Part shown: piece after piece, positions 1 to 45,043 of the stretch
Layout of the letters: the number at the start of each line of letters is the position of its first letter
Numbering within the stretch: the first letter of the stretch is position 1
Assembly: GCA_028821125.1 (NCBI GenBank)
Contig: JAPPHD010000071.1
Coordinates: 67,837-112,879 of the forward strand
Source: Gammaproteobacteria bacterium
Lineage (GTDB): Bacteria; Pseudomonadota; Gammaproteobacteria; Pseudomonadales; Azotimanducaceae
Length of the DNA: 45,043 bases
Direction: 5' to 3'
Program-made: the position numbers and the translations under genes
The notes under the pieces: generated by a model
The model's input: the letters and a program-made list of their open reading frames with translations, nothing else
The model's database searches: none
What the model was told of the DNA's origin: nothing

Positions 1-20
1 TGCCGCGAGTCGTCGAGTAG
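1..20 (+). CDS. gatC: 3' end of gatC (Asp/Glu-tRNA amidotransferase subunit C), cut by the window edge
   Basis: The first bases read in frame as Pro-Arg-Val-Val-Glu followed by TAG at 18-20. GatC proteins commonly end in a motif of the type V-P-[KR]-V-[IV]-E, and gatA begins five bases later, so this is most likely the tail of gatC in a gatCAB operon. Only five complete codons are visible, so the identity rests mainly on the neighbouring gatA and gatB. Confidence 0.6.
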
Positions 21-24
21 GCCC

Positions 25-1484
<1,460 letters not shown>

Positions 1485-1488
<4 letters not shown>

Positions 1489-2930
1489 CGGCGCCGAACG
1501 CCTGGGAGCCGGTGATCGGGCTGGAGATTCATGTCCAGCTCGCCACCCGCAGCAAGATCTTCTCCGGCGCCGGAGCGGTGTTCGGCGCCGAGCCCAACAG
1601 CCAGGCCTGCCCGGTGGACATCGGGCTGCCGGGCACGCTGCCGGTGCTGAACCGGGAAACCGTGCGCATGGCGGTGACGTTCGGCCTCGCCATCGGCGCC
1701 GAGATCAACCGTTTCTCGGTATTCGACCGCAAGAACTACTTCTATCCCGACCTTCCCAAGGGATACCAGATCAGCCAGTTCGAACAGCCCATCGTCGGCC
1801 GGGGCATCATCGAGGTGCCCCTCGACGGCGGCGGCTCGATTGCCGTGGGCATCACCCGCGCCCATCTCGAGGAAGACGCCGGCAAGTCCATTCACGACCT
1901 CTTCCCCGGGGAAACGGGCATCGACCTCAACCGCGCCGGCACGCCCCTGCTCGAAGTCGTATCCGACCCGGACCTGAGAACCCCGGAACAGGCGGCGGCC
2001 TTCTTCCGCCGGCTGCACAGCCTGGCGCGGTACCTCGGCATCTGCGACGGCGACCTCTCCCAGGGCAGCATGCGCTGCGATGCGAACGTCTCCGTTCGGC
2101 CCGCGGGCGAGCGCAAGCTCGGTGAACGCACCGAGATCAAGAACCTCAATTCGTTCCGGTTCCTGGAAAAGGCGGTCCGCCACGAGATCCACCGCCAGAT
2201 CGACCTCCTGGAAGGCGGCGGCACCGTGGTGCGCGAGACCAGGCTCTACGACCCCGACCGCGACGAAACCCGGCCGATGCGAAGCAAGGAGTTCTCCGAC
2301 GACTACCGGTATTTCCCGGACCCGGACCTCCTGCCCCTCGAGTTCGGCGACGAGTTCATCGAGTCCGTGCGCGCCGCCATGCCCGAACTGCCGGACGCCC
2401 GCCACCGCCGCTTCCGGGAGCAACTCGGGCTCGGCGAGTACGACGCGGCCTGGCTCACCGGCGACCCGGACATCGCCGACTATTTCGAGGAAGCCGCCGA
2501 TGCCTGCGAAGACGCCAAGCTGGCCGCCAACTGGATCACCGGCAACCTCGCCGGAAACCTCAACCGCGACGGGCTCGCCATCGGCGACTCCCCCGTCTCG
2601 TCCGCCGACCTGGGCAAACTGATCGCCCGCATCAAGGACGGCACGCTCTCGGGCAAGACCGCGAAAACCCTCTTCGATGCCCTCTGGGCGGGCGACGAAC
2701 GAGGCGTCGACGAGATCATCGAGGCCCGGGGCCTGCGGCAGATCAGCGACCACCGCGAGCTGCAAACCGCGGTGGAGGAAATCGTCGCCGCACACCCGGC
2801 CCAGGCCGAACAGTTCCGCACCGGCAAACAAAAGGTGCTCGGCTTCTTCGTCGGCCAGGTCATGAAAGCGACCCGCGGCAAGGCCGACCCCAAGCAGGTC
2901 AACGAACTGATCCTCAAGGCGCTGCGCTAG
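1485..2930 (+). CDS. gatB: Aspartyl/glutamyl-tRNA(Asn/Gln) amidotransferase subunit B (GatB)
   Basis: GatB binds the misacylated tRNA and carries out phosphorylation and transamidation with ammonia channelled from GatA. The start chosen is the ATG at 1485, which overlaps the gatA stop as ATGA and gives a 481-residue protein beginning [19 protein letters not shown], the usual GatB opening; an in-frame extension to 1443 would only add residues encoded inside gatA. The N-terminal catalytic domain has the EIHVQL motif and the family core (for example [17 protein letters not shown]). The last 150 or so residues form the helical YqeY-like tail that contacts the tRNA. Length is typical. A long antisense ORF across this gene is a composition shadow. 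Confidence 0.97.
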
Positions 2931-2993
2931 CCGCACCGGCAACCTACGCGCCCGGACGTAGACATTGAAGGAACAACACCGGAACTCGGGAGA

Positions 2994-3102
2994 GAGTTCG
3001 CATGCGGGGCTTCCCTTTCGGCGCGTTAAGCTCGTCCGAAAGCCTTGAGTACCGCAGGATGATGTGGCCGTGCGCCGCAAGGGAAGCGCCGCATGCGAAC
3101 TC
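2994..3102 (+). repeat. Long-hairpin palindromic element, copy 1
   Basis: Two 31-nt arms (2994-3024 and 3072-3102) are reverse complements with two mismatches, enclosing a 47-nt loop. The left arm starts gagttcgcatgcgggg. The same unit recurs at 5766-5874 in the same orientation: left arms are identical, loops differ at two positions and right arms at three, so 104 of 109 positions match. Weaker similarity extends upstream to about 2969 (aggaacaac) and a few bases downstream (gctgcccgg). It lies 3' of gatB in an intergenic region of about 310 bases that otherwise holds only the promoter region of the next gene. Nature unknown: REP/MITE-like repeat or structured RNA. Confidence 0.85.
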
Positions 3103-3196
3103 GCTGCCCGGGGCGTGGACTTGTTCCCGGGAAATCCCGCGGAAAATTCCCTCTCCGCACCGAATCGGCCGAGGCGCCCGCAGGCGGGGATCTTTC

Positions 3197-3205
3197 TGCT
3201 ATGCT
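3197..3205 (+). promoter_or_regulatory. Possible extended -10 promoter element for the DUF35/thiolase pair
   Basis: TG at 3197-3198 followed by TATGCT at 3200-3205 resembles an extended -10 sigma-70 element, about 36 bases before the ATG of the DUF35 gene. No convincing -35 box is visible. Confidence 0.3.
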
Positions 3206-3241
3206 TCCGCGCCTTCACTCGGGACACAAACGGGAGGCTTG

Positions 3242-3664
3242 ATGGGCCAGCCACTGCCAGCGGTCGACTTCCTCAAACTGCCGGAAGGCGGCGAGCCCTA
3301 CCTGGAGGGCCACAAATGCGGGGCGTGCGGGGCCACCTTTCTCGGCGAGCGCAGCGTCTGTTCGAAATGCGGCGCCCGCGACCAGATGAGCCCCGTCAAG
3401 CTACCGAACAGCGGCAACCTCTATTCCTACTGCATCGTGCACCGCTCCTACCCGGGCATCGAAGTGCCCTACATCAGCGCCGTGGTCGACCTCGACGACG
3501 GCACCGCCATCAAGGGCAACCTGATCAACATCGACCCCGACCCGGAAAAGATCGAATTCGACATGCCCGTGGAGGTCGTCTACCGCGACGCCCTCGGGCG
3601 CAAGGACAAGGAAGGCAACTCCTATCTCGCCTATTTCTTCCAACCGAGGGCCGCAGCGAGCTGA
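3242..3664 (+). CDS. Zn-ribbon/OB-fold protein (DUF35 family), thiolase partner
   Basis: This is a 140-residue protein of the DUF35 (rubredoxin-like zinc ribbon plus OB-fold) family. Such proteins pair with thiolase-like enzymes and are thought to bind acyl-CoA or stabilise the thiolase. The ribbon is plain: Cys26-x2-Cys29 and Cys40-x2-Cys43; the rest has the beta-rich OB pattern (LYSYCIVH..., YISAVVDLDDGTAIKGNL). The start is the ATG at 3242, preceded by a good ribosome site (gggagg at 3230-3236); in-frame codons further upstream fall in the palindromic repeat and are not used. The thiolase-like gene follows after 80 bases on the same strand, the standard arrangement for this pair. Confidence 0.88.
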   Translation: MGQPLPAVDFLKLPEGGEPYLEGHKCGACGATFLGERSVCSKCGARDQMSPVKLPNSGNLYSYCIVHRSYPGIEVPYISAVVDLDDGTAIKGNLINIDPDPEKIEFDMPVEVVYRDALGRKDKEGNSYLAYFFQPRAAAS

Positions 3665-3744
3665 GGCGCTCCCCGGCGGGGAACGGCGTTGACGGCAAGC
3701 CAAGAACCGACACGGAAACCAGTTACCAAGCAAGGAGAACACAA

Positions 3745-4887
3745 ATGACCGATGCATATGTCGTTGGCGTGGACATGATCAAGTTCGGGCGCTTTCCGGA
3801 AAAGACCGTGCCCCAGATCGGCGCCGAATCGGCGCTCATGGCGCTCGACGATTGCGGGCTGTCCATCCAGGACATGGAAGCCCTCTATTGCGGCAACCTC
3901 TTCCAGGCCGCGAGCATGACCGGCCAGCGCATCCTCCAGGAGATCGGCCAGACGGGCATTCCGGTGGTGAACGTCTCCAACGCCTGCGCCACCGGCGCCA
4001 CGGCCTTCCGTGAAGCCTGGGCGTCAGTCAAGGCGGAGCTCTACGACATCGTCATCGCCGTCGGCGTCGAGCAGATGGGCAAGGGCCTGCTCGGCGGGCC
4101 CGGGGGCGGCAAGGGCATCCCCAAGGAAGGCCTGTTCGGTTCCGGCACCATGCCGGCGGTGTTTGCGGAAGCGGGCATGGAGCACGCCCGCAAGCACGGC
4201 ACCACCTTCGAGCAGTTCGCCAAGGTGTCCGTCAAGAACCACCACCACTCCACCATGAACCCCAAGGCGATGTACCAGATCGAGACGCCGCTCGAGGTGG
4301 TGATGAACGCCGAGATGATCTCCTATCCGAACACCAAGCTCATGTGCTCGGTAAACGTCGACGGTTCCGCGGCCGCGGTGATCGCCTCCGAAAAGAAGGC
4401 CCGCGAACTCGGCCTCATGGACCGTGCCGTGAAGGTGCGCGCCTCCGTGCTCACCTCCGACCGCTGGCAGGAGCGCGACCTGGTCATGCCCGACGTGAAC
4501 ACCTGCACACGGGAAGCCGCGGCCAAGGCCTACGAGATGGCCGGCCTGGGCCCGGAGGACGTCGACCTCGTGGAACTGCACGATTGCTTCGCCACCGCCG
4601 AGATACTGCACTACGAGAACCTCGGCCTCTGCGCCGCAGGCGAAGCGGGCCGCATGATCGATGACGGCGAGGTGGCCCTGGGCGGCCGCGTCCCGGTCAA
4701 CGTATCGGGCGGGCTGCTCTCCAAGGGGCACCCCCTCGGCGCCACCGGCATCGCCAACATCTACGAGGTGTCGACGCACCTGCGCGGCGAAGCCGGCGCC
4801 CGCCAGGTGGAAGGCGCCCGCATCGGCCTGACCCACGTGATCGGCCTCGGCAGCGCCTGCGGCATACACATCCTCGAAGCGGCGTGA
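3745..4887 (+). CDS. Thiolase family protein (SCP-x/lipid-transfer type acetyl-CoA acetyltransferase)
   Basis: Thiolases cleave or form 3-ketoacyl-CoA thioesters. This 380-residue protein carries the acyl-accepting Cys81 in NACATG, the HDCF motif of the SCP-x-like branch, and the C-terminal KGHPLGATG loop with the catalytic His, plus a final Cys in GLGSACG. The ATG at 3745 has an aaggag site eight bases upstream. Members of this branch usually sit next to a DUF35 protein, as here, and act on side chains of sterols, branched lipids or aromatic acyl-CoAs; the substrate cannot be read from sequence. A much longer in-frame extension upstream overlaps the DUF35 gene in another frame and is rejected. 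Confidence 0.9.
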   Translation: MTDAYVVGVDMIKFGRFPEKTVPQIGAESALMALDDCGLSIQDMEALYCGNLFQAASMTGQRILQEIGQTGIPVVNVSNACATGATAFREAWASVKAELYDIVIAVGVEQMGKGLLGGPGGGKGIPKEGLFGSGTMPAVFAEAGMEHARKHGTTFEQFAKVSVKNHHHSTMNPKAMYQIETPLEVVMNAEMISYPNTKLMCSVNVDGSAAAVIASEKKARELGLMDRAVKVRASVLTSDRWQERDLVMPDVNTCTREAAAKAYEMAGLGPEDVDLVELHDCFATAEILHYENLGLCAAGEAGRMIDDGEVALGGRVPVNVSGGLLSKGHPLGATGIANIYEVSTHLRGEAGARQVEGARIGLTHVIGLGSACGIHILEAA

Positions 4888-4927
4888 GCCCGAGAAAACG
4901 GCTGCCTTGAAGCACCGGGACATGCGT

Positions 4928-4948
4928 GGCCGGCTCCGAACGCCGGCC
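4928..4948 (+). terminator. GC-rich hairpin after the thiolase gene
   Basis: A perfect 7-bp stem (ggccggc at 4928-4934, gccggcc at 4942-4948) with a 7-nt loop lies 40 bases after the thiolase stop. There is no T-run, so it is a transcript-end hairpin at best rather than a standard intrinsic terminator. Confidence 0.3.
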
Positions 4949-5048
4949 GCGCGGTCCCTCCACCGAAACCACAAGGCAGTGAGCCCGCCGGGTCGTTGCC
5001 GGCCAATGGGTCCGGCCATGACCCTGTTCCGCCCTTCTTAAGCCACCC

Positions 5049-5534
5049 ATGCGCATCGGCGTCGTCAGCGACACTCACAACAACCTCAGGAACGTCGGCA
5101 AAATAGTCGAGTTGTTCAACGATTCGGACGTCGCCCGGGTCGTGCACACCGGCGACATCACCCAGGCGAAAACGCTGGATGCGCTGGCCGGCCTCGTGGC
5201 GCCGCTCTTCGGCGTCTTCGGCAACAACGATTGCGAGCGCGAAAGTCTCCAGCGCGCCATCGCAACCCACGGTTTCAATTTCCAGGACCCTCCGTTCGAG
5301 TGCACCTGGCACGGGCGCCGCATCGTCGTCGTGCACGACCCCCGCGATCTCGAGAACCTTGCCCACAACCGGCACGACCTGGCACTGCACGGCCACACCC
5401 ACCTGTACCGCCTCACCCGTAGCGCCGGCCGCCTCGAATTCAACCCCGGCGAGTGCGCCGGCCATCTCAAGGGCTACAACGCCGTGGGCGTTGTCGACCT
5501 TGAGACAATGGAGGCCGAACTGCTGCGCTTTTAG
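5049..5534 (+). CDS. YfcE/MJ0936-type metallophosphodiesterase
   Basis: A 161-residue calcineurin-like metallophosphoesterase with the full metal-binding series in order: SDTH near the N-terminus, HTGD, GNND, the VVHDPRD stretch and a C-terminal GHTH. Length and motif order match the YfcE/MJ0936 family of small manganese-dependent phosphodiesterases, which hydrolyse artificial phosphodiesters and possibly cyclic nucleotides; the natural substrate is unknown. The gene is monocistronic, separated from the thiolase by 160 bases containing a GC hairpin, and followed by an intergenic region with a second copy of the long-hairpin repeat. Confidence 0.9.
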   Translation: MRIGVVSDTHNNLRNVGKIVELFNDSDVARVVHTGDITQAKTLDALAGLVAPLFGVFGNNDCERESLQRAIATHGFNFQDPPFECTWHGRRIVVVHDPRDLENLAHNRHDLALHGHTHLYRLTRSAGRLEFNPGECAGHLKGYNAVGVVDLETMEAELLRF

Positions 5535-5765
5535 CCCGCAAATCTCACCAACTTTCGTCGCGAGGGCGTCGAGGCGCCGTCCTGCGTGGCCGCGCGGACC
5601 GGAAGCCGGTGCAGGCATACTCGACAGTATGTCAAACCGGCTGGAGGGAGCACGGCCGCGCAGGGCGAGTGCATCGGCGTCCGCAGCAGGAAGTTGGAGA
5701 GATTTGCGGGTTAGCCCCGGAAACCGGCGCGCTGACACGCAGGAACAACGCCTGTATTTGGGAAA

Positions 5766-5874
5766 GAGTTCGCATGCGGGGCTTCCCTTTCGGCGCGTTA
5801 AGCTCGTCCGAAAGCCTTGAATACAGCAGGATGATGTGGCCGTGCGCCGAAAGGGAAGCCCCGTATGCGAACTC
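5766..5874 (+). repeat. Long-hairpin palindromic element, copy 2
   Basis: Arms 5766-5796 and 5844-5874 (31 nt each, one mismatch as reverse complements) enclose a 47-nt loop almost identical to that of copy 1 at 2994-3102. Upstream similarity begins near 5741 (aggaacaac). It lies between the phosphodiesterase gene and the 3' end of the ABC exporter. The remaining 230 bases of this intergenic region, before the element, show no credible gene. Confidence 0.85.
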
Positions 5875-5946
5875 GCTGCCCGGTGCTGCCGGTTGTCCCA
5901 TTGAAGGCCGTGGGAAAAGCTTCACGTCGCCTCTTTTCCACCCTCA

Positions 5947-8067
5947 TCAGGCTTCGGGGAGCCGGCCGACCGCATCGGTGTTCGACACCTCGACGACCGA
6001 GCCGTCGCGCACCTCGAAGACCCTGTCGGCCAGCGCCGCAAAGGAATGGTCGTGGGTGGCGACCACCCGGGTGCACTCCAGGCCCGCCACCATTTCCTGA
6101 ACCTGCGACCTCATCCCAGGGTCCAGGTGAGCGGTGCCTTCGTCGAGAAACAGGAAGCTCGGGGAGCGGTAGAGCGCCCGGGCGAGCAGCAGCCGTTGCA
6201 CCTGACCGCCCGAAAGCGTAGCGCCCATGTCACCGACCGGAGTCTCCGCGCCCATGGGCAGCGCCGCGATCAGTTCATCGATTCGGGCAAGGCGACAGGC
6301 CCGCTCCAGGCGTTCTCCGTCCGGTTGAGGGTCGAACAACGTGATGTTGGCGAGCAGGCTGCCCGCGAACAGGGCGTCATCTTGCAGAACGCAGCCGACA
6401 GAACACCGGTAGCGGCGCAGCCAGGCCCCGTCCAGGGGCCGGCCCGCGGCGCGAACGCTGCCCGCGGACGGCTGCGACTGGCCGATCAGCAGCTTCGCCA
6501 GCGTCGTCTTGCCCCCTCCGGACGGGCCGACCAGGGCGATGAACTCGCCGGGCGCGATTTCCAGGTCGATGTTGCGAAGAACCCAGGGTGCGCGCTCACC
6601 GTAACGAAAGCCGGCGCCGGCGAGCTGCAGCGCACCCCGCACCGGTTCGTCGGATACCGGATCGGTGGACAGTTCCGCCTCCGCACAGTACGGATCGGCG
6701 AGCCGTTCGAGATGGACACGCAACAGCCGCAGCGCCAGGCCCTGCCGGATGAGCTCGCCGAGCCGGCCGCTGAACTCGCCCTTGTAGCTGAGAAAGGCAT
6801 ACAGCATGCCGATGGTGAGCGCCCCGTCGAGAACCTGGTGCGCGCCCAAATAGACCACCAGTATGGTTTCGACGCCGAAGACGAGCGTCTGCGCGCCGTC
6901 GCCGAGGAGCCCCCACCTGGCGCCCCGGATGCCGGCATTGACCGCACCGGCCTGCCGGTTCTGCCAGAGGTCGAGACGAGCCCGTTCCTGGGCGTAGACC
7001 CTGACGGCCGGCATGGCGCGCATCGATTCGAGGAAGCTGGAGTCTGCCCGGGCCTGGTGGTTGATCTCGTCCATGGCGATGCGCGCCAGCACCGGCGCCT
7101 GGGCGAACTGCACCGCCAGGTAGACAAGGCACGCCGCGACCACGAGCGCCGCCAGCCCGGCATCGTAAGCCAGCATCATCGCCAGCATGGCGGTGGCCAT
7201 GAACCCGTCCACGCAGACGGCCACGATGCCCTGGGTCATCGCGTCGCGTACCGGGCCCAGCGAACCGAACCGGGAGGCGATGTCACCGAGATGCCGCGCC
7301 TCGAACCACTTGAGCGGCAACCGCAGCATGTGCCCGAACAGGTTGCGGCCGAACTCGAAGGCGAGCAGGAAAGTCAGCCGGGCAACCAGCCAGCCGCGCA
7401 TCGCCTGGGCGGCGAGGCGTACGAGCAGCAGCAGGGCGAAACCGGCGGCAAGCAGCGCGATGAGTTCCCGGTCTGCCCGCATCACGCCGTTGTCGACCAC
7501 CCATTGCACCTGCAGCGGGCCGAGCACCAGCGTCACCTGCAGCAGGAGCGACAGCACCAGCACGTTGACCAGGCTGCCGCCGAGGCCCGCCGCGCCTCGC
7601 CAGAGGTCCGACAGTTTCAGCCTGGGCGCCAGCGCCCGCTCCTGAAAGCGGTCGGACGGGCGCAACTCCAGCGCCACCCCCGTGAAGTGCCCGGACACTT
7701 CCGGCCAGGAATACCGCCGCCGGCCCTCGGCGGGATCGTTGACCACGATGCCGCGGCGCCCGGCCTTGACGAGCACCACGAAGTGATTGAGGTCCCAGTG
7801 CAGGATGGCGGGCGCGGCAAGCCGCTTCAGGTGACCCGGCTCCAGGCGCAGGCCCCGGCAGTTCATCCCTTCGGACTCGGCCAGGGCCACAAGGTCGCTC
7901 AGGGTGCTGCCCCGCGTGCCGGCCAGCCCGCGCGCCCGCAGGCCCGCCAGGTCGAGGTCGCGCCCATGGAACGCCGCCACCATGGCCACGCAGACCACGC
8001 CGCACTCGCAGGCTTCCGTCTGCCAGAGCACCGGCACCTTGCGCATCAGGTTTGCGCGCACCGGCAT
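5947..8067 (-). CDS. Peptidase-domain ABC exporter (C39 peptidase, bacteriocin/RTX type)
   Basis: A 706-residue fused exporter that cleaves a double-glycine leader from its peptide cargo and pumps the product across the inner membrane. The N-terminal C39 peptidase has Gln16, the nucleophile Cys22 (ECGVVC), His95 (NHFVVL) and Asp111 (VNDP), so it looks catalytically competent. It is followed by the transmembrane helices (about 160-430) and an ATPase with Walker A GPSGGGKTT, signature LSGGQ, Walker B FLFLDEG and the ATHD switch. The start is the ATG at 8067 overlapping the stop of the HlyD gene as TGATG; a longer reading lies inside that gene. The two genes are coupled. No precursor peptide with a GG leader and no TolC gene is visible nearby. 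Confidence 0.92.
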   Translation of the reverse strand: MPVRANLMRKVPVLWQTEACECGVVCVAMVAAFHGRDLDLAGLRARGLAGTRGSTLSDLVALAESEGMNCRGLRLEPGHLKRLAAPAILHWDLNHFVVLVKAGRRGIVVNDPAEGRRRYSWPEVSGHFTGVALELRPSDRFQERALAPRLKLSDLWRGAAGLGGSLVNVLVLSLLLQVTLVLGPLQVQWVVDNGVMRADRELIALLAAGFALLLLVRLAAQAMRGWLVARLTFLLAFEFGRNLFGHMLRLPLKWFEARHLGDIASRFGSLGPVRDAMTQGIVAVCVDGFMATAMLAMMLAYDAGLAALVVAACLVYLAVQFAQAPVLARIAMDEINHQARADSSFLESMRAMPAVRVYAQERARLDLWQNRQAGAVNAGIRGARWGLLGDGAQTLVFGVETILVVYLGAHQVLDGALTIGMLYAFLSYKGEFSGRLGELIRQGLALRLLRVHLERLADPYCAEAELSTDPVSDEPVRGALQLAGAGFRYGERAPWVLRNIDLEIAPGEFIALVGPSGGGKTTLAKLLIGQSQPSAGSVRAAGRPLDGAWLRRYRCSVGCVLQDDALFAGSLLANITLFDPQPDGERLERACRLARIDELIAALPMGAETPVGDMGATLSGGQVQRLLLARALYRSPSFLFLDEGTAHLDPGMRSQVQEMVAGLECTRVVATHDHSFAALADRVFEVRDGSVVEVSNTDAVGRLPEA

Positions 8068-9293
8068 CAAAGCGCCTCCAGGGTCGAAACCAGCGGTTCG
8101 ACCAGCCATCGCCACAACGCCTTCGATGTGGTGACCACGAAGGCATCGACCCGCACGCCATGGCGCAGGCGGAGCTTTTCGGGGTACTCCACCACCTCCG
8201 CCCGGGCCCGGAATACCGCCCCGTCCACCGCAATCCAGCTCACGAGCCGGTAGGGCTTCTGGGGAGTACGGCTGATCTCGCGGACAATCGCCGCCCCCAT
8301 CGGGTCGCCGTCGCGGTTCCCGCCCAGCACGCGAAACCGCACCTCGTTGCCGACGGCCATGTGCCCCGCGGAGGCGGTGTCGGCGAGCAGCACAAGTTCG
8401 AATTCAGGGGCTTGCGGGGCCACCGTCATCAATACCTGGTCGGCAACGACCCGGTCGCCCGGGCCGAACTGGACAAACGCGGCAACGCCGTCGCGCGGCG
8501 CAACCACCGTCGTGCGGTATTCGCCGGTTGCCTGCTGAAGACGGCGTTCCAGCCCGGCCCGTTCCTGTTCCATGCGCAGCCGCTGGACCTGGAAATCCCT
8601 TTCGAGCCGGGCCATGGCCGCGCGCTTGCGGTCCGCGCCGGCGCGATTGCCCGCCAGGGCGCGCCGCAGTTGACCCGCCGACAGCCGCGCGGCCAGCGTC
8701 TGCTGCCGCTGACGGTCGAACTCGGCACGCGACGCCAGCCCCAGCCCGGACAGCCGCTCGAGGCGTGATTCCGCGCGACCGAGCAGGACCCGGCGTTCCT
8801 CGGCCACCGCCAACTCGTCGCGCAGCCCTTGCCGTTCGTCGTCGAGGTGGGCGAGTTCCCGCCGCACGGACTCGAGTTCAACGCGGTGCCTCCCGGCCTG
8901 GGCATCGTCCAACTCGTCCAGCCGGCCAATCATTCCACGCAGATGGTCGGCTTCCAGCGCCTGAACGGGCACGCCGTACTCATCGAGACGGCCGAGGTCC
9001 AGCGCAAGCAGCGGCTGGCCCCGGTTCACCGGCGTTCCTTCCCGCACATGCAGCGCCGCAACCAGACCGGGCACCGGCGCCGCCACCTCCGCGATGCCGC
9101 CGGCCGGCTCCAGGTAGCCCGCCACCTGCACCTTGCGCGCGTAGTCGAGGCGCAGCACCAGCCCGGCGCCGATGCAGCAGGCAAGCAGCAGGCCGACGCT
9201 TGCCCAGCGCAAGGCGGGCGCCTGCGTAACGATGACGGAACCCCAGTGCGACCTGGCGCGCTCCGCCACCACCTCGGGCCGAAACAGTGACAC
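8067..9293 (-). CDS. HlyD-family periplasmic adaptor (membrane fusion protein) of the C39 exporter
   Basis: This protein should bridge the inner-membrane exporter and an outer-membrane channel in a type I secretion system. It has one transmembrane helix near the N-terminus (WASVGLLLACCIGAGLVLRL), a lipoyl-like half (GLVAALHVREGTPVNRGQPL), a long Arg/Glu-rich coiled coil over the middle third and a closing beta domain (RTTVVAPRDGVAAFVQFGPGD as the second lipoyl half). The GTG at 9293 is chosen because it gives an N-terminus of the type S-L-F-R-P-E usual in CvaA-like adaptors, with a ggga stretch upstream; an open frame continues to a TTG at 9413 but only adds Pro/Arg-rich sequence. Encoded first in the two-gene operon. 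Confidence 0.88.
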   Translation of the reverse strand: MSLFRPEVVAERARSHWGSVIVTQAPALRWASVGLLLACCIGAGLVLRLDYARKVQVAGYLEPAGGIAEVAAPVPGLVAALHVREGTPVNRGQPLLALDLGRLDEYGVPVQALEADHLRGMIGRLDELDDAQAGRHRVELESVRRELAHLDDERQGLRDELAVAEERRVLLGRAESRLERLSGLGLASRAEFDRQRQQTLAARLSAGQLRRALAGNRAGADRKRAAMARLERDFQVQRLRMEQERAGLERRLQQATGEYRTTVVAPRDGVAAFVQFGPGDRVVADQVLMTVAPQAPEFELVLLADTASAGHMAVGNEVRFRVLGGNRDGDPMGAAIVREISRTPQKPYRLVSWIAVDGAVFRARAEVVEYPEKLRLRHGVRVDAFVVTTSKALWRWLVEPLVSTLEAL

Positions 9294-9559
9294 CAGATCG
9301 TTTCCCGGATCGCGGAAACGCAATGGTGGCGGCTGACGGGTGTGGTGGGCTGTAGGAGTTCTCAGTCGATCCTTGTCAGCGGACGGCCGCAACCGAGGTG
9401 GACGATCCGCCAATAACGCCCTCTGTCAATGCCCCGCCCGCCGCGCGGCGAACGAAGGCGCCGTGCCAGGTGTTGCCGTGCCGGACGAGAATGGAACCGG
9501 GAGCCGCTCATTCGGTACAATCGTCGACCGATAGCGGCATCCTGCTCAGCCTGACGGCT
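9294..9559 (-). other. Upstream region of the exporter operon; no cargo gene seen
   Basis: The 266 bases upstream of the HlyD start hold no ORF with a double-glycine leader on either strand. On the minus strand a TTGACA-like -35 hexamer lies at 9429-9424, but the matching -10 is poor. The MITE-like element A begins at 9560. Confidence 0.35.
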
Positions 9560-9742
9560 CTAGCCCGACCTATTCGTGAATAAACTACTGCGGCCGTCAA
9601 TAGCAGCGAAATCACTGGGCGTGCTCCCGCCGCGTGCTCAACGTGCTGTAAGCACGCCTCCGCGCGCTCTGGTCCGCGCCACCCAGTGCTTTCACTACTC
9701 TTGCCAGCCTCGCTACGTTCATTCACGAATAGGTCGGGCTAG
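9560..9742. repeat. MITE-like element, copy A, with perfect 22-bp terminal inverted repeats
   Basis: Positions 9560-9581 and 9721-9742 are exact reverse complements (left end starts ctagcccgacctattcg). The core 9596-9719 aligns with 20458-20582 with one indel, sharing blocks such as gggcgtgctcccgc, acgcctccgc and cctcgctacgtt. An internal hairpin (cgtgct-gta-agcacg) is present. There is no coding capacity. The last seven residues and the stop codon of the VOC gene on the minus strand come from the right terminal repeat. These properties fit a non-autonomous miniature inverted-repeat element. Confidence 0.75.
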
Positions 9743-10168
9743 CGGCCGGTCGACTGCCCACAGGTAGCCGTCCGGGTCGAGAATGAACGCCTCGCGTACG
9801 CCGTGGGGCTTGTCCATGGCGCCCGCCACAATCGGGTCTCCCCTTCGCCGCGCCGCTTCCTCGGCCGCGTCGGGGTCGGCATCGTGCAACCGGATCTCGG
9901 CCCCGATGCCGCGCGCCGCGCCACCGGCAAGGCTTGCATGAAGCGGGTGGTCTCGATAGGTGTGGTCGGCGTGGAGCATCCACTCCGAGGGGCCATGGCG
10001 GAGCATTGCGAAGTCGGCGTCCGAATAGACCGGTTCCACCCCGAGGACATCGCGCGCGAAGGCAAGGGCGAGCCCGATGTTGCGGACAAGGAGATTGACG
10101 CTCAGCCCGCGCAGCGACCGCCCGTACTCATCGGCCGGCATCCAGGGCTCTGGCTGTCGCCGTTTCAT
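9719..10168 (-). CDS. VOC-superfamily (glyoxalase/bleomycin-resistance-like) protein
   Basis: A 149-residue single vicinal-oxygen-chelate unit with the beta-alpha-beta-beta-beta pattern: NLLVRNIGLALAFARDVLGVEPVY at the start and AFILDPDGYLWAVDRP at the end. Members include glyoxalases, dioxygenases and antibiotic-binding proteins; the function here is not defined. The ATG at 10168 has a GGAG site and is preferred to the in-frame TTG two codons upstream. The C-terminal LARPIRE and the stop codon are encoded by the terminal repeat of element A, so the native C-terminus was probably replaced when the element inserted. Confidence 0.8.
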   Translation of the reverse strand: MKRRQPEPWMPADEYGRSLRGLSVNLLVRNIGLALAFARDVLGVEPVYSDADFAMLRHGPSEWMLHADHTYRDHPLHASLAGGAARGIGAEIRLHDADPDAAEEAARRRGDPIVAGAMDKPHGVREAFILDPDGYLWAVDRPLARPIRE

Positions 10169-10284
10169 AGTCAACGCTCCGTCCAGGGAATGAATGCCAG
10201 TCTATCCGATGGTTCGCAACGAATGGCGCCGCTGTGCCCGACGCTGCACAGTTCAGGCGCCAGCCCGGGTTCGTGGGCGGCGCT

Positions 10285-10320
10285 GCGGACCGTTTGGCAG
10301 CGTTACCGCTGCGGGTCCGC
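10285..10320 (-). terminator. Stem-loop between the DUF1499 and VOC genes
   Basis: An outer stem (gcggacc 10285-10291 with ggtccgc 10314-10320) encloses an inner stem (gcagcg 10297-10302 with cgctgc 10307-10312). It lies just after the DUF1499 stop on the minus strand. There is no T-run, so the terminator role is tentative. Confidence 0.35.
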
Positions 10321-10359
10321 AGGTGTGCCTGAAGCGATTGACCCGGAAGGACAGAGCGT

Positions 10360-11085
10360 TCAGCCGCCGGAAAGGCGCCTGAAGATTTCCCTGACACGCT
10401 TCGCATTGGTGCCCATGTCGGCCAGTCCCACCCTCGAAACGGAACGCGCGTCGACAACGGAACCCTGGGGATACGCCCGCACGCGCACGGCCACGTCGTC
10501 CTTGAAGCCGAACCAGAAGGTGGTGTCCACGGCTTCGATCAGCCCCTGCTCAGGATGGGTCGCCACCACTTCGAGCCTCATGTCCATGAGCACGTAAAGC
10601 GCCTCGTCGAAAGCCTCATCGGGGGTCGCTCGCAGCAGGAGCGGCTCGATCCAGGGGTAGAACTCGTCCTGGATCCGGGCGATTTTTCCTGCATCGAAGT
10701 CAAGCGGGATCGCGTTCTCGCCGCGCAGCGCAACCACCTCGATGAATTCCGGCGGGTCTTCCGTGTTGGTGGAAACATGGTTAATGGGCGGCGTCGAGAG
10801 AAGCTTGAGAAGCTGCATGCCCATGAACACGGCAACGGCAAAGCCGAGAGCCATCCCGGACACGGTCCCCCACAGATCGCGGGAGAGCGAGCGCCGCCTG
10901 GCGACCAGGACCCCGGCAATGCCCCCGCCGAGCCCCAACAGGGCCAGCAGAGTGCCGAGCAGCAGCAGCAGGAATCCCACCTCGAACCCCCAGATGCCCC
11001 CACGGCTGCCCAAGGCGCCGATGGGCGGCAACAGAACGGCTGCAACCCCCCCGGCCAGGATCGATTTCGACCACCAGGTTGTCAT
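10360..11085 (-). CDS. DUF1499 domain protein with N-terminal membrane segments
   Basis: A 241-residue protein starting MTTWW at the ATG at 11085. Three hydrophobic segments occupy about the first 100 residues (SILAGGVAAVLLPPIGAL, VGFLLLLLGTLLALLGL, a third near VSGMALGFAVAVFMGM). A DUF1499 domain follows, with recognisable WFGFKDDVAVRV, a D-x-R-S-V-S-R-V-G motif and G-T-N-A-K-R-V-R close to the C-terminus. DUF1499 proteins are widespread and of unknown function. The gene stands alone on the minus strand; its upstream side contains palindromic repeat family 3, and the glycyl-tRNA synthetase diverges from it. Confidence 0.82.
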   Translation of the reverse strand: MTTWWSKSILAGGVAAVLLPPIGALGSRGGIWGFEVGFLLLLLGTLLALLGLGGGIAGVLVARRRSLSRDLWGTVSGMALGFAVAVFMGMQLLKLLSTPPINHVSTNTEDPPEFIEVVALRGENAIPLDFDAGKIARIQDEFYPWIEPLLLRATPDEAFDEALYVLMDMRLEVVATHPEQGLIEAVDTTFWFGFKDDVAVRVRAYPQGSVVDARSVSRVGLADMGTNAKRVREIFRRLSGG

Positions 11086-11115
11086 GTTTCCACTTCCGCC
11101 AGCACCAGGAACCAA

Positions 11116-11168
11116 GTGTCCTGTGTCACAAATACACTACCTTTCAGCGCATTTGTGACACAGGACAC
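11116..11168. repeat. 53-bp palindrome (family 3), intact copy
   Basis: Perfect 18-bp inverted repeats (gtgtcctgtgtcacaaat at 11116-11133 and its reverse complement at 11151-11168) enclose a 17-nt spacer. A diverged relative lies at 13664-13718. It sits in the divergent gap between the DUF1499 gene and glyQS and could be a regulator site, a hairpin in either leader, or a REP-like repeat. Confidence 0.75.
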
Positions 11169-11300
11169 AAGCATATCGCAAACCGCCCGCGGGCGGTTCC
11201 ACCCAGGCGGAACTCAGCCCCGGCCGCGCCCCGAGCGGGGACCCGTCAATCGCCGCCACGCAAGGGAACTCGTACCCCCTGCCGTTTCCGCGGTGGCCCA

Positions 11301-11329
11301 CTGTCAAGCAATTCCGCATCGGGTATAGT
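11301..11329 (+). promoter_or_regulatory. Probable sigma-70 promoter of glyQS
   Basis: CTGTCA at 11301-11306, a 17-nt spacer and TATAGT at 11324-11329 match the sigma-70 pattern at four of six and five of six positions. It lies 42 bases before the GTG start of the glycyl-tRNA synthetase. Confidence 0.5.
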
Positions 11330-11370
11330 GCGCGCCCCATCGAGGTCCCGCTTCCGGCAAGGAGCAACCC

Positions 11371-12735
11371 GTGCCCGCCAAGTCCATGGACGAACTCGTC
11401 TCCCTGTGCAAGCGCCGCGGATTCATTTTCCAGGCCGCCGACATCTACGGCGGCTCCCAGGGCCTCTACGACTACGGCCCCCTGGGCGTCGAACTGAAGA
11501 ACAACCTGAAAGCCGCCTGGTGGCGGGCCATGGTCTACGAGCGGGACGACGTGGAGGGCCTCGACACCACCCTGCTGACGAACCGGCGCGTCCTGCAGTA
11601 CTCGGGCCACGAAGACACCTTCTCCGACCCCATGGTGGACTGCCGGCAGTGCAAGAACCGCTGGCGGGCCGACCTGGTGGCCGGCAAGTGCCCCGCCTGC
11701 GGTTCCGGCGACCTCACCGAACCCCGGCCGTTCAACCTGATGTTCCGCACCGCCTTCGGCCCCGTGGACGACGGCACCTCGCACGTCTATCTGCGCCCGG
11801 AAACGGCCCAGGGAATCTTCACCAACTTCAAGAACGTCATGGATTCCACCTCGCGCCGGCTGCCGTTCGGCATCGCGCAGATGGGCAAGGCGTTCCGGAA
11901 CGAAATCACCCCCCGCAACTTCATCTTCCGGGTGCGGGAATTCGAGCAGATGGAACTGGAGTTCTTCGTCGAACCGGGGGAGGACGAGGAATGGCACCGG
12001 CGCTGGCTGGAGGCGCGGCTCGACTGGTGGGCGGAGCAGGGGGTGAGCCGGGAGGCACTTTCCGTCTACGACGTGCCCGCGGACGAACTCGCTCACTACT
12101 CCAAGGCGACCTACGACATCATGTACCCCTTTCCCCACGGATTGGAGGAACTCGAAGGCATCGCCAACCGCCTGGATTTCGACCTGGGCTCCCACTCGAA
12201 AAACCAGGACGAACTCGATCTGACCGCCCGGGTCGGGTCAAACGCCGACTCCAACGCCAGGCTCGCCGTACGCAACCCGGAAACCGGCAACTGGTTCGTA
12301 CCCTACGTCATCGAGCCCTCCGCCGGCGTCGACCGCGGCGTACTGGCCGTCATGAACGAAGCCTACCGGCAGGAGGAACTCGACAACGGCAGCACCCGCA
12401 CCGTGCTCGGGTTCAAGCCTCACCTGGCGCCCGTCAAGGCGGCGGTGCTGCCGCTGAAGCGCAACCACGAGGGCATCGTCGCCAAGGCGCGCGCGGTCAA
12501 GCAGGAGCTGCAGGCACTAGGCCTCGGCCGCATCCTCTACGAACACACGGGGAACATCGGCAAGGGCTACCGGCGCCACGACGAGGTCGGCACGCCCATG
12601 TGCATCACGGTGGATTTCCAGACCATCGAGCAGGACGACACGGTCACCGTCCGCAATCGCGACACCATGGCGCAGGAGCGGGTGCCCGTGCCCGAGTTGG
12701 GCGAATTCGTCCGGGGACGGTTGAGTCTGGACTAG
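11371..12735 (+). CDS. glyQS: Glycyl-tRNA synthetase, single-chain (alpha-2, class IIa) type
   Basis: This enzyme charges tRNA(Gly). The 454-residue protein is the single-chain homodimeric form found in many Gram-positives, Deinococci and eukaryotes, not the two-subunit GlyQ/GlyS form usual in Proteobacteria. Visible are the [13 protein letters not shown] opening, a Cys4 insert (CRQCKNRW and CPACGSGDL), motif 2 in [19 protein letters not shown], motif 3 around [10 protein letters not shown] and the C-terminal anticodon-binding domain ([20 protein letters not shown]). The GTG start at 11371 has aaggag at 11359-11364. The gene converges on rfbD with eight bases between stop codons. Confidence 0.95.
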
Positions 12736-12743
12736 CCGGGCGA

Positions 12744-13616
12744 TCAGCGCCGCATGAGCTGACAAACCACGGAAACCAGGTCGTCCCGCCAGTCAGGCGC
12801 CGCAACGCCGTAATCAGCGGCGAGCTTTGAACCGTCCAACAGCGAATTCAGCGGGCGCTCCGCCCGGGTGGCCCGCTCGCCGGTCGGAATCGCCACGACT
12901 TCGGGCGTCGGCCCGGCCGGGTCCGCTTCCCGCCGGCAGGCAAACACGGCTTTCGCGAACTCGTGCCAGGTCGTCGGCGGAGCGGTCGCAAAGTGATAGG
13001 TCCCGAATCTCCCGGCTTCTCCGAGCTTCCGTGCAATCGACCACACCGCCCCGGCGATGCTCCCCGCCGCGCAGGGCGTGCCGCGCTGGTCGTTTACCAC
13101 CCTGACCTCCTCGAGGTGCGCAAGGCCGAGCATCGTCCTGACGAAATTGGCTCCCGTTGCGCTGAACACCCAGGAAACCCGCAGGATGAGATGGCGGTCG
13201 AGGGCCGCACGCACGGCGCGTTCCCCTTCCAGTTTGGATCGGCCGTAGACATTCAGGGGCGCCGTGGCGTCTTCCTCCCGATAGGGCCGCGACCGCCTGC
13301 CGTCGAATACGTAATCGGTCGACAGGTGAATCAGTCGGCATCCCCACTCGGCGCAGGCCGCCGCCACGTTTCCCGCCCCCGCACCGTTCACCGCCATCGC
13401 CGGTTCAGGCTCGTCTTCGGCCCGCTCGACCTGCGTGTACGCCGCTGCGTTGACCACCAGGTCCGGCTGCGTCGCGCGCACGGCAGACCGCACGCTTGCC
13501 CGCCGCCGTATGTCCATTTCCCCCGACGACGGAGCATGCACTTCAACGCCGGGTGGCGCCGATTCACGCAACGCCGAACCCACCTGCCCCGAACCGCCGG
13601 CAACGAGAACTCTCAT
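12744..13616 (-). CDS. rfbD: dTDP-4-dehydrorhamnose reductase
   Basis: RfbD reduces dTDP-4-keto-L-rhamnose to dTDP-L-rhamnose with NAD(P)H, the last step of the dTDP-rhamnose pathway for surface polysaccharides. The 290-residue protein is an extended SDR: AGGSGQVG nucleotide-binding loop at the N-terminus, the HLSTDYVFDG strand, the YGRSK catalytic Tyr-x3-Lys and the ERPLNSLLDGSKL closing motif. The ATG at 13616 follows a GGGGG stretch. It is last in a minus-strand order rfbB, rfbC, rfbD, separated from rfbC by 180 bases that contain a family-3 palindrome. No rfbA (glucose-1-phosphate thymidylyltransferase) lies in the window. Confidence 0.93.
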   Translation of the reverse strand: MRVLVAGGSGQVGSALRESAPPGVEVHAPSSGEMDIRRRASVRSAVRATQPDLVVNAAAYTQVERAEDEPEPAMAVNGAGAGNVAAACAEWGCRLIHLSTDYVFDGRRSRPYREEDATAPLNVYGRSKLEGERAVRAALDRHLILRVSWVFSATGANFVRTMLGLAHLEEVRVVNDQRGTPCAAGSIAGAVWSIARKLGEAGRFGTYHFATAPPTTWHEFAKAVFACRREADPAGPTPEVVAIPTGERATRAERPLNSLLDGSKLAADYGVAAPDWRDDLVSVVCQLMRR

Positions 13617-13663
13617 GCCCCCATCACCGAAAGGCCCGGCCACCCCAGCCGGTGATTTGCCTC

Positions 13664-13718
13664 GTGTGCTTTGTCACAAACAGGCTCTGCAGGGTTGCGC
13701 ATTCGAGACGCAGGACAC
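13664..13718. repeat. 55-bp palindrome (family 3), diverged copy
   Basis: It aligns along its whole length with 11116-11168: left arm gtgtgctttgtcacaaac, a 19-nt middle ending in gcgc, right arm attcgagacgcaggacac. The arms no longer pair well, so this copy looks decayed. It lies between rfbC and rfbD. Confidence 0.6.
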
Positions 13719-13796
13719 GAGCGACAGCCAGCAGCGTTGATCCCACCCACGAGAGCGGGCATCCCACGTGGCAAAAGCGCCCGTTACGCGCAGGGC

Positions 13797-14336
13797 TCAC
13801 GCCTGCAGGTACTCCGCCAGGCCCGGATTTGCCGCATCCTTGTGCGACAGAACAGGCTCTTCGACCGGCCAGTCGATGGCCAGATCGGGGTCGTTCCAGA
13901 GGATGCCGTACTCATCGTCCGCATGGCGGAACTGCGTGCACTTGTAGAACACGTCGGCCTGCTCGGAGAGCACGCAGAACCCGTGCGCATAGCCCGGCGG
14001 GATATAGAGCTGGCGGTGATTGTCCTCGCTGAGTTCCACGCCGACCCACTCACGGAAGGTCGGCGATGCCGGGTCGATGTCCGCGGCGACGTCCCAGACG
14101 GCTCCCCGCACCGCGCTCACCAGCTTGCCCTGGGGATGCCGGCGCTGCAGGTGCAGCCCCCGTAAAACGCCCCGCCTGGACCGGGAGTGGTTGTCCTGCA
14201 CGAACGCGACATCGAGCCCCGGATACCCGGCATAGGTCGAATAGTTGTACCGCTCGAGAAAGAACCCCCGCGCGTCGCGGAAGACATCGGGTTCAAGGAT
14301 GAGAACTCCCGCCAGCCTCGTCTCCGTACACTGCAT
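13797..14336 (-). CDS. rfbC: dTDP-4-dehydrorhamnose 3,5-epimerase
   Basis: RfbC epimerises C3 and C5 of dTDP-4-keto-6-deoxyglucose. The 179-residue cupin protein has the family opening (ETRLAGVLILEPDVFRDARG), the F-V-Q-D-N-H-S-R-S block, the catalytic His region VLRGLHLQ, and the Y-I-P-P-G-Y-A-H-G-F motif. The ATG at 14336 is preferred because the family starts here; an in-frame upstream extension is not homologous. It lies between rfbB (124 bases upstream) and rfbD on the same strand. Confidence 0.94.
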   Translation of the reverse strand: MQCTETRLAGVLILEPDVFRDARGFFLERYNYSTYAGYPGLDVAFVQDNHSRSRRGVLRGLHLQRRHPQGKLVSAVRGAVWDVAADIDPASPTFREWVGVELSEDNHRQLYIPPGYAHGFCVLSEQADVFYKCTQFRHADDEYGILWNDPDLAIDWPVEEPVLSHKDAANPGLAEYLQA

Positions 14337-14460
14337 CACGAGACCCCGTTCGGTTTGCCGCAACCCGGCCGCCGGTATTTCGGCGCTTTGCCGCATGCCG
14401 CCGGCCCGGCATACGGCCACCGTAACCCCCGGCTGCCCCAAAACGGCAACGGCGCAACCA

Positions 14461-15510
14461 TCATGACCCGGCCGCTTCCTTCAGGCCGAGCCTTGCGCCG
14501 TCGTAGATCCGGCGCGATGCGTCGCACCAGTCGCCGTTGGCAGCGTACCATTCGACCGTGTCCGCGATACCGGATTCAAAGCCGATACGGGGCTTCCAGC
14601 CAAGTTCACCGGCAATGCGCGTGGCGTCGAGCGCATAGCGCCGGTCGTGACCGGGCCGGTCGGCAACGAACTCGATCAGGCCGAGCAGGCTGTCGGCGCT
14701 TTCGCCCCGGCTCGAGGCTACCGCCCGCAGTACCGTGCGCACCACGTCCAGGTTGGTCTTCTCGCAGTTCCCGCCGATGTTGTAGGTGCGCCCGGCGCGG
14801 CCGCCGTCCAGCACGGCTGCCAGGCCGCGGACATGATCCTCCACGTGCAGCCAGTCCCGAACCTGCAGGCCGTCGCCGTAGACCGGCACAGGCTCTCCAT
14901 CCAGCGCCCGCAGGATGACCACCGGAATCAGCTTCTCCGGAAACTGGTACGGGCCGTAGTTGTTGGAACAGTTGGTGACGGTCACGGGCAGGCCGTACGT
15001 GCTGCACCAGGCCCGCGCCAGGTGGTCGGCGGCCGCCTTCGAGGCGGAATAGGGCGAATTGGGGCGATAGGGGCTGTCTTCGGTGAACAGGCCCTTGGCG
15101 CCCAGCGACCCGTAGACCTCATCGGTGGAGACATGGATGAACCGGCATTCCCGGCCCCCGGACGCCCGGAATTCCCGAACCGCTTCGAGCAGCGTGCAGG
15201 TTCCGACGATGTTGGTCCGGACGAAGTCCGCCGGACCCTCGATGGACCTGTCGACGTGGGATTCCGCCGCCAGGTGCATCAGCGCATCCGGCGCAAAATC
15301 GGCGACGAGGGTTCGCATCGAGGCGGCATCGCAGATATCGAGCGCCTCAAACCGGTGATTGGCCCGGCCCTCGAGGCTTGCTAGGTTGGCCGGGTTCCCC
15401 GCGTAGGTGAGCTTGTCGACGGTGCACACTTCTTCGCCCCGCCCGGCGACCAGATGCCGGACGAGCGCACTGCCGATGAAGCCCGCGCCGCCGGTCACCA
15501 GCACTCTCAT
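14461..15510 (-). CDS. rfbB: dTDP-glucose 4,6-dehydratase
   Basis: RfbB converts dTDP-glucose to dTDP-4-keto-6-deoxyglucose, the first committed step toward rhamnose. The 349-residue extended SDR shows TGGAGFIG at the N-terminus, AAESHVDRSI, the STDEVYG active-site strand, the YSASK catalytic pair and the NCSNNYGPYQFPEKLIP signature, all diagnostic of RfbB. The ATG at 15510 has aggag eight bases upstream. It leads the rfbBCD set; the glycosyltransferase upstream on the same strand (ending at 15637) suggests that the rhamnose is used in an O-antigen or capsule. Confidence 0.95.
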   Translation of the reverse strand: MRVLVTGGAGFIGSALVRHLVAGRGEEVCTVDKLTYAGNPANLASLEGRANHRFEALDICDAASMRTLVADFAPDALMHLAAESHVDRSIEGPADFVRTNIVGTCTLLEAVREFRASGGRECRFIHVSTDEVYGSLGAKGLFTEDSPYRPNSPYSASKAAADHLARAWCSTYGLPVTVTNCSNNYGPYQFPEKLIPVVILRALDGEPVPVYGDGLQVRDWLHVEDHVRGLAAVLDGGRAGRTYNIGGNCEKTNLDVVRTVLRAVASSRGESADSLLGLIEFVADRPGHDRRYALDATRIAGELGWKPRIGFESGIADTVEWYAANGDWCDASRRIYDGARLGLKEAAGS

Positions 15511-15636
15511 CTCAACTCCTCGACTCGCACGTCGCAACAAGCTCCTGCCGCGGCCGGCGTACCATGCAGCCGGTCTCTCCGGTGTCTTCCCCGGGCCGCC
15601 CATGCTGCCGGAGTGGAAACCGGGCGGCCGCGCAGG

Positions 15637-16518
15637 CTAAAGGATACGCCACCCATAGGTATTGAAGTACCGGATACCGGAACGAACGAAGCGGGCAATG
15701 CGCCGGAACCCGCGGCGTGCGGTATCTCCGCCGTGGTGCCGGATCCTGACGCCCGGCACCTCGTAGATGCGGCCGTTTTCCGCGATCCGGCGCGAAAGGT
15801 CGAAGTCTTCGAAATAGAGGAAATAACGGTCGTCGAACCCGCCCACGGCCTTGAGTGCCGAGGCCCGGCAGAACATGTAGCAGCCGCTCGCCAGGTCGAC
15901 GGGTTCCGGATGCTCCGACGGCAACCGGTCGTTGTAGATGTAGCGCCCGACGCGGCGGCCGAAGAACCCCGGCGACGCCTGGATGGACAGGGCTCTCAAC
16001 ACGAGCACCAGCACGGACGGCGCGCGCTTTGCGAGGCTCGCATAACGGCCCGCCCCGTCCAACCCCCGGGGGGCAACCAGCACCGCATCCGGATTCGCAT
16101 CGAGAAAGCGCACGCTCTCGCGCAGCGCATCGGGTTCCAGCTCCACATCGGGATTCAGCACAAGGTGAAAGTCGGCGGTATTGCGCCGAATCGCCAGGTT
16201 CTGCGCCGCTCCGTAGCCGATATTGCCGTGCCCCGCGATCAGTTCGCATTGCAGACAGTGCGGTGCGGTGCCGGCAATCTCCTCGACCAGGCCGGAGACC
16301 GCCCCGACCTGTGCCGGCTCCTCGTCATTGCAGACGACCTGCACCGCCACGCTCAGCGGCGCCTCCGCGTCAGCCCGTCGAACCGCGGCCAGCAGGCTGA
16401 CCAGCAGCCGGCGCAGCACCTCGCTCCCGCACCGGTAGGTGACGACTCCGACCGACAGGGAGTGCTCCCGCACCGGCAGCGCCTCCACGGCGTCGACTCT
16501 CGTTTCCCCGGATGTCAC
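15637..16518 (-). CDS. GT2-family glycosyltransferase, rhamnosyltransferase-like
   Basis: An inverting GT-A transferase of about 293 residues. Visible are the N-terminal strand SVGVVTYRCG, the GNIGYGAAQNLAI segment, the metal/nucleotide motif in VLNPDVELEPDAL, and YFEDFDLSRRI containing the likely catalytic acid, followed by an amphipathic Arg-rich tail. This pattern matches WbbL-like rhamnosyltransferases, and the neighbouring rfbBCD genes would supply dTDP-rhamnose. The GTG at 16518 overlaps the stop of a 48-codon ORF as GTGA, suggesting coupled translation. The open frame extends far upstream to 17145 but that part is low-complexity and unlike the family. Exact start moderately certain. 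Confidence 0.82.
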   Translation of the reverse strand: MTSGETRVDAVEALPVREHSLSVGVVTYRCGSEVLRRLLVSLLAAVRRADAEAPLSVAVQVVCNDEEPAQVGAVSGLVEEIAGTAPHCLQCELIAGHGNIGYGAAQNLAIRRNTADFHLVLNPDVELEPDALRESVRFLDANPDAVLVAPRGLDGAGRYASLAKRAPSVLVLVLRALSIQASPGFFGRRVGRYIYNDRLPSEHPEPVDLASGCYMFCRASALKAVGGFDDRYFLYFEDFDLSRRIAENGRIYEVPGVRIRHHGGDTARRGFRRIARFVRSGIRYFNTYGWRIL

Positions 16519-16661
16519 CCGTCCAGCCGCCGGCCGTCCCAGCGCGGCGCCTGCACGACGCCGAACCCAAGGCCCGCCGCCCGCTTCGCCGTTTCGTCCA
16601 GGGGGTTGAACGGCGCCTGGTCGCCGACGAACCGGGGGAGAAGTGTGGCGGGACGGCGCAT
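16515..16661 (-). pseudogene. 48-codon ORF resembling the N-terminus of a sugar phosphate isomerase/epimerase
   Basis: The ORF begins at ATG 16661 with aggagg 15 bases upstream and encodes a stretch with RFVGDQAPFNPLDETAKRAA and a following G-F-x-x-V-Q-x-P-x-W-D-G-R motif. This resembles the first strand and helix of xylose-isomerase-like TIM-barrel sugar epimerases, which are normally about 300 residues. It stops at TGA 16515-16517, overlapping the glycosyltransferase GTG. The simplest reading is a truncated gene whose stub now serves as a leader for the downstream gene. Family recognition is from memory of motif patterns. Confidence 0.4.
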
Positions 16662-16760
16662 GGCCTTGATCTGATACCTCCTGGGCAGGTTTCAGCCGTT
16701 CAACAACCCCCGGGCCGAAGTCGCCGAACCGCAGATTCATGGTTGAACGGACGGAACTGA

Positions 16761-16766
16761 AGTATA
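16761..16766 (-). promoter_or_regulatory. Possible -10 box upstream of the glycosyltransferase unit
   Basis: Read on the minus strand this is TATACT, about 100 bases before the 48-codon ORF. The -35 region is not convincing. Confidence 0.25.
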
Positions 16767-16870
16767 ACCCCCGGGTCAGAATTCTTGTGTGTCCTCGACC
16801 GGCAACGCACCGGCCGGTATACGGCCGGCAACGAACAAATGGGCGGTCGCCGCCACGATTGAGGTTGCTG

Positions 16871-17278
16871 ATGGTCAAAAACAGAACAGCCGTTTTCTGG
16901 ATCTGGGCCCTGGCCTGGTTGCCCCTGGGTATCGTCGTCGTGACGCTGGTGCGCGGCAACGTCGCATTCATTGCCCCCGGCTCCCTACCCATGATGTTGA
17001 TGTCGTTACCGGCGGCGGTCCTGTCCCTGATACCCGTCGCGCCCTGCGGCCTGCCGCTTGCGCTCGCCTGGCGGCAGATCCGGCGTTTGGGGCACACCGA
17101 GGCGGCCTGGGCTACCGTCTCGGTACTGGCTCCGCTTACCGCCATCGCAAGTCTCTTTGCCGGACTGCTCGGCCCCGTCGCAATCGCCGTGTACGCCGCA
17201 GTGCTCAGCGTCCCGGCATGGGTCGTTTATGCGATCCTGCGCCGTCGAGGCGGGAAGGCTCGGCAAGAATCCCGATAA
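16871..17278 (+). CDS. Small integral membrane protein, family unknown
   Basis: A 135-residue hydrophobic protein not assigned to a known family. Four hydrophobic segments can be read: one near the N-terminus (FWIWALAWLPLGIVVVTLV), one around SLPAAVLSLIPVAPCGLPLAL, one in TVSVLAPLTAIASLFAGLLG and one at VAIAVYAAVLSVPAWVVYAIL, followed by a short Arg/Lys-rich tail that would lie in the cytoplasm. The ATG at 16871 is preceded by a weak gaggt. Its 3' end faces the TetR gene (convergent, 47 bases apart). Confidence 0.6.
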   Translation: MVKNRTAVFWIWALAWLPLGIVVVTLVRGNVAFIAPGSLPMMLMSLPAAVLSLIPVAPCGLPLALAWRQIRRLGHTEAAWATVSVLAPLTAIASLFAGLLGPVAIAVYAAVLSVPAWVVYAILRRRGGKARQESR

Positions 17279-17325
17279 AGACCGGGGGGCAAGGGCCCAG
17301 ATCTCCAAATGACGAGCATTGCTGT

Positions 17326-17994
17326 TCAGCTCCCACCGCGCGGGACGGAACCCTGCGTGGTGCGTGGCAGGTGGACGTAGCTTGCAAACGCCGCTTCCAC
17401 ATCGTCAACGACGCCCAGGCTCTCCGCCAGAACGCTGTTGACATCCATCAAGGTGTCCTGGCCGCGGTCCAGACCCGCGCATCGTTTTACCGCGGCCTCG
17501 TTACCGCTCCACAGCATGCACGCCACGAGCCTGGGCAAGCGCGAGTGTTCCCGTTTTATCCGAAAGTCAAGAGCCAGATATTCGGTCAACAGGTCTTCGT
17601 ATCCCGAGTAGACCGCCAGCAGATAGTTGTCGTTCATCAGGGACGACACCGAACGAAGCTGGCGCCTCTTGTGCTCGCCGAACCCCAGCGAGGCCAGATA
17701 CGTTACCGTTCTTGCTATCCACCCGCGCCAGATCTCGAAAGTGGACTGATCTTCGGAGGCGCCCTCGAAATGCGCCCTGCAGTCGTTCAGCACGACTTGC
17801 GCGGCCGCGGCGGCGAGTTCCTCCTTGGTCTTGAAGTGACGATAGAGCGTCTGCACGTGCAGGCCGGCTCCCTCGGCAACTTCAGCGAGCTTGGTGTGTT
17901 GATAGCCCTTCCTCGCAAAAAGCGAGTTTGCGGAATAAATCAACTGAGCCCGGCTTTGCCTTTTCTTCTCCGTTCTTCTCGGATATTGGGTCAT
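17326..17994 (-). CDS. TetR/AcrR-family transcriptional regulator
   Basis: A 222-residue regulator with a TetR N-terminal DNA-binding domain: IYSANSLFARKGYQHTKLAEVA leads into the helix-turn-helix at about residues 36-55, ending LYRHFKTKEEL. The C-terminal ligand/dimer domain is divergent, as is normal, so the ligand cannot be inferred. It is transcribed divergently from the TonB-dependent receptor across a 196-base gap containing an 18-bp direct repeat, the usual arrangement for a local repressor of the receptor operon. Confidence 0.9.
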   Translation of the reverse strand: MTQYPRRTEKKRQSRAQLIYSANSLFARKGYQHTKLAEVAEGAGLHVQTLYRHFKTKEELAAAAAQVVLNDCRAHFEGASEDQSTFEIWRGWIARTVTYLASLGFGEHKRRQLRSVSSLMNDNYLLAVYSGYEDLLTEYLALDFRIKREHSRLPRLVACMLWSGNEAAVKRCAGLDRGQDTLMDVNSVLAESLGVVDDVEAAFASYVHLPRTTQGSVPRGGS

Positions 17995-18048
17995 TGCGGC
18001 GTATCGGCCATGGCAACACTGTGCTATATTTACTTTACGATAGCTGAC

Positions 18049-18090
18049 TATATTGGTCTAGCTGGATATATTGGTCTAGCTGGGTATATT
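18049..18090. promoter_or_regulatory. 18-bp direct repeat, candidate TetR operator/promoter region
   Basis: The unit tatattggtctagctgga occurs at 18049-18066 and, with one change, at 18067-18084, followed by a third partial tatatt at 18085-18090. It lies in the divergent gap between the TetR gene and the TonB-dependent receptor, is AT-rich compared with the surroundings, and is placed where an operator would be. The remainder of the gap (18091-18190) has a weak TTGACA at 18127 and an AGGGG ribosome site just before the receptor ATG. Confidence 0.55.
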
Positions 18091-18190
18091 TTCTGCATTT
18101 CGAACGTCGGGGAGGACGTTTTTACTTGACAGCACCCATCCAGAGGGTTCGGGCTCTTCAACGGAGGGCCGGTTTTTTCAGGGGCAATCT

Positions 18191-20425
18191 ATGAAAATCG
18201 AAACGGCATTTGTACGGTCTGGCCTTCTTTGCATGGTTACGCTCTTTCTGTCCACCAATGCGTCAGGAGCAGACGATGCAGCGTCGGACACAGGCGGCGC
18301 TTCGGCCATTGAAGAAATAGTCGTTACCGGGCTGAGACGGGATGCGTCCGTGCTGACCACGCCAGCGTCGATATCGGCACTTGGCGCTGCGGATCTGACT
18401 GCGAAAGGCATTACCGCCATTTCCGACATACAGTACCTGGTGCCCAGCCTGCAGTACGGCGAATTCCTCGGCAGGCGCCAGGTTGCGATACGCGGTGTGG
18501 GAGAGTTCGCCTATGCGCCGGGTGTCATGGTGAGTCTCGATGGTGTCGTACAGGCTGTGGGGTCGAGTTCACAGTTGACGCAACTGGATCTTGAACGGGT
18601 AGAGGTGCTGCGGGGACCCCAGGGCACCCTCTACGGCCGAAACGCCAACGGCGGTGCGATCAATTTCATCTCCGCGAGGCCCTCGGATGAGTTCGGAGGT
18701 TATGTCAAAGCCGGTTACGCCGAGTACGAGCAGGCTACGATGGAAGGCGTTGTCAGTGGCCCTGTCGGGGACAGGGTATCGTTCCGCCTGGCTGCCAACT
18801 ATCTGGATGCCGGAGAGGGTTGGATAGAAAACCTCGTGCCCGGCGAGGGCGACCTGATGATGGGGGAAAAGTTCAACCTCCGCCTGATCGTCGCCGCCAG
18901 CCTGGCAGACAATCTGGAAGCGACCTTCACTTACGGCACCAGTCAATCGGATGGCCCCTGGGATCACTGGTCCATGATCCATCAGCACTTCGATCTTGGC
19001 GTTGCTTCCGGGCTGCCTCCCGTGAACGTTCGGACCACACCACCTTCGCCCGTTCTGTATACGGAGGAGCCGAGGAAGGTTTACAACAGGGGGCGTTCGG
19101 ATTCAGACCGTGAATACAACGTGTACAGCCTTACCTTCGACTGGGATATTCTTGGGATGAACGTCAAGTCAATCACCGCCTACCAGGACTGGGCCGACGA
19201 ATTCATCAACCCGGCAGATGGGACAAGCATCGGGCTCTTTGACAGACTGGCCGTCTCCGAGAACAAGACATTCACCCAGGAGATCAACGTTTCGGGCACA
19301 GTTGGAAATTTTGGGTGGATCGCCGGCATGTACTACATGGACGATGAGCGCTCCAGCCTCCTCTTTTTTGACTTTCCCGTACCGGCGCTGATCCCGCTGC
19401 CTTTTCCAATACAGCTCGACATCGACGAACCCTATTTCAATACGGAATCAAAGTCGGCTTTCGTAGACGTAACCTGGTCGGTGTCGGACCGTATCCGCGT
19501 TGGTGCCGGCATTCGCAGAACCCTGGAAGACAAGGAGGAAGGCCACACGTTCACGATTCTGGTGAAGTTCCCCTTCGGCACTACGCCTATCGTTCAGCGC
19601 TGCGGCCCCGTTCTGCTTGAACAGGCGTGGAACGAGTCACAGAACACGGTGAGAGCCTCGGTCGAATACGACCTCACGGACACCGGCATGGTGTATGCGA
19701 GTTATTCGGAAGGGTTCAAGGTAGGCGGGGTGAATTCATCCGATTGCAACCCCCCCTGGAACCCCGAGACCGTCGACGCCTACGAGGTTGGTTACAAGGC
19801 AAGTTTCGCCGGCGGCTCAACGACCCTGAGGGCGGCGGGTTTCAAATACGACTATTCAGATTTCCAGGTTGCCCAGGTGATCGGCATTCGGGGAGTGATT
19901 TCCAACGCCGGCGATGCCGAAATACTCGGTCTCGAACTCGAGCTGTCGTCCAGGCTGACCGACAACTGGAGTGTCAATGCCGGGCTGACCCTGCTTGACA
20001 CGGAATACGGGCATTTCCTGAACACCGATACATTGAGGGCGGGACTCGGCCTGTTGGAAAACAAGGGGAATCCCCTCAGCTATGCGCCCGATACCAGTGT
20101 CAATCTCGGCCTTACCTACACCACCCCGATCGGTTCGGGCGGGATCGTGTCGGTGAGTGTGGACGCAAGTTACCGATCGCGAGTGTTCTACAGGGAGTTC
20201 AATCAAGAGAAAGATTCCACGGACCCCTACACCATCGTGAACTTCAATGTGAACTGGCAGAGCCCGGATGAAGCGTATTCTGCCCGCCTGTTTGTTCGAA
20301 ACCTTACCGATGAGGAGTATGTCACCAACATACAGGGATCCAACACGACCTATGGCCGACAGGGCACCTGGAACATGCCCAGACAGGTCGGCTTCGAGGT
20401 TACCCGGTTCTTTGGCAGCCGATAG
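18191..20425 (+). CDS. TonB-dependent outer-membrane receptor
   Basis: A 744-residue receptor that would import a scarce nutrient across the outer membrane using TonB energy. Visible: a signal peptide (about residues 1-26, cleavage near NASGA), a TonB box EEIVVTG at 41-47, a plug domain with the VEVLRGPQGTLYGRNANGGAINF signature, and a 22-strand type barrel ending in a Phe-rich strand. It belongs to the broad class often annotated as ferric or pesticin-like receptors, frequent in marine bacteria for non-iron substrates. The receptor motif effectively ends at VTRFF; the extra Gly-Ser-Arg and the TAG stop coincide with the start of MITE-like element B. It heads the cluster with the selenoprotein. 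Confidence 0.93.
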   Translation: MKIETAFVRSGLLCMVTLFLSTNASGADDAASDTGGASAIEEIVVTGLRRDASVLTTPASISALGAADLTAKGITAISDIQYLVPSLQYGEFLGRRQVAIRGVGEFAYAPGVMVSLDGVVQAVGSSSQLTQLDLERVEVLRGPQGTLYGRNANGGAINFISARPSDEFGGYVKAGYAEYEQATMEGVVSGPVGDRVSFRLAANYLDAGEGWIENLVPGEGDLMMGEKFNLRLIVAASLADNLEATFTYGTSQSDGPWDHWSMIHQHFDLGVASGLPPVNVRTTPPSPVLYTEEPRKVYNRGRSDSDREYNVYSLTFDWDILGMNVKSITAYQDWADEFINPADGTSIGLFDRLAVSENKTFTQEINVSGTVGNFGWIAGMYYMDDERSSLLFFDFPVPALIPLPFPIQLDIDEPYFNTESKSAFVDVTWSVSDRIRVGAGIRRTLEDKEEGHTFTILVKFPFGTTPIVQRCGPVLLEQAWNESQNTVRASVEYDLTDTGMVYASYSEGFKVGGVNSSDCNPPWNPETVDAYEVGYKASFAGGSTTLRAAGFKYDYSDFQVAQVIGIRGVISNAGDAEILGLELELSSRLTDNWSVNAGLTLLDTEYGHFLNTDTLRAGLGLLENKGNPLSYAPDTSVNLGLTYTTPIGSGGIVSVSVDASYRSRVFYREFNQEKDSTDPYTIVNFNVNWQSPDEAYSARLFVRNLTDEEYVTNIQGSNTTYGRQGTWNMPRQVGFEVTRFFGSR

Positions 20426-20605
20426 GCGCGCCTGTTCATGAACAGACTTCTGCCCTCGTCAATGGCAGCGAAACCGCCGGGCGTGCTCCCGCGGCGTGCT
20501 CATCGTGCTGTCAAGCGCGCCTCCGCCCGCGCTGGTTCACTCCACCCGGCGTTTACGCGAGTGTTGCCAACCTCGCTACGTTGTTGCGCGAACCAGTGGA
20601 GCTGA
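20423..20605. repeat. MITE-like element, copy B
   Basis: 183 nt, colinear with copy A at 9560-9742. The left end begins TAGgcgcgcctgttcatg (TAG is the receptor stop), the core 20458-20582 is clearly homologous, and the right end at 20583-20605 aligns base for base with that of A but with many changes, so the terminal repeats no longer pair well. The element fills the gap between the receptor and the hydrolase and ends three bases before the likely ribosome site of the hydrolase. Confidence 0.65.
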
Positions 20606-20620
20606 CCGGAGGGCTTTCCG

Positions 20621-21841
20621 CTGAAGAAGACCCTTCGGAAACCCGGCCAGCACCAGCCGGGCAGACGCCGACTGTTCGGCCAGGCGCTGCGGGGCCTGGC
20701 GGGCGCCGGTGTGCTGTTCCCCCTGGCCCATGCCGGCCGGGCACTCGGTGAATCTCCACCAGGCCCGGCCGATGTCCTGTTGCCGGGCAGGCTGGGCAAC
20801 CCGGCCCTGACCCTTCTCGAAGACAAACGACTGGACCCGCGGGTGCGTCGGGCGCTGGGCGCTGCCCCTCCGGGTGGACCGGGCGCCTCGCTTCCCGTGG
20901 TGACACTGAATTCGAGCTATGAGCATTGCCTGAGCTGGGTGAGCGCCATGGAGAAGATGCTCATGAGCCAGGATGCAGCCGCTCTGGCGGCAATGCCGGC
21001 ATTTGACGATATCGGCACGCACGAAGAAGTCGTACCGAGTGGCGACGGCAGCGGCATCAACCTCTACCTGGACAAACCCAGAAACCGAACCGGGAAGCTG
21101 CCGTGTGTCGTGCATGTGCACGGCGGCGGCATGGCCTTTACCACGGCACGACGCCCGTTGACCGCGAGATGGCGGAAGACAATTGCCCGGCAGGGCATGC
21201 TGGTTGTCGGCGTCGAGTTCCGCAACGCCGGCGGCGTACTGGGCAACCATCCCTATCCAGCGGGGCTGAACGACTGTGCCAGGGCCGTGCAATGGGTCCA
21301 TGCCAATCGGGGCAGCCTGGATATCTCCTCGCTGGTAATCGCCGGTGAATCCGGCGGAGGAAATCTCGCGGTCGCGACGGCGATCAAGGCCAACCTCGAG
21401 GGGTGGGTGCAGGCGATCGACGGCGTCTTCGCCATGGCGCCGATGATACTCGGGTTCTACACCTCGGTGCCCCCCGAGTTGCTTTCGTGGCGGGAAAACC
21501 AGGGTTATCAGGGCACCAACGAGATGATGCGGGCCATGACAAAGGTGTATGACCCGCAGGACGAGCATGAGACGAACCCGATGGCCTGGCCCTTTCATGC
21601 CACCGGGAGCGTCTTGAAGGGTTTGCCACCGCACATCATCACGAATTACGAACTCGACCTGATCCGGGACGACGGCGCCGTATTCGCCGGGAAGCTGCAG
21701 CAGGCCGGCGTTTCGGCAATATCGCGCACCATCGACGGTGCGGTGCACGTGCCTGAAATCGCGATGCCCGACCTGATACCCGATTTGACCCGGGAAACCG
21801 TCCGGTCGCTCGTTGGCTTTGCGAACAGTCGGCGATCATGA
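20621..21841 (+). CDS. Alpha/beta hydrolase (HSL/esterase type) with twin-arginine-like signal, probable CTG start
   Basis: An esterase-like hydrolase with the HGGG oxyanion motif (VHVHGGGMAF), the nucleophile in AGESGGG, an acidic residue in NYELD and a His in DGAVHVPE, giving a complete triad. An internal GTG at 20711 would give 376 residues but starts in the middle of a hydrophobic segment. Extending to CTG 20621, seven bases after GGAGGG at 20608-20613, adds 30 residues containing GRRRLFGQALRGLAGAG, a typical Tat/Sec-like signal peptide, giving 406 residues. TGA at 20603 closes the frame upstream. I therefore infer an exported enzyme with a rare CTG start; the catalytic part is secure, the start is not. 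Confidence 0.8.
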   Translation: MKKTLRKPGQHQPGRRRLFGQALRGLAGAGVLFPLAHAGRALGESPPGPADVLLPGRLGNPALTLLEDKRLDPRVRRALGAAPPGGPGASLPVVTLNSSYEHCLSWVSAMEKMLMSQDAAALAAMPAFDDIGTHEEVVPSGDGSGINLYLDKPRNRTGKLPCVVHVHGGGMAFTTARRPLTARWRKTIARQGMLVVGVEFRNAGGVLGNHPYPAGLNDCARAVQWVHANRGSLDISSLVIAGESGGGNLAVATAIKANLEGWVQAIDGVFAMAPMILGFYTSVPPELLSWRENQGYQGTNEMMRAMTKVYDPQDEHETNPMAWPFHATGSVLKGLPPHIITNYELDLIRDDGAVFAGKLQQAGVSAISRTIDGAVHVPEIAMPDLIPDLTRETVRSLVGFANSRRS

Positions 21842-22027
21842 GCGCCCGACCGCCGTGGATGTACCATTGAGAAAACCGTCTTTCCCAATATTCGTGCCAA
21901 CTGATGCGGGACTCCAGCATTCACGTTCCGACGGGATCGCCACGGGCCTGGCGAATAACGATACCGGGCAACCCGGAACGGGTAATCTGTCAGCCATACA
22001 GCAATCACGAATCGACGGGAGAACACT

Positions 22028-22561
22028 GTGATCGAGTATCTCAACCCGATTGCCAGCACCGCGATCAAGATCGAAACCTACGACCTGGCGCATGACATAC
22101 GCGCAAACGACGGGGCAGGAGCGACGGTGGGCCTGTTGGCGAACGGTTTTCCGGACTCGGAGCTGTTCCTGACAAAGGTCGCGAGCGCGCTCGAGAGCCG
22201 CCTTCCCAACATAGAAACCAGGCTCTGGAACAAGGGCAACGCGGGGGTTCCCGCCAGCAGGGAGATGCTCACCGAAGTCACATCGAACTGCCAGGTTGCG
22301 ATCGCCGCCTACGGGCACTGAGGCAGTTGCACTTCCGGCACCGTGCGTGACGGCATCAACATCGCAAGGCTGGGCGTTCCGGCCGTTGCCCTGGTTACCG
22401 AGGACTTCTGGGCGCAGGGGGATTTCGTGGCGCAGTCGCTGGGCATGCCCGGCGTTCCGAGGGTGCGGCTGCCCCACCCCATAGCGGGGACCGGCGAGGC
22501 GAGAATGGAAGAAGTCGCAGAGCTCTACGTGAACGAAATTGTGGACCGGTTTGCCGCGTGA
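22028..22561 (+). CDS. UGSC-family selenoprotein (in-frame TGA at 22319 read as selenocysteine)
   Basis: The GTG at 22028 (ggga a few bases upstream) opens a frame that runs to TGA at 22319-22321 and continues in the same frame, without a gap, to TGA at 22559-22561. Read through, the protein has 177 residues with position 98 in the context Tyr-Gly-His-U-Gly-Ser-Cys-Thr-Ser, exactly the motif that names the UGSC family of (seleno)proteins, in which the first position is Sec or Cys. Flanking sequence also fits the family: GLLANGFPDSELFL before, and V-R-D-G-I-N-I-A-R-L-G-V-P-A-V then T-E-D-F after. A downstream hairpin may be the SECIS. The gene overlaps the next one as GTGA. Function unknown; a redox or thiol-linked enzyme is plausible. 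Confidence 0.85.
22319..22354 (+). promoter_or_regulatory. Candidate bacterial SECIS hairpin downstream of the Sec TGA
   Basis: After TGA 22319-22321 the sequence folds with G22323-C22354, C22324-G22353, G22326-C22351, T22327-A22350, a two-base bulge on the right, then T22328-G22347 to C22332-G22343, closing a 10-nt loop (ttccggcacc). An alternative fold pairs 22335-22337 with 22351-22353 and 22338-22340 with 22344-22346. Either lies in the window where bacterial SECIS elements occur, although the first places its loop somewhat closer to the UGA than in E. coli fdhF. Confidence 0.5.
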
Positions 22562-23631
22562 ACGAACTACTGGAGGCACCGGACGAAGAAGCGGCTCTCG
22601 AGCAGTTGCACGATATGGGTTGCACCGACGGTTTGCCCGTCGTCATCCCTACGGCCGAGCGTGTTGAACGGCTCGTTCTTGCGAGTGGCCTCGACCCCGA
22701 CATGGTCCTCGGCGAAATGGGCCCCGGCATGGGCATCGCGACGGTAGAGAAGGTCGCCATAGCCGCGGTCATGGCCGGCTGCAAACCCGACTACATGCCG
22801 GTGGTGGTGGCGGCCGTCAAAGCCGCAAGCGACCCGAAATTCGACCTCGGGCCGCTGCAGGCAACCACGCACTGCACGGCGCCGCTCATCATCGTCAACG
22901 GCCCCGCGCGCAACGATTGCGGCCCGGTGGCTTCGGGATTCGGCGCCCTGGGCCCCGGACACCGGGCCAACGCCAGCATCGGCCGGGCGCTCCGGCTCTG
23001 CCTCATCAACATAGGCGGCGGGCGGCCCGGCGTCTCCGACATGGCACTTCTCGGCCACCCGGGCAAATTTACCTATTGCCTTGCGGAAGCCGAGGAAGAG
23101 TCGCCGTTTCCGCCACTGCATACGAGCCGGGGTTTCGCCGCGACAGACAGCGCCGTCACCCTGTTGGGGTGCGAGGCGCCGCATTCGGTTCTGTACAGCG
23201 ACAACGCCGACGACCCGGAAGACGCGGAAAAGCTCCTGTACGTACTGTCGGTGGGATTGGCGAACATCGCCACGAACAACGCGATCTTCTGTTCGGGCGC
23301 CGCGCTCGTGGTGTTGGGGCCGAAGCACGCGGACGTGCTTGCGCGGGCGAACATGAGCCGGGAGGTTGTGCAACAACGCTTGTGGGAACTGACGCACCAT
23401 CCCACGGCCGACCACGACCGCTACGGCCAGCAGTTCGGCTCCAGGTTTTCAGGGGCAACCTATCCTGCGTTCGCGGAGCCGGGCGACATCATGGTCATGG
23501 TGGCCGGGGGCAGCGGGCTGTATTCCATGGTCATGCCGAATTGGGGGGGTGCGGATCACGCCAACAGTCCCGTCAGCGTAAAGATAGAACACGAATTCTA
23601 TTGCGAGGTTCCCGGTCTGGCGGACGCCTAG
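22558..23631 (+). CDS. Conserved protein coupled to the UGSC selenoprotein, function unknown
   Basis: A 357-residue protein whose GTG start overlaps the selenoprotein stop (GTGA), so the two are probably made together. Its conserved-looking blocks are MGCTDGLPVVIPTAERV near the N-terminus, GIATVEKVAIAAVMAGCKPDYMPVV, an APLIIVNGP strand, GPGHRANASIGRALRLCLIN, and G-H-P-G-K-F-T-Y-C followed by an acidic E-E-E-S-P-F-P-P-L stretch. I recognise the block pattern as a conserved uncharacterised family but know no activity. Several Cys and His residues (GCTDG, AGCKP, THC, NDC) could bind metal or act in redox. The last codons run into TAG followed by an end fragment of the MITE-like family. Confidence 0.75.
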   Translation: MNELLEAPDEEAALEQLHDMGCTDGLPVVIPTAERVERLVLASGLDPDMVLGEMGPGMGIATVEKVAIAAVMAGCKPDYMPVVVAAVKAASDPKFDLGPLQATTHCTAPLIIVNGPARNDCGPVASGFGALGPGHRANASIGRALRLCLINIGGGRPGVSDMALLGHPGKFTYCLAEAEEESPFPPLHTSRGFAATDSAVTLLGCEAPHSVLYSDNADDPEDAEKLLYVLSVGLANIATNNAIFCSGAALVVLGPKHADVLARANMSREVVQQRLWELTHHPTADHDRYGQQFGSRFSGATYPAFAEPGDIMVMVAGGSGLYSMVMPNWGGADHANSPVSVKIEHEFYCEVPGLADA

Positions 23632-23650
23632 CCGCGCCTGCTCATGCACA
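23629..23650 (+). repeat. End fragment of the MITE-like family
   Basis: TAGccgcgcctgctcatgcac matches the left end of element B (TAG then cgcgcctgttcatg) with only a few changes over 21 bases. The remainder of the element is absent. The TAG is the stop codon of the preceding gene. Confidence 0.4.
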
Positions 23651-23705
23651 GGTGCGGCTTACCGGCCGCTAACCGTACGAAACAAATCAACTCACGGAAA
23701 CGTCA

Positions 23706-24824
23706 ATGGACCCGATCATTCTCTACGGCGCGCCTTTTTCCCTGTACACGGGCCGGGCGCGCAGCTATTTCATCAAGGCGGGCATCGACTATCGGGAAGA
23801 ACCCCATGCCTCCGCTCACTTCTATGAATCCGTGCTGCCCAAGGCCGGGGGCCGCCGCGGCATTCCGACCATCGAATTTCCCGATGGGAGCGTCATTCGC
23901 GACGGTGTGGCGATCATCGATCATTTCGAGCAGCTCAATGGCGGATCGTTTTCCCCTTCGACACCGAATCAAAGGATCGTCAGCCGCCTGCTGGACGCGA
24001 TCGGCGCCGAAGGCCTGTTGCGGCCGTGCATGCACTACCGCTGGAATTTCGATCAGGACAACGACGAGTTTCTGCGCTTTCACTTTCGAACCATTTATTC
24101 CGGGAACGACGCCGATCGAGCCGCAGCCGAAAGAATGCAGTTCATCAAGGAAGAAGTTAATCCCGCCTGGGGTGTCACGCCGGAAAATTACGAATTGATC
24201 GAGCGGCTGCATCTCGGAACGCTGCAATCGCTGAACGCACACTTTTCCGAATACCCCTATTTTCTCGGCGGCAAACCCTGCATTGGCGATTTCGGCCTGA
24301 TGGCCCCCTTGTACGGGCACCTGGGGCGCGACCCGAAACCGCTTTCCCTGATGCAGACCCATGCGGTGCGGCTGTTCAGATGGGTCGAACGCATGAATCG
24401 ACCGGAGCCCGACGTGGGGGAATTCGCTAACAAGGACTATGCCTATCTGGCCAATGACGAGGTACCGGACACGCTTATCGCCGCCCTGAAGCACTTCGCA
24501 ATCGACTTCGTCCCCGAGAGCCGCGCCGCCTGCGACCGCATCAACCAATGGCTCGACGAGAACAGGGACACACCACCCCTCGCCGAGGTTGAGCGGGGGC
24601 TGGGCAACTGCGAATTCGACGTCGACGGCACCCGGATGTCGGCGATGGCGCAGCCGTTTCGCTTCTATGTACTGAAGCGCGTGCAGGACGAGTACGACGC
24701 ACTGGACGAAAAGGCCAGGCAGGATGTGGACTCGTTGCTGGCCGCCTGCAACATGCGCGAAGTGCTGGAGATGAGGCTTTCCCGGGGGATCGGCAGGCAC
24801 AACAACCTTGAGGTCTGGCTGTGA
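23706..24824 (+). CDS. Glutathione S-transferase-like protein with long C-terminal extension
   Basis: A 372-residue protein with an N-terminal thioredoxin-like GST domain (ILYGAPFSLYTGRARSYFIKAGIDYREE, then GIPTIEFPDGSVIRDGVAIIDHFE) and a helical C-terminal domain (LGTLQSLNAHFSEYPYFLGGKPCIGDFGLMAPLYGHL is the usual GST_C core). About 110 residues follow the core, which is longer than a standard 200-230-residue GST. GSTs conjugate glutathione to electrophiles or catalyse dehalogenation and isomerisation; the substrate is unknown. It follows the selenoprotein pair by 74 bases on the same strand, consistent with one catabolic or detoxifying unit. Confidence 0.8.
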   Translation: MDPIILYGAPFSLYTGRARSYFIKAGIDYREEPHASAHFYESVLPKAGGRRGIPTIEFPDGSVIRDGVAIIDHFEQLNGGSFSPSTPNQRIVSRLLDAIGAEGLLRPCMHYRWNFDQDNDEFLRFHFRTIYSGNDADRAAAERMQFIKEEVNPAWGVTPENYELIERLHLGTLQSLNAHFSEYPYFLGGKPCIGDFGLMAPLYGHLGRDPKPLSLMQTHAVRLFRWVERMNRPEPDVGEFANKDYAYLANDEVPDTLIAALKHFAIDFVPESRAACDRINQWLDENRDTPPLAEVERGLGNCEFDVDGTRMSAMAQPFRFYVLKRVQDEYDALDEKARQDVDSLLAACNMREVLEMRLSRGIGRHNNLEVWL

Positions 24825-24991
24825 AGAAACAGCCGGTGGCAATGCCTGACCAAGCGCTTTTTCGCCTTGCTGCGCACAATCCCGAGCGCATGGCGCCGGA
24901 TCGACGGCGCCCCATGCGGATTCGCGCAACCGCCACCGCCGTCATCCGCACATGGAACACCTGGCCGGTGTTGCCACCCTGAGCGCCACTC

Positions 24992-26326
24992 ATGCCGACT
25001 GTGGGGAAATCGACGGGTGACACTGAAGAACCGGGGCTGCGCAGCGGCGGGCTGGGTTTCCTCGCCTTCCTGACCTTCCTCAACGTTCTCAACTTCGTCG
25101 ACCGCCAGCTATTGGGCAGCTTCGCCAACTGGATCGTGCCGGAGCTGGGACTCACCAATACCCAGTTCGGCCTGCTGACAGGCCTGGTATTCATCTTCTT
25201 CTACGCGGTGATGGGCCTTTTCATGGGCACCCTGGTCGACAGGCTGAACCGAACCCGGCTCATCGCCGCCGGCGTGGGCTTGTGGAGCGGGCTGACGGCG
25301 CTTTCCGGCATGGCCTGCAACTTCGTCAGCCTGGCCCTGCCGAGGGCGTTCATCGGCGTCGGCGAATCGGTTCTCACCCCGGCCGCCATGTCGCTGTTCG
25401 GCGACCGCTACCCGTCCGGTTCGCTCGGGGTCGCCACGGGCATCTACGGCCTTGGCGTGCCCATCGGCATCGCCAGCAGCCTGTTCATCGTCGCTTACCT
25501 GGAACCTTACCTGGGTTGGCGCGGCTGCTTCTATGCGCTGGGCGCCGTCGGTGTCGTGCTGGCGGCGGCGATGCTGTTCCTGAAGGAGACCCCCAGGGTT
25601 CACCAGCGCGACGAACCGGGGGTCCGTACGCCGTCGTTCCGGGAGATCATCCGCAGCCTGTTCTCGGCATTGAGGCATTCACCGGCCCTGATCGCAACGG
25701 TGCTGGGTGCGGTGTCCTTCACCCTGCTGTTGGGAGCAGCGGCTTTCGAACAGCTCTGGTTCGTCAGGGAGCGCGGCTTCGACCGTTCCGAGATCGCCGA
25801 AATCAGCGCCTGGTTCGCCATTTTCGCCGGTATCCTCGGCACGCTCATCGGCGGTTACGGCGGTGACATCTTCATGCGCAGGACCAGTATCGGGCGGCCG
25901 ATGTTCGTGTTCTGGATCATGCTCGTGCTGGCACCGTTCAACGTGGCCCTGCGTATCGTCGAGCCGGATTCCCCGCTCTTCTGGCTGGGCGTGTTCTTCA
26001 TCTACTTTCAGCTCGGCTGCTTCTACGGGCCCGTCTTCGCAACCGTGCAGGAACTGGCGCCGCCGCGCATCCGCGGCACGGTGGTCGCCTTCGCCATCCT
26101 GATGCTGCAGTTGTTCGGCGCCGCCGCCGGCGCGGTCATCGCCGGCTTCGTCATCGAATCGCTGCTCGATGCCGGCGTGCCGAATCCCTATACGCGCACC
26201 CTGTTGGGTTTCACCTTCGTTTCCATGGCATCGATCCCGTTGTTCTTCTACGGGGGGCGCCGGTTTCTACGGGACCGGGCAGCGCTGTTCGCGCGGGAGA
26301 ACGTCCGGCACCCGGAAGGGGCATAA
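24992..26326 (+). CDS. MFS transporter (spinster-like)
   Basis: A 444-residue major facilitator protein with about 12 transmembrane helices in two six-helix halves. The first half shows FLNVLNFVDRQLLGSFANWI, the inter-helix motif GTLVDRLNRTRLIAAG and R-A-F-I-G-V-G-E-S; the second half repeats the pattern (MRRTSIGRPMFVFWI, PRIRGTVVAFAILML). This is the spinster-like subgroup common in catabolic clusters of marine and soil Proteobacteria. The ATG at 24992 has no strong ribosome site; an upstream gap of 167 bases holds no other gene. Likely moves the substrate or product of the selenoprotein cluster, by position only. Confidence 0.88.
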   Translation: MPTVGKSTGDTEEPGLRSGGLGFLAFLTFLNVLNFVDRQLLGSFANWIVPELGLTNTQFGLLTGLVFIFFYAVMGLFMGTLVDRLNRTRLIAAGVGLWSGLTALSGMACNFVSLALPRAFIGVGESVLTPAAMSLFGDRYPSGSLGVATGIYGLGVPIGIASSLFIVAYLEPYLGWRGCFYALGAVGVVLAAAMLFLKETPRVHQRDEPGVRTPSFREIIRSLFSALRHSPALIATVLGAVSFTLLLGAAAFEQLWFVRERGFDRSEIAEISAWFAIFAGILGTLIGGYGGDIFMRRTSIGRPMFVFWIMLVLAPFNVALRIVEPDSPLFWLGVFFIYFQLGCFYGPVFATVQELAPPRIRGTVVAFAILMLQLFGAAAGAVIAGFVIESLLDAGVPNPYTRTLLGFTFVSMASIPLFFYGGRRFLRDRAALFARENVRHPEGA

Positions 26327-26335
26327 CGGGGTCTC

Positions 26336-26527
26336 ATGCAACGGAAGGCACTCCAGGGCATTCGCGTTATCGACGTTTGCGGCAACGTCGCCACCGCATA
26401 CTGCGCGAAGCTGTTCGCCGACTACGGCGCCGAGGTGATCAACCTGGAGCCCGACCAGGGTTTCCCGACGCGAAACCTGCCGCCGTTCATGGCCGACGGG
26501 TCCCCGGGCGAAACCAGCGCCATGCAC
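26336..26527 (+). pseudogene. Truncated family III CoA transferase (CaiB/BaiF-like), N-terminal 64 codons
   Basis: The first 64 codons (starting MQRKALQGIRVIDVCGNVA, then Y-C-A-K-L-F-A-D-Y-G-A-E-V-I-N-L-E-P) are a clear N-terminus of a CaiB/BaiF-type CoA transferase, normally about 400 residues. Similarity stops abruptly at Ser-Ala-Met-His, where AlkB-like sequence begins in the same frame. The gene is ten bases after the MFS gene and was probably its operon partner before truncation. Confidence 0.75.
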
Positions 26528-26655
26528 ATCGACCGGCAATGCTTTGGCGACACGGTGGCGACCGTCAGTCTGGGCAACACCTGGCAGATGGACTTTCGCC
26601 CGCTTGGCGCAGACCGTTCTGCAACCGTGCACATGGCCCTTGCGCGCGGGTCATG
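26525..26655 (+). pseudogene. Fragment of an AlkB-like 2OG-Fe(II) dioxygenase, fused in frame to the CoA transferase stub
   Basis: In frame with the CoA transferase stub the sequence reads H-I-D-R-Q-C-F-G-D followed by TVATVSLGNTWQMDFRPLG and M-A-L-A-R-G-S. The HxD iron motif, the FGD/ATxSLG strand and M-x-F-R resemble the core of AlkB-family dioxygenases. Only about 40 residues survive. The His codon at 26525 appears shared with the CoA transferase stub at the junction. Recognition is by motif pattern only. Confidence 0.5.
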
Positions 26656-27515
26656 CCTACGTACAGGCGATCAAGGTCCAATTGGCGGGCTTCCCGTTCC
26701 TCTTCCGTCAACTCGCGGGGCGCATCTGCAACGCCCGAGAACGCCAACTGATGGTGCTGTTCATCCTCCGCCTTGGGAAAAACCGACGCACCTAACCGTG
26801 GAATGAGTACAGCGCGAAATTCAAGGCCCTTGCTACGATCGAATGTGCCGACCCGTACCCCCTTGCCTAATGGGTCGTTCCCACGCATGTCTTTCAACAG
26901 CACACAGGGGATTCCCAATTGGCGCTCCAGAAACTTCCTGATTTGCTTGCAATCGTCGTTGCTACGCGTCAATACGCCGATTGTTTCAGGGCGGTAATCG
27001 CAATCGTTGACCAATTCCCGGACCTTTTCCGCAATAGCGGAGATTTCGCCCTGTTTGGCCACCTGGATGAACTGGGGTCGAATACCGTCCTCATGTTCAA
27101 ACTGCACATGTAACGCGGCGCCATCGTCGTTGTCCTCCCGGACAGGCAGCACATCCCCGCGAACGGTTTTCGCCGCTTCGACGATCTGCCTGGTGTTCCG
27201 GTAATTGGTCTGCAGAATCTCCGCGCGTCCGGAGACCTGGATTCCCGCCGCCCGCAATCCCTCGTCCCATGCCTTGCGCAGTTGCCAGCACAATTCACGG
27301 TCAGACCGGTTGAATTTGCGCCGGCGACCAAGCCGTTCAAACCGATCCGTGTCGAGGTATTCTTCCCTTGTTGCCGCCCTGCCCTTGATCACCTTGTCGA
27401 TTTCGTCCTTCAGATACTCAGCGCTGCATCTTTCGAGCCTGCTGCCATGGATGACGGCTTCATAGGCTTGGTCGAAAGTCGGGCTAGCCTTCTGCAGATC
27501 TATGGTTGGTTTCAC
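26641..27515 (-). pseudogene. Remnant of a UvrD/Rep-like helicase lacking its Walker B segment and both ends
   Basis: The minus-strand frame keeps superfamily I helicase pieces: motif IV region ILQTNYRNTRQIVEAAKTV, motif V GVRVGTFDRSKGLEFRAVLI and motif VI DRLYVGMTRA. The N-terminal 2A domain with Walker A is missing. Between KAWDEGLRAAGI and VSGRAEILQTNYRNT a stretch containing the D-E-A-Q Walker B box and the following Q-motif helix appears deleted in frame. The frame ends just after motif VI, where it meets the AlkB-like fragment. Such a protein could not hydrolyse ATP, so I call it a pseudogene although about 290 codons remain open. Confidence 0.7.
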
Positions 27516-27785
27516 CAGGCCGAATGCGACTCTATCAACGCCGCTTGTCGCTGGCGGTCAACGGTGCGCGAAGAATGGTGGGGGTGATACAGGCACTGCA
27601 CGGCCTTTCAGTCTACGCTACGGTTAGCGGGACACTGAAGGCAATCGTACATCGTGCGGCCATTGTCGGCGGTGCTCGCGCTCGCGACGTCGGAGATCGG
27701 TCATGATGCCGTGAAGCAAATCGCGCCGATCGACATCCAATGTGCATGGCGGCCGAAGACACGGTTTGGGCGCTCGCAGGAGAAT
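27516..27785. other. Gap after the helicase remnant; no gene seen
   Basis: About 270 bases with no credible coding sequence. It includes an imperfect inverted repeat (cctttcagt near 27602 with actgaagg near 27634). It may be eroded sequence from the same rearrangement as 26336-27515. Confidence 0.4.
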
Positions 27786-28178
27786 TCAGGCGTCGTCGTT
27801 CCGGTCGGCTGACGCGACACCGAGCACGTGGCGTTCAACTACTCCGAGGCGCCTGTCGATCCTCTCGACCCGCCTGTCGATCCTCTCGACCCGCCTGTCT
27901 AGCGTAGTGACCCGCTTGTCTAGCGTAGTGACCCGCTTGTCTAGCGTGGCGACCCGCCTGTCTAGCGTATCGACCTTGACCTCCAGCGCTTTGAAGCCAA
28001 CCGCCAACGCGTTCACTTCGCCCCGCAGGGCATTCAGACCGGCGCCCAGGTCTCGAATGTCTTCCCGCAGCCAACCGGTCACGGTCAGGATCAATGCGCC
28101 CATGGCAACCAGCGTACCGATGATCGTCCAGAATTCGGGGCTGGGCTTGTGGGAATCTTTTGCAGGCCGGTCAGACAT
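27786..28178 (-). CDS. Membrane-anchored coiled-coil protein with heptad tandem repeats
   Basis: A 130-residue protein with one transmembrane helix (FWTIIGTLVAMGALILTVTGWL) near the N-terminus, a short linker and a continuous coiled coil to the C-terminus. The coil is built from seven-residue units of the form R-V-x-x-[LI]-D-[RK], six in a row, encoded by 21-bp DNA repeats at 27850-27975. The first part (LGAGLNALRGEVNALAVGFKALEVKVDTLD) has the same heptad spacing with Leu/Val at core positions. Proteins of this shape are common hypothetical products; a role in scaffolding is possible but unproven. Transcribed toward the helicase remnant. Confidence 0.7.
   Translation of the reverse strand: MSDRPAKDSHKPSPEFWTIIGTLVAMGALILTVTGWLREDIRDLGAGLNALRGEVNALAVGFKALEVKVDTLDRRVATLDKRVTTLDKRVTTLDRRVERIDRRVERIDRRLGVVERHVLGVASADRNDDA
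27850..27975. repeat. Six tandem 21-bp units inside the coiled-coil gene
   Basis: Units start at 27850, 27871, 27892, 27913, 27934 and 27955. The first two (cgcctgtcgatcctctcgac and one more base) are identical; the other four share cgcytgtctagcgt followed by a variable end. Each unit encodes one heptad, so changes in unit number keep the frame and alter coil length. Confidence 0.9.
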
Positions 28179-28213
28179 GCCGTAATCCTACGCCGCACTC
28201 GAACTGTGCACCA

Positions 28214-28246
28214 TGAGATATCATCCTGAGGGCAAGTGAGATATCT
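28214..28246. promoter_or_regulatory. 8-bp inverted repeat upstream of the coiled-coil gene
   Basis: gagatatc at 28214-28221 and gatatctc at 28239-28246 form a perfect inverted repeat with a 17-nt spacer, 36 bases before the coiled-coil start on the minus strand. Placement suits a regulator site or leader hairpin. The surrounding 210-base gap (28179-28389) otherwise shows no secure gene. Confidence 0.35.
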
Positions 28247-28389
28247 CGTAGTTTTTCGGGCGCGACACCATGGTACCGGCGCAACTGTTCGCCGAGGAAA
28301 CGGCGCCCCACTTCCGCATCGTTGCCGGTGGCAAGGACGGGAGCGGAAGACCAGGCTGACCCGGCCACGGCAAGCCGAAGGAGTGTGCG

Positions 28390-28758
28390 GTGTTTCAACT
28401 TGATTGGGGAGATCCTGCGGGGGGCGTCTGGCGCCCGCTGAGCAGGAGTTTTTCCGACATAGGCGGTACCGGCGTCTATGTCGTGCGGCAGACCGCCGGG
28501 CCGACCGTCATCGTCGGCCAGGGGGTGATACAAGACCGGCTGTCCGCACTCCGGAAAGACGCCAGGATTCTCTGCTACGACCGCGCCGGCTCCCCGCTGC
28601 TGGCAACCTGGGCGATCGTTCAGGGCATGGTACAGACCAGGATGCTTTACTCGGCCCAATTGGACGGAATCGAACGGTACCTCGCCGAGACCCTGAAACC
28701 GCTGATCGGGAAAAGCTATCCGGATGTGGCTCCGGTTCCGGTGCCGTTGCCGGCCTGA
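28390..28758 (+). CDS. Small protein with a GIY-YIG-like fold
   Basis: A 122-residue protein. The segment G-V-Y-V-V-R followed by TVIVGQG, then RLSALRKD and a closing G-I-E-R-Y-L-A-E-x-L-K-P-L-I-G-K-x-Y-P resembles a degenerate GIY-YIG nuclease-like domain: the first G-V-Y replaces GIY, the second tyrosine motif is V-I-V-G, and an acidic residue in G-I-E-R-Y sits where the catalytic Glu would be. Without the usual Arg in place I would not claim nuclease activity. The start is GTG at 28390. It precedes the BCCT transporter by 90 bases on the same strand. Confidence 0.55.
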   Translation: MFQLDWGDPAGGVWRPLSRSFSDIGGTGVYVVRQTAGPTVIVGQGVIQDRLSALRKDARILCYDRAGSPLLATWAIVQGMVQTRMLYSAQLDGIERYLAETLKPLIGKSYPDVAPVPVPLPA

Positions 28759-28848
28759 CCCGAGCTGGCGGCGTCAGGCTCCGCATCGCCTGGACCCGGC
28801 AGTGGAATTCCCGGAAGATGGCTGCGTCCTGCAGACCAGGGACCGCGA

Positions 28849-30489
28849 GTGACGCAAGGTAAGGACGCCGGACCGGAGGGAGCGGTCTCTGCAGCCAGGC
28901 CGGCGGTGGCCGCGGCGGGTCTCTGGAAGGGGCTGCACCCCGGCATGGCGCTCGCCGCCAAGGGCATGGTGCTGGTTTTCGTCGTTCTCTCCGTAGCCTT
29001 CCTGGACGGTGCCGGCGCCCTGTATTCAGAAGTCCGTGCCTGGATCGAGGGCCGGCTTGACTGGTACTACGTACTGACCATATGCGGCGCCGTATTCGTG
29101 TGCCTGTTCCTGATGTGCAGCCGCTACGGCCGCATCCGGCTTGGCGATGACGATGCCCGGCCGGAATTCAGCACCTTCTCATGGCTCGCCATGCTGTTCT
29201 CGGCGGGCCTGGGTATCGGGCTCCTGTTCTTTTCCATCGCCGAGCCGCTCTACTACTTCGACAACAGCGCACCCGGCGGCTACCCCAACAATCCCCATGC
29301 CGACCGTGCCGGCAACCTGGGGCTAAACATCCAGCGAGCTGAGCTGGCCGTGCGCGTCACCTGTTTTCACTGGGGGATTCACGGCTGGTCGGTATATGTC
29401 CTGGCAGGGCTCTGCCTCGCCTGGTTCGGCTTCCGCAAGAAGCTGCCGCTTACGTTCCGTTCCGCCCTCTACCCGGTGCTCGGCAACCGGATCTACGGCC
29501 CCATCGGCCACCTGGTCGACCTGCTGGCGGTGTTCGGCACGGTCTTCGGCACAGCCACTTCGCTCGGCCTGGGGGTCACCCAGATGGGCGCCGGGCTGAA
29601 TGCCCTGTTCGACGCAGACCCGGGCGTCGTGACGCAGATCGCGCTGATCGCGGCCATATCCACCGTAGCCACCCTGTCCGCGGTCTCCGGCATCGGCCGT
29701 GGCATTCGCATCATTTCCGAGTGGAACATCTACCTGACCGTGGTGCTGCTCGGGTTTTTCCTGTTTTTCGGCCCTTCCGAATGGCTGCTGGGCTTTCTCG
29801 TGACCACCGCCGGCAACTATTTGTGGGCCGCGATTCCCATGGGCTTCTGGACCGCCGCCGACAAGGCCACCGCCGATTGGCAGAGTGCCTGGACCATTTT
29901 CTACTGGGGCTGGTGGATTTCCTGGGCGCCGTTCGTAGGCATGTTCATCGCGCGCATCTCGCGCGGCCGCACGCTCCGGGAGTTCGTTGCGGGGGCCATC
30001 TTCGTGCCGACGGCCCTGGGCGTGATCTGGATCAGCCTGCTGGGCGGCAACGCACTCCATGTGGAACTGCTCGCCGAAGGCGGCCCCGGAACGGCGGGCA
30101 TCATGCACCTCGTGCGCGAGGGCAATCTCGAGGCGGCCCTGTACAGCACAATTGCAGCAATGAGCGGCGCCGCGTGGCTGACCTGGGGCATCTCGGCGCT
30201 GGCCACTTTACTGCTGGCAACCTGGTTCATCACCTCCTGCGACTCGGGCACGCTGGTCATCACCACCATGCTCAGCATGGGTGACGATCATCCGCCGCGG
30301 CGCTTTCGTGTGGTTTGGGGGCTCGGCATGGGGCTGGTCGCCGCCGTGCTGCTGCTGGCCGGCGGACTGCACGCCCTGCAGACCGCTTCCGTCGTCGCCG
30401 CCCTGCCGGTCAGCGCGGTTCTGCTGTTCATGATGTACGGCCTGCTGAAGTCCCTGTCGCAGGAGCCGGCATTTCCGGCGTCGGCGTAA
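28849..30489 (+). CDS. BCCT-family transporter (betaine/choline/carnitine type)
   Basis: A 546-residue secondary transporter with about 12 transmembrane helices. The family signatures are clear: LGIGLLFFSIAEPLYYF in the first third (BCCT opening), an amphipathic F-H-W-G-I-H-G-W-S segment, F-Y-W-G-W-W-I-S-W-A-P-F-V-G-M-F-I-A-R-I-S-R-G-R-T, and a later TSCDSG stretch. BCCT carriers import quaternary ammonium osmolytes such as glycine betaine, choline, carnitine or DMSP. The GTG start at 28849 is inferred from the open frame; the first 30 residues are probably cytoplasmic. Its 3' end faces the SDR gene across 76 bases (convergent). Confidence 0.92.
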   Translation: MTQGKDAGPEGAVSAARPAVAAAGLWKGLHPGMALAAKGMVLVFVVLSVAFLDGAGALYSEVRAWIEGRLDWYYVLTICGAVFVCLFLMCSRYGRIRLGDDDARPEFSTFSWLAMLFSAGLGIGLLFFSIAEPLYYFDNSAPGGYPNNPHADRAGNLGLNIQRAELAVRVTCFHWGIHGWSVYVLAGLCLAWFGFRKKLPLTFRSALYPVLGNRIYGPIGHLVDLLAVFGTVFGTATSLGLGVTQMGAGLNALFDADPGVVTQIALIAAISTVATLSAVSGIGRGIRIISEWNIYLTVVLLGFFLFFGPSEWLLGFLVTTAGNYLWAAIPMGFWTAADKATADWQSAWTIFYWGWWISWAPFVGMFIARISRGRTLREFVAGAIFVPTALGVIWISLLGGNALHVELLAEGGPGTAGIMHLVREGNLEAALYSTIAAMSGAAWLTWGISALATLLLATWFITSCDSGTLVITTMLSMGDDHPPRRFRVVWGLGMGLVAAVLLLAGGLHALQTASVVAALPVSAVLLFMMYGLLKSLSQEPAFPASA

Positions 30490-30565
30490 GGAATCGGCGC
30501 AGGTTCCGCAAGCGGACGCGCCCGCCATGGGACGGACCTGCGGGTTCCGTTGGCGCCGGTTTCCC

Positions 30566-31330
30566 CTATCCGCGGGCCGAGACGCCACCTGAGACGGTGA
30601 ATACCTCGCCCGTGACGTAGGAGGCCTCCTCCGAGGCCAGGTACGAAACCATGCCCGCGACATCGTCCGGCTTGCCGATGCGGCCGAGGAACGCCGTCTC
30701 CGACAGGTAGTTCCGGAAGAACTCCTCGGGATAGACCTTGCGCAGGAAGTCGTTGTAGATCAGCCCGGGCGCGACCGCGTTGACGCGCACCCCGTGCTCG
30801 CCGTTCTCGGCCGCGGCAACCCGGGTCAGCGCCAGCACGCCGGCCTTTGCGGCCGAGTACGCGGCGCCGTGCGCGGCCGACATTTCCCACGCCGCGATCG
30901 ACGAGATGTTGACGATCGAGCCGCCGCCCCCGGCAATCATCGCCGGCAGTGCGTAGCGCATGCACACGAAGGTGCCGGTCAGGTCCACGTCGAGGCAGCG
31001 CTGCCAGGTTTCCAGCGACATCTCGGCCACCGGCTCGATCTTCGACCACCCGGCGTTGTTGACGAGCACGTCAAGTCCTCCCCTGCTGCCCACCACGTCA
31101 TCGATCACGGCACGTACCTGGCCGTGGTCGGTCACGTCGAGGTGATAGGCAGCGACCTCGCGCCCGAGGTCGCCGGACAGGGCATGGGCAAATTCCCGGC
31201 AGCGGCGCTCGTGGGCATCGGTTACCACAACGTCCAGCCCGTCGGCCGCCAGCCGCCTCGCCACCGCCGCCCCGATGCCGGCGCCGGCAGCAGCGGTGAC
31301 CAGTGCAATCCGTCTGTCGTTTGCCATCAT
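30566..31330 (-). CDS. SDR-family oxidoreductase (FabG-like)
   Basis: A 254-residue classical short-chain dehydrogenase. It shows the N-terminal nucleotide loop (VTAAAGAGIGAAVA, with Ala where Gly is common), the LDVLVNNAG strand, the catalytic S-S-I and Y-S-A-A-K pair, and the C-terminal YLASEEASYVTGEVFTVSGG typical of FabG-like enzymes. Such proteins reduce 3-ketoacyl thioesters or oxidise secondary alcohols; the substrate is unknown. The ATG at 31330 overlaps the stop of the upstream luciferase-like gene (ATGA). It is the last of four coupled genes. Confidence 0.9.
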   Translation of the reverse strand: MMANDRRIALVTAAAGAGIGAAVARRLAADGLDVVVTDAHERRCREFAHALSGDLGREVAAYHLDVTDHGQVRAVIDDVVGSRGGLDVLVNNAGWSKIEPVAEMSLETWQRCLDVDLTGTFVCMRYALPAMIAGGGGSIVNISSIAAWEMSAAHGAAYSAAKAGVLALTRVAAAENGEHGVRVNAVAPGLIYNDFLRKVYPEEFFRNYLSETAFLGRIGKPDDVAGMVSYLASEEASYVTGEVFTVSGGVSARG

Positions 31331-32340
31331 CCCGCTCCTGCTGCTTCAACGGCGCCGATCACCGTATCGGAAAGATGCGCCAGGCGCTGCATCCGCCCTC
31401 CGGACAACAGCGCGAAGGTGATGCGGTCGATATCGAGCTGCCAGAGCTTTTGCAGCCCCTCGACGCATGTGTCCAGGTCGCCGGCCAGCGCCACCGATCT
31501 GGCGAAGTCGTCCGATACGATCGCCTTGTGCCGGGCCTGGAGCGAAAGGTGATCGACCAGATGATAGGCGTCCGCGGCCCGCGCGAAGTCCGGGCGGAAG
31601 CGCTCCCAGGCCGGCGGCATGCGCTTCCATGGATGGAACGTGGCCGCCTGGCTCGTGGCCCAGGCCCTGATGTCGTCGACGGCGCTCGCCTCGTCGTCAC
31701 GGACCGACATCGTGACGAAGAGATCGATGGTGAGCCGCTCGCGGGGGCGCCCGGCTTTCGCCAGGCCCTCGTGAATGAACTCGAGCTGCCATGCACAGAA
31801 TTCCGGGTCGGCGGCGCCCATCAGCACGACGCCATCGCAAATCTCGCCGGCCAGGCGCAGCATGGCGGGCTGCGAAGCGGCGAGGTAGACGGGAATCTGC
31901 CGCGTGGCGGTGGCCAGCCGCACCTCGGTGCCGTCAATCTCGCATGCCTCGCCGGCAAACAACCGGCGAAAGCCGTCGATTCCGGTACGCAGCTCACCCA
32001 CCCTGGACGGCGTCGCGCCCGCGCCGAGCACCGCCGACCAGCCGGCGCCGAGGCCGAGCACCGCCCGGCCGCCGGACAGTTCATCGAGCGCAGCCATGGC
32101 GTTGGCCGTGACCGTGGGGTGCCGGGTGACCAGGTTCGTCACACCCGTACCGATCAGCACCTTTTTCGTGGACATGGCAGCCAGGTTCATGGCTGCGTAC
32201 ACATCCTTCATCCCTAGCTGGAAATCGATGTACCACAGCACCTCGAAGCCGCCATCGTCGACCATCCGGGCCAGTTCGGATGTGCGGCTCAGGGGCTCCC
32301 GGGGGCTCACCCCCAGCGAAATTCCATATCGATGGGTCAT
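31327..32340 (-). CDS. LLM-class (luciferase-like) flavin or F420-dependent oxidoreductase, first copy
   Basis: A 337-residue TIM-barrel enzyme of the bacterial luciferase superfamily. Recognisable blocks are VLIGTGVTNLVTRHPTVTA, a G-R-A-V-L-G-L-G-A-G-W motif, and QIPVYLAASQPAMLRLAGE followed by G-V-V-L-M-G. Members use FMN or F420 to oxidise alkanes, sulfonates or side chains; the cofactor is not decided by sequence. The ATG at 32340 overlaps the stop of the hydrolase (ATGA), and its stop overlaps the SDR start, so it is the third gene of the coupled set. Confidence 0.85.
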   Translation of the reverse strand: MTHRYGISLGVSPREPLSRTSELARMVDDGGFEVLWYIDFQLGMKDVYAAMNLAAMSTKKVLIGTGVTNLVTRHPTVTANAMAALDELSGGRAVLGLGAGWSAVLGAGATPSRVGELRTGIDGFRRLFAGEACEIDGTEVRLATATRQIPVYLAASQPAMLRLAGEICDGVVLMGAADPEFCAWQLEFIHEGLAKAGRPRERLTIDLFVTMSVRDDEASAVDDIRAWATSQAATFHPWKRMPPAWERFRPDFARAADAYHLVDHLSLQARHKAIVSDDFARSVALAGDLDTCVEGLQKLWQLDIDRITFALLSGGRMQRLAHLSDTVIGAVEAAGAG

Positions 32341-33131
32341 CGCAAACTCCCGTTGTGCAGCAGCCGGGCGAGCAACGCGCCGTAGCATTCCGGCTGGTCG
32401 ACGGAGATCAGGTGGCCGGCGCCGGCAATCTCGTGATAGCGGCCATGGGGCACGGCGCCGGCGATGATATCCGCCGCCCGGCGCGGACAGAACACATCTT
32501 CGGCGGCGCCGACGATGTCGAGCGGCGCCCCGATCCGCGCCAGCAGCGGATTGAGCGGCTCCGCCCGCACTCCGATCATGGCTCGCGCGGCGTTGATATA
32601 ACCGCTGCCGTCTCCCACCGCCGCCAGGCGCCTGGCGACCACCGCATCGACATCGGCGGTGGAAACGATCTGCAGCGACGTGTCGCCGTGCAGGCCGGCG
32701 GCGAAAGCGGCGCTGTCCCCGGCCTCGAGCTGGGCGATGCGGCCGGCGAAAAAATCGGCTGCGGCCGCGCCCACAACCGACGAGGTGGCCACCACCACCA
32801 GGTGCCGTATCGGTGCATCCTCGGCCGTTGCGGCGTGCAGGGCGATGGTGCCGCCGAGCGAATAGCCCACCACGGCGGCCGGGCCGCTCACGGCATTCAG
32901 GAACGCGGTCAGGTCATCGCTCAGTTGCTCGAGCGTGCCGCTGCCCTGCCCGGCGCCGGTTTGTCCGTGTCCCCGCAGGTCGACGGCATAGGTGGTAAAC
33001 CCCTCCAGGCAAGCCGCAACGGCATCCCAGGACCGATGGTCCTCGGCCAGGCCGTGCAGCAGCACCACCGCCGGTCCCGAGCCCCGCCGGCGATAGTTGA
33101 CGACGATATCCCCCAGTTCGACGCTGCTCAT
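32337..33131 (-). CDS. Alpha/beta hydrolase
   Basis: A 264-residue alpha/beta-fold hydrolase with the oxyanion strand LLHGLAEDHRSWD, the nucleophile elbow VGYSLGGT, an Asp in the region of IVGAAEDVF and the His in IAGAGHLI. The size and layout match the small esterase/C-C hydrolase group. It overlaps both neighbours by four bases (ATGA): the acyl-CoA synthetase upstream and the luciferase-like gene downstream. In this setting it may open a ring-fission product or cleave a thioester, but that is inference from position. Confidence 0.87.
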   Translation of the reverse strand: MSSVELGDIVVNYRRRGSGPAVVLLHGLAEDHRSWDAVAACLEGFTTYAVDLRGHGQTGAGQGSGTLEQLSDDLTAFLNAVSGPAAVVGYSLGGTIALHAATAEDAPIRHLVVVATSSVVGAAAADFFAGRIAQLEAGDSAAFAAGLHGDTSLQIVSTADVDAVVARRLAAVGDGSGYINAARAMIGVRAEPLNPLLARIGAPLDIVGAAEDVFCPRRAADIIAGAVPHGRYHEIAGAGHLISVDQPECYGALLARLLHNGSLR

Positions 33132-34783
33132 CGGTCTTCTCCCGGGCGCGGGCCCGCGTCGCCGGAGCCATTCCCGCCCGCTGCCGTGGCGCGATCCAGA
33201 AGCCGGCTCAGCAATTCGTGTTTCCTGATCTTGCCCGCAGCCGTGCGCGGGAAGCGCTCGACCGGTTCAAGGCGCTCCGGCCAGTATCGGCGGGCCAGGC
33301 CCTGCGCTTCGCAGAACGCCAGGATGTCGGCCAGCGTGAGGGGGACCGCGGTCTTCACGGCGGCACAGAGACGCTCGCCGAGACGCTCGTCGGGCCAGCC
33401 GATGACGGCAACACCGGCCACATCGGGGTGGGCGGCGATGGCGTTCTCGGTTTCAACGGGTGAGATGTTCACGCCTCCCCGGATGATCAGGTCCTTGACC
33501 CTGCCGACGATCGACACGTACCCGTCGGCATCGATACGGGCCAGGTCGCCGGTACGGAAGAAGCCATCGCCAATCAGGTGCCCGGCGTAGGTTTCAGGCT
33601 GCCCGTAATAGCCGTTGAATACGCCGGGCCCACGCATCACCAGTTCGCCGGCGCCGGAAACCTGCAGCCGCAGGTCGTCGGCGAGCGTCCGCAATTCCAG
33701 GCCCGGCAGCCCCACGCCGACCGTGGTCTCGACCTGCTCGTCGGTGGAGTCGGCAACGCAGGTGGTCAAACCGCCTTCGGTCATGCCCCACAGCGGCGTC
33801 ACGAAGGTGTTCGGAAACTCGGTTCGGCAGCGCCGGATCAGGGCCGGGGGTACCTGGGCACCGCCGCACAAGAAGGTCTTGAGCGGCGCCAGCTTGGGCT
33901 CGCGTCCGTGCCACGGGGCATTGGCCAGATCGAACAGGAACGGCGTCGCGGCCGCGGTGAACGCCGCGTGGTGGCGCGAAACCAGGTCGAGCGCCGCCTC
34001 GGCATGCCATTGATCCTGAAGAATGAGAGGCGCACCGAGGAACATCGACAGGCGCGCGCCGTGAATGGCGCCCACGCTGTGGCCGAGCGGGGAAGGCATG
34101 AACACCGGCGTGTGGGGGCCGAGGGAAAAACGCTCCGCGAATTGCAGATTGAGCGTCGCCAGGGTGTCTTCGCTGTGACTCACCACTTTCGGCGGCCCGG
34201 TCGTGCCCGAGGTGAACATCAGGTGTGCGGTGGCCTCATCTACATCGACTCTGGATCCCGGGGCGCCTGTCGCCGAATCTCCCCGCGCGCCGCAGAATTC
34301 CAGAAACCTGCCTTCGGCCAGACCGACAACGACATCGGCCGCCCCCGCGGCGGCCCGCCGTACCGTTTCGGCCGGCGCGTTCTTCCGATGTGTACTGACG
34401 GTAATGGCCAGCGCAGGTTCGGTCAGTTCGAAGATGTGCCGCAATTGGTTGGCGGTCGTGGTGACCGGGGGCGTGGCGGGGACCTGCCCCGCCCGCAGCA
34501 CGGCCAGGAACATGACGAGCCAGGCGGTTTCGTTGGGCAGAAGCAGCACCACCACCCGCCTGCCCGGACCAGCAACGCCTCGAATGGTTTCGGCAGCCTC
34601 GCCGGCAGCGCTCCACAGTTCGGACCGCGACAGCGTGACTTCGCCACTGGCCAGGGCAAGCGCTTCCGGGGAGCGGGCGACGTGCGACTCGAAGCGGTCG
34701 AGCAAACTGGGGCCATCCCACCACCCGGCTCTCCCGTACCGGGCTGCAACGGCAGCATCGGCGGGCCGCACGCCGGTTCGCAT
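33128..34783 (-). CDS. AMP-dependent acyl-CoA synthetase (ANL superfamily)
   Basis: A 551-residue adenylating ligase that would activate a carboxylic acid to its CoA thioester. Motifs in order: LMFTSGTTGPPKVVSHS (P-loop A3), W-G-M-T-E-G-G (A5), FFRTGDLARIDADGYVSIVGR (A7/A8) and TAAGKIRKHELL with the A10 Lys. The ATG at 34783 is chosen because family similarity starts soon after it (about residue 20: DRFESHVARSPEALAL); an upstream in-frame ATG at 34969 adds 62 residues that do not match. It leads the coupled four-gene set and diverges from the MmcQ-like gene across 173 bases. Confidence 0.88.
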   Translation of the reverse strand: MRTGVRPADAAVAARYGRAGWWDGPSLLDRFESHVARSPEALALASGEVTLSRSELWSAAGEAAETIRGVAGPGRRVVVLLLPNETAWLVMFLAVLRAGQVPATPPVTTTANQLRHIFELTEPALAITVSTHRKNAPAETVRRAAAGAADVVVGLAEGRFLEFCGARGDSATGAPGSRVDVDEATAHLMFTSGTTGPPKVVSHSEDTLATLNLQFAERFSLGPHTPVFMPSPLGHSVGAIHGARLSMFLGAPLILQDQWHAEAALDLVSRHHAAFTAAATPFLFDLANAPWHGREPKLAPLKTFLCGGAQVPPALIRRCRTEFPNTFVTPLWGMTEGGLTTCVADSTDEQVETTVGVGLPGLELRTLADDLRLQVSGAGELVMRGPGVFNGYYGQPETYAGHLIGDGFFRTGDLARIDADGYVSIVGRVKDLIIRGGVNISPVETENAIAAHPDVAGVAVIGWPDERLGERLCAAVKTAVPLTLADILAFCEAQGLARRYWPERLEPVERFPRTAAGKIRKHELLSRLLDRATAAGGNGSGDAGPRPGEDR

Positions 34784-34956
34784 CGTCAAGGCGTCACATC
34801 CGGAAGAAGCGCGTATTTCATCATGGTGCAAAGCATCTCGCGCTGCCATGTTATTGCAAGACCATTGGAACCCGGTATGGTTCCGCACCATCCGGGTTCG
34901 CGAATTCGAATCGCGCTGATGCGATTGAAGCGCGCGCTCATCATGGGGGTTCGACA

Positions 34957-35730
34957 TTGGCCAGGACAATCAGCGATGCAGTACGGGAAATCTGCCTGTC
35001 GTTTCCGGAAGCCGAGGAGCGGCCGTCCCGGGGTTCCCCCGATTTCCGCGTGCGGGGCAAGACCTTCGCCACCTACGTGGTCAACCATCACGGAGACGGA
35101 CGCATCGCGCTGTGGCTGAACGCGCCGGCGGGCGCCCAGGAGTTCTACGCCGGCAATGAGCCGGAGCACTACTTCGTACCGCCCTACCTGGGCCCGCGCG
35201 GCTGGCTTGGGGTGCATCTGGACAAGGGCCTGCGCTGGACGACGATTGCCGAGCGGACACGGGAAGCGTATGAAAAACTCGCGCCCAGGGAACTGTGCGA
35301 GGCGATCGGCGACACCATCGCCATCGAGGCGCCTACCCGAGCCCTGCCCGTCGAGGAGTTCGATCCGCTCGCCAAGCCCCGGGCAAAGCAGGTTCTGCCG
35401 AAGTTCCGCGAGATTTGCCTGGCGCTGCCGGAAACCTCGGAAACCGAGCAGTTCGGGGCCCCCGTCTGGAAGGCGGGCAAGAAAACCTTTGCCGGGGTGC
35501 ACGACAGGAAGGGTCGCCTGAAGCTGCAGTTCTGGGCGGGCGCCGACCACCAGGCCACCCTGACATTCGACTCCCGATACGCGATCCCGCCCTACATCGG
35601 CCACAACGGCTGGATCGAACTCGATGTGGAAGACGACGCGAACTGGGAAGAGGTCGAGGGCCTGGTGCTGCACAGCTATCGGCACTTCGCCCTGAAACGC
35701 ATGCTGCGAGCCCTGGACGGAGCCGTCTGA
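34957..35730 (+). CDS. MmcQ/YjbR-family protein, internal duplication
   Basis: A 257-residue protein made of two MmcQ/YjbR-like domains: residues 1 to about 110 (ICLSFPEAEERPSRGSPDF, then A-L-W-L, HYFVPPYLGPRGWLGV) and about 145-257 (ICLALPETSETEQFGAPVW, then L-Q-F-W-A-G, RYAIPPYIGHNGWIEL). Each half has the family pattern of a CyaY-like DNA-binding fold. Most members are single-domain proteins of about 115 residues, so this is a tandem duplication. The start is TTG at 34957 with gggggt upstream; an ATG further on would cut the first domain. Function unknown. Confidence 0.78.
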   Translation: MARTISDAVREICLSFPEAEERPSRGSPDFRVRGKTFATYVVNHHGDGRIALWLNAPAGAQEFYAGNEPEHYFVPPYLGPRGWLGVHLDKGLRWTTIAERTREAYEKLAPRELCEAIGDTIAIEAPTRALPVEEFDPLAKPRAKQVLPKFREICLALPETSETEQFGAPVWKAGKKTFAGVHDRKGRLKLQFWAGADHQATLTFDSRYAIPPYIGHNGWIELDVEDDANWEEVEGLVLHSYRHFALKRMLRALDGAV

Positions 35731-35793
35731 CCCGCAAGCAAGCCGTTGGTCACCGCCCTCGTCCTCTACTTCGGCGGCGACATGGAGGCGAGC

Positions 35794-37338
35794 TTAGCCC
35801 GCCGCCGGTGCCTGCACCGACTCCGCGAGTTGCTCGCGGCTCAACCGGTAAGCGATCCAGTACTTGTAGATATTGCTGACGTAGTGCACGGTCTCCCGGC
35901 CGATGCGCCGCGCCGCAATGAGTTCCACGTTGTCGAACCAGACGTTCGGGTCGAGCCCCTCCGCGGCCGCTTCCGCGCGCAGGTCTGCGATGCGGGCCGG
36001 GCCGGCGTTGTAGGAAGCGAAGGCGAAGAGCGTCTTGTCGAGTTCGCTCATGGGCTCGGCTTCGAAGTACCGGTCGCGGATGAAGCGCAGGTACTTGTTG
36101 CCGGCATGGATGTTGTTCTCGAGTACCCCGATGTCCGCGATGCCCACGTTCCTGCCCGCTGCGGTGCTCGGCAGCAACTGCATGATGCCCACCGCCCCGG
36201 CGTGGCTGCGCAGGCTCTGGTCGAGGCGCGACTCCTGGTAGGCCTGTGAAATGATGAGCAGCCAGGGAAAATCGTAACGGCCGGCGTATTTCTGGAACAG
36301 CGGCGCGGTCTCCTGGAACTTCCTGAGTTCCGAAGATTGCAGCGCGTTCTCCACGTAGCGGGTTTCCTTGAGGTAGCGGCGGAACAGCATGTTGCCGAGC
36401 AGCGACCCTTCCCGGTTGTCCGCCAGGAATTCGTCGACCACCTCCTTGAGCCGCGGGTTATCGCGCCGCATCGCCCAGCCGATGTCGGCGCGGTCGCGAA
36501 AGACGATGTCTTCCCGCACGTTGACGCCGTCGAATATCTGCGCCCAGAACGCCGCCTTGTGCGAGTCGATGGGAATTCCCCCGATCAGGCCCGCGTTGAC
36601 CATCTCGAGCAGTTCCTCGTCTTCGAAGTGTTCGTCCACCGTGCGGATCTCGACAGGAGCGCGGCCCGCCGCCGCCAGCCGCTCGTTGAGCATTGCGAGG
36701 CTCTCGAAATAGCTGCTCGACCGGCGCGTGTGCAGCGTCTTGCCGGAAAGGTCGTCCACCGAAGCGACGGGCGGGCTGCCGGGCCCCGTCGCCAGCACTT
36801 CGCGGATGTTCCGGTACAGCGGTATGGAGAACTCCGCCAGCGCCAGGCGCTCCGGCGTAATGGTGAGGTTGGCCACCGCCAGGTCGCCGTAACCCGCCCG
36901 CAGGGCAGGCAACAACTGATCACGCAGAACCGGCAGGAATACGACATCGATCTTCAGTGCGCCCGTGGCCAGCCTGTCGTTGATGTAGCCCTCGAAGGCC
37001 TTGAGCATGTCGTAGCTCAGGCCCCGCTGCGTCGCCCCGTCGAAAAAGAAGAACGTCTTGCTGCGCACGACGAGCGCCCGTATGGCGCGTCGCTCGACCA
37101 TGCTGTCGAAGTCGCCGGTATGCGGCTGGCCGATGCGCGCCAGGCCGCCGAGTTCCGGCGGCGGGTGCGGCAGCGGATCCGCCGGCCCAGCCGCCGTGCC
37201 GGAAGCTTCAGTGCCTGTTTCCTGCCGAGCGCCTTCCGATCCGGTCTCCGCGGTCCACAGCACCGCAACGCCCACGACCAGGCCCAGGCAGGCCAGGGTC
37301 AGGACTATCGGCAGGGCAAGGCGCGCGGAACGGTGCAT
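35794..37338 (-). CDS. mltF: Membrane-bound lytic murein transglycosylase F (MltF-like)
   Basis: A 514-residue enzyme that cleaves peptidoglycan between MurNAc and GlcNAc, leaving anhydromuropeptides. The ATG at 37338 opens a membrane anchor (LALPIVLTLACLGLVVGVAVLW). Residues about 80-300 form a family-3 solute-binding domain (for example LAVANLTITPERLALAEFSIP), which in MltF acts as a regulatory module. The SLT catalytic domain follows, with the glutamate in Q-A-Y-Q-E-S and the G-A-V-G-I-M-Q-L-L-P-S-T motif. An in-frame extension to 37446 lacks homology. Transcribed as a single gene. Confidence 0.88.
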   Translation of the reverse strand: MHRSARLALPIVLTLACLGLVVGVAVLWTAETGSEGARQETGTEASGTAAGPADPLPHPPPELGGLARIGQPHTGDFDSMVERRAIRALVVRSKTFFFFDGATQRGLSYDMLKAFEGYINDRLATGALKIDVVFLPVLRDQLLPALRAGYGDLAVANLTITPERLALAEFSIPLYRNIREVLATGPGSPPVASVDDLSGKTLHTRRSSSYFESLAMLNERLAAAGRAPVEIRTVDEHFEDEELLEMVNAGLIGGIPIDSHKAAFWAQIFDGVNVREDIVFRDRADIGWAMRRDNPRLKEVVDEFLADNREGSLLGNMLFRRYLKETRYVENALQSSELRKFQETAPLFQKYAGRYDFPWLLIISQAYQESRLDQSLRSHAGAVGIMQLLPSTAAGRNVGIADIGVLENNIHAGNKYLRFIRDRYFEAEPMSELDKTLFAFASYNAGPARIADLRAEAAAEGLDPNVWFDNVELIAARRIGRETVHYVSNIYKYWIAYRLSREQLAESVQAPAAG

Positions 37339-37473
37339 GTCGGCATGGTAGCGGCGGGGGCGCCGCCGCGGCAACGGGACAGGCCGCGCCAGGCGAGAAA
37401 CCGGCCGATGGCTTACAGCAAGCGCCTGAAATGGCCGATAGCACACCCGGTATCGAGGCTATATGCTTTCCGC

Positions 37474-38139
37474 ATGGCCGAACCTGGAACAGTCCTATCT
37501 TCCCAGGCAGCACGCGATGCCTTTCACGGTGGTGTGCTGCCGCGCCAGGGAGACTGGAGCGACGAGGAATACCTGCGGCTCACAGACAACGTGAACCGCC
37601 TCGTCGAATTTGCGGATGGCTACATCCAGGAACTGCCAATGCCCACACGCACGCATCAACTCGTTCTGGGTTCGCTCTATCGGCGGTTCCATTCGTGGCT
37701 TGCGCCCCTGGGCGGAACAGTGCTGTTCGCGCCGTTGCGTCTGCGCATCCGTCCGGGCAAGTTTCGCGAGCCCGATCTGCTGGTGCTTGGCGAGACGTCC
37801 GATATCCGCTCGCGGGATCGCTATTGGCTGGGTGCAGACCTTGTCCTCGAGGTCGTCAGCCCCGACGATCCGAATCGCGATTTCGTGGTCAAACGCAACG
37901 ACTACGCCGAGGCCGGCATTCCGGAATACTGGATTGCCGACCCCCGCAATGAAACCATTACCGTGCTGAAACTCGTCGCCGCGCCTCCGCTATCGAACCG
38001 CCGGGGAGATTTACCCAAGCAACCGGCCTACGCCGAACAAGGGATTTACGCGCGTGGCCAAACGGCCGCCTCCGTACTGTTCGATGGGCTCGACATCGAC
38101 GTGGCCTCGGTATTCGATGCCTCAAATACCGGGCAATAG
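37474..38139 (+). CDS. Uma2-family nuclease-like protein (DUF820)
   Basis: A 221-residue protein of the Uma2/DUF820 family, a PD-(D/E)xK-fold group most abundant in Cyanobacteria. The pattern is clear: VEFADGYIQELPMPTRTHQ near the N-terminus, R-E-P-D-L-L-V-L-G, then D-L-V-L-E-V-V-S-P-D-D-P-N-R-D and V-K-R-N-D-Y-A-E-A-G-I-P-E-Y-W-I-A-D-P. The Asp, Glu and Lys of the nuclease core are all present. A restriction role has been proposed for the family but is not established. The ATG at 37474 begins MAEPGTV; upstream frame is antisense to mltF and rejected. It lies alone between two convergent or antiparallel genes. Confidence 0.85.
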   Translation: MAEPGTVLSSQAARDAFHGGVLPRQGDWSDEEYLRLTDNVNRLVEFADGYIQELPMPTRTHQLVLGSLYRRFHSWLAPLGGTVLFAPLRLRIRPGKFREPDLLVLGETSDIRSRDRYWLGADLVLEVVSPDDPNRDFVVKRNDYAEAGIPEYWIADPRNETITVLKLVAAPPLSNRRGDLPKQPAYAEQGIYARGQTAASVLFDGLDIDVASVFDASNTGQ

Positions 38140-38162
38140 GCGAGGGCCGCTGTAGCGATGCT

Positions 38163-39224
38163 TCAAGCCACCTTGCCGATCAGTTCTGCCGCGACCGACT
38201 CCAGCACGTCGTAGCGCGTATCGAAATTCGGCAGGATCATGATCTGGTCGAGCCCGGCCTCGTGTAACGCCCACAGCCGTTCGAGCAACTGGTCCCGCGT
38301 ACCGATGATGGCGCCTGAAGCAAGCACTTCCGCCGTGAGGAATCGTTCTTCCTCGGGCAGTACCCAGCAGTTGTGGCCGGCGTGGATGCGCTGGTGGCGG
38401 CGCTCCTCGGGGTAGGCCTCCAGCAACGCCGTGTAGTCGTCCCAGATGCCGGCCAGCGCATTGGGCGGCTGATGCCCGAAATTGCGGTACTGGTCGTAGG
38501 AGTAGTGCACCACTGCCATCGCCATGGCGCCGCACTGGCTCTTTACCCGTTCGGAGTCCGCCGCTTCGCCGTCTTCCAGGAGGACGATCATGGTGAGCGT
38601 GGTGGTGGTGTAATTTTCGCGCGACAGCTCGCGGCCGGCTTCCCGCGCGCCCATCCCGATCATGTGCCAGGCGCTCTCGATACCTCCGGCGGTGGACCCC
38701 GCAAACACCGCGCCGTCGCCGTACTTGCCCGCCAGGCCCAGCGAGCGGGGCCCGAAACCCGAAACATAGAGCGGGATCGGGTCGTCGAAATTGACGAAAC
38801 CCGCATCAGGCATGATGTGGACGATGGGCCTGCCGTCGTCGTTGACAGCCTCCTCGCCGCGCAACAGCGGGCGCAGCGTGGCCAGGTAGCGTTCGTATTC
38901 GCGGATGCTGTGCGGCTTCCTCCCCATGATGCGCATCGCCGTGTTGCCCGCGCCTACGCCGAAGAACGTCCGGCCCGGAGCGAGCGCATTGATCGTGGCG
39001 ATGCCCGCCGCGTTCACCGCCGCCGGCCGCGTGCCCGAGACGGCCACGCCCGTTCCCAGGTTGATGCGCTGCGTGCGCGTGGCCGCGAGCGCGAGCGTCG
39101 CGTAGCAGTCGGACCAGATCATCTGGCTGTCGGCGAGCCACGCGTGGCTGTAGCCGAGTTCCTCGGCCCGCTCGATGTAGTCGATGTCGCCGATGTGCGA
39201 GGCGACGCAGATTCCGAAATCCAT
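38163..39224 (-). CDS. LLM-class (luciferase-like) oxidoreductase, second copy
   Basis: A 353-residue luciferase-superfamily enzyme with N-terminal MDFGICVASHIGDIDYIERA, R-I-N-L-G-T-G-V, G-R-T-F-F-G-V-G-A-G-N-T-A and PIPLYVSGFGPRSLGLAGKYGDG. These match the F420- or FMN-dependent LLM group often misnamed as tetrahydromethanopterin reductases. The ATG at 39224 is preferred to the GTG 13 codons upstream, because M-D-F-G-I is the family's opening strand. It is only distantly similar to the copy at 31327-32340 and stands alone, with 226 bases of unassigned sequence upstream. Confidence 0.85.
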   Translation of the reverse strand: MDFGICVASHIGDIDYIERAEELGYSHAWLADSQMIWSDCYATLALAATRTQRINLGTGVAVSGTRPAAVNAAGIATINALAPGRTFFGVGAGNTAMRIMGRKPHSIREYERYLATLRPLLRGEEAVNDDGRPIVHIMPDAGFVNFDDPIPLYVSGFGPRSLGLAGKYGDGAVFAGSTAGGIESAWHMIGMGAREAGRELSRENYTTTTLTMIVLLEDGEAADSERVKSQCGAMAMAVVHYSYDQYRNFGHQPPNALAGIWDDYTALLEAYPEERRHQRIHAGHNCWVLPEEERFLTAEVLASGAIIGTRDQLLERLWALHEAGLDQIMILPNFDTRYDVLESVAAELIGKVA

Positions 39225-39450
39225 ATTGTGACGCTCCTGGGCGTACGGTCGTTGGCTGACCAATCCGCACTAAGGTGCCTCGTCGGACGATCACGGGCAA
39301 GGGGACCGTTTCAGGAACTCGAATGCGGAAGCCGGGTCTCATTAACAAGAAGCGCGCGAAAAGCGGCAGTCGCTTTGGGACGCCCATTGGCGACGATCCG
39401 GACTGGCGGTTTTCGCCGCCATTGCGGCAACGGTCGGTCAGTGATGCCGC

Positions 39451-40704
39451 TCAGTCCGGGCGCGCCATGGCCTGGTAGTCGATCCGGCCATGGCGGTCCA
39501 GGGTCTCGCCGCAGCCGGGCATCGGGTACTTCAGACCGGTGGCGCAGTTGAAAAGCACCACGTGATCGCGCCGGTCGATGCGCCCTTCGTCGAGAGATTT
39601 CAGCCAGGCCGCGTAGGTGGCGGCGCCCTCGGGACAAAGCAGGAGGCCCTCCTGGGAAGCAACCTTCGCACGCGCGCTTTCGATCGCCTCGTCCGTGACG
39701 GCAACGGCGAAACCGCCGCTCTCACGCACGGCTTCGAGAATCAGGAAATCGCCTATGGCGGCCGGCACGCGGATGCCCGCCGCCACGGTACTCGCATTCT
39801 GCCAGGGCTCGGCCCGTTCGAGCCCGGTCTCGAAAGCCCGCACGATCGGTGCGCAGCCCTCCGCCTGGACGGCCACCATGCGTGGCCGCTCCGGACCCAG
39901 CCAGCCCAGCCGCTCCAATTCGTCGAACGCCTTCCACATGCCGATCAGGCCGGTGCCGCCGCCGGTGGGATAGAAGATGGCATCCGGCACCCGCCAGTCG
40001 AGTTGCTCGCAGAGTTCCAGACCCATGGTCTTCTTGCCCTCGATGCGGTAGGGCTCCTTCAGCGTGGAGAAGTCGAACCAGCCGGCTGCCGCCTTGCCGT
40101 CGCCCACCAGCTTGCCGCAATCGTTGATGAATCCATTCACCCGGTAGACCCGCCCGCCCTGCAGGCCGGTCTCGGCGATGTTGATCTCGGGCGTATCTTC
40201 CGGGCAGAAAACGTGGCTCTCCATGCCCGCCCGGCTGGCGTAGGCGCTGAGCGCGGCGCCGGCGTTGCCGTTGGTGGGCATCGCCACCCGCTTGACCCCC
40301 AGTTCCTTCGCCATGCTGATGGCCACGGTGATGCCCCTGGCCTTGAACGAACCGGTGGGCAGCCTGCCCTCGTCCTTCACGTCGATGCGGCCCGTGCCGA
40401 GGCGCCCGGCGATGGCCCCCAGCGTGATCAGGGGCGTGGTGATCTCGCCCAGCGAGACGATGTTTGCGGCGTCGGTAACCGGCAGCATCTCCCGATAGCG
40501 CCACAGGTCCGCAGACCGGCCGGCGAGCGTTTCACGGGTGAACGCGCCGGCCATGCGCTCGAGGTCGTAGCGCACCAGGAGCGGATAACCGTCTTCAGAG
40601 AGGTTGTGCAACCGGCCCGCCGCATGGCGCTTGCCGGTCCGTGAACACTCCAGGTGTGTAACGAAGTTCGGCCGGTTGCCGGCGGTATTGTCGAGCCAGG
40701 TCAC
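39451..40704 (-). CDS. Threonine-synthase-like PLP enzyme
   Basis: A 417-residue fold-type II PLP enzyme. The cofactor Lys lies in GRLPTGSFKARG, and the N-terminal PLP-binding motif P-T-N-G-N-A-G-A-A-L-S and the C-terminal G-A-A-T-Y-A-A-W segment match threonine synthases, which convert O-phosphohomoserine to threonine. The N-terminal region T-H-L-E-C-S-R-T-G-K keeps only one Cys of the zinc ribbon seen in many relatives. The likely start is GTG 40704, overlapping the aminotransferase stop (GTGA); an ATG at 40722 is an alternative. The genetic setting suggests a modified role rather than ordinary threonine synthesis. Confidence 0.8.
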   Translation of the reverse strand: MTWLDNTAGNRPNFVTHLECSRTGKRHAAGRLHNLSEDGYPLLVRYDLERMAGAFTRETLAGRSADLWRYREMLPVTDAANIVSLGEITTPLITLGAIAGRLGTGRIDVKDEGRLPTGSFKARGITVAISMAKELGVKRVAMPTNGNAGAALSAYASRAGMESHVFCPEDTPEINIAETGLQGGRVYRVNGFINDCGKLVGDGKAAAGWFDFSTLKEPYRIEGKKTMGLELCEQLDWRVPDAIFYPTGGGTGLIGMWKAFDELERLGWLGPERPRMVAVQAEGCAPIVRAFETGLERAEPWQNASTVAAGIRVPAAIGDFLILEAVRESGGFAVAVTDEAIESARAKVASQEGLLLCPEGAATYAAWLKSLDEGRIDRRDHVVLFNCATGLKYPMPGCGETLDRHGRIDYQAMARPD

Positions 40705-41912
40705 CTGGCCTGACCCGCGCATCGTTCCGTGCCCACTGCCGCGATGGCCTCGCCGAGAATCTCCGCGATCAGCCCACAGTCCTCCTCCGTCAGCGACAGT
40801 GGAATGCGCATGTCGCAAAGACCCTGCAGTATCGCCTTCGTGCGTTCGAGCCGGGGCGGATCGATGTAGCGCCAGTGTTCGAAGGTTGCCGTAAATCCTT
40901 CCGGGCGGGCATTGCCGAACCACTTGATGGGAACGCCCCTTGAAGCACAGCGGTCGATCACGTCCGCAATCTGCCCGGGGGTCAACCCGACCAGGGAGAA
41001 CTGGATGGACGACGCGATGTAGTCCTCCCGCGGATCGCGTTCGGGAACGACCACGGCGTCGAGCCCGGAGAATCGTTCTGCGAGCCGGCGGTAGCTCCGG
41101 TTCCAGTCGCGGCCCCGCTCTTCGAGCAGGCCGATCTGGGGCCGCGCCAGGGCCGCCGTCACCTCCTGCATGCGGCAGCTCAGGTTGGGGATCGCCTCCC
41201 TGTGGCGCAGGAACACCTCCGCATCCGGCGCCGCGCCGTTCTGCCCGTAGAGCATGTAGCTGCCCGCGTACAGCACCGCCCGGGCCGCGGCATCGGCATC
41301 GTCGGTGATCAAGAGGCCGCCCTCTCCGGCATTGATGTGCTTGTAGGCCTGCAGGCTGAAGCAGCCGAACTTGCCGAACCGGCCGCTCGGCGTGCCGTCC
41401 CAGCGTGCTCCCAGGGTGTGCGCGCAGTCTTCGATGAGAATCAGCCCGTGGCGCCGGCAGATGGCCGTGACCGCCTCCATGTCGGCGATGTGGCCGCGCA
41501 TGTGCGACAGCAGCAGCACCTTCGCGCCAAGGCCGGCCTTGCGGTCGAGATCGTCGAGATCGATCAGGTAGCTGCCGTCGCACTCCACATACATTGGTTC
41601 CGCCCCGGCGTGCACGATGGCGCCCGGTACCGGGGACAGCGTGAAGGCATTCATCAGCACCGCATCGCCCGGTCTCACGCCGGCGCAAAGCAGGGCGATG
41701 TTGAGCGCGCTACCGCACGAGTTCACGGCCAGCGCATAGTTCGAGCCCATAAAGCGGGCGAAATCCCGCTCCAGGGCGGCCACCTCGGATTCCTCGCCCC
41801 CGAACTCCCCGTAACGGGTGAGCCATCCGCCCCGCATGATCTCGACCGCACGATGAACGCCGGCTTCCGGCACGGGCGCGGGCTCGCCCAGGTTTCGCTG
41901 CAGGCGCTTCAT
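40701..41912 (-). CDS. DegT/DnrJ/EryC1-family aminotransferase
   Basis: A 403-residue PLP aminotransferase of the DegT/DnrJ/EryC1 family. Features: VNSCGSALNIALLCAGVRPGD (phosphate cup), L-I-E-D-C-A-H (Asp162 bonding the pyridine) and F-S-L-Q-A-Y-K-H-I-N-A-G-E-G-G with the PLP Lys191. Family members usually transaminate keto-sugars in surface-glycan or antibiotic pathways, but a few act on cyclitols or acyclic substrates. It lies 23 bases after the barrel-protein gene and overlaps the threonine-synthase-like gene by four bases, so it is part of one operon. Confidence 0.9.
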   Translation of the reverse strand: MKRLQRNLGEPAPVPEAGVHRAVEIMRGGWLTRYGEFGGEESEVAALERDFARFMGSNYALAVNSCGSALNIALLCAGVRPGDAVLMNAFTLSPVPGAIVHAGAEPMYVECDGSYLIDLDDLDRKAGLGAKVLLLSHMRGHIADMEAVTAICRRHGLILIEDCAHTLGARWDGTPSGRFGKFGCFSLQAYKHINAGEGGLLITDDADAAARAVLYAGSYMLYGQNGAAPDAEVFLRHREAIPNLSCRMQEVTAALARPQIGLLEERGRDWNRSYRRLAERFSGLDAVVVPERDPREDYIASSIQFSLVGLTPGQIADVIDRCASRGVPIKWFGNARPEGFTATFEHWRYIDPPRLERTKAILQGLCDMRIPLSLTEEDCGLIAEILGEAIAAVGTERCAGQAR

Positions 41913-41935
41913 GGATACCGTCGCTCCGGCGCAGC

Positions 41936-42661
41936 CTAATCCGGTGCAACGGCGCGCGCGATCTCCCGGTAGATGTTGCTCATCTTCAGCGTGAACAGCC
42001 GCCGCATGCGCTTCTGCCAGGGCGTGACGGTGTAATTGGCGAACTTGGGGTTCTGGAAGGCCTCGATGCCGTCGATGTCCCAGATCGACAGGTGGGTGAA
42101 CAGTTCCCCGCCCTCGCCCAGTATCGGCGGGAACTCATCGCTCAGGTGGGCGTAGCGGCGCACGGCGTTGAAGCCCGGCTCGCACAGCACCAGCGGCATG
42201 TGCTCCTCCACGTACCACTCGTTGAACTCCTCCGCGATCGCCGCCGGCACTTCGTGGGCGGACAGGAACACGTACCTGGTCTCGGGCAGCAGGGGCTGGT
42301 TGTCGTCGGGGTACAGCCCGATCAGTTCCAGCACGCCCCGGGCCAGCTTGGGCAGCTTCATGGTCTGGTGCTCGAAGCTGTCGGGGGGCGTCGCCATCCA
42401 CCGCTCGGTGACCGCATCGTAGGCGGGCGAGGTCAATACGTCGGTGTTCGGCAACTCCATGATGGCGAGGTACTTGGCCTGGCCGCCCTGGCGGGTATCC
42501 ACCTGGGGCTGGTCGGGAACGATCTCGAAACGGCGAAAGGCCAGGAACCCGCATTCGAAGCGGCCCGGCGAATGGACGTTGGAATACCACTCGTTCCACT
42601 CGTCCTCGCGTTCCTGTGGGGGGTCGGTCTTGATTACGGTAATCGCCTTGGCATTGGTCAT
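41936..42661 (-). CDS. Dimeric alpha/beta-barrel (ferredoxin-like) protein, duplicated
   Basis: A 241-residue protein with two similar halves, each resembling a stress-responsive dimeric alpha/beta-barrel: KAITVIKTDPPQEREDEWNE with W-Y-S-N-V-H, and later RYVFLSAHEVPAAIAEEFNE with W-Y-V-E-E-H-M-P. The repeated motif E-W-N-E-W-Y-x-x-x-H / E-F-N-E-W-Y-x-x-x-H shows the duplication. Such proteins include EthD and heme-degrading monooxygenases; the actual activity is unknown. Located between cyclase and aminotransferase genes on the same strand. Confidence 0.7.
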   Translation of the reverse strand: MTNAKAITVIKTDPPQEREDEWNEWYSNVHSPGRFECGFLAFRRFEIVPDQPQVDTRQGGQAKYLAIMELPNTDVLTSPAYDAVTERWMATPPDSFEHQTMKLPKLARGVLELIGLYPDDNQPLLPETRYVFLSAHEVPAAIAEEFNEWYVEEHMPLVLCEPGFNAVRRYAHLSDEFPPILGEGGELFTHLSIWDIDGIEAFQNPKFANYTVTPWQKRMRRLFTLKMSNIYREIARAVAPD

Positions 42662-42722
42662 GTTTGTCTCCTGTTGATTGGTTTCCCTGACCGATCCGCT
42701 TCGCTCCTTGGATCGTGTACGC

Positions 42723-43646
42723 CTAGAGCACCGCGACCGGGCTGGTCAGCGACCCCGTCGCCCGCTCCAGGTGCAGCGCGGTAACGACGAAAAGGAAGCT
42801 GAACCGATCCTGCTGCACACAGATCTCGCCGAGCGACTCCAGGTCCATGTTGTGCAGCAGGTGGATGCCGTAGTAAGTCAGGCACAGCGTGTGCACGGGG
42901 GAACGCACGATGTGTCCGTACGGCGAGGGAAAGACATCGGCTCCGCAGTCCGTCGCCAGCACGCTGATATCCCGGCCGCCCAGCACCTCGACGCATTCGG
43001 GATGCAGCCCCTGCCAGGTGCCGTGGCGGCAACTGTCGTCCGTGGGCGGCACGCCGTCTTCCAGGGTCGCCCCGGTGCGGATCAGGGCCGCATCGCCCGG
43101 TTCCAGCCGGTCGGCCACCGATTCGACTTCCTCCGGCCTTACGTACTCGCCGGGGTGCAGATGCGACACGCCGCGCATCCGCGCGATGTCGATCAGCACG
43201 CCGCGGGTGACGATGGCCCGGGCATCGCCGATCGCCGCGAGCTTCACGCCGTCTTCCCTGGTGACCATGTCGCCGAAGTCGATGCCGTTGAACCCCTTGC
43301 CGTCGTGGCCCACGTGGGCCAGGGCATCGAGATGCGTATTCACCATGCCGTGGGTGCGGTAGGCCACCTGGTCCGCCGAATTCAGCGACTCCGGGCGGTC
43401 CGGTTCCAGGTCCCAGGCGCCGGCGTTCAGCATCGTGTGCTCGAAACAGGCAGTGCCGCGAATGGGCTCCCTGTCCGTTACCGGGCGGCTCAGCGGCACC
43501 ACCTGCCCGGAGGAAACTTCGCCGACCCCCCTCAGGGTGACCTCGGGCGTCACCAGGTTCAAGGTTCCGAGATTGTTCGGCCAGCGGTTCCAGTTGCCCG
43601 TGTGCCCCGGCCAGGTTGCCGGGTCCGGTAGCGTTGCCTCGCTCAT
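42723..43646 (-). CDS. Cyclase/kynurenine-formamidase-like metal hydrolase
   Basis: A 307-residue member of the 'putative cyclase' family (PF04199-like). The metal-binding motif appears as H-G-M-V-N-T-H-L-D-A-L-A-H, a variant of H-x-G-T-H-x-D-x-x-x-H, and a C-terminal C-L-T-Y-Y-G-I-H-L-L-H-N-M block closes the site. Known family members hydrolyse N-formylkynurenine or isatin amide bonds; the longer 300-residue group such as this one is mostly uncharacterised. ATG at 43646; it leads the minus-strand operon with the barrel protein, aminotransferase and PLP enzyme. Confidence 0.85.
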   Translation of the reverse strand: MSEATLPDPATWPGHTGNWNRWPNNLGTLNLVTPEVTLRGVGEVSSGQVVPLSRPVTDREPIRGTACFEHTMLNAGAWDLEPDRPESLNSADQVAYRTHGMVNTHLDALAHVGHDGKGFNGIDFGDMVTREDGVKLAAIGDARAIVTRGVLIDIARMRGVSHLHPGEYVRPEEVESVADRLEPGDAALIRTGATLEDGVPPTDDSCRHGTWQGLHPECVEVLGGRDISVLATDCGADVFPSPYGHIVRSPVHTLCLTYYGIHLLHNMDLESLGEICVQQDRFSFLFVVTALHLERATGSLTSPVAVL

Positions 43647-43829
43647 GAAAGTCCTCCCACAGTCTACGGATGCTTCTTACCATCGCCCGGCGTGCGGCGC
43701 CATCGTCAGGTTGCGCGTCCTGCCGCGGCGCTTTCCAGCCTCCCGCCATAGGGCCGGTTGCGGACAAGGCCGGGCCTTCCGGTGATAATAACGCGCTTTG
43801 CGGTCGACGGTGCGAAGGGCCTGGTCTTC

Positions 43830-44201
43830 ATGTACGAATCGAAAAACGTCCTGGGCGAGAAACTGGAGCTGTGCAGTTCCAGCCCGCTTACCGGGTTCTA
43901 CAGGGACGGCTGCTGCAACACCGGCAGCGAAGACGCGGGCGTTCACACCGTGTGCACCCAGGTCACCGAAGAGTTCCTGGCCTTTTCCAAGGCCAGGGGC
44001 AACGACCTGAGCACGCCCCGCCCGGAGCTCGGTTTCGATGGCCTCCGGCCCGGCGACTGCTGGTGCCTGTGCGCGCTACGCTGGCTGGAAGCCTACCAGG
44101 CCGGGGCCGCACCGGTCGTGCTGCTGGCCTCCACACACGAGGCGACCCTCAAGCACGTCCCCCTGGCGCTGCTGAAAGAGCACGCCCAGGACCTCCACTG
44201 A
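43830..44201 (+). CDS. DUF2237 family protein
   Basis: A 123-residue protein with the full DUF2237 pattern: N-V-L-G-E-K-L-E-L-C, SPLTGFYRDGCCNTGSEDAG, H-T-V-C-T-Q-V-T-E-E-F-L-A-F-S-K, RGNDLSTPRPELGFDGLRPG, D-C-W-C-L-C-A-L-R-W-L-E-A and a final S-T-H-E-A-T-L-K-H-V motif. Many conserved Cys and His suggest a metal site, but no function is known for the family. The ATG at 43830 matches the family start; the open frame before it has no homology. Diverges from the cyclase gene over 183 bases. Confidence 0.88.
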   Translation: MYESKNVLGEKLELCSSSPLTGFYRDGCCNTGSEDAGVHTVCTQVTEEFLAFSKARGNDLSTPRPELGFDGLRPGDCWCLCALRWLEAYQAGAAPVVLLASTHEATLKHVPLALLKEHAQDLH

Positions 44202-44235
44202 TTGCCCGACTTGATGCGTCTACCTCATCACAGGC

Positions 44236-44538
44236 TCAGACGCGCAGGATTTCCGGGAGATCCCGCGCACCATGAAGCACTCGCAGTATCAGGGGCGGGT
44301 CTCGATCCGGGGTGTAGACAACAATGTAGGGATAACCCCGTAGCGGGACAAAGCGGACCGGAGGAGCAGCCAGTTCCGGTTTCAGCGCCCCGATTCGAGG
44401 ATGGTCTCCAAGCGTGGTCGCGATGGTGTCCAGGGCGGCGCGAAATCCCCGTGCGGCCGCGGGATTCTCAACCGCAATCCATTCTGCGATTTCAAGGATG
44501 TCTCGTTCGGCGGCCGTCGAGAGGACCGCCCTTGTCAC
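44236..44538 (-). CDS. parE: ParE-type toxin (RelE/ParE family)
   Basis: A 100-residue toxin of the ParE type: an N-terminal helical hairpin (AERDILEIAEWIAVENPAAARGF), then RIGALKPEL, V-R-F-V-P-L-R-G-Y-P-Y-I-V-V-Y and a C-terminal I-L-R-V-L-H-G-A-R-D-L. ParE proteins poison DNA gyrase. The gene starts at ATG 44538, overlapping the end of the antitoxin gene by four bases, as usual for parDE, which keeps the antitoxin in the lead. Confidence 0.9.
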   Translation of the reverse strand: MTRAVLSTAAERDILEIAEWIAVENPAAARGFRAALDTIATTLGDHPRIGALKPELAAPPVRFVPLRGYPYIVVYTPDRDPPLILRVLHGARDLPEILRV

Positions 44539-44786
44539 CGCTCGGCGGCCTCGATAACGGCGTCCACACGCCTCAGCACCTGGTCCATTTCACGGACACC
44601 CCGGCTGTCCGCATCGTCGAGAACTTTTGCGATCATGGCGTCAAAAGCGCGTTTGCGGTCCTGCTGTTCCTGCAGAAGTCGAAGCCCCGAGCGAATCACC
44701 TCGCTTACATTGTTGTACTGGCCACCGTCAACGCACGCACGAACGAAGGATTGGAGATCGGGTGTCAGGTGCACGTTCGTTCCCAT
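44535..44786 (-). CDS. parD: ParD-type antitoxin (ribbon-helix-helix)
   Basis: An 83-residue antitoxin: M-G-T-N-V-H-L-T-P-D-L at the N-terminus forms the DNA-binding ribbon, followed by V-D-G-G-Q-Y-N-N-V-S-E-V-I-R-S-G-L-R-L-L, the ParD helix pattern, and an acidic/basic C-terminal toxin-binding part. The ATG at 44786 is the family start; an upstream extension in frame is not homologous. Directly upstream lies a perfect palindrome (44796-44814) where ParD probably binds to repress the operon. Confidence 0.9.
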   Translation of the reverse strand: MGTNVHLTPDLQSFVRACVDGGQYNNVSEVIRSGLRLLQEQQDRKRAFDAMIAKVLDDADSRGVREMDQVLRRVDAVIEAAER

Positions 44787-44795
44787 GTGCTCCTT

Positions 44796-44814
44796 TATAT
44801 CAATTATTGATATA
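44796..44814. promoter_or_regulatory. Candidate ParD operator: perfect palindrome
   Basis: tatatcaat at 44796-44804, one central base, then attgatata at 44806-44814, ten bases before the parD start on the minus strand. Autoregulation by ParD at such a site is typical. Position overlaps the likely promoter and ribosome site. Confidence 0.6.
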
Positions 44815-44973
44815 CGGCGATTTGCTGTAATCCTATACGCAAGAATGATCGGCCGAAAGGGGATTCCGCCCACAGTCAGCGTGAGCAATGTGCGCTCTTA
44901 CGACCAGGAGCGGCAGAGCGTCATCGACTGATTCGGATGGAGCGGCTCAATCGCCTGCCAGAAGGTGTCACTT

Positions 44974-45043
44974 CTTTTGCCGCAGCGCCTTTTGCCGCAG
45001 CGCCTTTTGCCGCAGCGCCTTTTGCCGCAGCGCCTTTTGCCGC
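44974..45043. repeat. 15-bp tandem repeat running off the window end
   Basis: The unit cttttgccgcagcgc occurs four times without change (44974, 44989, 45004, 45019) and a fifth, partial copy from 45034 is cut by the window end. It lies about 170 bases upstream of parDE. If translated, each 15 bases adds five residues to an open frame, but no start is visible. The 44787-44970 interval before it holds only the operator region and no gene. Confidence 0.9.

Follow-up and report, generated by a model that had tools for sequence, protein, structure and literature searches.

A UGSC-family selenoprotein gene of a gammaproteobacterium, its near-constant partner gene and a suggested kinship with the selenocysteine domain of GrdB/PrdB

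The UGSC proteins were described from aquatic metagenomes as a major bacterial selenoprotein family, represented there by 255 sequences with selenocysteine (Sec) and 21 with cysteine (PMC2398784), and the family is already listed in metagenome work and in reviews (PMC2398784, PMC13188914). A thioredoxin fold was supposed for it in 2008, with which the structural model reported below disagrees. In the Global Ocean Sampling data, a conserved domain named Unknown_1 was found fused to UGSC (PMC2398784). According to a 2026 review, the functions of such selenoprotein families are largely uncharacterised; the same review gives UxxCxxC as the motif of GrdB (PMC13188914).

The gene studied here lies in a stretch of 45,043 nucleotides of gammaproteobacterial DNA, hereafter the window. 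It is a true UGSC selenoprotein gene and a further member of the known family, an ordinary verdict in itself. The value of the finding resides in the gene that accompanies it and in a link to GrdB/PrdB, through which the "unknown redox protein" becomes a two-protein enzyme that can be put to the test.

When positions 22028-22561 were translated with TGA read as U, a protein of 177 residues with one internal TGA was obtained, closed by the terminal TGA at 22559-22561. The first-pass annotation had described one frame from the GTG at 22028 to this stop, and the translation agrees, the sole interruption of 22028-22558 being the TGA at 22319-22321 within Gly-His-U-Gly-Ser-Cys, an instance of the U/C-G-S-C motif of the family (GHUGSC, residues 96-101). 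The assignment to the UGSC family was borne out by a search with the read-through protein, which was matched by the Pfam UGSC model (PF24696) over residues 21-175 with 151.7 bits (E 2.8e-44; gathering score 25). NCBIfam NF041046 gave 112 bits, below its 125-bit cut-off, with the Sec entered as C. Only C/U98, C101 and F127 were invariant columns in 27 diverse members of the family; hence, the Sec/Cys pair forms the core of the protein. As had been predicted, a gene caller splits the frame in two, with products of 97 aa (22028-22321) and 72 aa (22343-22561). The features of the locus are collected in Table 1.

Table 1. Features at and around the UGSC gene, in window coordinates.
Feature	Position	Strand	Remarks
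TonB-dependent receptor, loose association only	18191..20425	+	Pfam
Alpha/beta hydrolase (Abhydrolase_3), possibly same pathway	20711..21841	+	Pfam
Possible ribosome-binding site GGGAG	22017..22021	+	6 nt 5' of the GTG; by eye
UGSC-family selenoprotein gene	22028..22561	+	GTG start, internal TGA, terminal TGA
UGA codon, Sec98 of motif GHUGSC (residues 96-101)	22319..22321	+	
Presumed SECIS core CCGGCACCGTGCGTGACGG	22335..22353	+	weak hairpin, 5-nt loop CGUGC (second base G)
Partner protein, 357 aa, no named family	22558..23631	+	GTG start overlaps UGSC stop (GTGA)
GST N-terminal domain protein, possibly same pathway	23706..24824	+	Pfam
MFS transporter, loose association only	24992..26326	+	Pfam

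Related loci were collected by a scan of genome contigs with six search peptides, none of which ran across the TGA, and the best 80 of 100 relatives were kept. The UGSC codon was TGA in 80/80 of these loci, at the very position where the family carries Sec or Cys, and each half of the frame, both of which had been judged coding, was conserved among them. The window's own genome contains three UGSC genes with one TGA in each (3/3). UGSC was also found in 173/200 same-family genomes, with one TGA each among the matches listed. Cys forms appeared among distant members only: of the 48 distinct stretches counted, restricted to those above cut-off with a motif match, 41 were of the Sec type and seven of the Cys type. 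The latter came from plasmids of haloarchaea, Arthrobacter, Embleya, Neorhizobium and Variovorax, and the UGSC copies on Acidovorax and Paracoccus plasmids had TGA (nine plasmid loci were fetched of 16 plasmid matches). An extra Cys form outside the seven counted, at L112 (G337), has no stop and reads GGCGLC.

The machinery for Sec insertion was found in the own genome (97.3% complete), with SelA (C142:89332, 484.3 bits), SelB (C142:90561, 385.5 bits), tRNA-Sec (C142:92461, 75.8 bits) and SelD (277 bits) all above cut-off; the first three lie together on one contig and selD on another, C33. The claim that the organism recodes this UGA is thus supported by the conserved TGA, present in the close homologues instead of Cys, and by the presence of selA, selB, tRNA-Sec and selD, short of the protein level. 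The UGA would almost certainly be recoded by SelB and tRNA-Sec, aided by a SECIS element that lies immediately 3' of this codon, within the coding region. The split made by a standard gene caller would fit a nonsense mutation, an assembly error or a plain stop that truncates the gene to 97 aa. With both halves conserved, TGA in every one of the best 80 relatives and a complete Sec machinery in the genome, the probability of such a truncation is negligible, and a base error is unlikely because 80 other assemblies have the same TGA. A pseudogene or a sequencing error was rejected. The SelD of this genome (L105:2916-5099) lies behind a pyridine-nucleotide oxidoreductase domain in a 727-aa fusion with AIRS domains, and resembles the Ndh-SelD fusions named in PMC2398784.

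The presumed SECIS loop begins 20 nt 3' of the UGA, and the 19 bases at 22335-22353 were identical across 81 loci save for one C-to-T change in one locus. Codons 104-108 (22337-22351; GGC ACC GTG CGT GAC) were each represented by one codon in 81/81 loci, against 0/47 at the other positions with a conserved residue (>95%), where the commonest codon averaged 49% (position 109, partly inside the SECIS core, was excluded from the 47). This difference points to selection at the nucleic-acid level, where a bacterial SECIS would be expected, and the invariance of codons 3' of the UGA is presumed to be the signature of such an element. Bacterial SECIS elements lie about 16-37 nt after the UGA and have a G among the first bases of the loop.

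The energy of the hairpin was also evaluated. With -4.9 kcal/mol, the consensus hairpin is a short one. That of the window itself gave a z of +1.41 over 53 nt and was no more stable than synonymous randomisations (z +1.0; +0.71 in a second test). Over the 80 N-free loci (L018, the remaining one of the 81, was dropped for Ns), the mean z was -0.50 against synonymous randomisation, or -0.18 when the core was kept constant. RNAalifold recovered the short core only from the 81 loci; Rfam gave no match on the UGSC region of the window, and SECIS_3 gave none in the genome among the 150 scored of 2504 first-look candidates. The genome contains the pattern GGCACCGTGCGTGACGG at two places, each inside a UGSC gene, and the third UGSC copy (C189) lacks it. 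In the lower SECIS stem, 48.9% of the cells were paired and two pairs showed changes on both sides. Slid versions of the whole structure had fewer paired cells, and the +3 slide reached a covariation score of 0.107 compared with 0.080 for the unslid one. The lower stem was not relied on as support.

Of the 41 Sec stretches, 38 belong to paralogous or distant clades. Across the 41, synonymous randomisation yielded less stable hairpins after the UGA than the native sequence did (mean z -1.52; 29/41 below -1), while the seven Cys forms gave a mean z of -0.57, with 1/7 below -1. In most of the paralogous or distant Sec members the hairpin is stronger and has a loop such as GGUC or GUG, placed 17-21 nt after the UGA; L120, unlike most of them, has no hairpin. 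The hairpin is still present in the Cys-type L142, L146, L147 and L148, so the contrast between Sec and Cys forms is not clean.

A second gene accompanies UGSC almost everywhere. It adjoins UGSC in 79/80 relatives (the best 80 of 100), the exception, L049, reaching a contig edge; at L048 it is split in two pieces, and at L030, L070 and L087 it is cut by contig ends. Overlap between its start and the UGSC stop was seen in 71 of 80 pairs, the window included. Among 369 genomes of the class, UGSC was present in six and the partner in the same six, the own genome being one of them. Farther away, a partner match was found in the fetched locus for 40/41 Sec and 7/7 Cys stretches, upstream and fused arrangements included, although three of these Sec stretches (L131, L138 and L140) had themselves been found via the partner. 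The order is reversed, with the partner upstream of UGSC, in the C189 copy of the own genome and in Arthrobacter, and both share one frame in G332 and Variovorax. No partner was found within 12 kb around the UGSC gene of L172/L181 (G725:C1). This gene (L181) is a standalone Sec-type UGSC next to a gene that looks secA-like by eye. Genome G332 carries at least eleven UGSC genes (L110, L114-L121, L131 and L138), mostly long frames in which the partner domain is present too; nine were matched by the UGSC search and two lie beside partners (L131 and L138). The start of L117 resembles a signal peptide by eye.

This near-constant partner gene is new in this analysis. Adjacency, fusions, co-occurrence and the overlap in translation make it very probable that UGSC and the protein encoded next to it act together as one enzyme. 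Unknown_1 of PMC2398784 is, from its description, very likely the partner described here, as both are conserved domains that occur fused to UGSC. Since the partner start overlaps the UGSC stop, less of the partner may be translated as well when Sec is not inserted.

No credible match for the partner was obtained with Pfam or NCBIfam in the 65 members scanned, and its search against PDB by sequence returned only a coat protein (E 0.04). In 54 diverse partners, the residues D24, P31, P81, G115, A137, N138, G142, R143, E177, G192, P255 and G317 were constant wherever present. None of the cysteines reached 85% in this diverse set, C75 (42/54) and C174 (41/53) being common, and cysteines 75, 106, 174 and 349 were invariant in 65/65 rows of the window clade. 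The partner may therefore carry redox chemistry of its own, beside the invariant redox pair, which is held by UGSC. The alignments comprised the window plus 64 of 71 usable partners (A1), the window plus 63 of 74 usable UGSC (A2), and 70 distinct N-free stretches from 81 loci (A5); six UGSC and eight partner loci were left out for Ns, extra stops or short length.

The AlphaFold2 model of UGSC (pLDDT 92.7) shows alternating strands and helices in a Rossmann-like beta-alpha arrangement, with U98 directly before a helix. In PDB, the entries closest to the model were alpha/beta proteins (E 0.002 or worse), many of them flavodoxin-like by reading, and no thioredoxin fold appeared in the 50 matches listed of 1560. 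By sequence, UGSC matched only two designed-looking chains in PDB (E 0.46 and 0.9). The UxxC motif is common to UGSC and the thioredoxin-fold selenoproteins, but the predicted fold differs.

A kinship was detected by hhalign when 27 diverse UGSC members were aligned with 34 GrdB/PrdB-like Sec domains (34 of 35 sequences used), with a probability of 95.2 and an E-value of 2.7e-8. Sec was placed on Sec, Cys on Cys, and PHP on FPLG. The diverse profile against one real GrdB alone gave a probability of 95.9 (E 5.2e-9), with PHP on PHP. The probability was 92.8 without the real GrdB, 95.6 without the window clade and 89.1 with the motif masked, and it stayed at or below 2.4 in 100 column shuffles. 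These figures refer to the local mode; an earlier run, possibly global, had given 94.2 (A6) and 0.05 (A2). The window clade's own profile (64 rows) reached a probability of only 2.0 against GrdB/PrdB. What is shared is a Sec domain with a strand, UxxC at the start of a helix, a further strand and then PHP(L/I) or FPLG. Some UGSC paralogues read UGSCTTC or UGSCSTC, and the C189 paralogue, with UGSCTTC, has UxxCxxC as in GrdB; the window copy continues as UGSCTSG and, in contrast to GrdB, has no third Cys. UGSC also differs from GrdB in having no long N-terminal part and in that the partner beside it is not GrdE-like. The partner against one GrdE gave probabilities of 0.0 (diverse) and 5.9 (window clade), and its comparison with the N-terminal part of GrdB was negative.

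The Pfam GRDB model (PF07355) was absent from the matches of the 27 UGSC members at E-values up to 10. On a real GrdB its match ends at the last residue before the Sec codon, which is the end of the model (347/347), and ordinary scans may miss the kinship for this reason. BLASTP of UGSC against the PrdB-like protein of the own genome gave nothing; the UGSC profile A6 against that single protein gave a probability of 13 (E 0.0022), with Cys on Cys. Taken together, these comparisons suggest a link between UGSC and GrdB/PrdB that is new in this analysis; the literature, at the level of titles, was not found to state it. GRDB matches occurred in 42/61 family genomes. PF07355 was found in 6/299 genomes, the own one included, as PrdB-like proteins, with Sec in the own genome and with Cys in the five others. 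The former (L123 on G000:C35, P0002; Sec at residue 251, in-frame TGA, VPVUPVCHQ) makes a second selenoprotein family in the genome. A GrdE-GrdB pair was seen at L211:7797-10111 in G662, from the taxonomic family of the window.

The genes around UGSC and its partner point to catabolism, those flanking the window copy being esterase-like and GST-like. An upstream gene at least 50% identical to the window's hydrolase was found in 6/59 compared relatives, and GST_N_3 in 5 of the 62 genes scanned downstream, a set that includes that of the window. Relatives have an M19 dipeptidase in 12/60 upstream genes and a fumarase in 11/62 downstream genes, as well as SDR and P450 genes, and the plasmid copies have neighbours of the PEP mutase/isocitrate-lyase family, CoA enzymes and carboxylate transporters. 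The scans covered 62 of 73 downstream genes (A3) and 60 of 78 upstream genes (A4), those omitted being mostly short calls. These catabolic neighbours vary between lineages, so no single substrate is indicated. At 26565-27515 on the minus strand, a 316-aa frame matches in Pfam only C-terminal helicase domains (UvrD_C) and is perhaps a remnant.

A link to thioredoxin was seen in two arrangements. In Arthrobacter the gene order is trxB-trxA-partner-UGSC(Cys). At the C189 copy (L103:7005-8579), the partner lies behind an AhpC/TSA-like domain (26.0 bits; cut-off 26), and a UGSC with TGA and UGSCTTC comes next after this fused partner. On these two arrangements a role for thioredoxin is based. The main redox centre would probably be supplied by UGSC, as a selenol/thiol UxxC at a helix start in a Rossmann-like domain remotely homologous to the Sec domain of GrdB/PrdB. 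The substrate would be bound by the partner and attacked or reduced by UGSC, whose selenol would then be restored by thioredoxin. Taken as a whole, the explanation that we favour, with reasonable though limited confidence, is a Sec-recoded UGSC that forms with its partner a thioredoxin-linked selenoenzyme of GrdB-like UxxC chemistry. As the reaction, we tentatively put forward the reduction, fed by thioredoxin, of a small molecule in a catabolic pathway. Somewhat more speculatively, UGSC and its partner could constitute an unrecognised branch of GrdB/PrdB in which the Sec domain was kept and the pyruvoyl subunit replaced by a new family, acting in thioredoxin-fed reductive bond cleavage. Such a branch would belong to aquatic Gammaproteobacteria, with Cys forms in haloarchaea and actinobacteria, and its paralogues, eleven or more in one genome, would serve different substrates.

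Other functions were considered for the pair. UGSC could be a general thiol/selenol oxidoreductase or peroxidase of thioredoxin type, merely co-transcribed with its neighbour, and a sentence of the 2026 review is open to the same reading (PMC13188914); the Trx/AhpC-like domain and the trxA-trxB genes close by in some loci would fit it as well. Nevertheless, the confident beta-alpha Rossmann-like model, with no Trx in the 50 listed of 1560 PDB matches, and a partner that is near-constant, is also found fused and also in reversed order make this reading unlikely. The partner might instead act as a lyase or hydratase that bears a distant likeness to fumarate hydratase and perhaps carries a cluster bound by cysteines, and UGSC would serve it as a redox switch or electron supplier. 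The first 11 Foldseek matches of the partner were all fumarate hydratases (best E 4e-4), although with TM-scores of only 0.25-0.29 and an rmsd of 15-17 A, and its PDB matches by sequence end at the coat protein already mentioned. That C75 and C174 are common in partners speaks for this reading, whereas the absence of any cysteine conserved at 85% across 54 diverse partners argues against it. We regard this reading as improbable.

Selenols bind soft metals, and some loci have GST-like and P450 genes nearby, both of which would agree with a pair that handles a metal or toxic compound and not a carbon source. However, most of the neighbours with a name belong to catabolism (hydrolases, SDR, CoA enzymes, the PEP mutase/isocitrate lyase family and carboxylate transporters), and neither the plasmid tables nor the 25 families listed per neighbour side include a mer or ars gene, which leaves detoxification as the least probable of these three functions. 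The thioredoxin-linked selenoenzyme formed by UGSC and its partner is preferred over all of them.

Additionally, the internal TGA causes annotation to cut UGSC genes short, as in the plasmid record of Acidovorax sp. T1. There, the annotated CDS (L144:5947-6237, plasmid p2-T1) is a hypothetical protein of 96 aa that ends in ...GSGD and halts at the UGSC TGA. This plasmid is an IncP conjugative one, and its Sec-type UGSC and partner lie near IS1071 and IS91-like transposases.
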